Origin: Zhongshania sp. | Lineage (GTDB): Bacteria; Pseudomonadota; Gammaproteobacteria; Pseudomonadales; Spongiibacteraceae | DNA length: 64,000 nt | NCBI RefSeq assembly: GCF_029212375.1 | Contig: NZ_JARGNU010000004.1 | Coordinates: 186,001-250,000, forward strand | Direction: 5' to 3' | In this document: piece by piece, positions 1-64,000 of the stretch | How the letters are laid out: each line of letters begins with the position of its first letter | Numbering within the stretch: the first letter of the stretch is position 1 | Program-made: the position numbers and the translations under genes | Notes under the pieces: model-generated | Database searches by the model: none | Seen by the model: only the letters and a program-made list of their open reading frames with translations | Told to the model about the DNA's origin: nothing

Positions 1-1482
1 CAGGCGCTCGGTTTGCTCAGGCCAGCCGAGGGTGCCGAAAGTCCACAGTGCGGAGCTGAACCAGGTGTCCAGCACGTCATCATCTTGTTTGAGTTCAAGG
101 CTGTCGGCCAGCTGATATTTTACTCTGGCCTCCGCTTCGTTGCGGGCAACATAAATATTGCCCTCGCTGTCGTACCACGCGGGAATGCGGTGGCCCCACC
201 ACAATTGCCGCGAGATACACCAGTCTTGAATGTCGCGCATCCAGCTGAAATACATATTCTCGTATTGCTTGGGCACAAACTCGATGCGGCCGTCTTCAAC
301 CGCTTCAATCGCTGGTTTAGCGAGGGCCGCGGTGGCAACAAACCACTGGTCGGTGAGCATGGGTTCAATGACCAGCCCTGAGCGGTCGCCACGGGGTACT
401 TTAAGGGCGTGGTCGTCGACTTTTTCAAGCAGACCTGCGCTGTCTAAATCGGCAACAATTATTTTGCGCGCCGCGTAGCGGTCTAAACCGGCGTAGCTGG
501 CGGGCAGGGTTTTATCGAGCTCGGTATTCTCTGAGCTATCGCTATTGAATATTTCGGCTTCTGTGCGAACAGCGGCGTTTTGATCGAGAATATTAATCAT
601 CGGTAGCTTGTGGCGCTGACCAACCGCGTAGTCGTTAAAATCGTGGGCGGGAGTGATTTTTACGCAGCCAGTGCCAAATTCACGGTCTACATAGTCGTCG
701 GCAACAATCGGAATTTGACGGCCAACTAAGGGCAGGGTGATAAATTTGCCGATCAGTGAGGCGTAGCGCTCATCTTTTGGATTCACCGCCACAGCGGTGT
801 CACCCAGCATGGTTTCTGGGCGAGTGGTGGCAACTACGAGATAGCTTTTGCCGTCGCTAGTGGTGGCGCCGTCGGCAAGTGGGTAGCGGAAGTGCCACAT
901 AAAGCCTTTTTCGTCGGTGTTTTCGACTTCAAGGTCAGAGATGGCAGTGTGCAGTTTGGGGTCCCAGTTAACGAGGCGTTTGCCGCGATAAATCAGTTTG
1001 TCGTCGTAGAGGCGAACAAAAACTTCCTGCACGGCTTTGTAAAAACCGTCGTCCATGGTGAAGCGTTCGTGATTCCAATCTACCGAGGCGCCGAGGCGGC
1101 GCAGCTGGCGAGTGATGGTGCCGCCAGACTCTTCCTTCCACTCCCAAACCTTGTCTAAAAAGGCGTCGCGACCCAAGTCGTGGCGAGTTTGGCCGGTTTC
1201 GGCGGCGAGTTTGCGTTCAACCAGCATTTGGGTGGCGATACCGGCGTGGTCGGTGCCCACTTGCCAGAGCGTGTTTTTACCCTGCATACGGTGGTAGCGG
1301 GTTAGGGCATCCATGATGGAGTCTTGGAAGGCGTGGCCCATGTGCAGACTGCCGGTGACATTCGGCGGCGGAATCATGATGCTGTAGGCGTCGCCTTTAC
1401 CCTGCGGCGAAAAATAGCCGCTTTCTTCCCAATTTTGATACCACTTAGTTTCGATGTCGGCGGGCTGAAATGTCTTGTCCAT
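1..1482 (-). CDS. valS: Valine--tRNA ligase, N-terminal part (3' end outside window)
   Basis: Charges tRNA-Val with valine in the cytoplasm. Reading from an ATG at 1482, the first ~494 residues are present; the gene runs off the left edge, so the KMSKS loop and anticodon-binding domain are not visible. The class I HIGH-type signature [13 protein letters not shown] lies at residues 38-50. The editing-domain segment [17 protein letters not shown] follows in the middle, then [10 protein letters not shown] and [17 protein letters not shown], the latter at the window edge. It is the last gene of the minus-strand block pepA-holC-small gene-valS, but a 167-nt gap upstream suggests it may also have its own promoter. 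The family assignment is secure. Confidence 0.97.
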
Positions 1483-1649
1483 GGTGTCTCGATAATGTGT
1501 TTAGCGATAAATGACGCCGCGCCAGCCATGGCAAAACACACTTGGCTGCATAGCAATACGGCGATTAAAAAAGGGAGCAAGTATACTGAGTTTTGGCCGT
1601 TCTGGCCAAAGCTGGGGGGATTTATATGGGCGGATTTTCTTTGCGGTGA

Positions 1650-2042
1650 TTAGCTATTGTGGTGTGCTTGCTGGTGCCAGCGCTCAAGCAGGGATTCATC
1701 AAGGCTGAGTAGACGTTTGCGCAATTCGGCTTCAATGCTGGGCATCATGGAGTCAATCACATCTTGAATTAGCAGTTCACGTGCGTAGTCATCGTCGTGG
1801 TGATGCGCAGAGGCTGAAGGTGTGGGTTCTTGAATGGCTGTTTGTGGCGCGTATTGGAATTCGACGCCAGCGTCGCTAAAGCGTGGTTCATCGTGGTTTT
1901 TGGCGTGGTAAGCGGCACTGGGGCCGATTTCGATAATGTCATCTAACAAGGGGATTAAGGCGGGGTCGATACCATTGGTATCGAGGAGTACCGCTTGCAG
2001 GGCTTCTAATTCCCCAAGCAGGGGTGCTTTGTCTTTGGCCAT
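1650..2042 (-). CDS. Conserved hypothetical protein between holC and valS
   Basis: A 130-residue soluble protein with no recognised domain. It has an N-terminal half rich in Leu/Asp/Ile, a His/Asp-rich stretch around residues 80-86 (AHHHDDD), and an acidic amphipathic helix-like C-terminus ending in a His-containing tail. No signal peptide or membrane segment is evident. Eleven bases separate it from holC upstream, so it is probably co-transcribed with pepA and holC. A small uncharacterised gene at this place between holC and valS occurs in pseudomonads too, as far as I recall, which suggests a conserved but unassigned role. Codon use matches its neighbours. Confidence 0.8.
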   Translation of the reverse strand: MAKDKAPLLGELEALQAVLLDTNGIDPALIPLLDDIIEIGPSAAYHAKNHDEPRFSDAGVEFQYAPQTAIQEPTPSASAHHHDDDYARELLIQDVIDSMMPSIEAELRKRLLSLDESLLERWHQQAHHNS

Positions 2043-2053
2043 AATAATCGTTG

Positions 2054-2476
2054 CTAGCTGTTGATGGTGTGCGAGTTTAGCGGGTAGCCGCGATTCTTAT
2101 AAAAACTATAACGCTGCCGCGATGCCTTTAGACTTGCCTCATCCTTGCTGACAATCTCGGCAAGGCGTTGAAAGCGACTAAAGAAGGCGGGGGTTTCCCG
2201 CGCGGTATTAATCAATACATCACAGTGCTCCCCAGCGTACTCACCGCAGCCGACCAATACTGGGTTGTTGTCGGCGGGATGGCAGCTGTGGGGAATAAAG
2301 CTTTCGTCGCGGAAATTCCACAGCAATTGATTGATTGCGTCGGCGGCGTCGCCGTCTTCGCAATGTAAATACACCTCGCGGCCACTGCGATAGGCTTTTT
2401 CCGCCAAGCGGCAGGCGTATAGCATTGCCGCTGCGGCGGTGTCCTGATTAAGGATGTAAAAGTCTATCTTGGTCAT
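2054..2476 (-). CDS. holC: DNA polymerase III chi subunit
   Basis: At 140 residues it is the usual length for HolC. The N-terminus MTKIDFYIL and the segments ACRLAEKAYRSGREVYLHC, LLWNFRDESFIPHS and DVLINTARETPAFFSRFQR are the family's typical blocks. Chi is the clamp-loader accessory subunit that links the psi subunit to single-stranded-DNA-binding protein at the replication fork. It starts 3 nt after the pepA stop, so the two are almost certainly one transcript and likely translationally coupled. The pepA-holC-valS order is common in gammaproteobacteria and supports the call. Confidence 0.95.
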   Translation of the reverse strand: MTKIDFYILNQDTAAAAMLYACRLAEKAYRSGREVYLHCEDGDAADAINQLLWNFRDESFIPHSCHPADNNPVLVGCGEYAGEHCDVLINTARETPAFFSRFQRLAEIVSKDEASLKASRQRYSFYKNRGYPLNSHTINS

Positions 2477-2479
2477 GGC

Positions 2480-3961
2480 TTAGCTGCCGACCTTGCTCAT
2501 TAAATAGTGGCAGAGCAAGCTCACCGGCCGGCCGGTTGCACCCTTGTTGGCGCCGCCAAGCCATGCTGCGCCAGCGATATCGAGGTGAGCCCAGCGGTAG
2601 TCCTTGGTAAAGCGCGACAGGAAGCACGCAGCAGTGACGCTGCCGGCTTCGGGGCCGCCGATATTGGCCATATCGGCAAAGTTGCTGTCGAGCTGGTTTT
2701 GGTAGTCGTCCCACAGTGGCATATGCCATGCGCGGTCTTGCGCGAGCTGACCCTGAACGAGTAGTTCTTGGGCAAAGCTGTCTTCATTGCTGTATACGGC
2801 CGATGCATGCTTGCCGAGGGCGACAACGCAGGCACCGGTCAAGGTGGCAATGTCGATTACTGACGCCGGCTTAAAACGTCCAGCGTAGGTAAGGGCGTCG
2901 CACAATACCAAGCGGCCCTCGGCATCGGTATTGAGTATTTCAATGGTTTGGCCAGACATGCTGGTCACTACATCGCCGGGTTTGGTTGCGCCGCCGCTGG
3001 GCATATTTTCGGCAGCGGCAACTATCCCGATCACATTGAGTTTTAAGTCCATGTCGGCAATGGCGCTCATTGTGCCGACCACGCTGGCGGCGCCGCACAT
3101 ATCGTATTTCATCTCGTCCATTTTAGCGCCGGGCTTTAAGCTGATGCCGCCGGTGTCAAACGTAACGCCTTTGCCCACTAATACATGGGGGCGAGTGCCT
3201 TTTTTACCGCCGTTATATTCCATAACAATCAAGCGCGCACCTTGGTCGCTGCCGGCGCTTACCGACAGCAGGGCGCCCATGCCCAGCTGTTTCATTTTTT
3301 TCTCATCGAGCACATTCACGGTGACCGATTCAAATTTGCGGCCTAGGCTGCGGGCTTCGCTGGCAATGTATTCTGGGGTGCAAATATTGCCAGGTAAATC
3401 GCCGAGTTCGCAGGCAGTATTAATACCTTTACCGATACTACTGCCAACTTGAATAACTTGGCGATTGGCTTCGGTGTTTGCGCCCTGCAATGTGACGCGT
3501 CGAATCGACAGCGGCGGCTTGGGTTTGCTCACTGTTGCGGTGTAGCGGTAGCTTGAACTCACCAGTAATTGCGAAATGCGTTGGTATGCCCAAGTGGGCT
3601 TGCGGTCGTTAATGCTGATGTGATCGAGTAAATAGCTGACGTCTTTGCAATCTGCTGCAGCGGGGGTTGCGATGCTGGCCTGAATAATTTTATCAAAATT
3701 GCTGTCGCTAAGGCTGGCGCTGTCACCGGCGCCAATCACTAATAAACGGCGGGCTTTGAGGCCGCTCACGGTTGGCAGGTAGAGTGTCTCAGCAATTTTG
3801 GCTTTAAAATCGCCACGATTAATTAATTGGCTGATTGCGCCACCACAGGCTGCGTCCACGGTTTTTGCAAGGTCTGAACTCAGTGCGGCATCGGTGATGA
3901 GAATTAGGCAGTCGGTATTAACAGTGGTGACATCTTTGCAGGGCTTAAGGCTAATTTGCAT
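2480..3961 (-). CDS. pepA: Leucyl aminopeptidase (cytosol aminopeptidase, M17)
   Basis: A 493-residue M17 metallopeptidase of normal length. The C-terminal catalytic domain carries the metal and active-site blocks GKGVTFDTGGISLKPG, KYDMCGAASVVGTM and the family signature NTDAEGRLVLCDAL. The N-terminal ~170 residues are the variable domain. It removes N-terminal amino acids in the cytoplasm using two divalent metals; in Escherichia coli the same protein also binds DNA in Xer recombination and carAB control, which cannot be judged here. It is the first gene of the minus-strand block pepA-holC and is divergent from lptF, the conserved arrangement in this class. The ATG at 3961 gives a typical N-terminus. 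Confidence 0.97.
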   Translation of the reverse strand: MQISLKPCKDVTTVNTDCLILITDAALSSDLAKTVDAACGGAISQLINRGDFKAKIAETLYLPTVSGLKARRLLVIGAGDSASLSDSNFDKIIQASIATPAAADCKDVSYLLDHISINDRKPTWAYQRISQLLVSSSYRYTATVSKPKPPLSIRRVTLQGANTEANRQVIQVGSSIGKGINTACELGDLPGNICTPEYIASEARSLGRKFESVTVNVLDEKKMKQLGMGALLSVSAGSDQGARLIVMEYNGGKKGTRPHVLVGKGVTFDTGGISLKPGAKMDEMKYDMCGAASVVGTMSAIADMDLKLNVIGIVAAAENMPSGGATKPGDVVTSMSGQTIEILNTDAEGRLVLCDALTYAGRFKPASVIDIATLTGACVVALGKHASAVYSNEDSFAQELLVQGQLAQDRAWHMPLWDDYQNQLDSNFADMANIGGPEAGSVTAACFLSRFTKDYRWAHLDIAGAAWLGGANKGATGRPVSLLCHYLMSKVGS

Positions 3962-4166
3962 GGATACTCTCGCAGGCAGTGGGCGGATTAGTGATAATGC
4001 GTGCCATTATTATGGACCGAATGAATTTATTGGCAACGGTGCGGCGTAAAGGCAGTGTTCTGCGCTTAGTGTAAAGGGTATCATCTGCGCGTGAAATACT
4101 TAGGCGCAAAGACATAGCGTGCTCTGAGCAATAGTGAGTGAGCTGGGGCGATGGAGATATGGCTGT

Positions 4167-5279
4167 TTGATTTTATTTAGGTACCTTGCCAGCGAAATGC
4201 TGAAGACGGTGTTTGCCGTGACCTTGACCCTGCTGGTCATTATCATGAGCGGCCGCTTTGTGAAGTACTTAGGGCAGGTTGCGTCTGGGGACTTTGCTCC
4301 CGACGTGCTTCTACTGGTGATGTTATACCGCTTACCCAACTTTTTAGAAGTTGTGTTACCCCTTGGCCTGTTTATTGGTATTTTGCTGTCTTATGGGCGT
4401 TTATACGTCGACAGCGAAATGACGGTAATGAGCGCCTGTGGCATGAGTCGCCGCCGTTTGCTTACCTACACCATGATCCCCGCCTTATTTACCGCAGGCA
4501 TAGTTGTCTATATTAGTTTGATTCTTACCCCATCTGGGATTCAGGCCTATCTCGATTTGCTGGCCGACAGTAAATCGGAGATTGGCGTTAAGGCGGCGGT
4601 CGAGGGCCGCTTTCGCTTAGATAAGGCCACTGGCCGAGTGACCTACATCGAAAAAGCGAATCGCGATAATCAGACCATGACGGGGGTCTTTATTGCCCAG
4701 CCTGAGCCGGTGCAGGCCGACGGCCGCCCCTTGTTGTCGCTGGTGACGGCTGCCGAGGGCCGTTTTCAAGTTGACGATAACACGGGGCTGCGGTATTTGG
4801 TGTTAGATAGCGGCGTGCGCTATGTTGGCCAATCTGGCGATATGGATTACCAAGTGACTAGTTTTAATCGCCTTGATCAATTATTGCGGGATCCTGAAGA
4901 GAAATCTTATCGCCAGGAGCTCGACGGTAAAGATACCGCTGCTCTTTGGGGGTCAAGTCAGCTCGAGGATGTTGCCGCGATTCAGTGGCGAGTTTCACTA
5001 GGCCTGTTAGTTCCGATTGCCGCGCTAATTGCGGTATCACTGAGTAAAACCAACCATCGGCGTGGCCGCTACGGAAAAATGTTTCCGGCTTTTATGATTT
5101 ATATGGTGTATTTGGTCTGCCTTAACGCCGTGCGCGACGCGATCGCTAAAGGCCAGTGGCCGGTGTTTCCTGGTATGTGGGTGGTACACGTGGCGTTTTT
5201 AACCCTGGGGCTATTCCTGTTGTATCGCGACAGTATGCATCGACACTGGATACTGGGTTGGAGACATCGCCGTGGGTAA
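4167..5279 (+). CDS. lptF: LPS export ABC transporter permease LptF
   Basis: Inner-membrane permease of the LptB2FG complex that extracts lipopolysaccharide and hands it to LptC. It shows the YjgP/YjgQ pattern: N-terminal membrane helices, the block SGRFVKYLGQVASGDFAPDV, the coupling segment LYVDSEMTVMSACGMSRRRL, a periplasmic domain at about residues 125-260, and C-terminal helices. I prefer the TTG at 4167, giving an N-terminus MILFRYLASEML like the Pseudomonas protein, with GGAG 10 nt upstream; an in-frame GTG at 4134 would add 11 atypical residues. Its stop overlaps the lptG start by 8 nt. Confidence 0.94.
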   Translation: MILFRYLASEMLKTVFAVTLTLLVIIMSGRFVKYLGQVASGDFAPDVLLLVMLYRLPNFLEVVLPLGLFIGILLSYGRLYVDSEMTVMSACGMSRRRLLTYTMIPALFTAGIVVYISLILTPSGIQAYLDLLADSKSEIGVKAAVEGRFRLDKATGRVTYIEKANRDNQTMTGVFIAQPEPVQADGRPLLSLVTAAEGRFQVDDNTGLRYLVLDSGVRYVGQSGDMDYQVTSFNRLDQLLRDPEEKSYRQELDGKDTAALWGSSQLEDVAAIQWRVSLGLLVPIAALIAVSLSKTNHRRGRYGKMFPAFMIYMVYLVCLNAVRDAIAKGQWPVFPGMWVVHVAFLTLGLFLLYRDSMHRHWILGWRHRRG

Positions 5280-6333
5280 ACTTAATCGCTACATCGGTCG
5301 CACTGTCACCGGCGCCATTTTACTGGTGTTAATGGTTATTGTTGGCCTCGATCTTTTGTCTGAGTTGGTTGACGGCCTTAAGGAAATTCGCGGGGATTAC
5401 ACCTTTGTCTCGGTATTGAAATATGTGGCGATGATTGCGCCGGGCAGTTTTTACGACTATCTGCCCTTCGCCGCGCTCGTTGGCTGCTTGTCTGGGCTGG
5501 GTTCGCTGGCGAGTAGCAGTGAACTCATTGTGATGCGCGCGGCTGGGGTGTCAACGTGGCAGCTATTGGCGGCGGTCATTAAACCAACACTCGTTTTGAC
5601 CCTAGTGGGCTTGTGTGTGGCCGAGTTTGTGGCGCCGGTGTCGCAACAAATTGCTGAAAGTCAGCGCGCCGTGGCGCTGCAAAAAACCGCCGACATCCAC
5701 TCGCGGCACGGGATGTGGCATCGCGAGGGCCAGCAGTTTATGCACTTTAACGCAGTGCAGCCCAATGGCGTGTTGTTTGGCGTGAGTATTTTTAGCTTTG
5801 ACGACGATCGGCGCTTGGAAACCAACACCTTTGCCGAGCGCGCTTATTTTATTGATGGTCACTGGACCTTGGAAGATGCCAAGGTGGTAAGCCTGACCGA
5901 CAAAGGCGCCACTCAAATGCATGTTCAACAGATGGATTGGGACTCTGGTCTGTCGCCAGACTTGTTGAATATCTTGGTGTTGGACCCACAGGATTTGTCT
6001 ATTAGCGGCCTGTGGCGCTACGCCCATTATTTGAAAAAGCAGGGTCTGAATGCCGGTGATTATGAGTTGGCGTTTTGGAATAAATTGCTGCAGCCGCTCA
6101 CCATTATGGGGATGGTTTTAGTGGCGATCTCATTTATCTTTGGGCCGCTGCGCAATGTCACAATGGGTTTTCGGATCTTTGTGGGGGTCATGGTTGGTAT
6201 TGTGTTTCGCACCGCCCAAGATATTCTGGGGCCATCCAGCATGGTGTATGGCTTTGATCCAATATATGCCAGTGTGGCGCCCATCGTTGTATGTTATTTG
6301 GCGGGTATTTATATGCTTAGCCGGCGAGCATAA
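5272..6333 (+). CDS. lptG: LPS export ABC transporter permease LptG
   Basis: Partner permease of LptF in the lipopolysaccharide exporter, 353 residues. The sequence begins MGKLNRYIGRTV and contains the typical YLPFAALVGCLSGLGSLASS and SELIVMRAAGVSTWQL segments, a periplasmic domain around residues 135-255, and C-terminal helices with ISFIFGPLRNVTMGFRIFVG. The GTG start at 5272 overlaps the end of lptF by 8 nt, with a GGAG about 9 nt upstream inside lptF, so translation is probably coupled. The gene ends five bases before the convergent RDD gene, leaving no room for a separate terminator. Confidence 0.95.
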   Translation: MGKLNRYIGRTVTGAILLVLMVIVGLDLLSELVDGLKEIRGDYTFVSVLKYVAMIAPGSFYDYLPFAALVGCLSGLGSLASSSELIVMRAAGVSTWQLLAAVIKPTLVLTLVGLCVAEFVAPVSQQIAESQRAVALQKTADIHSRHGMWHREGQQFMHFNAVQPNGVLFGVSIFSFDDDRRLETNTFAERAYFIDGHWTLEDAKVVSLTDKGATQMHVQQMDWDSGLSPDLLNILVLDPQDLSISGLWRYAHYLKKQGLNAGDYELAFWNKLLQPLTIMGMVLVAISFIFGPLRNVTMGFRIFVGVMVGIVFRTAQDILGPSSMVYGFDPIYASVAPIVVCYLAGIYMLSRRA

Positions 6334-6338
6334 ACTGT

Positions 6339-6818
6339 TTATTTTTTGCTCGATTTAGCTAGCGCACGCAGTCGTGTATTCGAGGCGCGGTCGTGCCAAG
6401 CAAGGCCGTTTTTATCTATCCATATCCACCAGTAACCCAGTCCTGCCAGCCCCAGTGCCGGCACCGCAACAGCGAGTCTAATCAGGCATTGGCCCCAGCT
6501 AGGTTTGCCGCCATCGCTGCTTTCCAGTTTGATTCGCCACGCTTGCATACCAAGGGTTTGGCCGCTTTTGCGCCAGAACCAGCTGTAAAAGGCGACGATC
6601 AAACTCAATAAATAGACTCGATACCAAGCGCCTTCCAGCGGCGAGTTTAACTCGTGTACCACGCTATTATTGGCCGCGTTATTGCTCATTATTTCTGGGC
6701 TTAGTAGCAGCGCGGGAATCAGGCTGGCAACAAACAAGATGGCAAATAATAAGAAACAGTCATACACAATGGCGGCGAGGCGCCGAAATGGGCTGGGAGC
6801 GGGGAGTTGGTTAGTCAT
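6339..6818 (-). CDS. RDD family membrane protein
   Basis: A 159-residue membrane protein of the RDD family. The characteristic N-terminal Arg and Asp are in the segment FRRLAAIVYDCFLL, followed by two hydrophobic helices at about residues 20-40 and 68-85. The later WRKSGQTLGMQAWRIKLES block and the closing WHDRASNTRL are also family hallmarks. Transport or osmotic roles have been proposed for some members, but the substrate here is unknown. It is convergent with lptG and transcribed alone; the ATG at 6818 gives a normal start. Confidence 0.9.
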   Translation of the reverse strand: MTNQLPAPSPFRRLAAIVYDCFLLFAILFVASLIPALLLSPEIMSNNAANNSVVHELNSPLEGAWYRVYLLSLIVAFYSWFWRKSGQTLGMQAWRIKLESSDGGKPSWGQCLIRLAVAVPALGLAGLGYWWIWIDKNGLAWHDRASNTRLRALAKSSKK

Positions 6819-6889
6819 TTAGGGCAGTCCAAATTCAAAAACTGCCGCATTGTAGCAGAGCTGCGCATGCTTGCGCGTGGTCTTGGGGC

Positions 6890-7378
6890 TTAAAACGCGA
6901 GGGCTACACCAAGGGTGAGGGAGTCACTGCGCAAATGCACTGTGTAGTCGGTCTCGTAGTGTGTGAAGCTCGGCGTTGATATGCGGCCTTCTTCATCGGG
7001 CAGGTAGCGTTTGGCGCCACTGCTGCGGGCATGAAAGGACTTGTACAGGGATTTAATTCCCATCTTAAGGAGGGCGCGAATCGCATCGCTGCCTTGCTTA
7101 GCGTTATTTTGATCCATCCACACTTGATTAAAGCGCGCTTGATTGGCATTGATAGCTTGGAAATTACCACTAATGGTATTGCGCTCAATGCAAAAGCTGA
7201 GCGTGGGCTGGTAGCCGAGCTTTTGTCCATGGGGGAGTGTCATGTCGTTCTGCGGCTGCGAACCCCAGTTTTCAGCTACGCTAGAAAGAGACACCAAACC
7301 CAAGGCGATAACGGCAAGGCTTTTAATCCAAGTAAGGTATTTTTTGGTGGTTTGATAAGCATTTTTTATATTATTCAT
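6890..7378 (-). CDS. Small exported protein of unknown function
   Basis: About 162 residues from the ATG at 7378, which has GGAG nine bases upstream; an in-frame ORF continues upstream but without a ribosome site. A hydrophobic stretch at about residues 18-35 ending in an Ala-Glu junction (SSVAENW) looks like a signal peptide after a long basic n-region. The mature part has no domain I recognise. The final residues SLTLGVALAF end in phenylalanine and alternate hydrophobic and polar residues, as the last strand of an outer-membrane barrel does. It is divergent from the response regulator at 7562, so it may be a target of that two-component system. Confidence 0.7.
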   Translation of the reverse strand: MNNIKNAYQTTKKYLTWIKSLAVIALGLVSLSSVAENWGSQPQNDMTLPHGQKLGYQPTLSFCIERNTISGNFQAINANQARFNQVWMDQNNAKQGSDAIRALLKMGIKSLYKSFHARSSGAKRYLPDEEGRISTPSFTHYETDYTVHLRSDSLTLGVALAF

Positions 7379-7561
7379 TGCTTTAGTCTCCATTACAGGC
7401 GTTGTAACTGTTGGAAATAAGCTTACTCGCCCCCATACTAAGGAAGAATAAGTAGATGTACTTTGCGGACTGAGGTCTTGTCGCAATGGGGCTAGGGGGC
7501 CGCCGAGGGGCTGGCGCGACTGGTGCGGATAAATAATAAAATTGGACGGGAAATAAGCTAA

Positions 7562-8239
7562 ATGCGGGTTTTATTGATAGAAGATGACACCAGTGTGGCG
7601 GAGTATATTGTTAAAGGCTTGCGCGAGAGCGGCTATCAGGTTGAACACGCCGCCGACGGTAAAACCGGTTTAGTGAAGGCGACAACGGAACAGTACGACG
7701 CGCTGATTGTTGACCGTATGCTGCCCTATGTTGACGGCCTTACGATCATTCAAACGCTTCGCGCCGCTAATGACACTACCCCAGCGCTGATTTTAAGTGC
7801 CCTTGGCGAAGTCGACGATCGGGTGAAGGGGCTGAAGGCTGGTGGTGACGATTATCTGGTTAAACCCTTTGCCTTTGCCGAGTTATTGGCACGTATTGAG
7901 GTAATGCTACGCCGCCAAGAAGCGGGGTCTGCAGTAACGCGTCTTAAGGTGGCTGATTTAGAGATGGATTTGTTGGCGCATAAGGTTTCGCGCGCAGGCC
8001 AGCCTTTTAATCTCCAGCCTAGAGAATACAAGTTGCTGGAGTATTTGATGCGTCACGCGGGGCAGGTGGTGACGCGCACGATGCTCTTAGAAAATGTATG
8101 GGATTACCATTTTGACCCGCAAACCAATGTTATTGATGTGCATATCAGCCGCCTGCGTCAGAAAATTGATAAGGGTTTTGACAAACCTCTGCTGAATACC
8201 GTGCGCGGTGCTGGATATATGTTGGATGATTCTCAGTAA
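7562..8239 (+). CDS. OmpR/PhoB-family response regulator
   Basis: A 225-residue two-domain regulator. The receiver domain (residues 1-115) has acidic residues D8-D9, the phospho-accepting D51 in the segment LIVDRMLPYVDG, S79 at the conserved Thr/Ser position and K101 in DDYLVKPF. A winged-helix DNA-binding domain follows from about residue 125, with LQPREYKLLEYLMRH, NVIDVHISRLRQKID and VRGAGYML. It overlaps the following histidine kinase, its presumed partner, by 14 nt. The closest resemblance is to metal- and stress-responsive regulators of the CopR/QseB type, but the signal is not visible in the sequence. Confidence 0.95.
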   Translation: MRVLLIEDDTSVAEYIVKGLRESGYQVEHAADGKTGLVKATTEQYDALIVDRMLPYVDGLTIIQTLRAANDTTPALILSALGEVDDRVKGLKAGGDDYLVKPFAFAELLARIEVMLRRQEAGSAVTRLKVADLEMDLLAHKVSRAGQPFNLQPREYKLLEYLMRHAGQVVTRTMLLENVWDYHFDPQTNVIDVHISRLRQKIDKGFDKPLLNTVRGAGYMLDDSQ

Positions 8240-9617
8240 AATATTCACCAGTTTTACCTTTCGGTTTTTGGTTAGCTATGTTGCGTGGCTGAGCCTTTCG
8301 GTTTTTATGGTGTTAGCGCTTATTTACGCGTTTATTGCCTACGATTTTTTTGCCGAAGTCCATCACTCGGTTACCGACGAACTGGGGGCCTTAAGTCAGG
8401 CGTATCAGGAGGGCGGGGAACCGGCTGTTGAAGATTTTGTGCGAGTGCATAGTGGTCCAGATCGCCTAATCCGGTTTTTTTATTTTGTGGGCGACGAGCA
8501 CCTTAATAAAGTTGCTGGCAATCTCGATCAATGGCCAGACAGTGAGGAGTATCGCGACGGCTGGCTGGGTTTTAATTTTGAATCCATGCTCGACGACGCC
8601 GACTCGGTAGGCACCGAATTTATCGCTAGATCAAAGCAATTGCCTGGCGGTGAGCATGTCTTGGTGGCTCGTCATTATGCCGACGTGCTGAACAGTACCA
8701 AACTGGTTGCCGGCGCCTTAACGCGCAGTATGGTCGCCACTATTTTGCTGGGCACGATTGGTGGTGCCATTGTTGCCGCCTTGAGCCTGCGGCGAGTGGA
8801 GCACATTAATATTACTCTGCGGCGGATCATGTCGGGCGATTTGTCTGAGCGCATTGATATTAAAAGCAGTCGCGGTGATTTTTTACGCTTGTCAGAAAGC
8901 GTCAACCAAATGCTAGACCGAATCGAGGTGTTAATGATTGGGGTGCGGCAGGTCTCTGACAACATCGCCCACGATCTGCGCACGCCGCTAACTCGGCTGC
9001 GCAATAAGCTCAGCAACTTACATGATAATTGCGTTGATTCGAGCAATCGCGAAGAGGTGGAGGCCCTTATTGAAGAGGCTGATGGCCTGCTGGGTACTTT
9101 TAGCGCGCTGTTGCGAATTGCTCAGGTGGAGTCGGGGAATCGTCGCTCTGGCTTTGCCAGTGTCGATTTGTGTACTTTGGTGTCGGATGTTATCGAATTG
9201 TATGAGCCGCTGGCCGCCGAGAAAGATCAAGTTTTTCACACCGGTTTAGCCAAGGTTGGCAGCTTTAACGGCGATCGCAATCTGCTGTTTCAGGCCGTGG
9301 CCAATCTCGTTGATAACGCCATTAAATACACTCCTGCGGGCGGTAAAGTTCAGGTGAACTTGGCCGTGGAAAATAATGTAGTGCGGATTGAGGTGGCCGA
9401 CAGCGGCGTGGGTATTCCCGAGGAAGATCGCGAAAAAGTGTTTCAGCGGTTTTTCCGTGTAGAGCACAGCCGCAGCCAGCATCCGGGCAACGGTCTGGGC
9501 TTAAGCTTGGTGCAGGCGGTAGTTAAGCTACATGACGGGTATATTGAATTGAAAAATAATAAACCTGGTCTGCGGGTGGTATTGCGCTTTCCTCGGCAAG
9601 ACACGCTTTCGTCCTAA
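8226..9617 (+). CDS. Sensor histidine kinase (HAMP-HisKA-HATPase)
   Basis: Membrane sensor kinase of about 463 residues from the ATG at 8226; a GTG at 8208 is a possible earlier start. It has a transmembrane helix at residues 10-40, a periplasmic sensing region to about 160, a second helix around 165-190, a HAMP segment (RRIMSGDLSERIDI), the phospho-accepting His in NIAHDLRTPLTRLRNKL at about residue 249, and an ATPase domain with NLVDNAIKYTP, DSGVGIPEEDREKVF and GLGLSLVQAVV. The 14-nt overlap with the response regulator indicates one transcript and a cognate pair. The input signal is unknown. Confidence 0.94.
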   Translation: MILSKIFTSFTFRFLVSYVAWLSLSVFMVLALIYAFIAYDFFAEVHHSVTDELGALSQAYQEGGEPAVEDFVRVHSGPDRLIRFFYFVGDEHLNKVAGNLDQWPDSEEYRDGWLGFNFESMLDDADSVGTEFIARSKQLPGGEHVLVARHYADVLNSTKLVAGALTRSMVATILLGTIGGAIVAALSLRRVEHINITLRRIMSGDLSERIDIKSSRGDFLRLSESVNQMLDRIEVLMIGVRQVSDNIAHDLRTPLTRLRNKLSNLHDNCVDSSNREEVEALIEEADGLLGTFSALLRIAQVESGNRRSGFASVDLCTLVSDVIELYEPLAAEKDQVFHTGLAKVGSFNGDRNLLFQAVANLVDNAIKYTPAGGKVQVNLAVENNVVRIEVADSGVGIPEEDREKVFQRFFRVEHSRSQHPGNGLGLSLVQAVVKLHDGYIELKNNKPGLRVVLRFPRQDTLSS

Positions 9618-9668
9618 AGTGGCCTTGGTGTATGTCTTTGTATTCAAAGCCAGCCACAGTGGCTGCGG

Positions 9669-10319
9669 TTATTTCAAACTTAAGTGACTGGTATCAGGAA
9701 CTGGGTGATTGGCCGCTGGTTTTTCGGCTAAAACTGGTGTGCCAATCTCGCACAAACTGAGGTCGGCTGTTAGCGCTTCTAAATCAACCTCAATTTGCGC
9801 CGTGCTAAGGGGCAGCATATCGTCGCCAACTGGCGCTAAGCTTAACTCATCGGTATTTGGCTCCGCGACCGGGGGGCGATCTTCGGCATCAACAAGGTTT
9901 GTGCCGCTGGCGGCTAGGCTAAGGTGGTCCGTATCGGGGGCGGCGGTCGCGATAAAATGGCGTTCGTCTTCGCGCAAAACCGGCGTGCCTGCAGGGCTCA
10001 TGCTGAGACTCGCTGGCGTTGGCGCGGCGCTTTGTGGTGCTGGCTGCGTGGCGGGAGGGGTTGGTGTTTCCTCCGCGATAGCAGCGCTACTGGGCTGGGC
10101 TAGAGTAATTACCCCAATTTTGGCAAACAAGGCTTGGTAGCGCTGTAATTCTGCCTCGCTCAGATTTTTGCGAATTCGATTGGGGCGGCCATTGAGCAGC
10201 TTTTCAATTTGATCGACTGGCCGCTTAAAAAGTGCCGAGAGCTGGGCAAGCGCGGTATCTCGGCTGTGGCTAGGCGCCAATTCGCCGGTCATGATAAGGT
10301 CAAAGTGCGGTGTAGTCAT
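9669..10319 (-). CDS. Unknown soluble protein with repeated Leu-Ser-Leu motifs
   Basis: 216 residues from the ATG at 10319; a TTG at 10382 would add 21 residues. Residues 1-73 form a compact alpha/beta-like domain (FDLIMTGELAPSHSRDT, FKRPVDQIEKLLNGRP, LSEAELQRYQALFAKIGV). Residues 74-102 are a Pro/Ala-rich linker. The remainder holds five copies of a short motif, roughly xxLSLxxxGTxVL, at about residues 103-115, 129-143, 155-169, 186-197 and 209-216 (for example DTDHLSLAASGTNLV and NTDELSLAPVGDDML); the last is cut to DTSHLSLK. No signal peptide or membrane helix. Function unknown; the repeats suggest several identical docking sites, which is inference. Confidence 0.75.
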   Translation of the reverse strand: MTTPHFDLIMTGELAPSHSRDTALAQLSALFKRPVDQIEKLLNGRPNRIRKNLSEAELQRYQALFAKIGVITLAQPSSAAIAEETPTPPATQPAPQSAAPTPASLSMSPAGTPVLREDERHFIATAAPDTDHLSLAASGTNLVDAEDRPPVAEPNTDELSLAPVGDDMLPLSTAQIEVDLEALTADLSLCEIGTPVLAEKPAANHPVPDTSHLSLK

Positions 10320-10493
10320 GAATTCTATATACCTAGCAGCTTGCGGCGCAAAGGCCGGTGTTGGCGTATAAGCTATCTTCAACTTAGCAGAGATTATACT
10401 GCGCCGTTAAGGGAAAATAGGTTTTTTGGCGCCCCTAAGCTTATTCATGTTAATGACCGCCATGTTATCGAGATCAATATTACCGAGGCCACC

Positions 10494-10925
10494 ATGGCGA
10501 ATGTGTTTACCTATGGCAGTTTAATGTGCGCCGATATTATGGCGGCGGTATGCGGCGAGAATTCCACGTTTGAGACTGGGGTATTGGCTGGCTATCGGCG
10601 CTACGCGGTGCAAGGTGAGGATTATCCTGGAATGGTGCCAGCGGCTATTGTCAAAGAAAGCCCTGAGGTAGTTGGCATTGTCTATCGCGATGTAAGCGAC
10701 GAAGGCCTGCGTCGTTTGGACGTGTTTGAGGGTGATTATTACCAGCGCAGCACTGTGCGTGTTCAGCTTGTTGATGGTGAATTTATTGCAGCCGAGGCCT
10801 ATATTTTTCGCCCCCAGTTCCGAGATCTATTGGCCGATTGGCCATGGGATTTTGAACACTTCCTCGCTTCGGGTAAGGCGCGGTTTAGCGGTGCTTATCT
10901 TGGCTTTCAAAAACTACCGTCTTAA
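10494..10925 (+). CDS. Gamma-glutamylcyclotransferase (AIG2-like) family protein
   Basis: 143 residues from the ATG at 10494, preceded by GAGG with five bases spacing. The substrate-loop signature VFTYGSLM sits at the N-terminus, and LRRLDVFEGDYYQR carries the conserved acidic residue of the fold. Family members cyclise gamma-glutamyl amines or peptides to 5-oxoproline, but the true substrate varies widely and is not predictable here. An open frame extends upstream to 10209 antisense to the neighbouring gene; that stretch has no family similarity and I exclude it. It is divergent from the LSL-repeat gene. Confidence 0.88.
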   Translation: MANVFTYGSLMCADIMAAVCGENSTFETGVLAGYRRYAVQGEDYPGMVPAAIVKESPEVVGIVYRDVSDEGLRRLDVFEGDYYQRSTVRVQLVDGEFIAAEAYIFRPQFRDLLADWPWDFEHFLASGKARFSGAYLGFQKLPS

Positions 10926-10943
10926 GGCATTCCTGCTAATTGT

Positions 10944-11930
10944 TTAGGCTTCGCTTGGGCTGAAGTTGATAAAGGCTTCGCAAATAATGTCGCGGCGGCT
11001 GGCCCCTTGCATAAAACACTGCTTTTGCGCGCGCTGCACAAAGTCATCGCCGCCACAAATATACACTTTGGTCCCGCGCAGCTGAGCGAAGTCGCGGTGT
11101 AAAACTGCTGAATAAGACGCTGTCGCTGGCAATTCTGGCGGTGGTGTTAAGGTCGCGACGGCCTCGTCGCAGGCTAGCGTTACATGGAAGTTGGCATATT
11201 GCTGCTGCAATATTTGCAATTCGCTTATGCCGTAAAAATCCTTGTGGCGCTTGACGCTAAACAGTAAGTGAACGGCACTGCCGTGGCCTTGGCTGAGTGC
11301 GTCTTGCGCTAAGCCGAGTAGCGGCGCTAAGCCCGTGCCCGCAGCAATGAGTAACAGCGCCTGCTGAGCTTGCTTGGGGTCGTAGACACATTCGCCATAA
11401 GGCCCCTGAATGGCCAGTTGGTCGCCAATCTTGATGGTATTCAGCAAGTACGGGCTTACGGCGCCAGTGGGGTAGATTCGAATATGGAGTTCGATGAAAT
11501 AATGCAGACTGGCAACACTGGCAATCGAATAGCAGCGGGCGGTACGGTCGTTTATCCACAGCGTAATATATTGCCCCGCTCGCCAGCGCAGGCGGCAACT
11601 TAAGCGCAGGCGTACGGTACGCGGGTTTAATTGGGTCTTTTCTACAACCGTGGCGAGATGTTTCTCTTGGCTTAAGGCTGGAAACTGCAGCTGCATAGTC
11701 TGCTCGGGTTCACATTGGCAACTTAGGAAATAGCCTTCTTGAATGCGTTCTTTACTCAGGCCGAGCTGGCAATCGTCGGGAATCTCGCCGTCGCTCATCA
11801 TAAGGCAGGCCTGGCAGGCGCCAGCGCGGCAGCCATAGGGAATGGCAACCCGATTTCTGAGCAATGTATCCAATACGGTTTCGCCGTCGTTCACGGCAAA
11901 TTCCTGTGCGTTTAAAATGATGGAGGTCAT
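10944..11930 (-). CDS. 2Fe-2S ferredoxin domain / FAD-NAD(P)H reductase fusion
   Basis: 328 residues. An N-terminal plant-type 2Fe-2S ferredoxin domain has the cluster cysteines in GCRAGACQACLM and the fourth in YFLSCQCEP. An FAD-binding barrel follows, with ARCYSIAS matching the flavin-binding RxYS motif, then an NAD(P)-binding domain with LLLIAAGTGLAPLLG and VYICGGDDFV. This layout is that of electron-transfer components of aromatic-ring oxygenases and of the CDP-glucoseen reductase family. No oxygenase gene is nearby; instead it lies 23 nt downstream of rlmC. The physiological electron acceptor is therefore unknown. Confidence 0.9.
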   Translation of the reverse strand: MTSIILNAQEFAVNDGETVLDTLLRNRVAIPYGCRAGACQACLMMSDGEIPDDCQLGLSKERIQEGYFLSCQCEPEQTMQLQFPALSQEKHLATVVEKTQLNPRTVRLRLSCRLRWRAGQYITLWINDRTARCYSIASVASLHYFIELHIRIYPTGAVSPYLLNTIKIGDQLAIQGPYGECVYDPKQAQQALLLIAAGTGLAPLLGLAQDALSQGHGSAVHLLFSVKRHKDFYGISELQILQQQYANFHVTLACDEAVATLTPPPELPATASYSAVLHRDFAQLRGTKVYICGGDDFVQRAQKQCFMQGASRRDIICEAFINFSPSEA

Positions 11931-11953
11931 AGCGGAGTCAGTGTTCTGGCTGA

Positions 11954-13084
11954 TTACTTGCGGCTGAGTAGTACTAATACCTCATAGTGGGCGGTATGGG
12001 GAAACATATCAAATAATTGCAGGCGCTGAATGTGATAGTTGCCGAGTGCGCCCAGGTCGCTCGCCAATGATTGCGCATTACAGCTGGAATAGAGCAGGTG
12101 CTGGGGCGCCAGTTGTTCAATTTGCGCACAGAGTGCTGCGCCAAGGCCGCGACGCGGGGGGTTGACAATAATAAGTTGGGGCGCGCTATCTGTGGCGGCG
12201 CTGGCAAAGGCGCTGGAGTCTAGGGCCTGAAAGCTTACTTGGGCGGCAAGCCCCATTTCATCGGCGCTGCGCTTGGCACAGGCGATGGCTTCGGCCTCGA
12301 TCTCGATGCCGACGAGCTGGCGTTCAGTATTTAAGCAGTGCAGTCCAAAGCCCCCTGATCCACAAAATAAATCCCAGTAGTGGCGAATATCCAGTTCGGC
12401 AGTCCACTGCTGTGCTGCGGCATACAGTTGGGCGGCAACTGTGGGGTTGGTTTGGAAAAAGCCCTTCGGCCTTTGGTACAGCGGAATGCCATTTAGCGTG
12501 TGGCGCAGCCAATTATCGCCGCACAGCACATGTTCTTCTGGCCCTTCGATAATGGCCATGGCTACTGGCTGAATATTAACCGAAACCGATGTAATACAAG
12601 GTTGTGCCGCCAGTAAGGGCGGCAGGGAATCACGAATTTTTGCCATTGCATTGGTGCTGCGTAAGACCAGCCTGAGCATAAATTGGCCTTGTTCATTGCG
12701 GTTTAGCAACAGGTATTTAAGCTCGCCGCTGCGTTGTTTAATGTGGTAAGGCGCAATGGCGAGCTGCCCGAGCCATTGCTGTAGTACCGTTAGTAGCGCC
12801 TGCATGTCGTCGGGGTAGAGTGGGCATTCACATAGGCTCAGGGCTTGGCCGCGATGATTGGTAATGCCGAGCAGCGGTTTTTCAGTGCTGCCGAGTACTA
12901 CCATTTTGGCCTTGTTGCGAAAATGCTGGGCTTCTGAACTAATTGAATTCAGTAATGGGGGTGGCGAAAAAGGGGCGAGCAAGGCCTGTAGAGCGGTCTC
13001 CTTATTTTCCAGCTGCACAGAATAAGGCTGCTCTAGGAAGTTGCAGGACCGGCATTGATTGGCTTCATAAAACGGGCAGTGCAT
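11954..13084 (-). CDS. rlmC: 23S rRNA (uracil-747 C5)-methyltransferase
   Basis: 376-residue TrmA/RumA-type methyltransferase lacking the N-terminal TRAM domain, the length and layout typical of RlmC (YbjF). Iron-sulfur cysteines are at the extreme N-terminus (MHCPFYEANQCRSC) with a fourth in LCECPLYP. The SAM-binding motif is WDLFCGSGGFGLHC, and the catalytic region has IIVNPPRRGLG and the nucleophilic Cys in LLYSSCNAQSLASDL. It methylates U747 of 23S rRNA. The downstream reductase starts 23 nt later; a shared transcript is likely, though a functional link is not established. Confidence 0.93.
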   Translation of the reverse strand: MHCPFYEANQCRSCNFLEQPYSVQLENKETALQALLAPFSPPPLLNSISSEAQHFRNKAKMVVLGSTEKPLLGITNHRGQALSLCECPLYPDDMQALLTVLQQWLGQLAIAPYHIKQRSGELKYLLLNRNEQGQFMLRLVLRSTNAMAKIRDSLPPLLAAQPCITSVSVNIQPVAMAIIEGPEEHVLCGDNWLRHTLNGIPLYQRPKGFFQTNPTVAAQLYAAAQQWTAELDIRHYWDLFCGSGGFGLHCLNTERQLVGIEIEAEAIACAKRSADEMGLAAQVSFQALDSSAFASAATDSAPQLIIVNPPRRGLGAALCAQIEQLAPQHLLYSSCNAQSLASDLGALGNYHIQRLQLFDMFPHTAHYEVLVLLSRK

Positions 13085-13287
13085 TAGTCAACTCAAGAAA
13101 TTGCTTAAGCCTAAGCTTCAGACAGAATGAAACAGACCTTATAAGCCCAGACCCACAATACTGCAATCAATTTAGGGTATTTTGCGGTGGTTGATTTCGG
13201 CGTTTGGCGATAGTCTTTAGCTCGGTGCGGTATTTGTATTTAGCTTGAGTTTTGGCTTTTGCATAGAGTGGGTGCAGGGAGTTGAGT

Positions 13288-13965
13288 ATGCAGGACAAGA
13301 GTAAGGAGGCGGCCATTCTGCGGTCGTGGCATAAAAATGTTGAGCCATGGACCCGCGCTGTTCGCGAGTCAGAGATTCGCAGCCGCGTAGCGGTAAGTGA
13401 CGCCGCAATCGTGAATGCGATTATTGCTCAGAGTCCTAAGCACGTGCTCGATCTCGGCTGTGGTGAGGGTTGGCTGGTACGTGCACTGGCTGATCTCGGC
13501 GTGACTGCTGAAGGCGTAGACGCAGTTGCTGGATTAATTGACCGAGCACAGCAGCGCGGTGGTACATTTTCGGTGATGTCTTACGAAGAGTTTGCCGCAG
13601 GCGCATGGCAACAAGCCGTAGACTGCGTGGCATGTAATTTTTCGCTGCTGGGCCATCAGCTCGTTGAGGATGTGTTGGCTGCTATTGCTAAGCTGATAAA
13701 TGAAAAGGGACGCTGCGTAATTCAAACACTGCATCCCGCTTATAGTGGTGAGCCTTATTGCGACGGCTGGCGAGAGGGGAGCTGGCAGGGCTTTAGTGAA
13801 GATTTTAGCGATCCAGCGCCGTGGTATTTTCGAACTTTAGCGACGTGGTTAGCAATGTTCAAAAGCTGTGGCTTGCAATTAGAGGAGTTGATTGAACCCT
13901 TGAACGCGGCGAGCGGAAGTCCGGCATCGATTATTTTTGTGCTCAGAGGTTCATCAAGAAAATAA
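13288..13965 (+). CDS. Class I SAM-dependent methyltransferase
   Basis: 225 residues from the ATG at 13288, with AGGGAG six bases upstream; a TTG two codons earlier is the alternative. The SAM-binding motif I is VLDLGCGEGWLVRALADLGV, with the acidic motif II in AEGVDAVAGLI and a motif near VDCVACNFSLL. A Trp-rich C-terminal part (DGWREGSWQGFSEDF) probably shapes the acceptor site. The acceptor, whether small molecule or other, cannot be told from the sequence. It is monocistronic as far as seen, with about 200 nt on either side. Confidence 0.88.
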   Translation: MQDKSKEAAILRSWHKNVEPWTRAVRESEIRSRVAVSDAAIVNAIIAQSPKHVLDLGCGEGWLVRALADLGVTAEGVDAVAGLIDRAQQRGGTFSVMSYEEFAAGAWQQAVDCVACNFSLLGHQLVEDVLAAIAKLINEKGRCVIQTLHPAYSGEPYCDGWREGSWQGFSEDFSDPAPWYFRTLATWLAMFKSCGLQLEELIEPLNAASGSPASIIFVLRGSSRK

Positions 13966-14159
13966 CGTTGCTGCTGATCGAATGCGCTCGGATATTTAGG
14001 TGGTGGGGTTTAGCTCTAGGGCCGAATCGCCTACACTCTAGGGCCTTAAGTGAATGCGCTTAAGTGAACCCCCTCGGGTGAAATTCCCCTATATTCAAAG
14101 ACGCTAGTTTTAATGGCTTTGCAATTAAAGTCTAGCGGCCGCAATGGAGCTCCCGAACA

Positions 14160-14558
14160 ATGGATAACACCCACAGTAAAGTCGTTGGTTATATTTTATG
14201 GATTTTTGGCTTTATGGGTGCGCATCGGTTTTACTACGGACGCCCCATAAGCGCGACGATTTATTTTTTTACACTAGGCTTATTTTTAATTGGCTGGTTT
14301 GTCGATTTGTTTCTTATTCCGAGCATGGATAGGGAAGCGGATAACTCATATAAAAGTGGTGCAACCAGCTACACCTTGGCTTGGATACTGCTGACGTTTC
14401 TTGGCATTTTTGGCCTGCACCGTTTTTATATGGGCAAGTGGCTGAGCGGTATTCTGTATTTGCTAACCGGCGGCGTGTTTCTACTCGGCGTAATTTACGA
14501 TTACTGGACCTTAAATCAGCAAATCAGTGAAAAGAATTCCGGTCTATTTATGCGCTGA
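14160..14558 (+). CDS. Membrane protein with two tandem TM2 domains
   Basis: 132 residues containing two copies of the TM2 pattern. Copy one (about residues 7-55) has GFMGAHRFYYGRPISATIYFF, and copy two (about 70-118) has LTFLGIFGLHRFYMGKWLSG. Each copy has two hydrophobic helices and the conserved G-x-H-R-F-Y core. The ATG at 14160 has GGAG about 11 bases upstream. TM2 proteins are small inner-membrane proteins of unknown biochemical role. The internal duplication is clear at protein level; bacterial members usually carry one copy. Confidence 0.9.
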   Translation: MDNTHSKVVGYILWIFGFMGAHRFYYGRPISATIYFFTLGLFLIGWFVDLFLIPSMDREADNSYKSGATSYTLAWILLTFLGIFGLHRFYMGKWLSGILYLLTGGVFLLGVIYDYWTLNQQISEKNSGLFMR

Positions 14559-14670
14559 GCTATTTATGCAATCTGCGATGGCGTAATCCTTTCGTGTCCG
14601 CTGATAAATTCACCGATTGTTTATTGAAAATATTATCCCTCTCATTAAAGTTAGCTGCGGGCGTGAAATA

Positions 14671-15912
14671 GTGCGTGTTTTAATTATTGGCTATGTCTGG
14701 CCTGAACCAAACTCTTCGGCCGCAGGGCGGCGAATGCTGGAACTAGTGTCTGCACTGCAAGCAAATGGCGGCGAGATCCACTTTGCCAGCGCCGCCGTGC
14801 TGGGTGAACACAGTGTTGATCTTGCCGCGCTGGACGTTAGTGCGGTAAGCATTGCCCTTAACTGCGATAGTTTTGATTCCTATATAAAAGATCTACAGCC
14901 GACGGTAGTGATATTTGACCGTTTTCTGATGGAAGAGCAATTCGGCTGGCGGGTTGAACGCAGTTGTCCGGCGGCCCTGAAAATACTCGACAGCGAGGAT
15001 CTGCACTGCCTGCGTCACGCTCGCCATCAGGCCTTAAAGCAAAAGCGCGAGCTTAATCGACAGGACTTGTGCAGCGAGCTGGCACTGCGGGAAATCGCCG
15101 CGATTTGGCGCTGTGATCTGACGTTGGTTATTTCCGAGTTTGAATTGGCGCTACTGCAAGACAGCTATGGTGTGCCCACCGATTTACTGCATTATTTGCC
15201 GCTGCTTAGCGAATTTGATGGTTCTCAGGCCGCAAACTGGCCGAGCTATGATGAGCGCCAGCACTGCGTGGTGGTGGGTAACTTTCGTCACGCGCCCAAT
15301 TGGGATGCCGTACAGTATTTGCGCAGTGAAATATGGCCGCTTATTCGGCGGCGCATGCCGACGCTGCAATGCCATGTTTACGGCGCTTATCCGCCACCCA
15401 AGGCCCTGCAATTGCACAGCGATAAACTGGGCTTTTTGGTTAAAGGCTGGGCAGCGGATGCTGATGAGGTGGTGCGTAAGGCGCGCTTATGTTTGGCGCC
15501 GCTGCGCTTTGGTGCCGGCCAGAAGGGTAAGTTATTGGCGGCGATGGAGTGTGGCACCCCATCGATTACCAGTGTTATTGGCGCGGAAGGGATGTGCGGT
15601 GATTTGCCGTGGAGTGGCTGTATAGTTCCTGATTCTAGCCAGTTTGCTGCCGATTTTGCAGAGGCGGCCAGTGCATTGTATAGTGACCGCGAGGCGTGGA
15701 ATGCCGCGCAACGCCAAGGCGGCGAGCTGCTATTGCAGCGCTATCAGTGCAGTAGTCACCTAGCGCATTTTGCCCGGCGCTTGCTAGAACTGAGCACTGA
15801 ATTAAACGAGCATCGCCTGAAACACTTTAACGGCCTGATGTTGCGCCACCACACCGTAAAAAGTCATCAATACATGTCACAGTGGATCGCCGCTAAAAAT
15901 CAGCAGGCCTAA
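14671..15912 (+). CDS. Glycosyltransferase (GT-B, group 1-like)
   Basis: About 413 residues if it starts at the GTG at 14671 (VRVLIIGYVWPEPNSSAAG), which fits the usual first strand of a GT-B enzyme; the frame stays open back to a TTG at 14617. The C-terminal half has the donor-binding pattern HCVVVGNFRHAPNWDAV, a segment GWAADADEVVRKARLCLAPLRFG and GKLLAAMECGTPSITSVIGAEG, with the Glu of the E-x7-E type. It probably transfers a sugar from a nucleotide donor. No polysaccharide or O-antigen genes are adjacent, so the acceptor is unknown; isolated glycosyltransferases of this kind are common in envelope modification. Confidence 0.85.
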   Translation: MRVLIIGYVWPEPNSSAAGRRMLELVSALQANGGEIHFASAAVLGEHSVDLAALDVSAVSIALNCDSFDSYIKDLQPTVVIFDRFLMEEQFGWRVERSCPAALKILDSEDLHCLRHARHQALKQKRELNRQDLCSELALREIAAIWRCDLTLVISEFELALLQDSYGVPTDLLHYLPLLSEFDGSQAANWPSYDERQHCVVVGNFRHAPNWDAVQYLRSEIWPLIRRRMPTLQCHVYGAYPPPKALQLHSDKLGFLVKGWAADADEVVRKARLCLAPLRFGAGQKGKLLAAMECGTPSITSVIGAEGMCGDLPWSGCIVPDSSQFAADFAEAASALYSDREAWNAAQRQGGELLLQRYQCSSHLAHFARRLLELSTELNEHRLKHFNGLMLRHHTVKSHQYMSQWIAAKNQQA

Positions 15913-16056
15913 TGTGTCATAGGCGGTGTAATCAATATTGCTTTTAGGCCGTAAATCTGCGACTGTTGAAAAGCTTGGCGCAGGCCAGCCAGCTCATAAA
16001 ATAACAAAATGGCGATTACGCTGGCTCATAGATTAGCTGGCGGAGGTAAGAGCGGT

Positions 16057-16812
16057 ATGCAGCACATGATATTTGATGCCCATCTGCACATTATTGATCC
16101 AGCCTTTCCGTTGGTTAGTAATGACGGCTTTTTGCCCGATGCGTTTACCGTTGACGATTATGTTGGCCAAACCGCAGCGCTGGGTGTGGGCGGCGGCGCC
16201 GTGGTATCCGGTTCTTTTCAATCCTTTGATCAAAGCTATTTAATTACCGCGCTGGCGGCCTTGGGGCCGACGTTTGTTGGCGTAACTCAAGTCCCATATA
16301 CCATTAGCGACGAAGATTTACTGCTGCTGGCTGGCCACGGCATCCGCGCGGTGCGCTTTAATTTGCGACGAGGTGGCTCAGAAACCTCAGAACACCTCAT
16401 TGATTTTGCCAATCGGATTTACGATTTACTGGGCTGGCATATCGAGATCTATGCCGACTGTAAATCGCTAGCCGATTTCAGCGATCAGCTGTGCCGCCTG
16501 CCGGCGGTGAGTATCGACCATCTGGGTTTGTCTAAAGAGGGCTTGCCGACTTTATACCAGCTCGCCGAAAGTGGTGCTCGGGTAAAGGCGACCGGTTTTG
16601 GCCGAGTCGATTTTGCGGTGAGTCAGGCAATTCGGCGCTTGTTCGAGATTAACCCCGATGCCCTCATGTTTGGTACCGATCTGCCTTCTACCCGTTCACC
16701 TCGCGCCTTTAACCCTGTCGACATAGAAATCATTGGCAATGCACTGGGCGATAGCGCGACTAAAAAAGTGCTTTGGGATAACGCCGCCGCCTTCTACCGC
16801 TTGGGTGTTTAA
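16057..16812 (+). CDS. Amidohydrolase-2 family TIM-barrel hydrolase
   Basis: 251 residues from the ATG at 16057, which has GGAGG ten bases upstream. The metal-binding H-x-H is in the N-terminal MIFDAHLHIIDP, and the C-terminal catalytic Asp lies in LMFGTDLPSTRSPRAF. Between them are the features of a TIM barrel, including SIDHLGLS. Members hydrolyse lactones, amides or decarboxylate aromatic acids. The substrate is not predictable, and the neighbours (glycosyltransferase before, cobalamin genes after) give no hint. The upstream in-frame extension to 16009 lacks a ribosome site and I exclude it. Confidence 0.87.
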   Translation: MQHMIFDAHLHIIDPAFPLVSNDGFLPDAFTVDDYVGQTAALGVGGGAVVSGSFQSFDQSYLITALAALGPTFVGVTQVPYTISDEDLLLLAGHGIRAVRFNLRRGGSETSEHLIDFANRIYDLLGWHIEIYADCKSLADFSDQLCRLPAVSIDHLGLSKEGLPTLYQLAESGARVKATGFGRVDFAVSQAIRRLFEINPDALMFGTDLPSTRSPRAFNPVDIEIIGNALGDSATKKVLWDNAAAFYRLGV

Positions 16813-16941
16813 GCTCGCGGTAATTCCAATTGACCCTCCTAGCTGCATTCTTTAAAGTGCCCCGCATTGATTAGCGAGTGCGTTTAGCACCATTTGCGCC
16901 CGCTGATGACCTTATAGTTTGCTCAGCGCGGCAGTTTATCT

Positions 16942-17922
16942 TTGGAATCCTTGTTGAATAATTTCTTGCTCATTAGCCTGGTTTGGGTTGCGGCGCTTGG
17001 TGTCGATAAAGTATTGGGCGAAGCCGCGCGCTGGCACCCCTTGGTTGGCTTTGGACGCCTGGCTGCCGGTATTGAGCGGCAATGTAATCGGCCTGGGCCT
17101 GCTGGTGTTAAACGTTTACAAGGTCTTGGCTGCTGGTGTTTGTTGGTGCTTCCCCCCGTTATTGCCATGGCCTACCTCGACTATTTATTGTTTCGGTTTT
17201 CCCTTGTTCTCACTGTTGGCTTACACATAGCGGTTTTGTATTGGGCGGTGGGTTGGCAGAGTTTGCGCGAGCATATTGCGCCTATTGGCGAGGCACTGAC
17301 GGTGGGCGATCTCGACGAGGCGCGCCGGCGGGTGGGCTATTTGGTTAGCCGAGATACTGACGACCTCACCGCAGAGCAAATTTTAAGCGCGGGCTTGGAA
17401 ACGACTCTAGAGAATAGCAGCGATGCCTTGTTTGCCTCGCTGTTTTTTTACGCTGTCGCTGGCCCTGCGGGGGTGGTGTTGCAGCGCTTAACGAATACCT
17501 TGGATGCAATGTGGGGCTATCGCAATTCACGCTATCAGTATTTTGGTTGGTGGGCGGCGCGCAGTGATGACGTGTGTAATTTTATTCCGGCTCAGCTGAC
17601 CGCGCTGGGGTTTAGTCTATTGGCTGGTTCGCGTTGGGGGCTGCGCTGTTGGATTCAGCAGGGCTGGCGCTGGAAAAGTATTAACGCTGGCTCGGTGATG
17701 GCCAGCGGCGCGGCTGCCCTTGGCTTGAATTTGGGGGGCGCGGCGAGTTATCACGGCGCGGCGGTGCTGCGGCCAGCACTTGGCCATGGCGAGGCGCCGG
17801 CTATCGGTGATTTAGCGCGCAGTGTAAAACTGGTGAATAGCCAGTTGGCTATATGGATTGGGCTAATGATGGTTTTGGGTTTGGGTGCAGGTCTGTACAC
17901 GGAATTAGGATTGCGGCTGTGA
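16942..17922 (+). CDS. cobD: Adenosylcobinamide-phosphate synthase
   Basis: 326-residue integral membrane protein of the CobD/CbiB family. It attaches the aminopropanol (phosphate) arm to adenosylcobyric acid in late cobalamin synthesis. Diagnostic blocks are ARWHPLVGFGRLAAGIE near the N-terminus, GYLVSRDTDDLTAEQILSAG, ETTLENSSDALFASLFFYAV and NTLDAMWGYRNSRYQYFGWW. The start is uncertain among clustered TTG codons (16942, 16951, 16954); no ATG fits. It overlaps cobC by 4 nt. I looked for a cobalamin riboswitch upstream and saw none. Confidence 0.92.
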   Translation: MESLLNNFLLISLVWVAALGVDKVLGEAARWHPLVGFGRLAAGIERQCNRPGPAGVKRLQGLGCWCLLVLPPVIAMAYLDYLLFRFSLVLTVGLHIAVLYWAVGWQSLREHIAPIGEALTVGDLDEARRRVGYLVSRDTDDLTAEQILSAGLETTLENSSDALFASLFFYAVAGPAGVVLQRLTNTLDAMWGYRNSRYQYFGWWAARSDDVCNFIPAQLTALGFSLLAGSRWGLRCWIQQGWRWKSINAGSVMASGAAALGLNLGGAASYHGAAVLRPALGHGEAPAIGDLARSVKLVNSQLAIWIGLMMVLGLGAGLYTELGLRL

Positions 17923-19043
17923 CGGAAAGGACATTGGCGCGCCCCCATCACGGCGGCGACCCTAAAAATATTCCACCGGCAAATAATGGCCTCGCCATGC
18001 TGGACTTGGCAACGGGCGTAAACCCCTGGGCCTGGCCGGTACCCGAGCCGCCGGCGCAGTGTTACCAGGTGCTGCCCTATACCTGCCCACAATTGATCCT
18101 TGCGGCAGCAGATTATTACGGCGTAGCAAGCGACGCGATTTTGGCAACGGCAGGCAGCCAGCCGGTCATTCAGCAATTGCCCTATATGGTTAAGCCTGGC
18201 CGAATTCTACTCCCAGCAATTGCCTATGAAGAGCATCGCTATCGCTGGCAGCAGGCGGGGCACGATATTTACTTGTTTCATGACTATCAGCGCGAGTGTA
18301 TTGCCGAATTGATTGCGAGCGAGCAAATTCAGTATTTGCTTATTATCAGTCCCAACAACCCTACCGGTGATACGGTAAGCCAAGCTGATGTTCGCTACTG
18401 GCGCTCCCTGTTGCCAGACGATGGCATGGTGGTGCTCGATCAAGCCTTTGCCGATGTGCTGCCAAGCAGCGACTTGAGTATGCTGGCGGCCGCGCCCGGC
18501 ATTGTATTACTGCGCTCAGTGGGTAAGTTCTTTGGCTTGCCGGGCCTACGCCTCGGTTTTGCGCTAGGCCGCGCTGATTTTTTAACGGAGCTCGATGACC
18601 GATTGGGTCCGTGGGGGGTAAGTGGTAGCGCCCAGTGGCTGGGCCGCTTGGCCTTGGCTGATAAGCCGTGGCAGCAGCAGATGCTGACGAAATTGCAAAC
18701 AGCTAGTCAGCAGCAAACAGAATTGTTGAGGCAATATTTTGGTGCTTATATACAGCATATAAGCACCACGCCGCTGTTTATTAGCTTGGTGATGCCACTT
18801 ATTACAGCAGAAAAATTGCAATTAGCGTGCTATGCCCAAGGCCTGTCGGTGCGCGTGTATCGCGGCGACAAACTGGCCTATATGCGCTGGGGTTTGGCTG
18901 CGGATCAGAATCTTTTGGCGCAGCGCCTAAGCGGTATTTGCTTTGCAGGTATTACGGAACTTGGCGCTGAACTTGGCGCTGGCGTTGGCGCAGCACAAAC
19001 CCAGCGCCAGCCGAGCAATACCGCACAAGGTGCTATTAGCTAA
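17919..19043 (+). CDS. cobC: Threonine-phosphate decarboxylase (aminotransferase fold)
   Basis: PLP enzyme of the histidinol-phosphate-aminotransferase class, about 374 residues from the GTG at 17919, which overlaps the cobD stop by four bases (GTGA). It makes aminopropanol phosphate for the lower arm of cobalamin. Key blocks: LDLATGVNPWAWPVP, ISPNNPTGDTV, the VVLDQAFAD aspartate region and the PLP lysine in LLRSVGKFFGLPGLRLGFALG. The C-terminal ~30 residues are a Gly/Ala then Gln/Ser-rich tail with repeated LGAELGAG, not usual for the family. Together with cobD it makes a two-gene lower-ligand-arm module. Confidence 0.9.
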   Translation: MTERTLARPHHGGDPKNIPPANNGLAMLDLATGVNPWAWPVPEPPAQCYQVLPYTCPQLILAAADYYGVASDAILATAGSQPVIQQLPYMVKPGRILLPAIAYEEHRYRWQQAGHDIYLFHDYQRECIAELIASEQIQYLLIISPNNPTGDTVSQADVRYWRSLLPDDGMVVLDQAFADVLPSSDLSMLAAAPGIVLLRSVGKFFGLPGLRLGFALGRADFLTELDDRLGPWGVSGSAQWLGRLALADKPWQQQMLTKLQTASQQQTELLRQYFGAYIQHISTTPLFISLVMPLITAEKLQLACYAQGLSVRVYRGDKLAYMRWGLAADQNLLAQRLSGICFAGITELGAELGAGVGAAQTQRQPSNTAQGAIS

Positions 19044-19060
19044 AACGGGAGCAGGGGCCA

Positions 19061-19414
19061 ATGGCAGCCAAGGAAAGTGCATTTATCCAGTTTTTGCTAG
19101 AGCAATTACAGTGGATGGGGCCGGTCACCGCGCGGCGTATGTTTGGCGGCTGGGGCTTGTTTTTAGAAGGCCTGATGTTTGCCTTGGTCCTTGATAACAC
19201 CCTGTATTTAAAAGCTGATGCTGAAAGCCGTGGCGACTTCGACGCCTTGGGCTTGCAGCCCTTCAGCTATGAACGCGGTGGCCGCGGTATTGCACTTTCT
19301 TATTTTCAGCCGCCAGAAGAGGCCCTAGATGATGTTGAGTTGCTGCTGACATGGGCGAATGGCGCCTATGCGGCAGCGTTGCGCTCGGCGGCGGCCAAAC
19401 GCCGCAAGACGTAA
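19061..19414 (+). CDS. TfoX N-terminal domain protein
   Basis: 117 residues matching only the N-terminal domain of TfoX/Sxy. The recognisable segments are PVTARRMFGGWGLFLEGLMFALVLDNTLYLKAD and the aromatic FSYERGGRGIALSYFQPPEE. The helical C-terminal TfoX domain is absent, as in many single-domain members. Full-length TfoX activates competence genes with CRP in Vibrio and Haemophilus; the single-domain proteins have no established role. It follows cobC by 17 nt with an AGGGG ribosome site, so it may be co-transcribed. The C-terminus is basic (AAAKRRKT). Confidence 0.88.
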   Translation: MAAKESAFIQFLLEQLQWMGPVTARRMFGGWGLFLEGLMFALVLDNTLYLKADAESRGDFDALGLQPFSYERGGRGIALSYFQPPEEALDDVELLLTWANGAYAAALRSAAAKRRKT

Positions 19415-19551
19415 TTCTCTGTAAAGCTAAGTCTAACGCGCAGTTTAAAGCCCCAGAAAGTGGGTGTTTATGGGGCGTAAAATCCCTGTTCGCAGCCAAT
19501 CTTGCCTTCTTATTGAACAAAATTCCGCCTCATGGCAAGCATTTCTCTGTG

Positions 19552-19557
19552 TATAAT
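19552..19557 (+). promoter_or_regulatory. Probable -10 element of the bolA promoter
   Basis: A perfect TATAAT lies 32 nt before the bolA start, in the gap after the tfoX-like gene. No good -35 element at 17-nt spacing is visible, only a weak TCATGG. Position and match make it a plausible sigma-70 or stationary-phase promoter for bolA-trhO. No experimental support. Confidence 0.45.
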
Positions 19558-19589
19558 ATGCGCCGTTGTAACAATTGGGAGTGGCATAA

Positions 19590-19919
19590 ATGCTGGTACA
19601 AGAAACAATTCAGGGCAAATTACTGGCGGCGCTGACGCCCAGCCACCTTGAGGTCATTAACGAAAGCCATATGCACAGTGTTCCTGCCAATTCTGAAACT
19701 CATTTTAAAGTGGTAGTGGTTGCCGATGCCTTTGCGACGTTACGCAAAGTGGCCCGTCAGCAGCGGGTTTATCAGATTTTGGCTGAGGAGTTAGCTGGCC
19801 CAGTTCACGCCTTGGCAATGCACACCTACAGTCCCGACGAGTGGGCGGCCCGCGCCGGCGCAGTGCCAGCATCGCCAGATTGTTTGGGCGGTAGTAAAAA
19901 GGAGCAGGGCGGAAATTAG
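19590..19919 (+). CDS. BolA family protein
   Basis: 109 residues with the BolA/YrbA fold: [20 protein letters not shown] is the helix and first strand, with the conserved His residues, then [13 protein letters not shown], and the helix-turn motif around [33 protein letters not shown]. BolA proteins bind 2Fe-2S clusters with monothiol glutaredoxins and influence morphology and stress gene expression. It starts at an ATG with GGGAG upstream and is one base before trhO, suggesting a two-gene operon. The C-terminal ~18 residues are a Gly/Ser tail outside the domain. Confidence 0.92.
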
Positions 19920-19920
19920 T

Positions 19921-20871
19921 ATGAATCAGTTTGTTGTTGCCGCACTTTATCAATTTGTTAGTCTTCCCGATTATCAGGCGCTGCGCGAGCCGCTTTTAGC
20001 CTGTTGCTTACGCGCCGAAGTGAAGGGCACTTTGCTGCTCGCAGAAGAAGGTATTAATGGCACAATTGCCGGCTCACGGGCCGGTGTCGACCAAGTGCTG
20101 GCGTATTTACGGGCAGACCCGCGTTTGGCTGGCTTGTCGCATAAAGAGTCTTTCGATAAAGAGCAGCCCTTCTATCGGATGAAGGTCAAACTGAAAAAAG
20201 AGATTGTGACCATGGGCGTCGATGGCATCGACCCCAATGACGTGGTTGGCAGCTATGTGAAGCCCCGAGATTGGAATGCGCTGATTGCCGACCCCGAAGT
20301 GTTACTGATTGATACGCGCAATGATTACGAGGTCGAAATTGGCACGTTTAAGGGCGCGGTAGACCCAAAAACCACCAGTTTTCGGGAGTTTCCAGAGTAT
20401 GTGCGCGAGCATTACGACCCCGCGGTTCATAAAAAAGTGGCGATGTTTTGCACTGGTGGAATTCGCTGCGAGAAAGCCTCTGCATTTATGAAACACGAGG
20501 GTTTTGACGAGGTTTACCACCTCGAGGGCGGTATTCTCAAATACTTGGAAGAAGTCGATGAGGCGGAAAGTCTCTGGCAGGGCGAGTGTTTTGTATTTGA
20601 TAATAGGGTTGCGGTAACCCACGGCTTACACACCGGTAGCCATGATCTTTGCCACGGTTGTCGGCGGCCTATTACCGACAGCGATAAGCGCAGTGAATAT
20701 TTTGAAGAAGGGGTAACTTGCCCCGCGTGTTTTAACCACATCACCGAAGATCAGCGTAAGCGTTTTCGGGATCGCCAGAAGCAGGTTGAACTTGCCCGTC
20801 TGCGCAATGAATCCCATGTTGGTGCGCCGCCGCCAGCCCGTCAGCGCAAGTCTCGAAAACCCGCGCCCTAG
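19921..20871 (+). CDS. trhO: tRNA uridine(34) hydroxylase (rhodanese domain)
   Basis: 316 residues, the usual size for the YceA/TrhO family, which installs 5-hydroxyuridine at the wobble position of certain tRNAs using prephenate-independent oxygen chemistry. The N-terminal acylphosphatase-like domain has [20 protein letters not shown]. The rhodanese domain has [20 protein letters not shown] and the active-site Cys loop [16 protein letters not shown]. The C-terminal Cys-rich part has LCHGCRRPI and VTCPACF, a possible zinc site. It follows bolA by one base. The tail is basic ([10 protein letters not shown]). Confidence 0.94.
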
Positions 20872-21054
20872 CGCAATAAAAACAAACTTTGGCCTAAAGC
20901 TTGCTGGCAATTTTCAGCAGGCTTGGGCCTGCACGCCTTTCCTAAATTAGTTCAGCGCCGCCACCCCGAGCGCGCATCACTTTGAACGCTGGGAAATTGC
21001 TGTACTATGGAAAATACCCTAGGCTGGGAATATTAAAATAAGAGGTTAGCTTGC

Positions 21055-22719
21055 ATGAAGCAGTTAGGTGTTCTCGATACCGCGTTTATTAATTTAGAAC
21101 ATGCCAATACCCCCCAACATGTTGGGGGCTTAGGTATTTACGACCCCTCAACTGCACCTGGCGGTATTGTCCGCTTTAAGGGTGTTATTGCTAATTTTGA
21201 GCGCCGCCTGCAAAAACACCCAATGTTCCGCTCTCGTCTCGTTAAAGTGCCTGGTAATGTTGATCGGCCTTACTGGATGCAAGACGCTAATTTTGATGTC
21301 GAATTTCATATCCGCCATATCGCCCTGCCGCAGCCAGGTGATTGGCGGCAGTTGTGTATTCTGGTTGCTCGGCTACACGCGCGGCCACTGGATATGAGTC
21401 GGCCCCTGTGGGAGGCCTATATCATCGAGGGCTTGGACAATATTCCAGGGGTTCCGAAGGGGGGCTTTGGCATCTACACCAAAGTGCATCACGCCTTGGT
21501 TGATGGCGCTGGCGACTCGTCAATTATGTCGGTCATTCATGATTTAGAGCCAGACCCAGCAGCAGTCCCCCAAGCTGAGTTTGTATTAACGAACGAGGTG
21601 TTACCTAACGCTTTGTATCTTATGAGTTCAGCCGCACTAAATAACCTGAAAGGCACGGTGAAATTGCTGAAAGACAGTGCGGGTATTGTGCGCGACTTGG
21701 GCAAAATGGCCATTGGCATGGCGCAAAATAAAATTCCTGTGCCGGCAGTTAGTTTCCCCCGTACTCGCTTTAACAGCCCTGTTGGCCCTTACCGTGTTTT
21801 TGAGGCTACGGAGTTTCCCCTTGCGGATATTAAGGCGATAAAAGACCTTGGCGAAGTTAAGTTTAACGACGTGGTATTGGCGATTATTTCGGGTGGTGTG
21901 CGTAAATACCTCAAACACCATAATGAGCTGCCCGATGCGAGTCTCGCGGTGTCCATTCCCCTAAATAAGCATCACCGCCGAGTTTTGAACGACGAAAAAG
22001 CTGAACAGAGCGCCGTGGTGATGGACCTCCATACCAATATTGGCGATCCGCTACAGCGCCTAAGTAAACTTTGTACTAGCGCTCAAGAGGCAAAAGTATA
22101 CGGTGAGAACTCCCCCTTGGTGGATGTGCTGGGTTTGGCTGGGGTGATGTCGCCGGCGATAATGCGGCCTCTCGTTAATGCCTATGTGAATAGAGAGTTG
22201 ACCCAGTATTTGCCGTCGGGAATTAGCTCGCTAGCGTCCAGCGTTGCCGGGCCGACCTATCCAGTGTATTCGGCTGGGGCGCAGATGCTCAGGTATTACG
22301 GCTTGGGTTTACTCACGCCAGGGGTGGGTTTGTCGCATTTGATCTTTAGCTCAAATGGCATTGTTACCTTATCGATCGTTGCTGATCGCGAGTCGCTAGC
22401 AGATCCCGCGTTTTACCGTGAATGTCTTGAGCAGTCTTTTGCCGAATTACTGGCCGCGGTAAAAAGTCACGCTACGCCTGAGGCGGTAACACCGCCGCCG
22501 GCAAATAGGCGGGCTCGGGCAGCAAAAGCACCGAGTAAAACTAAGCCTGCGAGCCGTGGTGGGTTACCAACCGTAAAAAAGCCGGTGGCTAAAAAAGCGA
22601 AGTCCGCCGTGAGTCAGCGGGTAGAGAAGCCCGCCACGCTAAAAGCGCAAACAAATAAGGCCGCTACGCCGCCAAACAGTGACTCGAAAGTGGTGCCCAT
22701 TAATCAATCAATAAATTGA
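21055..22719 (+). CDS. Wax ester synthase / diacylglycerol acyltransferase
   Basis: 554 residues. The acyltransferase signature HHxxxDG is present as VHHALVDGAGD, with His at 145-146 and Asp at 150. Other family blocks are RPLWEAYIIEGLD, FNDVVLAIISGGVRKYL, VSIPLNKHHRR and the C-terminal GVGLSHLIFSSNG-type segment. These enzymes esterify acyl-CoA to fatty alcohols or diacylglycerol for storage lipid. From about residue 470 an extra ~85-residue tail is rich in Lys, Ala and Pro (for example KKPVAKKAKSAV), resembling histone-like or AlgP tails. It stands alone, with a strong terminator 33 nt downstream. Confidence 0.94.
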   Translation: MKQLGVLDTAFINLEHANTPQHVGGLGIYDPSTAPGGIVRFKGVIANFERRLQKHPMFRSRLVKVPGNVDRPYWMQDANFDVEFHIRHIALPQPGDWRQLCILVARLHARPLDMSRPLWEAYIIEGLDNIPGVPKGGFGIYTKVHHALVDGAGDSSIMSVIHDLEPDPAAVPQAEFVLTNEVLPNALYLMSSAALNNLKGTVKLLKDSAGIVRDLGKMAIGMAQNKIPVPAVSFPRTRFNSPVGPYRVFEATEFPLADIKAIKDLGEVKFNDVVLAIISGGVRKYLKHHNELPDASLAVSIPLNKHHRRVLNDEKAEQSAVVMDLHTNIGDPLQRLSKLCTSAQEAKVYGENSPLVDVLGLAGVMSPAIMRPLVNAYVNRELTQYLPSGISSLASSVAGPTYPVYSAGAQMLRYYGLGLLTPGVGLSHLIFSSNGIVTLSIVADRESLADPAFYRECLEQSFAELLAAVKSHATPEAVTPPPANRRARAAKAPSKTKPASRGGLPTVKKPVAKKAKSAVSQRVEKPATLKAQTNKAATPPNSDSKVVPINQSIN

Positions 22720-22751
22720 AATAGCAGCGTTAAACAGCTGTTCGTGCCATC

Positions 22752-22781
22752 AAGCCAGTGCCACTGCGGCACTGGCTTTTT
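22752..22781 (+). terminator. Rho-independent terminator after the WS/DGAT gene
   Basis: An 11-bp perfect stem (AAGCCAGTGCC with GGCACTGGCTT) closes a five-base loop (ACTGC) and runs into TTTTT at 22777-22781. It lies 33 nt after the stop of the acyltransferase. The complement also gives A-rich then stem then T-rich sequence, so it may serve the convergent multicopper oxidase operon as well. Confidence 0.88.
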
Positions 22782-22819
22782 CATGTTGCGCACTTCGGCT
22801 TTGCTCAGCTAGCGATGGC

Positions 22820-24208
22820 TTAGGCGATCGTGATATAGCCCATTAAACCGGTTTGCATGTGCTCAATAACATGGCAATGGAACATCCAACGGCCGGGGTT
22901 ATCGGCGACAAAGGCAATTTTCGCGCGCTCGTTTTTCTCTAATAAGATGGTGTCGGTGTGGTAGGGGGTGAGGCTGCGTTTATCCGACTCCAACACCGTA
23001 AAAATCAAACCGTGAAGATGGATGGGGTGATGGTGGGGCGTGGCATTATGCAGGTCAAAAATATAGCTTTTGCCCAAGCTGAGAGTGGCCAAGGGCTCGG
23101 GCAAATGCTGATGGCTGTGATCGCTCCATGCGCGGCGGTTAATAAGCCAAAAATTGTGATCGACTTGGCCGTCTTTGCTGCTGGGCGACATTGCCCCAGC
23201 CCACTCAAAGACAAAGCTCAGGGTCTCTGCCTCGGCCAATTGCGGCGCGGCTATGGGGTTGGCGGGCAGAGCGGGAATGCCGGTTTTGGCGGCTTTTGTT
23301 TTTGCCGAGGGCACGGTTTTTAAACGACAAATTTCAATGCCAAAGCGGCCCTTCATATCGTAAATGGGAATCTCGACACCGGCTTCGCTGGGGCTGATAA
23401 GGCCGGCGTCGAGGCGCATACCCGCGCCAGTTGGGTGAACCTCGAGGGGGTAAGGTTCGGCAATAGGGCTGCCGTCAATGGCGATGACTTTGGTGTTTTT
23501 GTCGCGCAGGCTTAAATTGTAAACCCGAGTATTGTCCAAATTTAAAAAACGCAGGCGCAGGCGCTCGCCGGCCGGCACTTCAATGACGGGTTTTTGTTTG
23601 CCATTCACGGTGGCGAGGGTGCCCAATGTCCCGGCACGGGCCGCTTCTCGGGGTAGTGATAAGGGCAAGTAACTGCCGTCAGGATTTAGCCGCCAATCTT
23701 TTAAGCCAATAATCACGTCGTGGTAGTCGGGTAAGTTGTGTTCTTCAACAATCAAGGCGCCAACCAGGCCTTTGCCCAGTTGCTCGACGCTATTCATATG
23801 GGGGTGATACCAGAAGGTGCCGGCGTCGGGGCAGGTAAATTCGTAGATAAAACTACCGCCAGCGGGCACCGGTGGCTGGGTTAAATAGGGGACCCCGTCC
23901 ATGGCTATATCTATACGAATGCCATGCCAGTGAATGGTGCTGGCTTCATTCAGTTTGTTTACAAACTTAACACGCAGTGGCCGGCCTTGTTTGGCGCGAA
24001 TAACTGGCGCCGGAAATTGGCCATTAAAGCCAAATATCTCGCTGTCGCCGCTGTCGGCTAAGTGTGCGGTGGCGACCTCAGCGGTGAGAATATAGTCGTA
24101 GTGAGGGCCGCCGCTTTTATCCGCCGAGGCCATCGCTAAGGTGAAGCGGGGCAGTGAACTGGCGATTATCGCGGCGGCGCTGTTTTTGATTAGGCTTCGA
24201 CGTTTCAT
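22820..24208 (-). CDS. Multicopper oxidase, Tat-exported
   Basis: 462-residue three-domain multicopper oxidase. All copper-ligand blocks are intact: IHWHGIRID, TFWYHPHMNS, HHHPIHLHGLIF and FHCHVIEHMQTGLMGY, with Met as the axial T1 ligand. The N-terminus MKRRSLIKNSAAAIIASS has a twin-arginine followed by a hydrophobic stretch, so folded export by Tat is expected. It is the last gene of a five-gene operon whose other members are imelysins, a di-haem oxidoreductase and a DUF1513 protein, starting 28 nt after the DUF1513 stop with AGGGA upstream. That context suggests ferroxidase or cuprous oxidase activity, which is inference. Confidence 0.93.
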   Translation of the reverse strand: MKRRSLIKNSAAAIIASSLPRFTLAMASADKSGGPHYDYILTAEVATAHLADSGDSEIFGFNGQFPAPVIRAKQGRPLRVKFVNKLNEASTIHWHGIRIDIAMDGVPYLTQPPVPAGGSFIYEFTCPDAGTFWYHPHMNSVEQLGKGLVGALIVEEHNLPDYHDVIIGLKDWRLNPDGSYLPLSLPREAARAGTLGTLATVNGKQKPVIEVPAGERLRLRFLNLDNTRVYNLSLRDKNTKVIAIDGSPIAEPYPLEVHPTGAGMRLDAGLISPSEAGVEIPIYDMKGRFGIEICRLKTVPSAKTKAAKTGIPALPANPIAAPQLAEAETLSFVFEWAGAMSPSSKDGQVDHNFWLINRRAWSDHSHQHLPEPLATLSLGKSYIFDLHNATPHHHPIHLHGLIFTVLESDKRSLTPYHTDTILLEKNERAKIAFVADNPGRWMFHCHVIEHMQTGLMGYITIA

Positions 24209-24236
24209 AGTATTTCCCTGTTGGCGCTGCGGATTG

Positions 24237-25319
24237 CTAGCTCAGCAGTGTCAGGTGATTGTCCCATTGGGTACCCGCCGCATAGGCGAGGGGTGTCAGT
24301 GTAGGCTGGCCGGGTTTTAAAGCCATAAGCTGACCACTGCCATTGCTTAAAATAAATTGCGTAAAGTTGGGGTCGTAGATGGCGCCAGCGCTGTCGCGCA
24401 AGGGGTAAACCTTGAGTAATTTCTGGTGTTTTAAATCCCAAAGACAGACCACATTGTCGCGTGGGCAGCTGCTTACGGCGTGCTCGCCGCGATCGTCAAT
24501 GCTGACACTGGCAATATAGTCTTTTTTGAATTGAAGGTGCTGTTCGCCGTAGTCCATGGCGGTGAGCTTGCCACCGCGGCGGTGGCTGTAAACCAGCGGC
24601 AGGCGCGAGGGCAAGCTACCTTGGAATTGCGCGCCAACCACGACTTGGCCATCGGGGCTAACATCGAGGTGGCGCAAGCTCAGCTGAAAATGCGGGGCGG
24701 CTTGACGCTCCACAATCTCACCAGAGGCAATATCTAAATAATGCAATGCAGGCGCTAGGCTGTCGGCATTTAGTGTTTCGCGCCCGCTCGCAGGTAGGGT
24801 TTTTATGCCGCCGATGGCAATTACCAGGGTTTTGCCGTCGGGCATTAGCGCCAGCTCGTGGGGGCCAATGCCGTCGCAGCTCATATGAGCAATACACTGA
24901 TAACTCTGTTCGCAGTCGTAAACGCCAATGCTGCCGGCGCCGTTGTCGGCAATATTGTTTTCAGTAGTGTATAAAAAACGGCCGTCGGCACTGGTGCAGC
25001 CATGACCGTAATAGTGGTAGCCGGCATTGCTGCTAATGGTATGCCGCAAGGCGCCGCTGCGGGCGTCGATGATATACATCTCGCGGCCAGGCCGGCGTGA
25101 GAAAAACACGAGCTCTTGGCGCTGGCGGTGGAATAGGCTGTCGTGTCCGCGGTGGGGGATGGTTTTGCTAATTTGCCAGTGGTCATCGCGCCACAGGCCA
25201 ATATGTTTGCCCGCGGTATCGCTGGCGGCGCTGAGCACCGGCGTAAAATTCGCTGACTTGGCCAGCGCTGGCGCGCATAACAGGGCCGTGGCGGAGAGTA
25301 TAAAATGGCGTCGCTGCAT
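24237..25319 (-). CDS. DUF1513 beta-propeller-like exported protein
   Basis: 360 residues. The N-terminus MQRRHFILSATALLCAPALA is a Tat-type signal (RRHFIL) with an Ala-x-Ala cleavage site. The mature protein has repeated strand-like segments with GRFLYTTENN, GIGPHELALMPDGKTLVIA, SLRHLDVSPDGQVVVGAQFQG and a C-terminal propeller-like repeat, typical of DUF1513. Such proteins occur in conserved gene sets with imelysins and DUF1111 di-haem proteins in pseudomonads (the P. aeruginosa PA4370-PA4373 region, from memory). No catalytic role is known. Thirty-eight bases separate it from the second imelysin gene. Confidence 0.9.
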   Translation of the reverse strand: MQRRHFILSATALLCAPALAKSANFTPVLSAASDTAGKHIGLWRDDHWQISKTIPHRGHDSLFHRQRQELVFFSRRPGREMYIIDARSGALRHTISSNAGYHYYGHGCTSADGRFLYTTENNIADNGAGSIGVYDCEQSYQCIAHMSCDGIGPHELALMPDGKTLVIAIGGIKTLPASGRETLNADSLAPALHYLDIASGEIVERQAAPHFQLSLRHLDVSPDGQVVVGAQFQGSLPSRLPLVYSHRRGGKLTAMDYGEQHLQFKKDYIASVSIDDRGEHAVSSCPRDNVVCLWDLKHQKLLKVYPLRDSAGAIYDPNFTQFILSNGSGQLMALKPGQPTLTPLAYAAGTQWDNHLTLLS

Positions 25320-25357
25320 GGTGCTTGTGGGGCTCCTAATGCCGAATACAGATGGAC

Positions 25358-26485
25358 TTAGTCGCCGTCTTTGGCGTTAAAACCGAGGCTGATTCCCAAT
25401 GCCTCGGGCAGGTCCGTTCTCAGCAAGCTAAGCAATTGGCTAAGTTCACTTTGAAAGGCGATTAGCTCGGCTTGCTCGCGGGGCTTGGCAGTGCTGAACA
25501 GGCTGTTTGGTATGGCTTTGGCGCTAGCAATACTGCTAGTAAAGCCTTGCTGAATTTTTGTGCTTAAGTCGCCGCGCTGCTTAACATCAGTTAGATAGTC
25601 ATCTAAGCCGTAGCCGTCATTGGCGTTAAACAGAGTTTGTAAGCTATTTAAATTGGCGGTAATGGCTTCTTTGGCGTACTGGCTGCGCCACCATTCCAAC
25701 AGGTAAATCTGGGCGCGGCCGGTGTCGCTGTCTAGGCCGAGTGGTCGTTCAAATTTGTCACGCTTAATCAGTTCAACTCCCGCCACTAAGGTGTCGAGTA
25801 AATTGGCGAGAGCAATGCTGTCGTCGGGGTATTCGGGGTTGTTTTTGCCGGTCTTTATAAAGCTGTGTAGATAGTCGCCGCCCTCGGGGCGCCACGCATC
25901 GTATAAGCCTGCTGCGACTCCGTGCAGATGGGTGGCTACGGCGACCAGAAGGTCGCAGCGACGAGCGCCGGTGGCATTGCTGTAGCTGTCGAGCTTGCCG
26001 GCCGCTTGGTCAAACAGTAAATATTCAAGTGAAGATAAGCCTTGAACCACTACGCTGCTGTCGTCGATACGCTTGATGTCGAGTGCTTCCTCGCTGCGCA
26101 ATAGCGTTTCTACCTTGCGGGCGATGAGGTTTTTCTTGTCTGGCCAAAACTGAATTTTCCACGCTTGATTGTCGACCAGTAAGGGGCCGAACTGGAGATT
26201 TTGTACTCCAGACCAAGCGATAACACTGCGCCGCCACTGGGTGCGGACTTCCTCAAAGGTCTCGCTGCTTTGAGTGGGCGCTGCGCAAAACTGAGCGGCG
26301 GCTTCGGCGAGTTGCAGGCTTGTCGTTGAAAACTCGTGGTAGCTAGTTAGGATGTAGCGTTCGCTGGTATCCGCTAGTACTTTGGCGGCGGGGGGCGGGC
26401 TGCAGGCGGCGATCAAACTAACGGCGCTGACCGCGAGTGCGCCGCGGGCCATGGATTTTATGGTTTGAGTAGTTATTGCGATCAT
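25358..26485 (-). CDS. Imelysin-like (M75) lipoprotein with degenerate motif
   Basis: 375 residues. A lipobox ending in Cys28 (VSLIAACSPPP) marks a lipoprotein. The remainder is helical like imelysin and EfeO-type M75 proteins, with the block LQFGPLLVDNQAWKIQFWPDKKN near residue 97. The hallmark G-x-H-x-x-E is replaced by GLSSLE at residues 149-154 (26024-26041), so the metal-binding His is missing while Gly and Glu remain. The start overlaps the di-haem gene stop by one base (TAATG), so translation is coupled. It may be a structural partner of the intact imelysin of the same operon. Confidence 0.9.
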   Translation of the reverse strand: MIAITTQTIKSMARGALAVSAVSLIAACSPPPAAKVLADTSERYILTSYHEFSTTSLQLAEAAAQFCAAPTQSSETFEEVRTQWRRSVIAWSGVQNLQFGPLLVDNQAWKIQFWPDKKNLIARKVETLLRSEEALDIKRIDDSSVVVQGLSSLEYLLFDQAAGKLDSYSNATGARRCDLLVAVATHLHGVAAGLYDAWRPEGGDYLHSFIKTGKNNPEYPDDSIALANLLDTLVAGVELIKRDKFERPLGLDSDTGRAQIYLLEWWRSQYAKEAITANLNSLQTLFNANDGYGLDDYLTDVKQRGDLSTKIQQGFTSSIASAKAIPNSLFSTAKPREQAELIAFQSELSQLLSLLRTDLPEALGISLGFNAKDGD

Positions 26486-27855
26486 TACAGTGCCTTTAGA
26501 AAATTCAGCAGGAAATGTTGTGAATTAGAGTCGAGTTGCAAATATTGCTGGCGACTTAATTGGGCTTCGCCGCCGTGCCAGAATATGGCGGCGTGAATTG
26601 AGTTGGCGCGGCCATCGTGAAGTAGCCGCGTATGGTCTGGATCTATGCTGCGCATACCCAGCCCCCACAGCGGCGCCGTGCGCCATTCGGTGGCGGGAGT
26701 GTTGTCGGTGTTGTGCTCATCGGCGAGTGCTGGGCCCATATCGTGGAGCAGTAGATCACTAAAGGGGTAAATGGTTTCGCTGCGAGCTAGGGTACTCGAG
26801 TTAGCCGGCTGCGGGTAGCTTGCGCGAATATGGGTCTGCGTTGCGGGAATATGGCAGGCGGCGCAGCCGAGTTGCTGAAACACGCTAAAGCCTTTTTCAA
26901 AGTCGGCGTTATGACGCGGGCTGGGTATGGCGAGATTGGCAATGTAGTTGGTTACTGCGTCCAATAATTTCGCGCTGATTTCATGTTCGTGTTGAGTTTC
27001 GCAATTAGGCGTATTTGCTGGGCAATTAGCTGCGGGATAAATGGGCGAGCGAATACCAATATCTTGGCTAAAGGCCAATGCAATTTGTTGTTTTAAGCTA
27101 CTTTGGCTGGCCTTCCAGCCAAATTTGCCTGGCCGAAAGCGCTGGCTTGCTGCATCCCAGCGTTGAATAGCGCGGCCAGAAATACCATTGCCGTCGCGGT
27201 CATCGGGGTCGCTGTGGCGCAAAATGTCTTCATCACTGATGCCGTCGAGCAAGCCCATGCCAATCAGTGCTGGCGCGAGGCGAGCTGAATACGCTAGCTC
27301 GCTGGTGTCGCCGTATTGGCCATTTTTAATGTAGTAACGGCGGTGATTCAACGGAGCCACTATGCCCTGTCTATTCGCGAGTAATGCCGATACGGTTTGC
27401 CAAGTAATTTGGCCTTCGGCGAGGGTGCCGGTGAGGGCGTGATCTTGCAGCTGCTCGCCGTAGGCTTGGTGCTGTGCGCCGCTGGGCGCGATGCGCAAAA
27501 TTAAGCCTGGTCCGTGTTCGGGCAGCTGGCCTTGGCCGTTATATTGGTGACAGCCGACACAGCTATTGGCATTGAATAAGGGACCGAGTCCGTCTCTGGC
27601 GGTGGTGCTGGCTGGGCCGCTGACCCAAGCTTGGGTCGCAAAACTTTTACCCACCGCCCAGTCGAGTTGCTGTTCAATGCTGAGCTGTGGCTGGGCTTGC
27701 AGCAGCAGGCGTGGCGAACCTTGCTCGCGGCTAAAACTCATTGCGCTGGGGTAGGGTGTAGGCAGAGGGCTTTCACAGGCGAGCAAACTGAGCAAACCTA
27801 TACAAAGCATGGCTTTAGCGAGTACTAAAGCCAGCATTGAGCGCCGACTTTTCAA
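26485..27855 (-). CDS. Di-haem oxidoreductase (DUF1111, thiol-oxidoreductase-like) lipoprotein
   Basis: 456 residues. The signal ends in a lipobox (GLLSLLACESP). Two c-type haem motifs are visible: CVGCHQY at about residue 95 and CAACHIP at about 330. Between them lie blocks typical of DUF1111 proteins: GMGLLDGISDEDILRHSD, DRDGNGISGR, GKFGWKASQ and the later LHDMGPALAD and APLWGLGMRSID. The start is a TTG at 27855, three bases after the imelysin stop, or an ATG six codons later. It probably carries electrons in the periplasm for redox chemistry on iron handled by its imelysin neighbours; the substrate is not established. Confidence 0.93.
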   Translation of the reverse strand: MKSRRSMLALVLAKAMLCIGLLSLLACESPLPTPYPSAMSFSREQGSPRLLLQAQPQLSIEQQLDWAVGKSFATQAWVSGPASTTARDGLGPLFNANSCVGCHQYNGQGQLPEHGPGLILRIAPSGAQHQAYGEQLQDHALTGTLAEGQITWQTVSALLANRQGIVAPLNHRRYYIKNGQYGDTSELAYSARLAPALIGMGLLDGISDEDILRHSDPDDRDGNGISGRAIQRWDAASQRFRPGKFGWKASQSSLKQQIALAFSQDIGIRSPIYPAANCPANTPNCETQHEHEISAKLLDAVTNYIANLAIPSPRHNADFEKGFSVFQQLGCAACHIPATQTHIRASYPQPANSSTLARSETIYPFSDLLLHDMGPALADEHNTDNTPATEWRTAPLWGLGMRSIDPDHTRLLHDGRANSIHAAIFWHGGEAQLSRQQYLQLDSNSQHFLLNFLKAL

Positions 27856-27858
27856 AGC

Positions 27859-29151
27859 TTATATGCCTGTTGCTGTGGGGTCGATCTGTATCGCGCTTGC
27901 GGCAGCCTCAAAGGCGGGGGTTTGGACGACTAAGGCGGCGAGTATATCGCTAAGGATTTTTTCGCCCTGCTTATTGCCTTCAGCGATCAACATGTCGAAT
28001 TTCACTGGGTTTTGCGCGGCCTCGGCGGTGTCGCTTAATACTTTGAGGCTGGCCATGGTGTCGCTCAAGGCCTTGCGGGTTTTGTTGTCGATTGCTGGCT
28101 TAGCTTGGCGGACAAGGTCGCCCAGTGCGGGCCCGCTAAGAATGCTGCCATCTAGACGTTGATAGCGACCGAGATACAGGTTTTCGATACCGAGTCCATT
28201 ATAGTAATGAGACCAGTGGGTGTTGTCGCTAAAGCAGTCGTGTTCATCTTCGGTGGAATTGGCCTCTAAAGAGACCTTTATACGCTCGCCGCCCAATTCA
28301 CCTAGCGACAGCGAGCCCATGCCACTAAACATCCGCGCTAAGACAATATCGCTTTTAAGGCCGAGTAGCTGCGCGCGGTAGTTGTCGGTTTTGTTCGGCG
28401 CCCACTGTTTTGTCATATAGCTGAGGTCGTCGACAAGAACACTGACCGCGCTGCGCAAATACGCGGCGCGGCGGTCACAGTTGCGGTGGCTGCAGTTATC
28501 GCCAAGGCTGTAATCGGTGTAGGGGCGCTCGCCTGCGCCGAGTTCATGGCCGTGGAGATCTTGTCCCCAGAGCAAGAACTCGATCGCGTGGTAGCCCGTG
28601 GCGACGTTGGCAGCCGAGCCGCCAAGTTCGTGTAGGCTGCGCAGTAATTCGGGGGTGATGGCGCTGGCGTCGAGCACTTCGCCGCCCAGATTAATAGTTG
28701 GATTGCCAATAATGTTGAGACTACCGCCAATATTGCCCAGCGCGGCGAAGTAGTCTTCTGCTACGTAGTCAATTAAGCCCTCGTCGAGGGGCCAGCTATT
28801 TAGCTTGTATTCCCAGTCGTCTACGACGGGGTTGCCAAACCGAAACACCTCGCTCTGCTGATAGGGGATGCGGGCGGTTTTCCACGCCTGTTGCGCGGCG
28901 ACTAAGCCTGCTGGGCTTGGTGCTTTTAATAAGGCCTCGACCTTGGTTTGCAATTGACGGGCGCTACTTTCAGCGTCGCTGTACACGGCGTAGGCAAGTT
29001 CGGCGTAGTGTTTGACTACCGCTTGAGCCGTCACTGCGTTGGGCTTTTTGGTGTTGCCGCTGTCATTAGCATGAAGCAGGCTGGAGAGCATAAGGCAGCT
29101 GATAAGGACTAAAATCTGGCGAAACAGCGCTGGCATTAACAGACTCCGCAT
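27859..29151 (-). CDS. Imelysin family (peptidase M75-type) protein
   Basis: 430 residues with an N-terminal signal peptide (ILVLISCLMLSSLLHA). The imelysin signature GYHAIEFLLWGQD is intact (28579-28596 encodes GYHAIE). Other family blocks are FRFGNPVVDDWEYKLNSWPLDE, PYTDY and MFSGMGSLSLGELGGERI. Relatives include iron-regulated IrpA of cyanobacteria, the P. aeruginosa ICMP protein and the M75 domain of EfeO in ferrous iron uptake. It is the first gene of the operon, 51 nt downstream of a Fur-box-like sequence, consistent with an iron-starvation role. Peptidase activity is doubtful for the family. Confidence 0.93.
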   Translation of the reverse strand: MRSLLMPALFRQILVLISCLMLSSLLHANDSGNTKKPNAVTAQAVVKHYAELAYAVYSDAESSARQLQTKVEALLKAPSPAGLVAAQQAWKTARIPYQQSEVFRFGNPVVDDWEYKLNSWPLDEGLIDYVAEDYFAALGNIGGSLNIIGNPTINLGGEVLDASAITPELLRSLHELGGSAANVATGYHAIEFLLWGQDLHGHELGAGERPYTDYSLGDNCSHRNCDRRAAYLRSAVSVLVDDLSYMTKQWAPNKTDNYRAQLLGLKSDIVLARMFSGMGSLSLGELGGERIKVSLEANSTEDEHDCFSDNTHWSHYYNGLGIENLYLGRYQRLDGSILSGPALGDLVRQAKPAIDNKTRKALSDTMASLKVLSDTAEAAQNPVKFDMLIAEGNKQGEKILSDILAALVVQTPAFEAAASAIQIDPTATGI

Positions 29152-29202
29152 ATTCAGTAATACTCCGCGACCGGAGTAGGGGCGGATATTCTACCTGTTA
29201 TT

Positions 29203-29221
29203 GATAATGATTCGCAATTAA
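29203..29221 (-). promoter_or_regulatory. Fur-box-like site upstream of the imelysin operon
   Basis: The 19-mer GATAATGATTCGCAATTAA matches the classical Fur consensus at about 12 of 19 positions, with the left half GATAATGAT exact. It sits 51 nt before the imelysin start, where a repressor would cover the promoter. A binding assay or an iron-response experiment would settle it. The divergent lyase gene begins 100 nt further and could be affected too. Confidence 0.6.
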
Positions 29222-29320
29222 TGCTTATGATTAGTGCAGTGGTCTAACTGGTCTGAGCTTGCTTGGGCTGTGTTAAACTGCGGTTTTACCCTATTTCATT
29301 CTAAAGAGAGAATTTTTGCT

Positions 29321-30184
29321 ATGGCCGCTAATCCGCGTCGCTCAGTGCTGTATATGCCCGGTTCCAATGCTCGGGCCCTAGACAAAGCGCGGGGGCTTGA
29401 TGCCGATGTTCTCATCTTAGATTTAGAAGATGCGGTTGCGCCTGAGCAAAAAGCTGTGGCACGGGAGCAGGTGCTGGCAGCGGTTATGGCCGGTGGTTAC
29501 GGCAGGCGTGAGCTAGTGGTGCGGGTGAATGCCTTTGACACCGAGTGGGGGCGCAAAGATATTGAGGCCTTTGCAACGGCGCCGATTTCTGCGCTGTGCT
29601 TGCCCAAGGTTGAGTCGGCGCAGGAAATTCACGCGGTGGTTCAGGTATTGCAACAGGCTGGCGCAGCCGCCAGTTTAAAATTGTGGGCAATGGCGGAAAC
29701 GCCGCGAGGAATTTTGGCGGTTAACGAGATTGCGGGTGCCCATGCGCGCATGGACGCTATTGTGCTGGGAACCTCTGATCTTGCCAAAGATTTGCGGGTG
29801 CCACATACGCCACAGCGCTTGGGAATGTTAACGTCCTTGGGGCTGTGTGTGCTGGCGGCCAGAGCCAATGGTATTGATGTGTTTGACGGCGTGCATTTAG
29901 ATCTTGATGACGAAGCGGGTTTGGCGCTGGCTTGCGAGCAGGGGGTTGAGTTGGGTTTTGATGGCAAAACCTTGATTCACCCCAAGCAAATTGCGGTGAC
30001 CAATAAGGCCTTCTCACCCTCGGCGGAAGCCTTGGCGCGGGCAGAGAAGATCCAAGTGGCTTGGCAACAAGCTCAAGCCGAGGGCAAGGGCGTGGTGTTG
30101 GTTGATGGCCGCTTGGTTGAGGCGTTGCATGTTGAAGAGGCTGTGCGTTTGCTGGCGGTTGCCGAGCAAATCGCGCGGGCTTAA
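29321..30184 (+). CDS. HpcH/HpaI-type CoA ester lyase (CitE-like)
   Basis: 287 residues from the ATG at 29321, with GAGAG upstream; the open frame before it has no family similarity. The fold is a CitE/malyl-CoA lyase TIM barrel: RRSVLYMPGSNARALDKA, DVLILDLEDAVAPEQK, VVRVNAFDTEWG, ALCLPKVESAQEI, WAMAETPRGIL and FDGKTLIHPKQI. The conserved Glu and Asp magnesium ligands are in PKVES and the downstream GVHLD segment region. It cleaves or hydrolyses a CoA thioester such as malyl- or citramalyl-CoA; which one is not decidable. No citrate lyase partner subunits are near, so it is not part of CitDEF. Confidence 0.9.
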   Translation: MAANPRRSVLYMPGSNARALDKARGLDADVLILDLEDAVAPEQKAVAREQVLAAVMAGGYGRRELVVRVNAFDTEWGRKDIEAFATAPISALCLPKVESAQEIHAVVQVLQQAGAAASLKLWAMAETPRGILAVNEIAGAHARMDAIVLGTSDLAKDLRVPHTPQRLGMLTSLGLCVLAARANGIDVFDGVHLDLDDEAGLALACEQGVELGFDGKTLIHPKQIAVTNKAFSPSAEALARAEKIQVAWQQAQAEGKGVVLVDGRLVEALHVEEAVRLLAVAEQIARA

Positions 30185-30185
30185 C

Positions 30186-31205
30186 TCAATCGCTGGCTAA
30201 CGTGTGCAGTTTTGCTGGGTCGCCACTGGGGTAGCGCCGGAGATTGATTAATTCCAGTAGGCGGCCGTCTAGCCAGCTGTCGAGCTGGTAGTTTTTCATA
30301 AAGCCACAGTGACCGCCGTAGCGTTTGGTTTCAATGCTGAGGTGCTCACTATTGGCTAGGCGTGCAAAATCTTCGGCAAGAATAATAGGATCGTCCTGCG
30401 CGGCAATGATGTGTGCGGGTGAGCTTAAGGTGCTGAGGGCTTCTTCGGCGATAGAATAGGCGCGGAAATAGTCTTCAACATTGCTGAAAGGCGTGTGATG
30501 CGGAATAAAATAGCTGTTCATGTCGCGCAGGGTTTTTAGCTTAAATAAACTTTTTTGATAGCCCAGCTCTGGGTAAAGATTGATTTTTTTACGCAGCGAC
30601 TGCTGCCACTTCCGTACAAAGTACTGCTCGTAAACCCACCAGCCTTGTTCTAGCGCCGTCATGGTTTTTGCGGGGTCGACTACTGGGCAAATAGCAACGG
30701 TTTGCTTTATGTCTAAATCTGCTTCAGTGGCTTTCGCGGCGACCCGCAGGGCAAAATTGCCACCGAGTGAGAAGCCCGCCAAAAACTGCCAAGGCTGGGG
30801 GTAGATTTCATGGATTGCGGCGATGGCACCGACCACCTCGTCGAGACGTGCAGAATTAAAAAGTTCGCGGTTAAGGTGGTGGCTGGGGCCGTGGTCGCGA
30901 AGATTTAAACGGAATATATCGTAGCCCGCTTGGTATAAAGCGCCGCCGGACGAGAGCATATACGTTGATTGTGAACTGCCTTCCCAACCGTGAATGAGCG
31001 TGACTAGACCTTTGCTGCGCTTGGGCTGGGCGGCGTACTCGCCGAGGAGTTGATGGCCGTTGCCGCAATCCAAAATAACGGTTTTGCTGGCCGCTAGCAT
31101 CGCCCGAGCGCGGGGATAGCTGCGCAATTTGCGCAGCCCAGTCGATGCGAGGATAGATTGGGCGTGGGGGTTTTTTAGCAGCCCGCTTGGGGCAAAGTCG
31201 CTCAT
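30186..31205 (-). CDS. YheT-type alpha/beta hydrolase
   Basis: 339 residues from the ATG at 31205 (MSDFAPSGLLKNPHAQSIL) with AGGA upstream; an open frame to 31325 lacks a ribosome site. The YheT/Eht family layout is clear: LVTLIHGWEGSSQSTYML for the oxyanion region, the nucleophile elbow FLAGFSLGGNFALRVA, the acid in AAQDDPII and the His in KRYGGHCGFM. Family members act as esterases or acyltransferases on short to medium chains; the natural substrate is unknown. It is convergent with the CitE-like gene, only one base between the stops. Confidence 0.9.
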   Translation of the reverse strand: MSDFAPSGLLKNPHAQSILASTGLRKLRSYPRARAMLAASKTVILDCGNGHQLLGEYAAQPKRSKGLVTLIHGWEGSSQSTYMLSSGGALYQAGYDIFRLNLRDHGPSHHLNRELFNSARLDEVVGAIAAIHEIYPQPWQFLAGFSLGGNFALRVAAKATEADLDIKQTVAICPVVDPAKTMTALEQGWWVYEQYFVRKWQQSLRKKINLYPELGYQKSLFKLKTLRDMNSYFIPHHTPFSNVEDYFRAYSIAEEALSTLSSPAHIIAAQDDPIILAEDFARLANSEHLSIETKRYGGHCGFMKNYQLDSWLDGRLLELINLRRYPSGDPAKLHTLASD

Positions 31206-31754
31206 GGTGTGTCCTGAATAAGATTCTCGTGAAGATCTATTGGGCTGTGTGGAGTGCCGCTTGTTCCCGTCGCTGCATGAGCTTAGTAAGGGGGCTGCAC
31301 TGAGTGGGTCACGAGTTAGGGTCAATCATTTATCGAAGGCAGTATGCCATGGCCGTTATTAATGACCAATTATTGCAACATTTAGGCAGTTCGAGTAACG
31401 CGGAAATTTCCCATTGGCAGGGCGTAGGGGCTCGCCTGCTGATCCTTGCCTAGATACCGTATTGCCGAGGGTAATGGGTGTTCATTGTTAAGTGTGGCGG
31501 CGCTTTGTTCGAGTAGTACCTGAGCTAAACCTCGGAAGTTAGCGGATAATTACCATTTTTATATTGAACTATTCGGGTAGAATCGCAGTAGGCCTTTACT
31601 CATTCAGGGCTTGATTTTTTGCGGTTTGGTAAAGCTGCACTGCTATGCCACACTATACTTACACTGTAAGCAAATTGGGTTGAAACCAAGAATTGCTCAT
31701 ATTACCACCTAAAAACAGTGCCCAGATTGCATTTATGCGGAGTATTAGGACCTT
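31206..31754. other. 549-nt intergenic region with a tiny ORF remnant
   Basis: No convincing gene. A 34-codon plus-strand ORF (31349-31453), starting at an ATG inside CCATGG, ends abruptly at TAG and resembles nothing I know; it may be a decayed gene start. The right part (about 31540-31750) is AT-rich and likely holds the promoter of the OmpA-domain gene at 31755, with AGGA directly before its TTG start. No clear terminator, repeat or RNA structure was seen. Confidence 0.5.
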
Positions 31755-32738
31755 TTGGCTCGATTAGCGCAGTTACTTTTTTTAACGTTAAGCGTTATTG
31801 CTATATCGCCAAGTTTACGTGCCCAATTGATTAACGTGCAGCTATTGGGTAACTCACTGACGGCGCCAGTAACCGATTTGCTGTCTAATGTTGATCTTTT
31901 GAATGAAGAAGCCGGCGGCTTGGGTGTTTTACTCGAGGTGGATGTGCTTGGTGACAACGGCTTACTGGGTGTAAGTGTTAGCGGCCAAGATATATTGCTT
32001 TTGGGTGCGCCAGTGGCAGATGACCCTACTGGAAGCGTTCTTGCGCCGTTAATGGATTTGGGTGGTTCGCAGGGCGCGGTGCTTGAGTTTTTGCAGGACA
32101 CCGCGAGTGATGGCGATATCAATCCAACGGTGCTCACAGTAGTACTGCCGGGTTCTGGTGATGCGTCGAACGGCGGTATTGATAACAGTAAAGATAAAGT
32201 AATGAAGCCCGCAAGTGACTCCGCTGAAGAGTTACCAAAAGACAGCGGGTATCGATGCGTAGATAATGATCGCGACAATGTTTGCGACAGCCACGACCAA
32301 TGCCTCGATTCAGCGCCTCATGCCATTGTTTTACCCTCGGGATGTCATCTTGATGCCAAAACCCCACTGGCACTGCGAGATGTGACCTTTGCGGTTGATA
32401 CGGCACTATTAACAGCCTCGTCTACGGCGACCCTGCGACAAGCAGCGAAGATGCTGAAAGCAAACCAAAATCTACAGATTGAAATTGGCGGCCATACCGA
32501 CGATTTGGGTAGTGAAAATTATAATCAGCGTTTATCTGAACGCAGAGCTGTGGCCGTAAAAAAATACTTTCTGGCTGAGGGTGTTCCTGAGTCGATGCTT
32601 TCAGTTCGCGGTTATGGTGAGAGCCGGCCAGTTGTAGCGACGGATTCCCTTGAGGGCAATGAATTACTTGCCGCTCGAACGCGGAATCGGCGTGTTGAAC
32701 TGCGTGTCCTTAAGGGCGACCCTAAGCCTAGCGAATAG
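31755..32738 (+). CDS. OmpA-domain exported protein with Leu/Gly-rich N-terminal region
   Basis: 327 residues from a TTG with AGGA close upstream. A signal peptide (LLFLTLSVIAISPSLRA) ends near residue 23. Residues 24-110 are rich in Leu, Gly, Val and Asp with an LxxLLGxxx rhythm (VTDLLSNVDLLNEEAGGLG, LLLGAPVADDPTGSVLAPL), like the small repeat protein two genes later. A short Asp/Cys-rich thrombospondin-3-like segment follows (CVDNDRDNVCDSHDQC), then a C-terminal OmpA peptidoglycan-binding domain (EIGGHTDDLGSENYNQRLSE and RTRNRRVELRVL). It is followed in the same frame, 18 nt later, by the TpsB-like gene. Likely anchors a surface structure to peptidoglycan; inference. Confidence 0.88.
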   Translation: MARLAQLLFLTLSVIAISPSLRAQLINVQLLGNSLTAPVTDLLSNVDLLNEEAGGLGVLLEVDVLGDNGLLGVSVSGQDILLLGAPVADDPTGSVLAPLMDLGGSQGAVLEFLQDTASDGDINPTVLTVVLPGSGDASNGGIDNSKDKVMKPASDSAEELPKDSGYRCVDNDRDNVCDSHDQCLDSAPHAIVLPSGCHLDAKTPLALRDVTFAVDTALLTASSTATLRQAAKMLKANQNLQIEIGGHTDDLGSENYNQRLSERRAVAVKKYFLAEGVPESMLSVRGYGESRPVVATDSLEGNELLAARTRNRRVELRVLKGDPKPSE

Positions 32739-32756
32739 CGTTACACTGGAGAAATT

Positions 32757-34487
32757 ATGGCTATCGATTTACCACCACTTATACCACCACAGGCCTCGAC
32801 GGCAGAGCGAATAGAGCAATATTCAGCTCAGCATTCAGAGAGCGTTATTGCGGTCAAAGTCGGTGATTATGATTTGCGAATTTCGGGGAATCGCTATTTA
32901 ACTCGCGAGCAAATTGACATGATAATGGGGGCGGCAAAATCCCCCGCGCAGGCGGTGAATGCGCTAAATCAAGCGTATTATCAATTAGGGCATTTGTTAG
33001 TTACTGTGTATTTTGCCCAGCGAGATAAAACCATTTTTGCCCATGTCATTAATGGTAAATTGGCAGCAATCAAAGCCCCCGACAGTATTACGCCCTATTT
33101 TTCGGGCTTGGTTGGTGATGAAGATTTACGGAAATCTGAATTTGGCGGCAAGCAGGTGCTCGCCAATTTAAAAAGTGATCGTGCAGGGCTCGATTACGCG
33201 GTGACCTACCAAGTTGCCGGCGATCCTGCAGCTTATACTTTGGTATTTACCGAGAGACCTAAAGTAGACCACGACAGTACCGAGCTGAGTGTTAGTGCTA
33301 ATAATTTTGGTAATCGTTTCCTAGGTCGTTATTTTGGCAATGTCTCACTTAAACACGATTTTAGTAGCGGAATAGATGCCTTGTTGTCTTACGACAGGGC
33401 GCTTACCGAGTTTGGTGAGGTCAATGGCGGCGATTATTACGACGGGTATACCTTTAGGTTGAGTTATCCGAGTAGTTTTGGCCTGTATGGAATAGAGGCG
33501 CGTTATACAGAATACCAGCGCGACACAGAGGTTTTGCTTGAAGGTGGCGTAGCTGCAGAGCAAACCAGTGGGAATTCGGGGGGGCTGTGCGCAATACCAC
33601 TGCTTTGTGATATCAGTAGTGGCTTACTTGGTCTTGACTTGGGTTTACCGAGCGACTCGTCACTCCCATCTTCCGGTGGCGGGAGTACCACACTTCATCT
33701 TTATTCAGAAACGACATCGGTCGCCCTAACTGGGGAGCAGGTCATTAGTGGTGATAGTTATCATCGTTTCACGAGCTCCCAGCGACTGGAAAAAATTGAC
33801 AGTTTTATTGATGTAAAGAATGTCGGCCTTGCGTTGGATGAACCCCATACCACCCTAGAGTTGGGGCTTAAATACAATAAATTGCTGCGCTTATTTGGTG
33901 TTGGTAGCCAGTTAACTGCGCAGGGTTTTGTCGAGGCGGGTTTAGAGGGTGATGCGGGCACATTAGGCACAGATAGCCGTGAGGGTGTAGTGGCAGTAGG
34001 CCGGCGAACGGGTGAGTTTGTGGTATTTAAGCCCCGTGCGGGGCTTAAAATGGCCGTGGCCGACTGGGCCAGTATTAAGTTCGATGTAATTGGCCAATTT
34101 TCAAATAATCAGCAGTTACCGCTGCAACAGCAATTTTTTCTCGGCGGTGGTAGTGGCCTCAGCGCATATTTACCAGGTGTTTTGGTTGGTGATTCGGGTG
34201 TGTATAGCAAGCTCTCATTAGAGAGCAATGGCCTGCCATTCTTAGGCTTACAGTTCAAACCCTCGCTTTTTATTGAGCATGGTGAAGTGTGGTACGAAGA
34301 TGCCGCTGGTCAATCCGGTGACGTGCGGGCAATCGCTGATGCGGGTTTCACCCTAGAAGCGGAATTGGGGAAATACCTTAAAACTGAATTGATCGCTGCA
34401 ACACCAATTTACGATGATAATCTTGACGAAGATGCCTTATCTGCTCTAGAAGTGGATTTCTTTTGGCGTATAAAGCTCAGTTTCTAA
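32757..34487 (+). CDS. TpsB/Omp85-like outer-membrane protein
   Basis: 576 residues resembling ShlB/FhaC two-partner secretion transporters. Residues 40-165 look like POTRA domains (NRYLTREQIDMIMGAAKSPA, ALNQAYYQLGHLLVTVYFAQ), and residues ~175-576 are a beta-barrel ending in phenylalanine (WRIKLSF). Oddities: no signal peptide, since the start MAIDLPPLIPPQ is polar and the frame closes at the upstream TAG; and the conserved loop motif V-R-G-Y/F is LSAY at 34158-34169 although flanking GGG and GDSG blocks are kept. The ribosome site GGAG is strong. A substrate may be the repeat protein at 34791; inference. Confidence 0.82.
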   Translation: MAIDLPPLIPPQASTAERIEQYSAQHSESVIAVKVGDYDLRISGNRYLTREQIDMIMGAAKSPAQAVNALNQAYYQLGHLLVTVYFAQRDKTIFAHVINGKLAAIKAPDSITPYFSGLVGDEDLRKSEFGGKQVLANLKSDRAGLDYAVTYQVAGDPAAYTLVFTERPKVDHDSTELSVSANNFGNRFLGRYFGNVSLKHDFSSGIDALLSYDRALTEFGEVNGGDYYDGYTFRLSYPSSFGLYGIEARYTEYQRDTEVLLEGGVAAEQTSGNSGGLCAIPLLCDISSGLLGLDLGLPSDSSLPSSGGGSTTLHLYSETTSVALTGEQVISGDSYHRFTSSQRLEKIDSFIDVKNVGLALDEPHTTLELGLKYNKLLRLFGVGSQLTAQGFVEAGLEGDAGTLGTDSREGVVAVGRRTGEFVVFKPRAGLKMAVADWASIKFDVIGQFSNNQQLPLQQQFFLGGGSGLSAYLPGVLVGDSGVYSKLSLESNGLPFLGLQFKPSLFIEHGEVWYEDAAGQSGDVRAIADAGFTLEAELGKYLKTELIAATPIYDDNLDEDALSALEVDFFWRIKLSF

Positions 34488-34543
34488 TGTAAGAAAATGC
34501 AGTATTGCGCTGCCGAGAACATTCTCGGTAGCTGGCTTACATT
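34486..34543. repeat. Nested inverted repeat at the 3' end of the TpsB-like gene
   Basis: Outer arms AATGTAAG (34486-34493) and CTTACATT (34536-34543) enclose an inner near-perfect palindrome (34509-34532) with core CCGAGAACATTCTCGG. The outer left arm starts inside the stop codon. There is no T-run, so it is not a classical terminator. It could stabilise or process the mRNA, attenuate transcription into the repeat protein, or bind a protein as a DNA palindrome. Confidence 0.6.
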
Positions 34544-34790
34544 CAACATTCCGCTTAATTTTCTAAACTCGCCGCCTATCTGTCTTTATCTGTAGTGCTC
34601 AATGTTGCAGCTATGTGTCGTAGTTTGGGCGATTTCACCATGATTGGCATTTTATTGTGAGCAATACCACATTCAAGTGTAGGTATTAGTGCGTAGTATT
34701 CGGGTGTGGACAGCGGTTAAACTAAAATTTAATCGTGCTTAACCAAATTGATAACAATGAATAACGCTTACTAAAAGCATTGGGGATATT
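34488..34790. other. Intergenic region before the repeat-protein gene
   Basis: Apart from the nested hairpin at its left edge, this 303-nt stretch holds no ORF I would call. The last ~120 nt are AT-rich and probably contain the promoter of the downstream gene, whose start is preceded by TGGGGAT. I could not pick out a convincing -35/-10 pair. Confidence 0.5.
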
Positions 34791-35393
34791 ATGAAAACTA
34801 CAAAAATTAAAAAAGTAGCCTTGGCTGTCGCACTTGTATCAGGAAGTGCATTAAGTTTCGCAGGCCCGTTGGCGCCGGTTATTGATGTGTTATCTGCCAT
34901 CGATGCTCAGCTTGGGAGTGCCGGCGGTGGTCTTCCAGGTTTAGATGCATTACCTGTAGATCTGTTGCTAGTTGGTGGCGGTTTACCTAGTTTAGATGCA
35001 TTACCTGTAGATCTGTTGCTTGTTGGTGGCGGTTTACCTAGTTTAGATTCACTACCAGTTGACCCAACGGCCTTAGTTGGTGGCGGTTTGCCGGATCTGC
35101 TGATTTTGGGTTCGCTACCCGCCGACCCAACTTCAATAGTGGGTGATTTACTCGCGACGATTACTTCTTCATTGGGTGGCGGTGTACCGACTCTGCCTGG
35201 TTTGGGTGCATTGCCAGTTGATCCAACTTCTTTACTTGGCGGCGATGTGACTGGCCTGCTGGTTTTGGGTTCACTGCCAGCTGACCCCACCTCCTTAGTG
35301 GGTGATTTACTCGCTACCGTTACTTCTTTGCTGGGCGGTGGCGTACCGAGCTTACCCGGTTTAGCTGCGATTCCGGTTGCTCTGCCTATCTAA
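34791..35393 (+). CDS. Exported Leu/Gly/Pro/Asp repeat protein
   Basis: 200 residues. A classical signal peptide (KKVALAVALVSGSALSFA) ends at residue 24. Almost all of the mature chain is repeats: three units of about 17 residues beginning GGGLP (residues 45-96, e.g. GGGLPSLDALPVDLLLV), then two units of ~50 residues built on LGSLPADPTS, VGDLLATxTS and LGGGVPxLPGL (from residues 103 and 156). No Cys, almost no charge except Asp, and few aromatics. No known family; not collagen-like. Its place after the TpsB-like and OmpA genes suggests a surface or matrix protein. A clear terminator follows at 35436. Confidence 0.87.
   Translation: MKTTKIKKVALAVALVSGSALSFAGPLAPVIDVLSAIDAQLGSAGGGLPGLDALPVDLLLVGGGLPSLDALPVDLLLVGGGLPSLDSLPVDPTALVGGGLPDLLILGSLPADPTSIVGDLLATITSSLGGGVPTLPGLGALPVDPTSLLGGDVTGLLVLGSLPADPTSLVGDLLATVTSLLGGGVPSLPGLAAIPVALPI
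34923..35078 (+). repeat. Tandem 51-nt repeats (last unit 54 nt)
   Basis: Three head-to-tail copies at 34923-34973, 34974-35024 and 35025-35078 within the repeat-protein gene. The first two share long identical runs including GATGCATTACCTGTAGATCT; the third diverges in its second half. The near identity at DNA level points to recent duplication by slippage or recombination, so copy number may vary between strains. Confidence 0.88.
35097..35393 (+). repeat. Two longer direct repeats (about 159 nt unit)
   Basis: A unit beginning at 35097 (encoding LLILGSLPADPTS) recurs at 35256 (encoding LLVLGSLPADPTS) and runs to the end of the gene, the second copy slightly shorter. Protein similarity is high but codons differ more than in the 51-nt units, so this duplication is older and is kept by selection on the protein. 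Confidence 0.8.
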
Positions 35394-35435
35394 AACACAT
35401 ACATACCGACGATTTAAGCGGTATTTACTAAATCT

Positions 35436-35468
35436 AAAAGGTCAGTTGCCTAGCAGCTGGCCTTTTTT
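35436..35468 (+). terminator. Rho-independent terminator after the repeat-protein gene
   Basis: Stem AAAAGGTCAG with CTGGCCTTTT (one G-U pair) around an eleven-base loop, followed by TT and GTT. It lies 43 nt after the stop codon and five bases before the stop of the convergent sensor kinase, so it may end transcripts from both sides. Confidence 0.82.
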
Positions 35469-35473
35469 GTTAA

Positions 35474-36808
35474 TCAGCGTATTGGCAGTGCGAGTGTAAC
35501 TTGCAGACCACCTAAGGGTGAGTCGCTAAAGTGTATTTCGCCATCATAGCTGTCGACAATGTCACGAACAATCGCCAAGCCTAAACCATGCCCTTGGCCG
35601 TACTGGTCGCCACGTAAGCCCCGTTGCAAGAGTTGCTGGCGCTGTTCTTCTGTCATTCCTGGGCCATCATCATCAATGTGGATGTGGCACGAGTGTTGGT
35701 TTTCGGTCGCAGTGATTCTAATTTTGTGCCGGCAGGCCTTGCTGGCATTGTCTAGAAGGTTTCCGAAAAGCTCCATGGCATCCTGCTCGTCGATAGCGAG
35801 GGCAAGCTTGCTGGGTAATTGATTTTGAAACTGAGGCGCTTTGTCTCGATAAACTTTCTCTAAGGATTGGCTGAGACGAGCAATCAAGGCTTTAATTGGG
35901 GTTTTTCGGGCTAAGTGCTGCTTGCCACTACTGACCGCGCGCTTTAATTGATAGTTGATAATATTGTCCATGCGCGTGATTTGTTCTTGTAAGGCATTAG
36001 CGTCAGTGCTGCCGGATTTTAATACGGCTAAGGGCGTTTTAAGGCTGTGAGCGAGGTCGGCAAGGGTGTTGCGATAGCGTTCGCGCTGCTTTTTCTCTTT
36101 GTCGAGTAATTGGTTTAAATTGTCGGTGATACCGCGTAACTCGCGGGGGTAATTGGTGCTGAGCTTTAGGGTTTCACCGTGCTCTAGGCGGCGGAGGTCG
36201 CGCGCAAGCTCGCGCAGTGGGCGAAGCCCCCAGTACAGAATAAAAGCGCTGATAAATAATGACAGAATCAGCACTAAGCTCAGCCACAAGCTGAGCTGCG
36301 CGCGGAAATTTTTGCGTTCGGTCAAGAAAGTGCTTTGCTGGGAATACAAAGAAAATAATAGGGGTACTTCACTATCCTCTTCGGTCTCCCAGATGGCATG
36401 GTAATGAAAAGTAAAAAACGGTTTATTGTTTATTTTCGTATCGCCAAATAATTCTCGGCCAGAGCGAGGCATGTCTTTTGGGGAGGGAAGGTTTAAGGTG
36501 TCGCTCGATACTGAGCGCCATACTACTGCGCCGTTGCGCTCTCTTATCTCAGCGTACAAGCCTGAGCGAAACTGCCAGAAGCGAGGCTCTTTCAGTCTAT
36601 CGCCCATCTCAAAATTGCCATCCTGCCACTCGATGGCGCCGAGTAAACCAAAAAATTGCAGTCGCAGCTGCTCTTGTTCGGCGCTAATTAAGCTACTGGT
36701 GTGGGCTCGGTCAATTGCCACGCCTGTTAAACCGAGCAGCAGCGGCATTAAGGTGAGGCTGGCAACAATTAGACGGCGGGTAATGGAGCCGGGGCGGGTG
36801 CTGGGCAT
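35474..36808 (-). CDS. Sensor histidine kinase, PhoQ-like
   Basis: About 444 residues from the ATG at 36808; a TTG at 36835 with an AGGGG upstream is the alternative. A transmembrane helix near the N-terminus, a periplasmic domain (about 35-165), a second helix around 170-195 and a HAMP-like segment (RPLRELARDLRRLEHGE) precede the phospho-accepting His in ADLAHSLKTPLAVLKSG. The ATPase domain has ELFGNLLDNASKACRH, DDGPGMTEEQR and GHGLGLAIVRDIVDSY. It lies one base after the response regulator, so they are a pair. The acidic segment ETEEDSEVP in the sensor could bind divalent cations as in PhoQ; inference. Confidence 0.93.
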   Translation of the reverse strand: MPSTRPGSITRRLIVASLTLMPLLLGLTGVAIDRAHTSSLISAEQEQLRLQFFGLLGAIEWQDGNFEMGDRLKEPRFWQFRSGLYAEIRERNGAVVWRSVSSDTLNLPSPKDMPRSGRELFGDTKINNKPFFTFHYHAIWETEEDSEVPLLFSLYSQQSTFLTERKNFRAQLSLWLSLVLILSLFISAFILYWGLRPLRELARDLRRLEHGETLKLSTNYPRELRGITDNLNQLLDKEKKQRERYRNTLADLAHSLKTPLAVLKSGSTDANALQEQITRMDNIINYQLKRAVSSGKQHLARKTPIKALIARLSQSLEKVYRDKAPQFQNQLPSKLALAIDEQDAMELFGNLLDNASKACRHKIRITATENQHSCHIHIDDDGPGMTEEQRQQLLQRGLRGDQYGQGHGLGLAIVRDIVDSYDGEIHFSDSPLGGLQVTLALPIR

Positions 36809-36809
36809 G

Positions 36810-37493
36810 TTAGTGCTGGGTTTCGCTAAGCTCAAAACGGTAGCCCCTACCGCGCAGGGTAGAAATGGGCTTTAACGTATTTGCTGGGTCAATTTTTTTG
36901 CGCAGCCGGGCGATAAAGACTTCGATAACATTGCTGTCGCGATCAAAGTCTTGATCGTATAGGTGTTCAGTTAAGTCGGTTTTTGACACCACTTGGCCGC
37001 TGCGCATGGCCATAAATTCTAGGGCATTGTATTCGTAAGCGGTGAGTTCCAACGGTTGCTTATTTAGCAGTGCGCGCTTGGCGCCGGTGTCAATGGTCAG
37101 GCAGCCGAACTCTAGTTGCGGGCTGGCAAATCCGGCTGAGCGGCGAATTAGGGCATTGGCCCTCGCCATAACTTCTTCAATTTGAAAGGGTTTGGCAACG
37201 TAGTCGTCGGCACCACTTTCGAGCCCCTCGACTTTGTCTTGCCAGCGGTCCCTTGCGGTTAATATTAATACGGGGAATTTGCGACCTTCGCCACGCCACT
37301 GTTTTATAACGCTAATACCGTCTAATTTTGGTAGGCCAAGATCAACCACGGCGAGATCGTAGGGGTTTTCCTGCCCTAGAAAAAGTCCTTCGCCGCCATC
37401 GGCGGCGCAGTCACAGGCGTAGCCAGCCTGTTCAAATTGACGACGAAGCTGTTCTAGCAGCAATAGCTCGTCTTCTACAATTAGTATGCGCAT
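36810..37493 (-). CDS. OmpR-family response regulator, PhoP/QseB-like
   Basis: 227 residues. Receiver domain with EDE at residues 7-9, phospho-accepting D51 in VVDLGLPKLDG, T79 in LILTARDRW and K101 in DDYVAKPF. The winged-helix domain has LTAYEYNALEFMAMRSGQVVSK, NVIEVFIARLRKKID and LRGRGYRFEL. It is upstream of, and nearly contiguous with, the PhoQ-like kinase. A PepSY protein and a glycine-zipper protein directly upstream on the same strand are typical companions of such systems and likely part of the regulon or operon. The gap to the PepSY stop is 19 nt. Confidence 0.94.
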   Translation of the reverse strand: MRILIVEDELLLLEQLRRQFEQAGYACDCAADGGEGLFLGQENPYDLAVVDLGLPKLDGISVIKQWRGEGRKFPVLILTARDRWQDKVEGLESGADDYVAKPFQIEEVMARANALIRRSAGFASPQLEFGCLTIDTGAKRALLNKQPLELTAYEYNALEFMAMRSGQVVSKTDLTEHLYDQDFDRDSNVIEVFIARLRKKIDPANTLKPISTLRGRGYRFELSETQH

Positions 37494-37512
37494 AGAAATA
37501 TCCGGTCAGCGA

Positions 37513-37812
37513 TTAATCAATGGTGACGTTTTTGATTTTGCCATTATCTTGCAGAATACGTACGCGGTAGCCTGATCCCGCTTTTTGTGCACCTACGGCT
37601 CGGCCGCCATAACGCCGCTCGGCAATACTAATGGCCTCACTGGCCGTCATACTTTCCCTTGCTCGTGTATCTAAGCGCTGTTCAAATTGGGGCCGCTCAG
37701 GAAGTCCTAGGTGGCCCCCCGTTGCGCCGCGCAGAGGGTCGGCATTCAGTTGCGCGGCCAGAATACAGGCGCCGGCCAATATGCCTACTTTGTACAGCTC
37801 TCTTCTGCTCAT
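37513..37812 (-). CDS. PepSY-domain exported protein
   Basis: 99 residues from the ATG at 37812, which has AGGA five bases upstream; an ATG five codons earlier is possible. A signal-like hydrophobic segment (VGILAGACILAAQLNA) is followed by a single PepSY domain at the C-terminus: MTASEAISIAERRYGGRAVG and YRVRILQDNGKIKNVTID. Such small proteins are often encoded beside PhoPQ-like systems. Function is unknown; PepSY domains have been proposed to inhibit peptidases or sense ligands. It lies 19 nt before the response regulator and 21 nt after the glycine-zipper gene. Confidence 0.87.
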   Translation of the reverse strand: MSRRELYKVGILAGACILAAQLNADPLRGATGGHLGLPERPQFEQRLDTRARESMTASEAISIAERRYGGRAVGAQKAGSGYRVRILQDNGKIKNVTID

Positions 37813-37833
37813 AGAATTCCTAGGCATTCGCCC

Positions 37834-38349
37834 TTACCCGCGGGGAGTAACGTTCACGTCAATCTCAATTTGCTTACCTGGATTATAGGGTAAACGAGTA
37901 TGATAAATCTCGCCCTGATAGCGATAGCTGACATTGTAGCCAACAATTTCATCTCGCCATTCACGGCGATCCTGAATTTCGCAGCGATCAACGGTTTCGT
38001 AGTGGCTGCCGGTTCGCCGTCGCGAAATATCGGTGGCAACAGTGGCGCCGAGTACCGCGCCCACTACGGTGCCAACGCGCTTATTACTTTTATGGTGGCC
38101 CAACTCATTGCCCAGTGCGCCACCTAATATCGCGCCAATAATCGGCGCGCTATTACTGCGGCGCTCTTCATAAGCGACGGTTTCTTGCCAGCAGTGCTCC
38201 TGCGGAACAGAGTAGGAAATGCGCTCATAAATGGGGGTGGCTTGGGTAACCCAAGCCATGCGAGTTGTGCTGTGACTGTACTGACGATGGTCGGCAACAG
38301 TGACACTTGAGCACGCAATGAGTAGGGGAATTACAGAGTACTTCAACAT
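37834..38349 (-). CDS. Glycine-zipper 2TM-domain envelope protein
   Basis: 171 residues. A short signal-like N-terminus (SVIPLLIACSSVTVA) is followed by a polar region and a glycine-zipper hairpin (PIIGAILGGALGNELGHHK and VGTVVGAVLGATVATDI) flanked by basic residues. The C-terminus is basic and Tyr-rich. Proteins of this type include SlyB/OsmB-like outer-membrane lipoproteins, here with a Cys at the signal end that may be lipidated (LIACSS). SlyB is a PhoP regulon member in enterobacteria, which fits the adjacent PhoPQ-like pair, but regulation is inferred. Confidence 0.87.
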   Translation of the reverse strand: MLKYSVIPLLIACSSVTVADHRQYSHSTTRMAWVTQATPIYERISYSVPQEHCWQETVAYEERRSNSAPIIGAILGGALGNELGHHKSNKRVGTVVGAVLGATVATDISRRRTGSHYETVDRCEIQDRREWRDEIVGYNVSYRYQGEIYHTRLPYNPGKQIEIDVNVTPRG

Positions 38350-38465
38350 GGCATATACTCCCTTGAGTAGTTAGCATGAAGTTTACGTGGCTGAGGCTGA
38401 ACTAAAGCTGAATAAACCAGTGCTTTGTAGCTGATTCTCCAAAATGATAATAGAGGGTGAACATA

Positions 38466-39089
38466 GTGAAATTATATACTTTTTCGGCGGCCCCTAACCC
38501 GCGGCGAGTTGGCTTGCTTTTGAAATACAAGGGCATCAATGTCGATACCCAAGAAGTTGATTTAATGAGTAAGGCGCAGTTCTCGGAAAGCTTTTGCGCG
38601 ATTAATCCTCGTTCAACCCTGCCAACATTGGTGCTAGATGATGGCACGGTGTTAAGCGATACCATCGCTATTTGCGTGTATTTGGATGCCATGTATCCTG
38701 AACGTGGTTTGTTTGGCAGTAACGATGTTGAGCGCGCTCAAGTTATCGGACGCTGCCACCAAATATTTTTTGAAGGCTTTGCTGCGGTAGCTGACGTGTT
38801 GCGTAACCAAGGCGATGCATTTAAGGATCGTCCTTTGCCCGGCCCTTTGCCAATGCCGCAAATACCCCAGTTAGTTGAGCGGGGAAATCTTCGCATTGGC
38901 GCTTTTGTTGAAACGATGAACAGTGAGCTTACAGGACGAGAATTTTTGGTTGGCAGCAGTCTGTCGCAGGCCGATATTGATTTGTACGTGGTACTCGGCT
39001 TTTGTGGCTGGGTAAAACGGAAGATTCCCGATACTTGTTTAGTATTACAGGCTTGGTTTGCTTCCATGAAAGCTCGGTTTGGTGAGTAA
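38466..39089 (+). CDS. Glutathione S-transferase family protein
   Basis: 207 residues from a GTG at 38466 with AGAGG nine bases before; a GTG three codons earlier is the alternative. The N-terminal thioredoxin-like domain has KLYTFSAAPNPRRVGLLLKYKG and the glutathione-binding turn NPRSTLPTLVLDDGTVLSDTIAICVYLDAMYP. The C-terminal helical domain has TGREFLVGSSLSQADIDLYVVLGF. It is the common bacterial layout with a Ser at the likely catalytic site. Substrates unknown; probably detoxification. A GC-rich hairpin (GGGGCGG/CCGCCCC, 39096-39116) follows the stop. Confidence 0.9.
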   Translation: MKLYTFSAAPNPRRVGLLLKYKGINVDTQEVDLMSKAQFSESFCAINPRSTLPTLVLDDGTVLSDTIAICVYLDAMYPERGLFGSNDVERAQVIGRCHQIFFEGFAAVADVLRNQGDAFKDRPLPGPLPMPQIPQLVERGNLRIGAFVETMNSELTGREFLVGSSLSQADIDLYVVLGFCGWVKRKIPDTCLVLQAWFASMKARFGE

Positions 39090-39143
39090 TGAAGTGGGGC
39101 GGTGACTTGCCGCCCCTAGACGTATTTAAGGCGTTCTCGGTAT

Positions 39144-39449
39144 TTAAATTCCGAGAAATACTTTAACCCGTGTGTTAAACGCGGGTTGATAGTGGTGCCC
39201 GCAGTCTCTGCTGTGAACATGGCTAACATAATAGCGATCGCGGTTATCGTCATAATGATCGTGATAGTCCTCACGAACATAATATACATCGCGGTCATGG
39301 TGGTGTTTGTAGTTGTGACGACTGTGGCCGTTGTCGCTCCGGTAGTGGTAGCGGGCCTCAAATTCGGTATTACTGCGCTGATGGTCGGCGTAGCTATTGG
39401 CGGCGAATGCCAGTCCAGCTACAAGGACAAGGCTAGTGCATAATTTCAT
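39144..39449 (-). CDS. Small histidine-rich exported protein
   Basis: 101 residues from the ATG at 39449, which has AGGGAGA upstream. The signal peptide LCTSLVLVAGLAFAANSYA ends with an Ala-x-Ala. The mature ~80 residues are full of His, Asp, Tyr and Arg (YHYRSDNGHSRHNYKHHHDR, EDYHDHYDDNRDRYYVSH), a composition seen in metal-binding or metal-buffering proteins. No known family. The two frames antisense and shifted are shadows. Co-occurrence with envelope stress genes suggests periplasmic zinc, nickel or copper binding, but no ligand pattern is decisive. Confidence 0.75.
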   Translation of the reverse strand: MKLCTSLVLVAGLAFAANSYADHQRSNTEFEARYHYRSDNGHSRHNYKHHHDRDVYYVREDYHDHYDDNRDRYYVSHVHSRDCGHHYQPAFNTRVKVFLGI

Positions 39450-39605
39450 GACGGTATCTCCCTCGCTGAATAATACCTGCAGGATGCCATGGTCAATCTG
39501 AACCCGAGCTGAATCAGGTGGATTGTTATCAGAAAGGGGTACGTTTATATGGATTTTTAAGCTTGCGGCCTCTTTCACAGAGACCGCGGCGTTGTTGCTT
39601 ACGGC

Positions 39606-40412
39606 TTATTCAGCGGTAGCGGCGGGTTTGGCTTTTTCGGTTTTGCCAGGATAGCGACTCATTTTAATGAGTGGGTGGAAAGCTAGTTCAATACCCTCTT
39701 CAATATTGCTAGAGCGGCTCAAAATCTTGCTGCGGCGCACAAAGCTTTTTTGCGATTTGCGCGAGTCTATACTGTGTAGGGTGTCTAGGCCGCCGCGGCT
39801 AGAAAATAGCGGTTTTCCCTCGGGGGAATAGATTGTAATCATCAGCGTGGCGCCTTTAATCACTTGGGTCCAGTTGAAGTCGGCTGGAACACTGGAGGTC
39901 GGGCCGTCGGTCGCTGGCTCGCGGCTAACACCATACCAGCGCGCGTAGTGTTTCATGCTGGGGCTGTGTTGAATGTCGTGTTCGAGTAAATCAGTAAACA
40001 CAATGGCATCGATGTCCTTTTGTTCCTTTATGCTTTGCAGGGTCGCGGCCATTACTTGCTGCCAAGCGACGCGGTCAACCTTGCCGGTCGTTGGATCGTA
40101 GAAATTGCCGAAGGTGAGTAGGGCTTGGCGCCAAGCATTATCAAATAAATGGCTGGGCGCGAGGCTAATGCCGTTGCTCTCTAAATATTCCACAACTTGC
40201 TTGTCTACTTTATCAACACTGTCACGCAATACCGAGCGAGTGGGTTCGCCGCTGACATTTACTGTCGCTAAGAGCACTTTTTTAAGCGGCTTTTGTTTGA
40301 GGTCGTCGCGACTGATAAAATAGTCGTAGGTCGTCGGGTTGTAATCTGTTGAACTACAGCCGGTGCTGAATATCGCACTGACCAGTACTAGTATGAAAAA
40401 AGTTAATCGCAC
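39606..40412 (-). CDS. Putative lipoprotein of unknown function
   Basis: 268 residues with a signal peptide and lipobox (FILVLVSAIFSTGCSS). The mature part has an alpha/beta look with KKVLLATVNVSGEP, YLESNGISLAPSHLF, KDIDAIVFTDLLEHDI and TLMITIYSPEGKPLFSS. The tail is rich in Lys/Ala. It resembles the LpoB/CsgG-like fold class of small lipoproteins only loosely; I do not assign it. Monocistronic, divergent from the esterase at 40480. Confidence 0.8.
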   Translation of the reverse strand: MRLTFFILVLVSAIFSTGCSSTDYNPTTYDYFISRDDLKQKPLKKVLLATVNVSGEPTRSVLRDSVDKVDKQVVEYLESNGISLAPSHLFDNAWRQALLTFGNFYDPTTGKVDRVAWQQVMAATLQSIKEQKDIDAIVFTDLLEHDIQHSPSMKHYARWYGVSREPATDGPTSSVPADFNWTQVIKGATLMITIYSPEGKPLFSSRGGLDTLHSIDSRKSQKSFVRRSKILSRSSNIEEGIELAFHPLIKMSRYPGKTEKAKPAATAE

Positions 40413-40479
40413 AGTAACACCTTTTTATTTGAAAGCCTGTGCATTCTAACAACCGCTATAGATGAAGAGAAGCGAACAT

Positions 40480-41271
40480 ATGCCCAGAGCTCTTAGTTTA
40501 CATACCGAAGTGAGCGGAGATGGCGATTTTCCGGTGATTTTGCTGCACGGTTTATTTGGCTCGGCGAGTAATTTGATGTCGGTTGCTAGGGTCTTGGCAG
40601 AGGATTTTAAGGTTGTTCGCATGGATTTGCGCAACCACGGTAAATCTCCGCACAGCGATTACATGGATATTCCGAGCATGGCGGCAGATGTTTTGGCCAC
40701 TATGGATCAGTTGAAAATTGCCAAGGCCCATTTTCTTGGGCATTCACTCGGTGGCAAGGTGGCTATGCAAGTGGCAGTGACACATGCCGAGCGCGTAGAC
40801 CGTCTCATTGTGGCAGATATTGCACCAGTGCGTTATGGCCGAGGTCACGATGAAATAATTACCGCCCTATTAGGGATGGATTTACGTGCTTTGCGCAGCC
40901 GTGAACAGGCTGATGAGCTATTGCAGAAAGCGGTTCCTGAGCTCGCGATTAGGCAGTTCTTATTAAAAAATATCGCCCGCGATGGCAAGGAGGCTTGGAT
41001 GTGGCGGATGAACTTGCCGGTGATTGCTGAGTGTTATGATAATTTGCGCGATGCGCCCAGCAGCGAGTCTTTTGACGGGCCAACGTTGTTTATTCGTGGT
41101 GGGCTGTCGAAATATATCCGCGACGAAAATCGCGTACCAATGCAGCGCCAGTTTCCGCAAATGCATATGCACACTATTGACGGTGCTGGTCATTGGTTAC
41201 ACGCCGAATATCCGCAGATTTTTAACAGCATGGTAAAGGACTTTTTGGCGGCGGATAATACCGAGGTGTAA
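40480..41271 (+). CDS. YbfF-type alpha/beta hydrolase (esterase)
   Basis: 263 residues from the ATG at 40480 with AGAAG upstream; an ATG six codons earlier has none. Family blocks: VILLHGLFGSASNLMSVARVL, VVRMDLRNHGKSPHS, the nucleophile elbow AHFLGHSLGGKVAMQVA, the acid-loop FDGPTLFIRGG and the His in IDGAGHWLHAEYP. YbfF proteins hydrolyse acyl-CoA or malonyl-CoA-like esters in vitro. No operon partner. Assigned with high certainty to the fold, moderate to the subfamily. Confidence 0.9.
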   Translation: MPRALSLHTEVSGDGDFPVILLHGLFGSASNLMSVARVLAEDFKVVRMDLRNHGKSPHSDYMDIPSMAADVLATMDQLKIAKAHFLGHSLGGKVAMQVAVTHAERVDRLIVADIAPVRYGRGHDEIITALLGMDLRALRSREQADELLQKAVPELAIRQFLLKNIARDGKEAWMWRMNLPVIAECYDNLRDAPSSESFDGPTLFIRGGLSKYIRDENRVPMQRQFPQMHMHTIDGAGHWLHAEYPQIFNSMVKDFLAADNTEV

Positions 41272-41361
41272 CGGGGCGTTAATATACTTGCTGCAGGCTA
41301 TACTTAAGCAAATAAGTGGCATTAGTGTTTTGGCTAGAAATAGGATTAACGGGGGAGGGCT

Positions 41362-42228
41362 ATGATTAGCGCTATTACTGAGGCTTTGTTTGCGGAACCG
41401 CCTCAGGAAACCTTATATCACTACACGTCCTTAAGCGGCGTGCTGGGGATCATTGGTAGCCGCACTTTGTGGGCCAGTGATATTCGCTATATGAATGACT
41501 CTGCTGAGTTGCGACACACGGCTGACTTAGTTGGCCGCGACGTGACCGCGCGTATAAATAATGGTCACAGCCGTCCCCATTTGCTCACCAGTTTTTTAGA
41601 CTGGGTAAAGAATCGGATCACCAATGGCCATATTTTATTTGGCGCCTCATTTCGAGCTAATGGCAACTTACTTAGCCAATGGCGGGGGTATAGCGCGGTG
41701 GGCAAGGGCGCAAGCCTAGGCTTTAATCCCGAAACGGTGAGCCGCTGTGCCCGCGCCCAAGATTTTCGTATGGGCCGCTGCATATACGATCATCAGGCGC
41801 AGCAGAGTCTAATCGCGCAGGTGGTTGATGCAGTAGAGCTGTTGGCTGCGGATATCGACGACGGCGTTGAACGCGAGGTATACCACCAATTATTTGAACA
41901 TCTTGAGAGCGATTTACTGCGTTTGGCGGCAATTCTTAAGCACCCCTCCTTTGAAGAGGAGCAGGAGTGGCGGCTGGTTTCGCCGGTTATTCCTGATTAT
42001 CGCCAAGCGGCGGTGAATTTCCGCGAAGGACGCAGTATGTTGGTGCCCTATATGAGTTTTGCCTTAGTCTTGGAAGAGCATGAATCGGTGGCCCTCGATC
42101 ACGTGTTTCTCGGGCCCACTCCCAATATAAGCCTGTCGATGAACTCAATGAAGATGTGCCTTGCTAAACACGGTATTCGACCGGTGCGTGGCATCGAGTA
42201 CTGCCAAATCCCCTACCGGCAGAATTAG
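41362..42228 (+). CDS. DUF2971 protein
   Basis: 288 residues with the DUF2971 pattern: LYHYTSLSGVLGIIGSRTLWASDIRYMNDSAEL at the N-terminus, then SFRANGNLLSQWRGYS and later FEEEQEWRLV. This resembles toxin-like ADP-ribosyl or RES-like proteins in layout, but no activity is known. DUF2971 genes often sit in phage-defence or accessory regions; here the neighbours are housekeeping. Its stop overlaps that of truC by four bases on the opposite strand. Confidence 0.9.
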   Translation: MISAITEALFAEPPQETLYHYTSLSGVLGIIGSRTLWASDIRYMNDSAELRHTADLVGRDVTARINNGHSRPHLLTSFLDWVKNRITNGHILFGASFRANGNLLSQWRGYSAVGKGASLGFNPETVSRCARAQDFRMGRCIYDHQAQQSLIAQVVDAVELLAADIDDGVEREVYHQLFEHLESDLLRLAAILKHPSFEEEQEWRLVSPVIPDYRQAAVNFREGRSMLVPYMSFALVLEEHESVALDHVFLGPTPNISLSMNSMKMCLAKHGIRPVRGIEYCQIPYRQN

Positions 42229-43001
42229 CGCTGCTCGCTAATAGAGGGGTCGGCCCGCCAAGCCTCGGTAAGTTTTTCCTGCCAGCCAAAGCGCGTAATA
42301 AGCTGGCTGTAACTATCGTCTAGATCTGCCCTAAGGCTTATTTCTTGCTGAGTTAACGGGTGTTTAAAGTTCAGCTGCGCCGCATGCAGTAGCAGTCGCG
42401 GACAATCTAGTTGCTCGGCAAAGTAGCGGTTGTGTCGTCCGCGGCCGTGCTTAGCATCGCCAATTATGGGGTGCGATATATGCTTGAAATGGCGCCGTAG
42501 CTGGTGGCGGCGGCCAGTCTTGGGCTCGGCAAGTACCAACGAATAGCGCGACGTTGGGTAGGTTTCAATTTCAGCCTCCAGTTCATGGTGGGCAAGGCAG
42601 CGAAAGTCGGTTACCGCATCTTGCGGGGCCGCGGGCTGGCTTCTGGCGATGCGTTTATCCGGTTCTTCGGTAAGAGGGTGATCGATATGGCCGCTGTCGG
42701 CGCAAAAACCACGAACCACCGCGAGATAAGATTTGGCTACTTGATGGGCCTGAAAAGACTGGGCCAAGCTGCGGGCCACATCGGGGTTTAATGCGAATAA
42801 CAAAACCCCCGAGGTGGGTTTGTCGAGGCGGTGGGCTGGGTAGACGTATTGGCCGATTTGATCGCGCAGTAATTGTATCGCAAAACGAGTTTCGTGGCGG
42901 TCAATGGGGCTGCGATGCACAAGGAGGCCACTGGGCTTGTTAATAGCGATAATGGCTTCGTCGCGGTACAGAATAGGAAGGCTTTCGGCGCATACACTCA
43001 T
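42225..43001 (-). CDS. truC: tRNA pseudouridine(65) synthase
   Basis: 258 residues, RluA family without an S4 domain, the length of TruC. The catalytic Asp is in VYPAHRLDKPTSGVLLFAL. The N-terminal IIAINKPSGLLVHRSPID and the later YSLVLAEPKTGRRHQLRRHFKHI and LLLHAAQLNFKHP also match. It converts U65 to pseudouridine in some tRNAs. It is convergent and overlapping with the DUF2971 gene by four bases. ATG at 43001. Confidence 0.92.
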   Translation of the reverse strand: MSVCAESLPILYRDEAIIAINKPSGLLVHRSPIDRHETRFAIQLLRDQIGQYVYPAHRLDKPTSGVLLFALNPDVARSLAQSFQAHQVAKSYLAVVRGFCADSGHIDHPLTEEPDKRIARSQPAAPQDAVTDFRCLAHHELEAEIETYPTSRYSLVLAEPKTGRRHQLRRHFKHISHPIIGDAKHGRGRHNRYFAEQLDCPRLLLHAAQLNFKHPLTQQEISLRADLDDSYSQLITRFGWQEKLTEAWRADPSISEQR

Positions 43002-43133
43002 TGTTTTACCATCTAGCCTTAGATGAAGACTTTGTCATATTCACGGTCTTACCTTGTTTGAGTTTTACTGGGGGTGTTAGATTTCGGATTACTCGCTGGC
43101 TTGGAGCCAGTTTAATCTCTATGGAGCGTTTGT

Positions 43134-43652
43134 GTGGTAAAAAAATACCCGTGTAAAACTGTCGATATGACATTTTTTGATACGGCCCCTTTTCGCTACG
43201 TTGCTGACGTTGTGATTAAGTCCGGTGCTGCGGATGTGTTTGCCTGCTTTGAAAACGCAGAGGACTGGCCGCGCTGGGTAAAGCTAATCAAAGCAGTAGA
43301 ATGGACAGCCGAACAACCCTTTGGTATAGGCACCACTCGTACAGTGACTACCTTGGGTGGGCTCGTGGTTTACGAAGAGTTTATCGCGTGGGAGCGAGGG
43401 CGGGAAATGGCCTTTTGCTTTACTCATGCAAGTAAAGGCCGTATTGAATCTTTTGCTGAACGCTATCAGATTGAGGAAATTGACGACACTAGCTGTAAAG
43501 TGAAGCTAACGATGGCTATGCGCCCTAGGGGCGTTAGCCGGTATTTTTTGCCGCTGGTCAGTCCCGTCATGCGAGTGGCGCTAAAATTGATGCTACGCAA
43601 GTTAGCGTGTTTGCTTGAGGGGCGCAGTAAAAGTAAGAGCGTAGCTAAGTAA
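43134..43652 (+). CDS. SRPBCC (START/Bet v1-like) family protein
   Basis: 172 residues from a GTG with GGAG about eight bases upstream; an ATG at 43167 would also fit the domain. The helix-grip fold is recognised by FRYVADVVIKSGAADVFACFENAEDWPRWVKLIKAVEWT, YEEFIAWERGREMAFCFTHAS and the long C-terminal helix. The tail is basic (EGRSKSKSVAK). Members bind hydrophobic ligands; the ligand is unknown. Monocistronic. Confidence 0.87.
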   Translation: MVKKYPCKTVDMTFFDTAPFRYVADVVIKSGAADVFACFENAEDWPRWVKLIKAVEWTAEQPFGIGTTRTVTTLGGLVVYEEFIAWERGREMAFCFTHASKGRIESFAERYQIEEIDDTSCKVKLTMAMRPRGVSRYFLPLVSPVMRVALKLMLRKLACLLEGRSKSKSVAK

Positions 43653-43674
43653 GCGCTATAGCTTCGGCTCGGGC

Positions 43675-44247
43675 TTAGTTACTGGCGCCTCGCGCAATTT
43701 CAGCATTTAGTAAGTCAATAATGGTATTCACGTCGTCGCTACTCAGCGAGCCTTCTTTCAAATAGCAAATTTCGCCCTTGGCATCGAGCAGCATCACGGC
43801 GACGCCTCGCTCTTTTAGCTGCCACGCCTGTCGCCCGCGACCGCCATCGTCGGCTACCAAAATCGCTTCAGGGTGGGCGCGCTTGTTTTTTTCCATCTCG
43901 CTACTAACTAGGCCAGAGGTGCCCCACAGCGCGTCGTCTATATTGACCACGCTGATTGATTGAAAACTGCCGGGTGTGAAATCTTCCTTCTCTAAGCGTT
44001 CACGTAGTGGCGCAATAATTTTGTCTGACGACATTCTGGCGGCCATATGAAAAATTAGGGCTGGCGAACCACGCTGAATGCTGCTGCTGGACCACTTTTT
44101 ATAAGTGACCTTGGACTTACTTAATAGCAGCTCGCCCTTTGTGGGAATGCTGACGTCGGGAAGTGTGCCACCCATCTCTATTGCATAGCTGCTGCTAACA
44201 CCCGTGATTAGCGTAAGCCCAATCAGCACTTTTTTAAGACTCAGCAT
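43675..44247 (-). CDS. YtfJ-family periplasmic protein
   Basis: 190 residues from the ATG at 44247 (MLSLKKVLIGLTLITGVSSSYA signal peptide); a longer frame to 44310 has an extra hydrophobic stretch and no ribosome site. The mature protein matches YtfJ: SPALIFHMAARMSSDKIIAPLRERL, FQSISVVNIDDALWGTSGLV and a thioredoxin-like fold ending LLDAKGEICYLKEGSLS. It lacks a CxxC, as the family does. Function unknown. Confidence 0.88.
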   Translation of the reverse strand: MLSLKKVLIGLTLITGVSSSYAIEMGGTLPDVSIPTKGELLLSKSKVTYKKWSSSSIQRGSPALIFHMAARMSSDKIIAPLRERLEKEDFTPGSFQSISVVNIDDALWGTSGLVSSEMEKNKRAHPEAILVADDGGRGRQAWQLKERGVAVMLLDAKGEICYLKEGSLSSDDVNTIIDLLNAEIARGASN

Positions 44248-44471
44248 ATTTTGTGTACCCGTATTATTAAAGATGAAACCAATGGCTAAAAATATCGACA
44301 AGAATAGCATAGCGGCCAGTGAGGAAAGATGACGCTTAGTTCATAGTTTAGCGGACGGAGCTGAACAGTTACTTAATAGCGCAATTTGTTGGTTTGGCCG
44401 CGTGGAGTAAAGGTGGGCTTTCTTTATGTAATCAGTGGCCTAACAGAGAGGCTTAGAGTCCTCTGCGAATA

Positions 44472-44891
44472 TTATTCACCATGTAAAGTAATTACTAACG
44501 TGCGTGAACCGCCGTAATTGCGGTGCTCTGCGAGGTAGATCCCCTGCCACGTACCTAATTTAAGCTTACCACTACAGATGGGGATAGTAAGACTGCTACC
44601 CAGAATGCTGCTTTTAATATGTGCGGGAAGGTCGTCGTCGCCTTCAGTAATATGCGTGTAATATTGCTCACCGTCTGGAATTACTCGGTTGAAAAAGCTT
44701 TCGAAATCTTCCCTAACCGTTGGGTCGGCGTTTTCATTAATGGTGAGCGATGCCGATGTATGTTGAATGAAAATATTTGCCAAGCCAATATTGACATTAT
44801 TTAATTCTGGGAGCTTAGCAATAATTTCTGTGCTAATAAGGTGAAAGCCCCTTGGGCGTGGCTTTAATTGAATTTCTTTTTGAATCCACAT
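44472..44891 (-). CDS. YjbQ/UPF0047 family protein
   Basis: 139 residues of the UPF0047 (secondary thiamine-phosphate synthase) family. Core blocks are IFIQHTSASLTINENADPTVREDFESFF, HITEGDDDLPAHIKSSILGSS and GTWQGIYLAEHRNYGGSRTLVITL. The E. coli protein has weak thiamine phosphate synthase activity; the true role is uncertain. Start ATG at 44891. Monocistronic, divergent from the region upstream of the TonB-dependent receptor. Confidence 0.93.
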   Translation of the reverse strand: MWIQKEIQLKPRPRGFHLISTEIIAKLPELNNVNIGLANIFIQHTSASLTINENADPTVREDFESFFNRVIPDGEQYYTHITEGDDDLPAHIKSSILGSSLTIPICSGKLKLGTWQGIYLAEHRNYGGSRTLVITLHGE

Positions 44892-45278
44892 CGCTAAATT
44901 AATTTCCCTGTGGCAACGATAATCTTGGATTTTTCTTTCGGGCTATCTTGGTGCATGTACATTTTTCAGCATAGACAATCCTGCATCTTTAGCAGCTTAA
45001 AATCTAATATATTTATATCCGTTTGTTTGGGTATTTTAAGCTTGCGAAAAATAATTAGTGGGTCTAGTCTCTAAAGGTCTGTTCGATGTCCTGCGCATGC
45101 AGGCTCTGCTGTAGAAGGGATAAGCTAACACATTTTGTCGATTGACGCTGAGACCGTTGTTAAGGTAATTGGCATTTTTCATTATTTCAAAACCGTGCAA
45201 CGCTTCAGACAAAAAGCCACAGTGAGCAATCCATAATAATAATTATCAATAGATCAATGACGCCAAGGAGAAAGGCAA
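44892..45278. other. 387-nt intergenic region upstream of the TonB-dependent receptor
   Basis: No ORF worth calling. It must hold the promoters of the divergent yjbQ-like and receptor genes. The right end contains the Fur-like site and an AAGGAG ribosome site. The middle is AT-rich with no strong hairpin; no RNA gene was recognised. Confidence 0.5.
45232..45250 (+). promoter_or_regulatory. Fur-box-like site before the TonB-dependent receptor
   Basis: CATAATAATAATTATCAAT agrees with the 19-bp Fur consensus at about 13 positions. It ends 28 nt before the receptor start, where it could block transcription. The region is AT-rich, which lowers the weight of the match. If real, the receptor would be induced by iron limitation. 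Confidence 0.45.
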
Positions 45279-47567
45279 ATGTCACGACGTATCAGTAGTA
45301 GTTTGTATTTGGTGAGTGCAATCGTCGTTAGTTTAAGTTTTAGCAAACAATCATTTAGTGAAGAAGTTGACGGGAAGCAGCGTAATGCTGAGACCACGTC
45401 AGCGCCGGCATTGCGGTCACGGGTATTAGAGGAAGTCTTGGTTACCGCTACCAAGCGTGAAACGGATTTGCGCGACATTCCTTTAAGTATTGATGCTTTT
45501 AGTGGCGATGCACTCAGAGAGATTGGGGTAGAAAATGTTGAGGGGATTGCTCGGTTCTCACCTGGGGTTTCCGTTAGTCCAGGTTTGGATCCTGAAGCCG
45601 CTCAAATCATTATTCGCGGTGTATCTACAGACACCTTTTTTACTTTCTTTACTCGCACCTTTGGTATGTTTTATGAAGATATTTCACTGGTAAACCCTTC
45701 TATACTAGGCCCGCAGCCAAACATAGATCCCTTCGACTTGCGGTCAGTAGAAATTTTAAAAGGGCCACAGGGAACCCTGTTTGGTGGTTCGGCGCTGTCA
45801 GGCGCGGTGCGCTATGTGCCTAACCATCCCGACTATGAACAGGCGTATGGCAAAGTGGCGGCGGCAGTGGGCACGCTCGAGGGCAGCGACGGAAAATCAC
45901 ACCGCTATGATGTGATGTGGAACCAACCGTTGAATGATAAATTGGCTATGCGATTTGCAGTGAGCACAGGTGATCGGCCTGGATATGTAAAAGACTTACG
46001 TTCCGGCGAAGACGATATTAACTCAACGGATTCGCAGCAATATCGCGGTATAGTGAGTTGGCAGGCCACCGAGAAGCTGGAATTTCGCTTAAATGCTCTG
46101 CGTAGAGAAACACATCAGGACGACGGATCGTTTGCCGACAACGATACCGAGGCAACTCACTCTGCGCGCTATTTCGCGGATGTCCTCGATTCGCGCACGG
46201 ATATTGTGATTTTAACCACCGAGTATGGCTTTGAATTTGCTGACCTTAGTTTGATCTTGAGTCAGTTGGATAAGGATTATCCCCAGCGTATAGATTATTC
46301 GCAATTCTTTGGCACATCTCAGCTTGGCGTGGGCACCTACGGCGATACCACTATTTACTCATCACAACCCAGCGCTGAATTGCGTTTAGTGTCGGCGGAA
46401 GCGACCCAATCAGAGTGGTGGCTACTCAAAGACTGGGACTACGTGTTGGGCCTATTTTATATAGAAAGTGAACAGTTTTTGAGTTTAGACGTAGGTACTC
46501 GCGACACCGGCAATCTACTGCAAATTAAAGGAGACGTTTACGCTGAAGAAAAGGCATTTTTCTTTGATGTTAAACGCAGCTTTGGTGAGCACTGGGAGCT
46601 GGGCTTTGGCGGACGTTATTTTGAACAATCGACCACTGCCGATATTTCAACCACGGTTGATCCAGTGTCGGGGCTGGCTACGACTAATCCCTTAGTTGCT
46701 GCACTTTCGCCAATAATTAATGCACTGCCAGTCGAGTCGGGTATTAGCTTAGGCCGAGATCAGGGAAAAATTAGCGAAACGGTGTTTAATCCTAAGTTTA
46801 CGGTGCAGTGGCGCTATAGTGACGAATTTTCGATCTTTGGGTCAATTGTAAAAGGCTTTCGCTATGCGGGTGCAAACCAAAACCCCAGTCGCGATCCGAA
46901 TGTACCTTTGTTTTTTGAATCCGATAATATTTGGAATTACGAAGTTGGCGTGCGTACTGAATGGTTTGAAGGCGCCTTGCAGCTAGACGCCACCGTCTTC
47001 CAGTTAGAATGGACCGACATGCAGGTGCAGCAACGAGAGTATACCGGCGCCTTTGCCTACACAGATAATGTGGGGGGGGCTCGAAACCGAGGTATTGAAC
47101 TGGGGATTAATATGCTGTTGCCAGCAGGGTTTTATCTTAAGCTCAATGGCTCCTACGTCGATGCCCAAACCACTACTTTCTTTGACGATTTCCAAGGGCC
47201 TGCGCCAGCGGGCACCGAGTTGCCGGGTTCACCACCCGTCTCAGGTTCAGCGCTATTGTTGTGGGCTTACCCGTTTAATGAAGGCCAGTTTAGTGCAACA
47301 TTGTCTTATACCTACCAAAATCGTAACTTTAATAATTTGGCCCAGACCTATGAGCACCCGCCACTTGCGCTACTTGGCGCATCGGCAAATCTTAGTATGA
47401 CAAACTGGCCGGGAGCACCTGTTTTTAGTTTAATTGGCGCTAATTTGACCAATGAATTTAAGCCTGCAGTGGTATTCGATACGCCAAATACAGGCGGCAT
47501 TCTGACTATATTTAATCCCTCCCGCACCATACGGCTGGGGGTGGAATTTACGATTGGTGATGTTTAA
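45279..47567 (+). CDS. TonB-dependent outer-membrane receptor
   Basis: 762 residues with an N-terminal signal (SSLYLVSAIVVSLSFSKQSFS), a plug domain (EEVLVTATKRETDLRDIPLS, ENVEGIARFSPGVSVSPG, DLRSVEILKGPQGTLFGGSALSGAVRY) and a large barrel ending in LGVEFTIGDV. Overall it belongs to the broad class of TonB receptors in which many marine Gammaproteobacteria and sphingomonads have large paralogue sets. The ATG at 45279 has AAGGAG upstream. Its stop overlaps the START gene (TAATG), implying coupled translation; the substrate may thus be a lipid or sterol rather than a siderophore. Inference. Confidence 0.94.
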   Translation: MSRRISSSLYLVSAIVVSLSFSKQSFSEEVDGKQRNAETTSAPALRSRVLEEVLVTATKRETDLRDIPLSIDAFSGDALREIGVENVEGIARFSPGVSVSPGLDPEAAQIIIRGVSTDTFFTFFTRTFGMFYEDISLVNPSILGPQPNIDPFDLRSVEILKGPQGTLFGGSALSGAVRYVPNHPDYEQAYGKVAAAVGTLEGSDGKSHRYDVMWNQPLNDKLAMRFAVSTGDRPGYVKDLRSGEDDINSTDSQQYRGIVSWQATEKLEFRLNALRRETHQDDGSFADNDTEATHSARYFADVLDSRTDIVILTTEYGFEFADLSLILSQLDKDYPQRIDYSQFFGTSQLGVGTYGDTTIYSSQPSAELRLVSAEATQSEWWLLKDWDYVLGLFYIESEQFLSLDVGTRDTGNLLQIKGDVYAEEKAFFFDVKRSFGEHWELGFGGRYFEQSTTADISTTVDPVSGLATTNPLVAALSPIINALPVESGISLGRDQGKISETVFNPKFTVQWRYSDEFSIFGSIVKGFRYAGANQNPSRDPNVPLFFESDNIWNYEVGVRTEWFEGALQLDATVFQLEWTDMQVQQREYTGAFAYTDNVGGARNRGIELGINMLLPAGFYLKLNGSYVDAQTTTFFDDFQGPAPAGTELPGSPPVSGSALLLWAYPFNEGQFSATLSYTYQNRNFNNLAQTYEHPPLALLGASANLSMTNWPGAPVFSLIGANLTNEFKPAVVFDTPNTGGILTIFNPSRTIRLGVEFTIGDV

Positions 47568-48205
47568 TGACAAAGACTAAGCGCAGCACAAGGGCGCTAA
47601 ACCTTTGGTGGCGGTTACTCATGTTGTTGGTATGGGTAATCTTGGCCAATGCCGTTGCAGCAGACGATTGGCGATTAGAGAAAGAGCGCGACGGAATTCA
47701 AGTATACAGTCGGGCGGTGGCGGGTTCGCCAATTCGCGCAGTGAAGGGCGTAGTTAGAGTTCGTGCAAAGTTGGCTGCGGTAGTGGTCCTGTTGCAAAAC
47801 CCAAAATTGCGCTCAAGTTGGGATGAAATGTGTAAAGAAGCTTACCGCTACGATTCACCCAGCGCTGGCGTAGATCGTATATATGTTCATCACGATTTGC
47901 CTTGGCCGGTAGCTGATCGCGATATGCTACTACTCACCGAGTGGCGAACAGATGCCACAACGGGCGTGGTTTCAATGCTGGCACGGGCGGTGACGGGTGG
48001 CGTACCAGAGTATAAAAATCGTGTGCGAGTGACCGAGGCTGAAAATCGCTGGCAAATTATACCGTTGTCTGAGGGCGAGCAAGAGTTAGTGGCTGAAATG
48101 CATGCCGACCCCGCTGGGCCGATACCTGCGTGGTTGTTAAATTGGCTTTCGGTAGATGCACCGTTTAAAACATTGCAGCAGGTTAGAACCGTCCTAGAGC
48201 AATAA
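47567..48205 (+). CDS. START-domain exported protein
   Basis: 212 residues. An N-terminal signal or anchor helix (WWRLLMLLVWVILANAVAA) precedes a START lipid-transfer domain: DDWRLEKERDGIQVYSRAVAGSP, VVVLLQNPKLRSSWDEMCKEA, IYVHHDLPWPVADRDML and ENRWQIIPLSEGEQELV. The mature part ends with a long helix after PAWLLNWLSVDAPF. START domains bind sterols, phospholipids or similar. Its start overlaps the TonB receptor stop by one base. A periplasmic carrier for a hydrophobic ligand brought in by the receptor is a reasonable but untested reading. Confidence 0.9.
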   Translation: MTKTKRSTRALNLWWRLLMLLVWVILANAVAADDWRLEKERDGIQVYSRAVAGSPIRAVKGVVRVRAKLAAVVVLLQNPKLRSSWDEMCKEAYRYDSPSAGVDRIYVHHDLPWPVADRDMLLLTEWRTDATTGVVSMLARAVTGGVPEYKNRVRVTEAENRWQIIPLSEGEQELVAEMHADPAGPIPAWLLNWLSVDAPFKTLQQVRTVLEQ

Positions 48206-48216
48206 TAGTTGCGTTA

Positions 48217-48257
48217 GCTAAAGCACTGAGCTGATGCAGTCTGCTCGGTGCTTTAGC
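48217..48257. terminator. Strong inverted repeat between convergent genes
   Basis: Arms GCTAAAGCACTGAGC and GCTCGGTGCTTTAGC form a 15-bp stem with one mismatch or wobble around an eleven-base loop. It sits 11 nt after the START stop and 35 nt before the stop of the AlgP-like gene. No T-run is attached, so it may be a bidirectional terminator assisted by Rho or an mRNA end stabiliser. Confidence 0.6.
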
Positions 48258-48292
48258 GTTAGCCGCGGTAGTTTGGCGGCTTGCTTGGAGTG

Positions 48293-48850
48293 CTAGCTTG
48301 TGGGGCTAGCTTTGGGGGCGGCGGCCTTTTTTGCGGGTGCCTTTTTGGGGGTGGCGCTTTTGGCTGGTGCTTTTTTTACGGCGGCTTTTTTAACGGGTGT
48401 CTTTTTCGCAGCCGTCTTTTTTGCTGGCGCCTTTTTTACAGGAACCTTGCTGGTTTTATCAAAGTTTTTTGCGGCATCTTGAGCTGCTTTTGCCAGTGCT
48501 TTGGCGCGTAGATAATCACCTTTGAGATCGCTAAGTTGTTCCTTAGCCATTATCATTAAAGCTCTAGCATCTAACTCTAATTCTTTGGCCGCCTCAACAG
48601 TGCCGTGGGCGCGCTCCACTTGTTTGTGGATTTTGGCGTCCATACTTGCCTTGGCCTTTTTCTGTAATTCATTTAGTTTTTGCTGTTCTGCCTTTAATTT
48701 GTCGCGCGCGCGTTCAGCTTGGGCTTTGGCTTTGTCCATCGCCTTATGGGCATCTGCCATTAAGCGGTCGCGCAATTGTTCAAGCTTGTGTTCCAGTGAT
48801 TCGATTTCTTTACGGATCAATGCGACGGGATCCATTTTTTTATTTGCCAT
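48293..48850 (-). CDS. AlgP-like protein with Lys/Ala/Pro tail
   Basis: 185 residues. Residues 1-125 are a charged, heptad-rich alpha-helical region (KEIESLEHKLEQLRDRL, ERARDKLKAEQQKLNELQ) likely to form a coiled coil. Residues ~130-185 are a histone-H1-like tail of KKAPAKK/KKTPVKK repeats. This matches AlgP/AlgR3-type proteins of pseudomonads, thought to bind DNA and affect alginate genes, and the phasin-associated PhaF tail. No storage-polymer genes are adjacent. Start ATG 48850; GAGGCTC upstream. Confidence 0.88.
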   Translation of the reverse strand: MANKKMDPVALIRKEIESLEHKLEQLRDRLMADAHKAMDKAKAQAERARDKLKAEQQKLNELQKKAKASMDAKIHKQVERAHGTVEAAKELELDARALMIMAKEQLSDLKGDYLRAKALAKAAQDAAKNFDKTSKVPVKKAPAKKTAAKKTPVKKAAVKKAPAKSATPKKAPAKKAAAPKASPTS

Positions 48851-48963
48851 GTCGGTGAGCCTCTGAGGGTCGATTTTTGTTGTTAAATAAAAATCTGCAA
48901 CAGCACTAACATAGCAAACTTTGCGATAATGGACAGTGAATACTGAAATGATAGGTGAAAAAA

Positions 48964-49254
48964 GTGGATAAAATGAAATCTGATGCTATTGAAGCCGCCG
49001 CGTTTCGGCGCTTATTGGCCCATTTGGATAGTCGCAAAGATGTGCAAAATATCGATTTAATGAATTTGGCGGGCTTTTGCCGCAACTGTTTATCTAAATG
49101 GTATGTTGCCGCCGCCGAGCAAGAGGGCGAAAGCATTGATTATGAAGCGGCGCGGGAGCGGGTATACGGTATGCCCTACGCCCAGTGGAAGGCTGAGTTT
49201 CAGGCTGAAGCAAGTCCTGAGCAATTAGCGAGCTTTGCGAAAAAAAGCGATTAA
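48964..49254 (+). CDS. DUF1244 protein
   Basis: About 96 residues from the GTG at 48964, which has AGGTGA upstream; GTG 48955 and ATG 48973 are alternatives. The DUF1244 signature is exact: EAAAFRRLLAHLDSRKDVQNIDLMNLAGFCRNCLSKWY with the CRNC pair, followed by YGMPYAQWKAEFQ. Structures of the family show a small helical protein. Role unknown. Convergent with the gene at 49263 and sharing a hairpin over both ends. Confidence 0.93.
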   Translation: MDKMKSDAIEAAAFRRLLAHLDSRKDVQNIDLMNLAGFCRNCLSKWYVAAAEQEGESIDYEAARERVYGMPYAQWKAEFQAEASPEQLASFAKKSD

Positions 49255-49278
49255 ACGGGGGCTTAAAGCCCGCCGTTT
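49253..49278. terminator. Hairpin across the two convergent stops
   Basis: AAACGG-GGGC and GCCC-G-CCGTTT pair around TTAAA; the left arm carries the plus-strand stop, and the minus-strand stop lies in the loop. No T-run. Likely a shared terminator or mRNA end structure. Confidence 0.45.
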
Positions 49279-49664
49279 GGAATGAAACGGTTATCGGTGT
49301 TGGCGCGAATCCACAACAACATGTCGCGAGAAAGCTTCTCACCGCGCTTGCGCAGGGCTTTATTAATCCAGATAGCAGGGGATTCTTTGCCAGCATCCCA
49401 GCCGCTGATTAATTTCTCGGCGCGGGTAAAAAAGCGAATTAAATCGATTAAGTCGTCGTTGCTCAGTTCGGCGATTGCCGTCTGCCACTGCTCCGCGGAG
49501 AAACGCATAAACGCCGAGTAGCGTTGCTGCTCTTGTTCGCTAAAGGGTGCGGGTAAGGATTCGAGTTGCTCCTTGCGACTCAGGGCAATGCATTGTTGCA
49601 GCCACTGTTGCTCGATACTGAGGGTGTCTTTCTCTTTTTCTGGGGTCCAGCTGCCAATCGCCAT
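49263..49664 (-). CDS. Conserved hypothetical protein next to dinB
   Basis: 133 residues from the ATG at 49664; a longer frame to 49724 has no ribosome site. No signal or membrane segment. Helical, with SIEQQWLQQCIALSRKEQLE, FMRFSAEQWQTAIAELSNDDLIDLIRFFTRAEKL and a conserved-looking C-terminus KALRKRGEKLSRDMLLWIRANTDNRFIPNG. I recall similar endings in uncharacterised pseudomonad proteins, but no domain name. Convergent with DUF1244 and divergent from dinB. Confidence 0.82.
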   Translation of the reverse strand: MAIGSWTPEKEKDTLSIEQQWLQQCIALSRKEQLESLPAPFSEQEQQRYSAFMRFSAEQWQTAIAELSNDDLIDLIRFFTRAEKLISGWDAGKESPAIWINKALRKRGEKLSRDMLLWIRANTDNRFIPNGGL

Positions 49665-49756
49665 TTTTTGTCTATACCTAATACTGATGATGAGGGCTAA
49701 GGCGCTAGTATAACGCACAATCACGGGTGACTTGTGCTTGGCGATTTGCTATTTTA

Positions 49757-49772
49757 CTGGCTATTTAACCAG
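49757..49772 (+). promoter_or_regulatory. LexA-type operator of dinB
   Basis: CTGGCTATTTAACCAG is a perfect CTG-N10-CAG match with palindromic flanks (CTGG/CCAG), the SOS box form of gammaproteobacteria. It lies 30 nt before the TTG that I choose for dinB, supporting both that start and SOS control. The next gene on the other side starts about 90 nt away. Confidence 0.78.
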
Positions 49773-49802
49773 CAGTGGGTCGCTTACCGTGAGACGCAGC
49801 GT

Positions 49803-50885
49803 TTGCGCAAAATAATACATTGCGACTGTGATTGTTTTTATGCCTCGGTAGAGGCGCGCGACAATCCCAGTTTGCGTGGTCGGCCACTGGCCGTTGGTGG
49901 CGACGCGGCGCGGCGCGGAGTAATTGCGACCTGCAATTACGAGGCGCGGGCCTTTGGTGTGCATTCGGCCATGGCGACGGCCACTGCATTACGACGTTGC
50001 CCCGATCTCGTTATTGTTACGCCAAATATGGATAAATACCGCGAGGTGGCGCTGCATATTCGCGCCATATTTGCTCAGTATTCAGACGTAATTGAGCCGC
50101 TTTCTCTTGATGAAGCGTATTTGGATGTAAGCGACTGCAGTGCTTTTCAGGGCAGCGCAACCCGAATTGCCCAAGCAATCCGCCAACAAGTGAGTTCTGA
50201 ACTTGGTATTACCATTTCTGCGGGCGTGGCCCCGAATAAATTTTTGGCGAAGGTGGCCAGCGACTGGAATAAGCCTGATGGCCTTACCGTGATAACACCC
50301 GCTCAGGTTGACGACTTCGTCTTAAGCTTGCCCGTGGGGAAAATTCATGGGGTAGGCAAGGTAATGGCGCAGCGCATGGCGGCGTTGGATATTTACACCT
50401 GCGCGGATCTGCGCCAGCGCAGCATGGCGGAGTTGCAGCGCCATTTTGGCAAATTTGGCCAGCAACTCTACGATTACGCGCGGGGTATTGATCATCGTGA
50501 TGTCAAAACCCATCGTCAGCGTAAATCTTTAAGTGTCGAGAATACCTACGCCGAAGACATTGACGGCGTGGAGCTTGCGCTTGCGGCGTTGCCCGCTTTG
50601 CTTGAAGAGCTCAAGCGGCGACTAGCCAAGCATAGCGGCGAAACGTTTACTGGCGTATTTGTTAAATTAAAAGCGGCTGACTTCAGACAAACGACTATTG
50701 AGCGTCGCTGTGACGGTTTTCTTGAATTGGATTTGTTTGAAACCTTACTGAGTGAAGCGTGGCTGCGAATGGAATCGTCTTTGCGGTTAATTGGGGTCGG
50801 CGTTCGTTTTGGCCGCAAACAAAACGAGGGCGTGGCAGAGCGCCGCGCTGAATATCAGCTCGAATTGTTTGATCCCGGCATATAA
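49803..50885 (+). CDS. dinB: DNA polymerase IV (Y family)
   Basis: About 360 residues from the TTG at 49803 (RKIIHCDCDCFYASVE), which matches E. coli DinB; the open frame back to 49734 covers the LexA operator and is not coding. Catalytic residues are in HCDCDCFYAS (D8, D10) and SLDEAYLDVSDC. Helix-hairpin-helix (VGKIHGVGKVMAQRMAALDI) and little-finger regions follow. The usual HVDMD is HCDCD here, with Cys in place of V and M. The C-terminus ends ELFDPGI, giving a possible clamp-binding motif (QLELFD). Translesion polymerase, SOS induced. Confidence 0.95.
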   Translation: MRKIIHCDCDCFYASVEARDNPSLRGRPLAVGGDAARRGVIATCNYEARAFGVHSAMATATALRRCPDLVIVTPNMDKYREVALHIRAIFAQYSDVIEPLSLDEAYLDVSDCSAFQGSATRIAQAIRQQVSSELGITISAGVAPNKFLAKVASDWNKPDGLTVITPAQVDDFVLSLPVGKIHGVGKVMAQRMAALDIYTCADLRQRSMAELQRHFGKFGQQLYDYARGIDHRDVKTHRQRKSLSVENTYAEDIDGVELALAALPALLEELKRRLAKHSGETFTGVFVKLKAADFRQTTIERRCDGFLELDLFETLLSEAWLRMESSLRLIGVGVRFGRKQNEGVAERRAEYQLELFDPGI

Positions 50886-51022
50886 CGCAGTTCTAAAAAC
50901 CGCGGCTTCCCGATTGCTCGTGTCCGCAGGCATGACTACTTGTCTAGTATGACCTTTCGTCGCAAGCGTAAGCTTGCGATATCGCGTCTCCGGTCTCCCG
51001 TTAAGCGTTTTAACAGGCAATA

Positions 51023-51056
51023 AAAAAGGGAGGACGCTTACGCGGCCTCCCTTTTT
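51023..51056. terminator. Bidirectional terminator between dinB and the OmpA gene
   Basis: An 11-bp stem AAAAAGGGAGG / CCTCCCTTTTT with a twelve-base loop, with a T-run on both strands. It ends 14 nt before the stop of the OmpA gene on the minus strand and lies about 140 nt after the dinB stop. Confidence 0.85.
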
Positions 51057-51069
51057 GCATTATTAGCCT

Positions 51070-52383
51070 TTATTTGTTCGGGCTAATAACCTGCAGCTCA
51101 ACACGACGATTGCGCTCACGGCCTTCGTCAGTATTGTTGTCGGCAACCGGTTTGCTTTCGCCATAACCGGTGGCTTTTTGACGAGACTCGCTAATGCCTT
51201 TGCCGGTCAAGTAACGCACCACAGACTCAGCGCGTGATTGAGACAGCTTCAGGTTGTAAGCATCGCTGCCAACTGAGTCGGTGTGACCCATGATGATGAT
51301 ATTAACATCTGGCTCATTGCTCAGTGACTCTGCGACCTTATCGAGCACGGTCTGGGAGTCAAGCATCAGTCGGGCTTTGTTAAACTCAAAATGCACACCA
51401 CTTAAGGCAACAGTTTGAGAGAGTACACAGCCACGAGAGTTGACTTTCAGGCCGGGCAGGGTGCCTGGGCATTGGTCAATTTTGTCGGGTACGCCGTCGC
51501 CATCGCTATCCAGTGGGCAGCCTTGGGCATTAACCGGTACGCCATAGGGTGTGTTTGGACACTGGTCGATGTCATTGGGCACGCCGTCGCGGTCGTCATC
51601 AATTGAACAGCCGTGCACGTTTACCATAGCGCCAGGAGGCGTGTTGGGGCACTGATCACGGAAGTTAGGAATACCGTCACCGTCGCTGTCCAGTGGGCAG
51701 CCAGTCGCGTCAACTGGGGTGCCACGGGGGGTGTTGGGGCATTTGTCCAAGCGGTCTGGTACGCCGTCGCCGTCGGAGTCGTAGTTGTAGGGCAGGGGTT
51801 TTTCGCCAAAGGGTACCGAGAGACCAATTAAGAAAGCGTAGGTATAAAATGAATCGTTTTCAGGGAAAATTGGTGCTTGTTTTTTAATGCTGTCGATTTG
51901 GTAACGAACTTCACCGCGGATCGCGATTTTATCAAGCTCGTAGGTGAAACCGACAATGGCATCGCTGCCGTAATCTGATTGGGTATTCGTCACAGTTGGT
52001 GCTTCGTACTCAACTTCGTGATAAGTCAGACCTACACCCATATAGGGCTGAAGGGCGTCAGCGTCAAGCGAGAATGCGCCTAAAGGAAAGTAAAGAAAAT
52101 CTAAACCGCCTGCAAATCTGCTGTAGGTGTCATTTCGGGTGTTTTTCAATTCGCCATAGTTGATATGACTGTCGACCATGATGTAAGTGCTGATTGCCTT
52201 ACCAATACCGATTTTGCCCTCATTACCAGAGTCATAATCGTCTTTATCGGCAAAGGTGGAACCAATCATGCCGTGCATGCGCCAGCGGTTATCAAGCACG
52301 GAGTCTTCGTTGTTTATATCGGCTAGCACCGGTGTAGAGAGTGCGGTTGCGGCTACTATCAGCGCAAGAGTACGCAAGTTCAT
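51070..52383 (-). CDS. OmpA family protein with four thrombospondin type-3 repeats
   Basis: 437 residues. Signal peptide (LALIVAATALSTPVLA), an eight-stranded OmpA-type barrel to about residue 190, four Asp-rich type-3 repeats (DSDGDGVPDRLDKCPNTPRG and three more, at about 200-320), and a C-terminal OmpA peptidoglycan-binding domain (IIMGHTDSVGSDAYNLKLSQ, RERNRRVELQVI). The repeats bind calcium in homologues. It resembles OprF in layout, with more repeats than OprF. The start has AGGAG upstream. It lies 69 nt downstream of the 899-residue lipoprotein gene, separated by a hairpin. Confidence 0.95.
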   Translation of the reverse strand: MNLRTLALIVAATALSTPVLADINNEDSVLDNRWRMHGMIGSTFADKDDYDSGNEGKIGIGKAISTYIMVDSHINYGELKNTRNDTYSRFAGGLDFLYFPLGAFSLDADALQPYMGVGLTYHEVEYEAPTVTNTQSDYGSDAIVGFTYELDKIAIRGEVRYQIDSIKKQAPIFPENDSFYTYAFLIGLSVPFGEKPLPYNYDSDGDGVPDRLDKCPNTPRGTPVDATGCPLDSDGDGIPNFRDQCPNTPPGAMVNVHGCSIDDDRDGVPNDIDQCPNTPYGVPVNAQGCPLDSDGDGVPDKIDQCPGTLPGLKVNSRGCVLSQTVALSGVHFEFNKARLMLDSQTVLDKVAESLSNEPDVNIIIMGHTDSVGSDAYNLKLSQSRAESVVRYLTGKGISESRQKATGYGESKPVADNNTDEGRERNRRVELQVISPNK

Positions 52384-52418
52384 TTAGTATTCTCCTAGAA
52401 TAACTACTCAATGGCTAA

Positions 52419-52442
52419 GCGCGACCCGCAGGCCGCGCTTCT
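52419..52442 (-). terminator. Hairpin between the large lipoprotein gene and the OmpA gene
   Basis: AAGCGCG and CGCGCTT with extra inner pairs form a GC-rich stem with a small loop. It lies in the 69-nt gap, 10 nt after the upstream stop and 35 nt before the OmpA start. Without a T-run on the minus strand it may terminate partially or protect the mRNA end, letting OmpA be expressed separately. Confidence 0.5.
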
Positions 52443-52452
52443 TCCTTTTGTA

Positions 52453-55152
52453 TTACGGTGCCAAATCGCCGAAAAGATTAGTGCATTCATCAAAGGTGAT
52501 ATTGCCAATCTCTGTGAACGCGGCGAGATCAAGGCCGAGGATGCCGCCGAGTAGGCTGCCGACCAATGAGGTAACAGGGTCTAGCAAGCAGGCGTCAACA
52601 ACATTAACCAGTGTACCAAGGCCAGGTACTGGGTCTGAGCCACCCAATAGCAGGCTAGTCAGTGCGCCAAGGCCCACACCTAAGTCGGGTGCATCTGGGC
52701 TGAGCCCCCTGAAATCACCGGTTATTAGCGCTTCTATAATTGCCTCGACGGGGATAATCCCTCCGTCATCATTTTTGATTAGGGTGGCTAACAAGGGGTC
52801 GGCTACAAGGCTTACCCCATAGATAACTGGCAGGATAATGCCTGGGGTCTCGAAGCCTATGCCTGGAATTGAACCCAAAGTAAGGACGGGTCCAAGTATT
52901 TCACATAGTTCGTTGGAGAAGGTAAACAGTTTGTCGTCAGTAACCGGCAATACAAGTATTGTCGAACCGTCCACCGATTTAGTTGGTGGCACAAGCACAT
53001 CATCAGTCGTATCGACTTCGGCTTGAACGCACACGGTGCTAAGGCGAAGCAGGCCATTTGCTTTTAAGCGACCTTTATTGTTTTCGTCGAAACTGGCAGC
53101 GGCGGTGGCCGGCGTGAGCACGGCGCCACCTGTTGCGTCGGTAATGTCCTGAAGAGGCACCGCGTCAATAACGGCTGTTTGGCAACCTGCGGGGTCTTGA
53201 TAGTCACCACTCCAGAAGCCTGGTGTAGCTGTGAAGGCGACTTTGCTTTCGTTGGTGACGTGGAGCAGTTTAGACTCAGCGCTATTGGGATCGTCTAGCC
53301 ACGCTTGGGGCGTGGTTTCGTTGCCGCCGCCGATATCCTCAAACAGTGCGTAGGCTTCGAACTGCTGTCCGCCACGTACAAATTGCTCACCGTCCTCAAG
53401 AGTTGTAATTAAGTCATCGCGGCCGACGCAAGCAAATTCGTCGACTTTAAGCGTTTCAGGCTCATTGTCATTGGGGACCATGAACATGCGCAATTCTTTG
53501 AACTCGCCGGGATCAACGGCATTAATAATGCGCTGTACACTAAATGGCTCATCACCGCCTGTGTAAGTTAGCGTTAGGTCGAAATCGCCTGCAATTGCGT
53601 TTTCTTGCGCGGTGAGGGTGGTGTTTACGGTGTTGTCTGGTACAGGTAGTGCGGTGACGGGATTGCTAAAAGTCCATTTAACTAGCCCGTTGGGGCAGGC
53701 TTCAAATGCATCGACGTCTTTGAATTTACAGAGTGCGCGGTATTCAATGCCATCCAAGAAACTATTTATATACAGTGTATCTGGGCCGTTAGTGTCGTTG
53801 TTTTGGCCATCAATACGCTCTATTTTTAAACCTTCAACACGGGCGCTAACTAAGTTTAGCTCAAGGGTGTCGGTGAGCTCTGGTACATTGTTACCGAAGT
53901 TGCCTTTCACAACACTTTTTAGCGCGCTGCCGCCAAGTGCTTTCAGTTGCTCATACTTTTGGCGGTCTACCGTGGTGGCATAGCCTCCAACCGAGTCTAG
54001 TTTGGGCGCGCCGTCTTGGCTGCTGTAAATTAGATCGCCGCTGACGATGCTCCAAACATCACGACTATCGTCGCTGCACTGGAATCGTAGGATAGTTTTT
54101 CCAGGGTCATTTTGGTCATTGAAAGTTTTGCGCCCTACCAGCTGTAGACGTTGTTCTGCCGGCACGGATATAGCGGCTGAGTCTAGACCTTTACAACTGT
54201 TGATTAAACCTTCATTAAGAATACCATCGTCGTCACAGGCTGCTGGGCCAGGGTTTATTACCGCGCAGATGTCTACTTTTGTGAAAGTGGCTGGTTTTAG
54301 GATGACCTTTAGCTCGCGAACGCCATTGCCATCGGGCGTTGCACCATCGCAACCGCCGACTGCTTTATCAACGGCAAATAGGGTCACTTCACGCTCGGTG
54401 TTATTGCCGTTGGAGCTAAATGGGTTAATAAAGGTGACGGGTACGGACGCATTTTTGGCCACTGGCTGCTGCTGCGAAACAGTCGCTAAGGTAGTGTTTA
54501 GGCTGCAAATGTAAACCGTATCCGTTATGTTCTCTGGTGTTGGTGCATTAGTAAAGTACTGAACTAATTTGTAGTTTTCGACTTTATTTTCACCGGTAAG
54601 TGGATCGAGAAGGATTTCTGGTTTACCAACGACTTTTGGAGAGCCATCGGGGATTGGGGGTACAATGGTGAACGACAAGGGGGCGTTACTAGCGGTGTAG
54701 GTCTTGCCTGATTGAGTAAAAGTGGCTGTGACAGTAGCATTTATTGTTGCGTCATTAGCGCTCATCTGGACGCGATTCAGAATATCCTGAACTTTGCCAT
54801 GTCGTCCGGCATTTCTGAATTTTGGGGAGCCGTCATTATTGACATCAAGCTCTGCTTTTTTAGGAGAACCAAGATTCGAGCTTAGCTGCCAATTAACTTG
54901 ATCAGTTATTACTAGCTCAGGACCAACATTTTTTTCGACGCCGTCGGTGCGAAGGGCGAGCATTCGTACTGAAATCTTACTGTTGCCTGTGCCAGGTAGT
55001 GTAGAAATATTATCCACAAACTCCATGCGTAAGGTAGTCGGGTCAATAGTCAGTGGTGGGCGGTCGGGGCTCCGAGTATCGCCTCCACCACCGCAGGCAA
55101 CGAGCACGCTCGTTACAAGTGCTAACGATATGCTTAGAAGTTTCGTATTCAT
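52453..55152 (-). CDS. Large lipoprotein with Ig-like segments and Leu/Gly-rich C-terminus
   Basis: 899 residues. A signal with lipobox (VTSVLVACGGGGD) marks a lipoprotein. The next ~770 residues are rich in Thr, Val, Asp and Asn with strand-like blocks and paired Cys, resembling bacterial Ig-like (Big) domains (ISVRMLALRTDGVEKNVGPE, VNWQLSSNLGSPKKAELDVN, GDFDLTLTYTGG). The last ~110 residues change to hydrophobic Leu/Gly/Asp-rich sequence (GLGALTSLLLGGSDPVPGLG and DPVTSLVGSLLGGILGLDLA), like the repeat protein at 34791. The ribosome site GGAGGGG is strong. No known family as a whole; probably surface-exposed. Confidence 0.85.
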   Translation of the reverse strand: MNTKLLSISLALVTSVLVACGGGGDTRSPDRPPLTIDPTTLRMEFVDNISTLPGTGNSKISVRMLALRTDGVEKNVGPELVITDQVNWQLSSNLGSPKKAELDVNNDGSPKFRNAGRHGKVQDILNRVQMSANDATINATVTATFTQSGKTYTASNAPLSFTIVPPIPDGSPKVVGKPEILLDPLTGENKVENYKLVQYFTNAPTPENITDTVYICSLNTTLATVSQQQPVAKNASVPVTFINPFSSNGNNTEREVTLFAVDKAVGGCDGATPDGNGVRELKVILKPATFTKVDICAVINPGPAACDDDGILNEGLINSCKGLDSAAISVPAEQRLQLVGRKTFNDQNDPGKTILRFQCSDDSRDVWSIVSGDLIYSSQDGAPKLDSVGGYATTVDRQKYEQLKALGGSALKSVVKGNFGNNVPELTDTLELNLVSARVEGLKIERIDGQNNDTNGPDTLYINSFLDGIEYRALCKFKDVDAFEACPNGLVKWTFSNPVTALPVPDNTVNTTLTAQENAIAGDFDLTLTYTGGDEPFSVQRIINAVDPGEFKELRMFMVPNDNEPETLKVDEFACVGRDDLITTLEDGEQFVRGGQQFEAYALFEDIGGGNETTPQAWLDDPNSAESKLLHVTNESKVAFTATPGFWSGDYQDPAGCQTAVIDAVPLQDITDATGGAVLTPATAAASFDENNKGRLKANGLLRLSTVCVQAEVDTTDDVLVPPTKSVDGSTILVLPVTDDKLFTFSNELCEILGPVLTLGSIPGIGFETPGIILPVIYGVSLVADPLLATLIKNDDGGIIPVEAIIEALITGDFRGLSPDAPDLGVGLGALTSLLLGGSDPVPGLGTLVNVVDACLLDPVTSLVGSLLGGILGLDLAAFTEIGNITFDECTNLFGDLAP

Positions 55153-55363
55153 TTATTCCCCTCCGGGAGAACCCTGCTTAATACACGATTGCGAACGATC
55201 AAATTTTAGATCTACGTAGTTTCACGGATGTGGTTGGTAAAAACAACACTATGCGCAGCTAGGTTTTGATGTTAGCGCGAAAAATGTGAAAATTTCTGTG
55301 AATCAGTCGTAAATCAGGTGATCAAGTGTGGTGCAGAGAGGGGTTTTAATGAAAAAGACTGGA

Positions 55364-55389
55364 AAATCCCTCCCTTACGGGAGGGATTT
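55364..55389 (-). terminator. Terminator of gcvP
   Basis: An 11-bp perfect stem AAATCCCTCCC / GGGAGGGATTT with a four-base loop, followed by TTTTCC on the minus strand. It lies directly after the gcvP stop (five bases). Very stable. Confidence 0.88.
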
Positions 55390-55393
55390 GAAG

Positions 55394-58267
55394 CTAAAGA
55401 TAGCTTTCAATTGGTGGGCAGGAGCAGATTAAATTGCGATCACCGAACACATTGTCGATACGGTTTACGGTTGGCCAGTACTTATTGTCACGTAGGCTCG
55501 CAACCGGAAATCCAGCCTCTTCTCTTGAGTAAGGGCGATCCCAGTCTGCGGCAATGATATCCGCTAAGGTGTGGGGGGCATTGACCAGCGGATTGTTGTC
55601 AGCGGGGAGTTGTCCGCTTTCGACACGGCCTACTTCGCGACGGATATGAATCATGGCGTCGCAGAAGCGATCGAGCTCGCGTTTGGATTCGCTTTCTGTT
55701 GGCTCAATCATCAATGTGCCCGGTACAGGGAAGGACATGGTTGGCGCGTGGAAGCCGTAATCCATTAGGCGCTTAGCAATGTCTTCTTCGCTAATGCCAG
55801 TGCTTTCCTTTAAGGGGCGCAGGTCAATAATGCACTCGTGGGCGACACGGCCATTGCGGCCGGTGTAAAGCACGGGGTAGTGGTCATTGAGGCGAGTGGC
55901 CACGTAGTTGGCGCTCATTATCGCCACTTGCGTTGCTTTCTTTAGGCCCTCGGCGCCCATTAAGGCAATGTATGTCCACGATATTGGCAGTATACCCGCG
56001 CTGCCATAGGTGGCGGCAGAAACTGTGTCGTTGGTGATTGCTAGGCCTTCTACCGGAAATACCGGGTGGCTTGGCAGGAACGGCGCAAGATGCGCTTTAA
56101 CGCCAATCGGGCCCATGCCGGGGCCGCCGCCGCCGTGGGGAATACAGAAGGTTTTGTGCAGGTTTAGGTGCGAAACATCGGCGCCGAACTCGCCGGGCGC
56201 AGCCAAGCCGACAAGGGCGTTCATATTGGCGCCATCGACATATACCTGACCGCCGTGCTGGTGGGTGATGTCGCAAATTTCGCGAATGCCTTCTTCAAAT
56301 ACCCCGTGGGTTGAGGGGTAGGTCACCATTAGTGCCGACAGTTGTTCGCTGTGGCGTTCGGCTTTGGCGCGCAGGTCAGCGATATCGACATTGCCTAGCG
56401 CGTCGCAGCCAACAATCACCACGCGCATACCCGCCATGGCGGCAGAGGCAGGGTTGGTGCCGTGGGCTGAGCTGGGAATTAAGCAGATGTCGCGATTAAA
56501 ATCGCCGCGGCTTTCGTGGTAGCGCTTAATGGCGAGCAGGCCGGCGTACTCACCTTGCGAGCCCGCATTGGGCTGCATGGAAAATTTGTCGTAGCCGGTG
56601 CAGGCAATCAGCTGCTGCTCGAGTTCGTCGACCAGTTGCAAATAACCGGCAACTTGGCTGCTGGGTGCAAAGGGGTGGATGCGGCCGAACTCCGGCCACG
56701 TTACGGGCAGCATTTCGGTGGTGGCATTGAGCTTCATGGTACACGAGCCCAGTGCAATCATGGAATGATTGAGGGCGATGTCCTTGCGCTCAAGACGGTT
56801 CATGTAGCGCAGCATTTCGGTTTCGGAGTGGTACTGATTAAACACCGGGTGCGTTAAATAGCTGCTGTGGCGCTGAAGCTCACTTGGGATGCCCGGTAAT
56901 GCTGAGAGGTCTTCGTCGATTGCGGCTACCGAGGGTAGTGCTTTGTCGCCGGCGAAGACCGCCCACAGTTTTTCAATGTCGGCAGCGGTGGTGGTCTCGT
57001 CAAAGCTAATGCCGAGTTCGGTTGCGCCTCGGCGCAAATTAAGCAGTTCGCTTTCAGCCTTGTTTGCTAGCTGGGCAGCATTGTCACCACATTGTACGGT
57101 GACGGTGTCGAAGAAACTGGTATTACTGGCAAAGCCGAGTTGCTTGAGGCCTGCGGCAAAAACACCTGTCATGCGGTTGATGCGCAGTGCGATGGTTTTG
57201 AGGCCCTCTGGGCCGTGATAAATTGCGTAGAACACCGCCATGATCGCGAGCAGGGCTTGGGATGTACAAATATTGGATGTCGCTTTTTCACGGCGAATAT
57301 GTTGTTCCCTCGTTTGCATGGCCATGCGCAGGGCTTGGTTGCCGCGACTGTCTACCGATACCCCAATAATGCGGCCCGGAATAGAGCGCTTGTAACTGTC
57401 GCTGGTCGCAAAGAAGGCGGCGTGGGGGCCGCCAAAGCCCATGGGCACGCCAAAGCGTTGGGTATTGCCCACCACTATATCGGCGCCTTGCTCGCCGGGT
57501 GGCGTCACCAGCAGCAAGCTCATAATGTCGGTGGCGACCACGGTCAGTGCGTCTTGAGTTTTGGCAGTGGCGGTAATGGGCCGTAAATCGCGGATCTCGC
57601 CATTGCTGGCGGGGTTTTGAATTAACACGCCAAAACAGGGGGTGCTGGCGAGTTCGCTTTCGGCATCGCCAATATGGATTTCTAAACCCAATGGCAGGGC
57701 GCGGGTTTTGAGTACTGCTAGCGTTTGGGGATGGCAGCTGTGGTCTACAAAAAATACATTGCTTTTGTTCTTGCGCACGGCGCGTTTACACATCGCCATG
57801 GCTTCGGCGGCGGCGGTGGCTTCGTCCAATAGCGAGGCATTGGCCAATTCGAGGCCGGTCAGGTCGATAATCATTTGCTGGAAGTTCAGCAGTGCTTCAA
57901 GGCGGCCTTGAGCAATCTCAGGCTGGTATGGGGTGTAGGCGGTATACCAGCCTGGATTTTCTAATACATTGCGCAGAATCACTGGCGGGGTGATGGTGCC
58001 GTAGTAGCCCATGCCAATAAATGAACGTGCAATTTGGTTTTTACTGGCGATCTCGCGCAGGCGATTCAGCGTAGCAGTTTCACTTTGCGGCGGAGGTAGT
58101 GGCATGTCGCCGCGCAGAATGGCGGCTGGTACCGTCTGCTGAATTAGTTCGTCTAGTGAACTCACGCCAAGCGTGCTTAGCATGGCGCTGATTTGCTCAG
58201 CGTCTGGGCCGATATGACGTCTCAAGAAATCATTGCTTTGAGAGAGGGTGGAGAGCTTGTGGGTCAT
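55394..58267 (-). CDS. gcvP: Glycine dehydrogenase (decarboxylating), P-protein
   Basis: 957 residues from the ATG at 58267, the length of the E. coli enzyme; an open frame to 58387 would add 40 residues without a family match. P-protein of the glycine cleavage system, with the PLP lysine in [18 protein letters not shown] and blocks [34 protein letters not shown] and [16 protein letters not shown]. It is the single-chain form made of two halves. gcvT and gcvH are not in the window, so it stands alone here. A strong terminator follows. Confidence 0.96.
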
Positions 58268-58609
58268 GCTGAGGGCTGCCTGCGTAGTCGGATTTGCGGC
58301 CGCCATTAAACCATAAATGGGCGGAGTTTTCCTTGGCAATTTTCCCTGCATGAGGGGCTTGATCAGCGATGATCGCAGCATATTCATGCCGTTGATTTTA
58401 ATATTTCCTTTCGAAATTTAAGCCTGCGCTTTACTGCCGCCAGCGTATTACAGGTCATTCGTTTTTGATTTTATTTACACCATCTGGGGGTGGTGTGTCG
58501 CAAGGTGGCTAAATTGCTGAAATTAGTACTAACGAAAGCATTTGCGGCCTCGAATCCCTTAGTTGAAGCGTTATAAGATGGTGGCTTATTGCTTAATAGG
58601 TGGGGCTGG
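58268..58609. other. 342-nt gap upstream of gcvP and the PG-binding gene
   Basis: The 120 nt directly upstream of gcvP is an open frame that I exclude for lack of similarity and ribosome site. The rest holds divergent promoters, with no match to a glycine riboswitch pattern and no clear hairpin. A short antisense ORF on the minus strand (58471-58821) overlaps the next gene and looks like a shadow. Confidence 0.45.
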
Positions 58610-59734
58610 GTGGTGTTGGTAGAACTGAAAGGGAAGCTTGGGGCGGGTAAAAAGCTCACGGTAATTGGGCTGGGCGTTTTAATCAGCGCGTGTACGCCAG
58701 TATCGACACCATATACAGCGCAAATACCCCCGGAGTACACCGCTAAAGAGGGGCGCATTTCCTCGCTGGAATCGGCCTTGGCCGATGCGATGATTGAAAT
58801 TGAGAAAATGAAAGCGCGCACGGTTAGCAGTGGCGATGAATTACCGGCGATTCCGCCAAATGCTGAAACCGGCCGCTGCTACGCCCGCATGCTACTGCCG
58901 CCCGCCTATGTGGACCGAGTCGAAACACGCATGGTTAAAGAGGCTAGCGAGCGTTTAGAGACCGTGCCCGCCAGTTTTGAATGGTTTGACGAGAAGGTGT
59001 TAGTGAGCGAGGCGCATGTGCGCTTAACCGTGGTGCCCGCTACCTATAAATGGTTAGAGGAGCGCACCGAAGTACTGCCCGCACGGAGTGAGCAAGTGCT
59101 GATTAAGCCCGCCGAGTACAAAACCGTAATGGAAGATGTGATAGTGACTCCCGAGGAATTGGTGTGGCAAGCCGGTCGCGGTGAAGTGGAAAAAATAGAT
59201 GAAGAGAGCGGCGAGATAGTTCATCAGCGCCGGATTCCCGCAACGTATAAGCAAATCAGCAAGCAGGTTTTGGTTGCGCCAGCTGAATATCGAAAAGAAG
59301 TGACGCCGCCGGTATATGAAGCTTTGCGCAAGCGGGTAGTGGACGTTCCCGAGCACACCATAGAAGTTATGGTGCCTGCGCAGTATAAAACCGTAAAAGT
59401 TCAGCGCGAGACAGCCCCCGCTCGCGAGCTGCGCCATCCGATAGCGCCGGTTTATAAACGTTTTAGCTACCGCGAAAAGGTGGCTGACGCACGTTTGGAT
59501 TGGCGGATGATTCCCTGTGAACGCGAACTTAGCAAAGAACTGGTTTACAGCGTACAGCGAGCATTGCGCGCCAAGGGTTACGATACTGGCGGAGTGGATG
59601 GCGTGTTGGGCAAATACACCTTGGCCGCGATTCACGATTACCAAAAGTCTCAGGGCTTAGCAACGGGGCGCTTATCGGTAGAAGTTATTGAAGCCTTGGG
59701 AATACGCTTGTTAGCGGAGCACGAGACTTTTTAA
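58610..59734 (+). CDS. Peptidoglycan-binding repeat lipoprotein
   Basis: About 374 residues from the GTG at 58610 with AGGTGG upstream. Lipobox ISAC after a basic hydrophobic stretch. A coiled-coil-like segment (SSLESALADAMIEIEKMKAR) is followed by many degenerate repeats of ~20-40 residues with the pattern P-A-x-Y/F-K (VPASFEWFDEKV, VPATYKWLEERTE, KPAEYKTVMEDV, IPATYKQISKQV, VPAQYKTVKVQ). The C-terminal domain is a peptidoglycan-binding type 1 fold (VYSVQRALRAKGYDTGGVDGVLGKYTLAAI). Likely an outer-membrane-tethered cell-wall binder; the repeat function is unknown. Confidence 0.85.
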   Translation: MVLVELKGKLGAGKKLTVIGLGVLISACTPVSTPYTAQIPPEYTAKEGRISSLESALADAMIEIEKMKARTVSSGDELPAIPPNAETGRCYARMLLPPAYVDRVETRMVKEASERLETVPASFEWFDEKVLVSEAHVRLTVVPATYKWLEERTEVLPARSEQVLIKPAEYKTVMEDVIVTPEELVWQAGRGEVEKIDEESGEIVHQRRIPATYKQISKQVLVAPAEYRKEVTPPVYEALRKRVVDVPEHTIEVMVPAQYKTVKVQRETAPARELRHPIAPVYKRFSYREKVADARLDWRMIPCERELSKELVYSVQRALRAKGYDTGGVDGVLGKYTLAAIHDYQKSQGLATGRLSVEVIEALGIRLLAEHETF

Positions 59735-59801
59735 GCGCGCTGGCTAATAAAATTATCCAGTGCGGCTTGCCGATGTGATTTTATGCGGCGCACAATAGTG
59801 C

Positions 59802-60383
59802 ATGGAATCCCTCTTAACGTTACTCACCGATATTCGAGCGTGTACGGCCTGCGCTGAGCAGTTGCCACTCGGGCCGCGACCCGTGGTGGTGGCGGACACT
59901 GCCGCAAAAATTCTGATTATTGGCCAAGCACCAGGCACTCGGGTGCATCAAACCGGTATTCCTTGGAATGACCCCTCGGGTGACCGCTTGCGTCAGTGGT
60001 TGGCCATTGACCGCGAACAATTTTATGCCGACTCCAGGTTAGCCATTATGCCAATGGGCTTTTGCTATCCAGGTAAGGGCGCGTCGGGTGATTTGCCGCC
60101 GCGCAAGGAGTGCGCGCCGCTGTGGCATGGGCGCTTATTGGCGCATATGCCAAATGTGGAGCTGGTGTTACTGATTGGTCAGTACGCTCAAGGCTATTAT
60201 TTGCGCGATGCTTTCAAAACGCTGACCGAGCGTGTTCAGCAGCACCCGCTACACGATCTTTATTTTCCTCTGCCTCACCCCTCGCCACGCAATCAACTGT
60301 GGCTAAAACGCAATCCGTGGTTTGATACTGACGTGCTGCCCCGTTTACAAACGCGGGTGCGGACGCTTCTGGAGCTTAAATGA
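59802..60383 (+). CDS. Uracil-DNA glycosylase superfamily protein
   Basis: 193 residues. The UDG-superfamily motif 1 is IIGQAPGTRVHQTGIPWNDPSG and motif 2 is PLPHPSPRNQLWLKRNPW. An LxACxxCAEQLPLGPRP start with two Cys may be a cluster site or a remnant. It belongs to the DUF/COG1573-like group, which often remove uracil or oxidised bases, or have no measured activity. The next gene overlaps by 4 nt (ATGA), so co-translation with the Nudix hydrolase suggests a nucleotide-pool or DNA repair role. Confidence 0.9.
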   Translation: MESLLTLLTDIRACTACAEQLPLGPRPVVVADTAAKILIIGQAPGTRVHQTGIPWNDPSGDRLRQWLAIDREQFYADSRLAIMPMGFCYPGKGASGDLPPRKECAPLWHGRLLAHMPNVELVLLIGQYAQGYYLRDAFKTLTERVQQHPLHDLYFPLPHPSPRNQLWLKRNPWFDTDVLPRLQTRVRTLLELK

Positions 60384-60982
60384 ATAAAAAACTGGGGCCG
60401 TGGCAGCAGCTTAGTTGCCGCCAAGTGTACGAGAATCCGTGGCTGCGTTTAGAGCACCACGAGGTGAAAACGCCAGCCAATACCGACGGTATTTACGGCA
60501 AAATTTGCTTTAAGAGTATTGCCGTTGGCGTTGTGCCTATAGATGACGAGGGCTATACCTACCTAGTACGGCAGTACCGCTACCCATTAGAGGAATACAG
60601 TTGGGAAATTCCAGAGGGTGGTTGCCCGTTAAACACAGAGCCCGTCGACACCGCGCGCCGAGAGCTGCAAGAAGAAACGGGGCTATTGGCAAGACATTGG
60701 TTTAAATTGCAGGATTTACACACGTCAAACTCGGTGACCGATGAGCGCGCGGTGGTTTTTATTGCGGCAGGCTTGAGTCAAGGTCGGCAAGCCTTAGAAG
60801 CCACTGAAGATATCGTGGTGGAGCGGGTATTGCTTGCCGACGCCGTAGCCATGGCGCTGGATGGTCGGATAAGCGACGGAATTAGCGTTGCTGCGCTGCT
60901 AAAAGTTCATATTATGCTGTCGCGATTTAACGGGAATTTGGCAGATTATATGGCTTCTATGCCGGTGATTATTACGCCTTAG
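60380..60982 (+). CDS. Nudix hydrolase
   Basis: 200 residues. The Nudix box is PEGGCPLNTEPVDTARRELQEETGL: the REL-QEE-TG core is intact, but the first Glu is displaced by one position (T at the canonical place). Family blocks YLVRQYRYPLEEYSWEIPEGG fit ADP-ribose or other nucleoside diphosphate hydrolases. Overlaps the UDG-like gene by 4 nt. Substrate unknown; a house-cleaning or ADP-sugar role is likely. Confidence 0.9.
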   Translation: MNKKLGPWQQLSCRQVYENPWLRLEHHEVKTPANTDGIYGKICFKSIAVGVVPIDDEGYTYLVRQYRYPLEEYSWEIPEGGCPLNTEPVDTARRELQEETGLLARHWFKLQDLHTSNSVTDERAVVFIAAGLSQGRQALEATEDIVVERVLLADAVAMALDGRISDGISVAALLKVHIMLSRFNGNLADYMASMPVIITP

Positions 60983-61057
60983 TCTAAAAGGTAGGGCCCA
61001 AATTGAGATAAATGTGTTATACCTGTATTTTTCAGAAAGTTGTAATAGGAGTTAAAA

Positions 61058-61672
61058 ATGAATAAAAGCAAAGTGGGTGTGCAGACTAAAGTGCGCGCGT
61101 TTTTTCTCGCTGCATGCGCGGTGCTGCTTGCGGGCGCGCCCGCAGTATTTGCAGAAACCGCTGACGCCAGTGTTAGCAGTAGCGAGAAAACTGGCTTTAC
61201 CAAAGAGCAAGTTTTGGCCAAGGCCGACGGCTTTTTTGGTGAAACCACCGAAGGTTTGGCCAAGGCCATTGAAAAGCTGTTTGAAGAGCAGGGCAGCCCC
61301 AATGCGATTATTGCCGGTGAAGAGGTGTCTGCAGCGCTCAGCATTGGTGTGCGCTATGGCCAAGGCGAAGTTGAGCTAGCAGGTCAAGCGCCAGAAGCTA
61401 TTTTTTGGCAGGGGCCATCTGTTGGTTTTGATGTGGGCGCGAATGTTGCCAAAGTGTTTACGCTTGTTTATCACTTAAAGTCGACTGATGACCTGATGCA
61501 GCGTTTCCCCGGTGTGGATGGTAGCTTCTACGTTGTTGCTGGTGTTGGTGTGAATTACCAGCAGAGCGGTGAGATGATATTGGCACCGATCAGAACTGGT
61601 GTAGGTTTGCGTGCGGGCGCTAGCGTCGGTTATGTGCACTACACGCGCAAAAAATCTTGGCTGCCGTTCTAA
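61058..61672 (+). CDS. DUF1134/EipA family envelope protein
   Basis: 204 residues. Signal peptide (FFLAACAVLLAGAPAVFA) followed by the DUF1134 domain: SVGFDVGANVAKVFTLVYHL, FPGVDGSFYVVAGVGVNYQQ and IRTGVGLRAGASVGYVHYT. EipA of Brucella, the studied member, is a small beta-barrel needed for envelope integrity. Here the conserved Gly-rich strands are intact. Monocistronic, with a good terminator 24 nt after its stop. Confidence 0.9.
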   Translation: MNKSKVGVQTKVRAFFLAACAVLLAGAPAVFAETADASVSSSEKTGFTKEQVLAKADGFFGETTEGLAKAIEKLFEEQGSPNAIIAGEEVSAALSIGVRYGQGEVELAGQAPEAIFWQGPSVGFDVGANVAKVFTLVYHLKSTDDLMQRFPGVDGSFYVVAGVGVNYQQSGEMILAPIRTGVGLRAGASVGYVHYTRKKSWLPF

Positions 61673-61695
61673 GCTAAGTCAATTCAAGCCAAGTG

Positions 61696-61729
61696 ACCGG
61701 AGGCGCCCGCTGGGCAAGCCTCCGGTTTA
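61696..61729 (+). terminator. Terminator between EipA-like gene and alpha/beta hydrolase
   Basis: Stem ACCGGAGGC / GCCTCCGGT with a 13-base loop, followed by TTAT on the plus strand. The convergent hydrolase ends 5 nt away, so it may serve both. The T-run is weak. Confidence 0.7.
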
Positions 61730-61733
61730 TATT

Positions 61734-63089
61734 TTATGGCTGGGTTTCTAAATCTGGGCTACTTTCTTCTGCCTCCACTGCTTCTCTGGTAAGTGTGTCC
61801 TTAGCGTCATTTTCAGTGTCGAGCTCATTAGTCGGCTGCTGGTCTGTCGAGTCTTTAGCGGCCTGCAGGTGGCGGCGATACAGCTCATCTAGATACACGC
61901 AAAGGTGGTTAACCACAATTTGGGTGCGCAGTGATATGCCAATCTCAAAGGCGTGTTGGGCGTCTGGCAGTTCGGCATAGGCCACGGCTTGGGTCGATAC
62001 ATTCTGCAACGCTTGGTAAAGCACCCGCGATTCCGCAACTGGCACCAAGGTGTCGGCTTCGCCATGAATAATCAGAAACGGCGGGGCATCTTTGTGCACC
62101 CAATACAAGGGTGAAGCCTGTCGCCACAGTTCGGGAGATTCAGCGCGAGTTTTCTTTAAGACCTTGGCCGACACCCACTGGCTAAGAGCTTCGCTGCTGC
62201 GCTGGTTTTGGCTGTTAAGAAAATCGTATACGCCGTAGAAGGGCACGCAGCCCTGCACTGTGGTGTCGACGTCTTCAAAGCCGGGTTGAAACTCTGGCGC
62301 ATTGGCGCTGAGTGCTAATAAGGTTGAGAGATGACCGCCAGCGGAGCCGCCGGTGGCAACCACGAAGTCGGGATTGCCGCCGTACTCGGCAATATGTTCT
62401 TTAATCCAGCTCAGGCCGCGCTTGCAGTCGATAATATGCTCTGGAAAGGTTGAGCCAGGGCTGAGGCGATATTCTACCGCCACACAAACCCAGCCATTGG
62501 CGGCCATGTGATTCATTAGCGGCAGGGCTTGCTCGTTTTTGCTGCCACATTTTTCTAGCCAAGCACCGCCGTGCATTTGGTAGAGCACGGGCGCATTGGC
62601 GGGCAGATCTTTGCGGTGATAAATATCAAGGCGCAGGCTGCGGGTATTTATTGTGCAGTATTCAATGTTTTTGTGGCGGCTAACATTGGGCAGCTGGTAG
62701 GCAAAGGGTTTAAGCAAGCGCTGAAAATCCGGTGTCATTTGCAGCGAGTCGGCGGTATCTAAGGCTTGTTCGGGGCTGAGGCCCAAGCCGTAGCGAACCG
62801 CTTGCGCCATGATGGGGTCGGCGCGTTGGGCGCGGAAGTAGAACACGCCAATGGCCACCCAGCTGCACAGAGCAATGGCGAGGCCGAGCGCGTCGCCGAA
62901 GCCACTGAGTTCGCCAAATAAAATAATGAGCAGCGTCAGGCCCACTTCGAGGGCAATAATATGAATGCCAAATTCGCCGGTTAACACACCAAAAATAAAA
63001 CTCGTCACCCCCAGTAGCTCGGGGCGGGATTTATAGGGGTGGTAGACATTCCATGCTGTCCAGGCCCAGAGTAGTGAAAGTAAAAACAT
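61734..63089 (-). CDS. Membrane-anchored alpha/beta hydrolase (HSL-like esterase)
   Basis: 451 residues from the ATG at 63089 with GGAGAG upstream. Several N-terminal hydrophobic helices (residues ~1-95) precede a cytosolic or periplasmic esterase domain: MHGGAWLEKCG oxyanion loop, the nucleophile in VVATGGSAGGHLSTLLAL, the acid in IHGEADTLVP and the His in DAQHAFEIG. The C-terminal ~40 residues are acidic (ENDAKDTLTREAVEAEE). Family substrates include acylated polyols and lipids. Unlinked to a pathway here. Confidence 0.88.
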   Translation of the reverse strand: MFLLSLLWAWTAWNVYHPYKSRPELLGVTSFIFGVLTGEFGIHIIALEVGLTLLIILFGELSGFGDALGLAIALCSWVAIGVFYFRAQRADPIMAQAVRYGLGLSPEQALDTADSLQMTPDFQRLLKPFAYQLPNVSRHKNIEYCTINTRSLRLDIYHRKDLPANAPVLYQMHGGAWLEKCGSKNEQALPLMNHMAANGWVCVAVEYRLSPGSTFPEHIIDCKRGLSWIKEHIAEYGGNPDFVVATGGSAGGHLSTLLALSANAPEFQPGFEDVDTTVQGCVPFYGVYDFLNSQNQRSSEALSQWVSAKVLKKTRAESPELWRQASPLYWVHKDAPPFLIIHGEADTLVPVAESRVLYQALQNVSTQAVAYAELPDAQHAFEIGISLRTQIVVNHLCVYLDELYRRHLQAAKDSTDQQPTNELDTENDAKDTLTREAVEAEESSPDLETQP

Positions 63090-63173
63090 AGGGTATCTCT
63101 CCGTAAAGGTTGTCAGCATCATAGGCTAAGCGTGTGACGATCTCTAGAAAACCGAGTGCCAGCTTAGCGGGCA

Positions 63174-63686
63174 TTAATCTACAGCGCTGCTGCCATAGCG
63201 AATCGCGGTGACGTAATACACGGTTTCTCCCTTGGGAGTAGTCACCTTAACTTCATCCTCTAATAATTTTCCGAGCATGGCCCTAGCCAGTGGCGAATCC
63301 ATTGATAATTTATTTTGGCTTAGGTCGAACTCATCTGGTCCAACAATTCGGTATTCATACTCGCTGCCGTCGTCATCTTCAAGGGTTACCCACGCGCCGA
63401 AGAAGACTTTGTTCTGATTGGCGGGAATATCGTTAACCACGGTGAGTTCTTCGAGGCGTTTTGTTAGAAACCGAACGCGGCTGTCGATTTCACGCAGGCG
63501 GCGCTTGCCGTAAATATAATCGCCGTTTTCAGAACGGTCGCCATTTTTTGCTGCCTCATGAACACTGGCAGTCACTTTGGGGCGTTCAACTTTCCACAAT
63601 TCGCGAACTTCTTCGCGCAAACGGCGCTCACCTTCTGGGGTGATATAGCAGGAACCTTTGGCGCGAGGTGGGCGGTAACGTGACAT
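63174..63686 (-). CDS. greB: Transcription elongation factor GreB
   Basis: 170 residues with the GreA/GreB layout. The N-terminal coiled coil has ITPEGERRLREEVRELWKVERP and SENGDYIYGKRRLREIDSR, with acidic tip residues, and the C-terminal FKBP-like domain has EYEYRIVGPDEFDLSQNKLSMDSPLARAMLGK. The KAKNGDRSENGDY-type tip and YIYGK basic patch favour GreB over GreA. It reactivates backtracked RNA polymerase. Convergent or nearby genes give no operon. Confidence 0.94.
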   Translation of the reverse strand: MSRYRPPRAKGSCYITPEGERRLREEVRELWKVERPKVTASVHEAAKNGDRSENGDYIYGKRRLREIDSRVRFLTKRLEELTVVNDIPANQNKVFFGAWVTLEDDDGSEYEYRIVGPDEFDLSQNKLSMDSPLARAMLGKLLEDEVKVTTPKGETVYYVTAIRYGSSAVD

Positions 63687-63758
63687 ACTAGGCTACTGTT
63701 TTTGAGAATTATAAGGCGCTATGGTAGCGCAGCGAACACCGACAGAGGATAGCTAGAA

Positions 63759-64000
63759 ATGAATAAATGTGTGGCCATATGGCGGCGGGTATTTTCCGTT
63801 GCGCTGAGTCTGGGCTTTGGTTTGAGCTTAAGCCTAGCGGTTCATGCCGAGGTTGCCCTGCACGGCGAGTTAAAACAGGGCGGTTTGCTGTGGGGCACAC
63901 TGGCCGCTGGTAGCTCGGCTAAGCTCAACGGCACTGCGCTTGAGGTTGCGGATAACGGTGTTTTTGTTTTTGGTTTTGACCGCGACGCCAAACCAACAGC
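63759..64000 (+). CDS. M23-family metallopeptidase, N-terminal part (runs off window)
   Basis: About 80 residues visible from the ATG at 63759 with GAGGA upstream. The start MNKCVAIWRRVFSVALSLGFG is a signal peptide, and the mature N-terminus (EVALHGELKQGGLLWGTLAAGS, VFVFGFDRDAKPT) is typical of the region preceding M23 peptidoglycan-hydrolase domains in Gammaproteobacteria. The catalytic part is outside the window. Confidence 0.75.
   Translation, partial: MNKCVAIWRRVFSVALSLGFGLSLSLAVHAEVALHGELKQGGLLWGTLAAGSSAKLNGTALEVADNGVFVFGFDRDAKPT

Follow-up and report, generated by a model that had tools for sequence, protein, structure and literature searches.

Two-partner (type Vb) systems such as FhaC/FhaB and CdiB/CdiA share with the locus described here a TpsB fold, the pairing of a transporter with a (here putative) substrate, and the repetitive nature of that substrate. 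They differ from it in that the barrel family studied here has no signal peptide, no L6 arginine and Glu instead of the strand-13 Asp; moreover, an OmpA domain belongs to the pair, and no TPS-domain partner was found in the genus with the Pfam model. The part of the literature available to us describes an L6 motif (V/I)RG(Y/F), a strand-13 motif (F/G)xDxG and an Arg-Asp lid lock for Omp85/TpsB proteins (PMC4490367), and in the part available of another account TpsBs divide into FhaC and Hmw1B groups only (PMC4104836). Other known systems resemble the locus in their architecture, as far as the available parts of the sources describe them. CdrA and other tail-retained TPS adhesins have a periplasmic C-terminal retention device (PMC5422565), as we propose for our system, whose C-terminal part would, however, be an OmpA peptidoglycan-binding domain and whose passenger has no recognised TPS domain. 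In AtaA-TpgA a type V barrel is likewise paired with a peptidoglycan-binding periplasmic protein (PMC13082670), but that barrel is a trimeric autotransporter and not a TpsB; the TpgA model (NCBIfam NF047726) matches the OmpA-domain protein of our locus weakly, at 47.7 bits against a cut-off of 350. The bcpAIOB class of TPS systems also has an extra envelope-protein gene 5' of the TpsB gene, although BcpO is a small predicted lipoprotein and BcpA a TpsA-family CDI protein (PMC3415462). Among the matches listed in our literature search, no paper dealt with a signal-less or OmpA-paired TpsB.

Within the window (the whole 64,000-nucleotide stretch of Zhongshania sp. DNA that was analysed) three consecutive plus-strand genes make up the locus, as an earlier note on this DNA had stated. 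The gene at 31755..32738 encodes P0001, a protein of 327 residues with a TTG start that matches the start of the Zhongshania antarctica orthologue. It consists of a signal peptide, a Leu/Gly-rich (LLG-rich) N-terminal region (residues about 24-168, 31824..32258) containing the lineage motif SGQDILLLGAP, a Cys/Asp-rich linker and an OmpA domain of the peptidoglycan-binding type (residues 211-302, 32385..32660; Pfam OmpA, 81.6 bits, cut-off 27.2). The GHTD and LSxxRA residues, which we take to have a peptidoglycan-binding role, are conserved in this domain. Directly 5' of the ATG of the next gene lies a GGAG Shine-Dalgarno-like site (32748..32751, plus strand), and this gene (32757..34487) encodes a TpsB-like barrel protein of 576 residues without signal peptide. 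An inverted repeat with 11-nt arms and no T-run follows just 3' of it (34509..34532). The third gene (34791..35393) encodes P0003, a small exported Leu/Gly/Pro repeat protein of 200 residues, whose signal peptide ends in ...ALSFA and whose mature part contains no Lys, Arg or Cys; 3' of it is a terminator-like plus-strand hairpin of 14 pairs followed by a T-rich stretch (35436..35466). Two-component genes flank the locus.

The divergent barrel had been recognised in the earlier note as TpsB-like, and this holds: it matches Pfam ShlB at 33.5 bits (cut-off 22.7), and a family profile aligned to 14 canonical TpsBs with hhalign gives a probability of 99.5% (E 7.6e-23). The protein models as a TpsB fold with two POTRAs and 16 strands, counted by reading the predicted structure; CdiB and FhaC are the best fold matches, and BamA and TamA are also among the matches. 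Compared by sequence profile, no solved structure matched with an E-value of 1 or below, and a search against plasmids returned no match either. Barrel genes are present in every one of the 21 Spongiibacteraceae genomes that were searched: 85 match rows, 12 pairs of which we took as split genes, correspond to about 73 barrel genes. Barrels of this kind occur several times per genome within one bacterial family, with further members in two or three others.

What is conserved as a stable unit is a pair in which the OmpA gene precedes that of the TpsB-like barrel. Such an OmpA-domain gene adjoins the barrel gene in 48 of 49 cases (49 of the about 73 barrel genes were scanned for their neighbourhood), compared with none of 30 canonical TpsB loci, for which the flanks covered just 1.5 kb or so past the matched domain. 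The genome containing the window has the pair in four paralogues, a point missing from the earlier note, as was the signal-less barrel. In 21 of the 48 partners it is the OmpA protein that contains the repeat. Another 19 are of a short type, including the long borderline case L070, and L049, L052 and L056 have just 65-70 residues before the linker, so that passengers in cis cannot be the general rule. Partner type follows barrel clade, with 8 label changes against a shuffled mean of 30.8 and a value as low in 0 of 200 shuffles, a comparison that measures clustering only.

An unusual feature of the barrel is its N-terminus. In place of a signal peptide it begins with MAIDLPPLIPPQ (32757..32792), and all 49 barrel genes found by similarity start with the motif M[A/P]ID. 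Judged by a simple hydrophobicity measure, which is not a signal-peptide predictor, the peak within the first 45 residues is 0.49-1.89 in the 49 family barrels, compared with 2.2-3.3 in seven canonical TpsBs and at least 1.9 in 25 of 30 canonical ORFs, fragments included. The barrels average 1.04 and their OmpA partners 2.26, with overlapping ranges (barrel maximum 1.89, partner minimum 1.48). The start itself appears to be real. Of 51 family members, 46 have a Shine-Dalgarno-like site ahead of the ATG. P11 is the same in all these 51 rows and third codon positions vary; the invariance of M, I and D follows from the choice of the rows, for which the motif M[A/P/S]ID[L/F/M] was required. Inspection by eye of the upstream frames of 18 loci revealed no hidden signal peptide in another frame joined to the barrel. 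We also considered a fusion of OmpA protein and barrel by read-through or frameshift. The two genes of the window do share a reading frame, but intergenic distance and frame vary among relatives, and we therefore rejected it.

The lid-lock motifs are altered as well. At the tip of L6 the window barrel has LSAYLPG (34158..34178), and the Arg-containing motif (V/I)RG(Y/F) is found in 0 of 54 family members compared with 32 of 33 full-length canonical TpsBs, four ORFs under 450 residues being left out of the count. At the site of canonical (F/G)xDxG the barrel has FIEHG (34269..34283), and the Glu aligned with the canonical Asp, E507, is present in every aligned row (24 of 24 and 18 of 18). Counted as a pattern, the Glu form occurs in 54 of 54 family members and 0 of 32 canonical proteins, 26 of which have the Asp form; in 31 of the 54 family members the Asp pattern is matched as well, at another place in the protein stretch compared, for instance at VGDSG. 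These changes could signal a different function.

P0003 had been described as an exported low-complexity repeat protein, and its sequence bears this out: self-identity reaches 42% at lag 53, whereas 500 shuffles gave no more than 27% at any of the lags 3 to 59, and the gene contains tandem arrays of 51, 63 and 159 bp. The protein had no Pfam match above any cut-off and no NCBIfam match at E up to 1. A small repeat gene lies upstream or downstream of the pair at 14 of the 19 loci of the window lineage, and under the same thresholds at none of the 38 loci that belong to the other paralogues, the OmpA partner itself being excepted in seven; the thresholds are our own, and a Gly/Leu-rich exported neighbour of L060 falls outside the count. 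Relatives of P0003 occur in 13 of 38 genomes. Four of the five genomes without an adjacent copy have one elsewhere, dispersed copies are present in the genome of the window (C26, L163), and in three genomes (G009, G016, G017) copies stand away from the barrel, beside the two-component genes known from the flanks of the window locus. The earlier proposal that the small repeat protein is the partner survives in part: it is near most lineage loci and is a likely candidate substrate of the barrel, but as an accessory member, and 21 of the 48 OmpA partners carry the repeat within themselves. Kinship between the N-terminal region of P0001 and the repeat proteins is not claimed, since in five comparisons the scores (47-68) never exceeded the maximum of 300 shuffles.

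The association of OmpA protein, barrel and repeat protein, which the earlier note had suggested looking for in related genomes, recurs in two other families (f148, sampled in one genome with enough flank, and f120, sampled in two genomes). Its gene order differs there. In f148 the repeat gene L110 adjoins an OmpA protein and a barrel beginning MAIDLPP; in f120 the barrel comes first, followed by the repeat protein and then the OmpA protein. An NSGN repeat is located within the OmpA protein L046 in the genome of the window and forms the separate exported protein L110 in f148 (BLASTP E 4e-12; score 233, where 300 shuffles reached 147 at most). Between the repeat of L046 and that of f120 (L091) no significant kinship was found (score 88, shuffled maximum 126).

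No TpsA gene had been recognised beside the barrel, and a TpsA elsewhere had been named as a possible true partner. The TPS model PF05860 matched none of the 16 genomes of the genus, including the whole assembly containing the window, and was found in two of eight other genomes. This result is valid for PF05860 only, because a distant barrel relative in genome G613 adjoins a TpsA (NCBIfam TIGR01901, 37.6 bits, cut-off 29.1) that PF05860 missed. In genome G215 a canonical, signal-bearing TpsB has two Gly-rich repeat proteins as neighbours, and one of these matches the bacterial collagen middle region (Collagen_mid, PF15984) at 150 bits. The likeness lies in Gly/Leu/Val-rich repeat proteins beside a TpsB, and the OmpA partner L066 of one of our paralogues also matches PF15984 (51.4 bits), which L063 does not. 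G215 differs, however, in the signal peptide of its barrel and in that no OmpA gene was seen beside it, and the three window proteins have no PF15984 match at E up to 10. Collagen_mid beside barrels was rejected as a wide pattern: just one of 321 genomes of the class is above the cut-off, which makes G215 a single example.

Our preferred reading, to which we give a probability of roughly one half, is that the locus specifies a TPS-like export system whose repeat proteins remain attached to peptidoglycan. The barrel, with its TpsB fold, would sit in the outer membrane with its two POTRAs in the periplasm and would thread repeat polypeptides outward. The passenger might be provided in cis, by the repeats that the OmpA-domain protein carries at its N-terminus, or in trans, as a separate exported repeat protein such as that encoded at 34791-35393. 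The OmpA domain would remain in the periplasm on peptidoglycan, and the displayed repeat would therefore stay attached. The barrel itself might cross the inner membrane by Sec targeting, at a guess through its conserved N-terminus or its mature part. Computed support for this reading comes from the barrel fold, the OmpA-barrel linkage, the fused and separate repeats, the lack of a Pfam TPS partner, the missing signal peptide and the altered lid lock. From sequence and structure prediction we infer the direction of transport, the surface exposure, the OmpA anchor and the passage of the barrel through the inner membrane. It is a more tentative idea, and one we lean against, that the family might form a separate exporter class, with a signal-less TpsB fold free of the Arg-Asp lid lock that secretes repeats without TPS domain, joined covalently to or held by an OmpA anchor.

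The constancy of the OmpA neighbour also fits a barrel that would act as a dedicated assembly factor for this partner, an insertase like BamA or TamA, with the repeats being periplasmic or structural. The fold matches include BamA and TamA, some OmpA partners have no repeat region, and the f120 partner carries its own beta-barrel (OMP_b-brl, 75 bits), as the f148 partner seems to, with a barrel-like region visible by eye where Pfam found none; hence an OmpA partner need not be a passenger. We nevertheless consider an insertase unlikely, since the best fold matches are TpsBs and not BamA, Pfam assigns ShlB, the G613 relative adjoins a TpsA, and the four Spongiibacteraceae partners scanned (P0001, L046, L063, L066) have no barrel domain in Pfam. 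It is also rather unlikely, on slightly better terms, that only the OmpA-barrel pair cooperates and that the small repeat gene encodes an independent secreted or periplasmic protein placed there by inherited gene order. The five lineage loci without such a gene, the copies away from barrels and the inverted repeat separating the two genes would agree with this, whereas the difference between lineage and other paralogue loci, the relatives kept elsewhere in four of the five genomes and the clustering of all three genes in f148 and f120 argue against it.

To our knowledge, bacterial barrel proteins are held to require a signal peptide, and we know of no established route for one without it. This speaks for a misread barrel start, with a signal peptide supplied through recoding, or for a cytoplasmic protein. 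However, the Shine-Dalgarno-like sites, an N-terminus whose residues are conserved although third codon positions vary, the 18 loci in which, by eye, nothing like a signal peptide is joined to the barrel frame, and the changing spacing and frame with respect to the OmpA gene make both very improbable. Proteins that reach BAM from the periplasmic side for insertion typically have a C-terminal Phe or Tyr. Since 23 of 24 aligned barrels end in one of these residues, some route for the signal-less barrel should exist.

For the exporter reading, the consequences concern both the barrel and what it would carry. A family without lid lock and signal peptide would make it possible to test what the lid lock is for and how a signal-less barrel is targeted. 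If it is true that the passenger is fused to an OmpA domain, this would be a new means of retaining a type V substrate on the cell, and a function would be assigned to an anonymous class of repeat proteins.

In this study we show that an OmpA-domain gene and a TpsB-like barrel gene form the unit of the Zhongshania locus (window G000:C19:186001-250000, from a 3.8 Mb Spongiibacteraceae genome). Three genes are consecutive on the plus strand of the window. P0001 (31755-32738) encodes an OmpA-domain protein with a signal peptide, a Leu/Gly-rich N-terminal region and a Cys/Asp-rich linker, P0002 (32757-34487) a barrel protein that matches Pfam ShlB, and P0003 (34791-35393) an exported protein of 200 residues built of Leu/Gly/Pro repeats, whose mature part contains no Lys, Arg or Cys. 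By a simple scan, neither gap between them holds a plus-strand promoter-like or terminator-like site; an inverted repeat lies immediately 3' of the barrel gene and the group ends in a terminator-like hairpin. Among named relatives, Zhongshania antarctica comes closest at this locus, its barrel protein being 74% identical. Two exported proteins encoded side by side at 26485-29151 (minus strand) resemble, by eye, a di-haem CxxCH protein and an imelysin-like protein.

The barrel was present in all 21 Spongiibacteraceae genomes searched (2-7 match rows each, counted as 2-5 barrel genes) and, at the sensitivity used, in no genome among 36 drawn from the order's other families. The own genome carries four paralogues, each with an OmpA-domain gene directly upstream. 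Of the 49 barrel genes at 47 loci with long flanks, 48 have an OmpA-domain gene as neighbour; at the sole exception, L060, a Gly/Leu-rich exported protein takes its place. Among 30 canonical TpsB loci of the class, viewed with short flanks only, no OmpA-domain ORF was found. Segments L062 and L087, from two genomes, each hold two pairs close together, a local duplication, and in L074/L024 (G007) a frame change breaks the OmpA partner gene before its end, through decay or sequencing error. The own genome has 15 OmpA-domain matches; another of them lies in the window (51106-51390, minus strand; 437-residue frame).

The earlier note had placed the small repeat gene third in the row. Of the 19 loci in the window's lineage, 14 carry such a Leu/Gly/Pro-rich gene no more than 4.5 kb from the pair (the window, L042, L043, L044, L048, L054, L055, L061, L074, L080, L150, L153, L154 and L155; 4.1 kb away in L154; L054 and L074 are truncated by contig ends). 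It is missing from L071, L151, L152, L156 and L157, and at the same thresholds from the 38 loci of other paralogues, the OmpA partner itself excepted in seven. Relatives of P0003 occur in 13 of 38 genomes, exclusively Spongiibacteraceae, some of them distant from the pair, as at C26:81029 in the own genome; of the five genomes that have none beside the pair, G001, G006, G016 and G017 carry one elsewhere and G005 does not. Hence P0003 belongs to a dispersed family and is no fixed third gene; it is likely a substrate in trans. The own genome's second gene of this kind, on C26 (L163:7018-7620), has no barrel pair near it, and its product resembles several others in its mature start PLAPV and its end IPI. 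Beside the window's repeat gene, a sensor kinase, a response regulator and a small exported gene (35474-37827, minus strand) were named by eye. In G009, G016 and G017 the flanking two-component genes keep a P0003 relative as neighbour while the barrel pair lies elsewhere, which hints at shared regulation.

A maximum-likelihood tree of 54 barrels contains old paralogue lineages, mostly each with its own type of OmpA partner: SGQDILLLG, the window's type (8), NSGN-repeat (12) and long DPVTD-repeat (9), with short types (19) at several places. Partner labels change 8 times on this tree against a shuffled mean of 30.8, which demonstrates clustering and nothing more. The partners of L049, L051, L053 and L057 have a long charged C-terminal extension beyond the OmpA domain, with a YxxVLxFLE motif in three; lengths suggest the same extension in L052 and L056.

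Beyond the family the barrel is rare. Of 369 genomes of the class, 14 were matched by a profile built from 24 barrels. These are the own genome, two each from families f148 and f120, and nine in which the match spans part of the barrel only; readable TpsB proteins from seven of these nine carry a signal peptide. A phylum sample of 398 genomes added G613 (family f215), and 200 genomes of its order yielded nothing beyond it and one partial match. In G613 the barrel adjoins a TpsA, matched by NCBIfam TIGR01901 and missed by Pfam. In the NSGN lineage the repeat, of period 16, lies within the OmpA protein, whereas in f148 (L110, resting on G167, as the contig of the second genome is too short) it is a separate exported protein adjoining an OmpA protein and a MAIDLPP barrel; the two forms match at a composition-adjusted E of 4e-12, a non-repeat stretch included. 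Both f120 genomes have the order barrel, repeat protein, OmpA protein bearing its own beta-barrel, and their repeat shows no significant similarity to the NSGN repeat. The fused and separate forms tie repeat, OmpA domain and barrel together. Of two DPVTD-lineage partners tested, L066 matches Pfam Collagen_mid (51.4 bits) and L063 does not. In G215 (L119:5442-10061) a canonical signal-bearing TpsB stands between two Gly-rich repeat proteins, possibly an independent pairing of TpsB with repeats. One is a Collagen_mid protein whose start, judged by eye, resembles that of a lipoprotein; the other is likewise exported and has Gly/Val repeats.

By predicted fold and profile the barrel is a TpsB homologue. 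It lacks the signal peptide, the L6 Arg and the strand-13 Asp of type Vb systems, and the locus has no recognised TPS-domain partner, so that we do not class the pair as a TPS system. By analogy with TPS, we infer a route in which the POTRAs would receive the repeat in the periplasm, still unfolded, the barrel would conduct it to the outside, and the C-terminal OmpA domain would remain on peptidoglycan and hold the repeat on the cell. The strongest counter-reading makes the barrel an assembly factor for its OmpA partner, since a repeat is lacking in some partners and that of f120 bears a barrel itself. Taken together, the fused and separate repeats, the repeat neighbours in G215 and the TpsA in G613 lean towards transport of repetitive polypeptides, and the pair probably functions like a TPS system.
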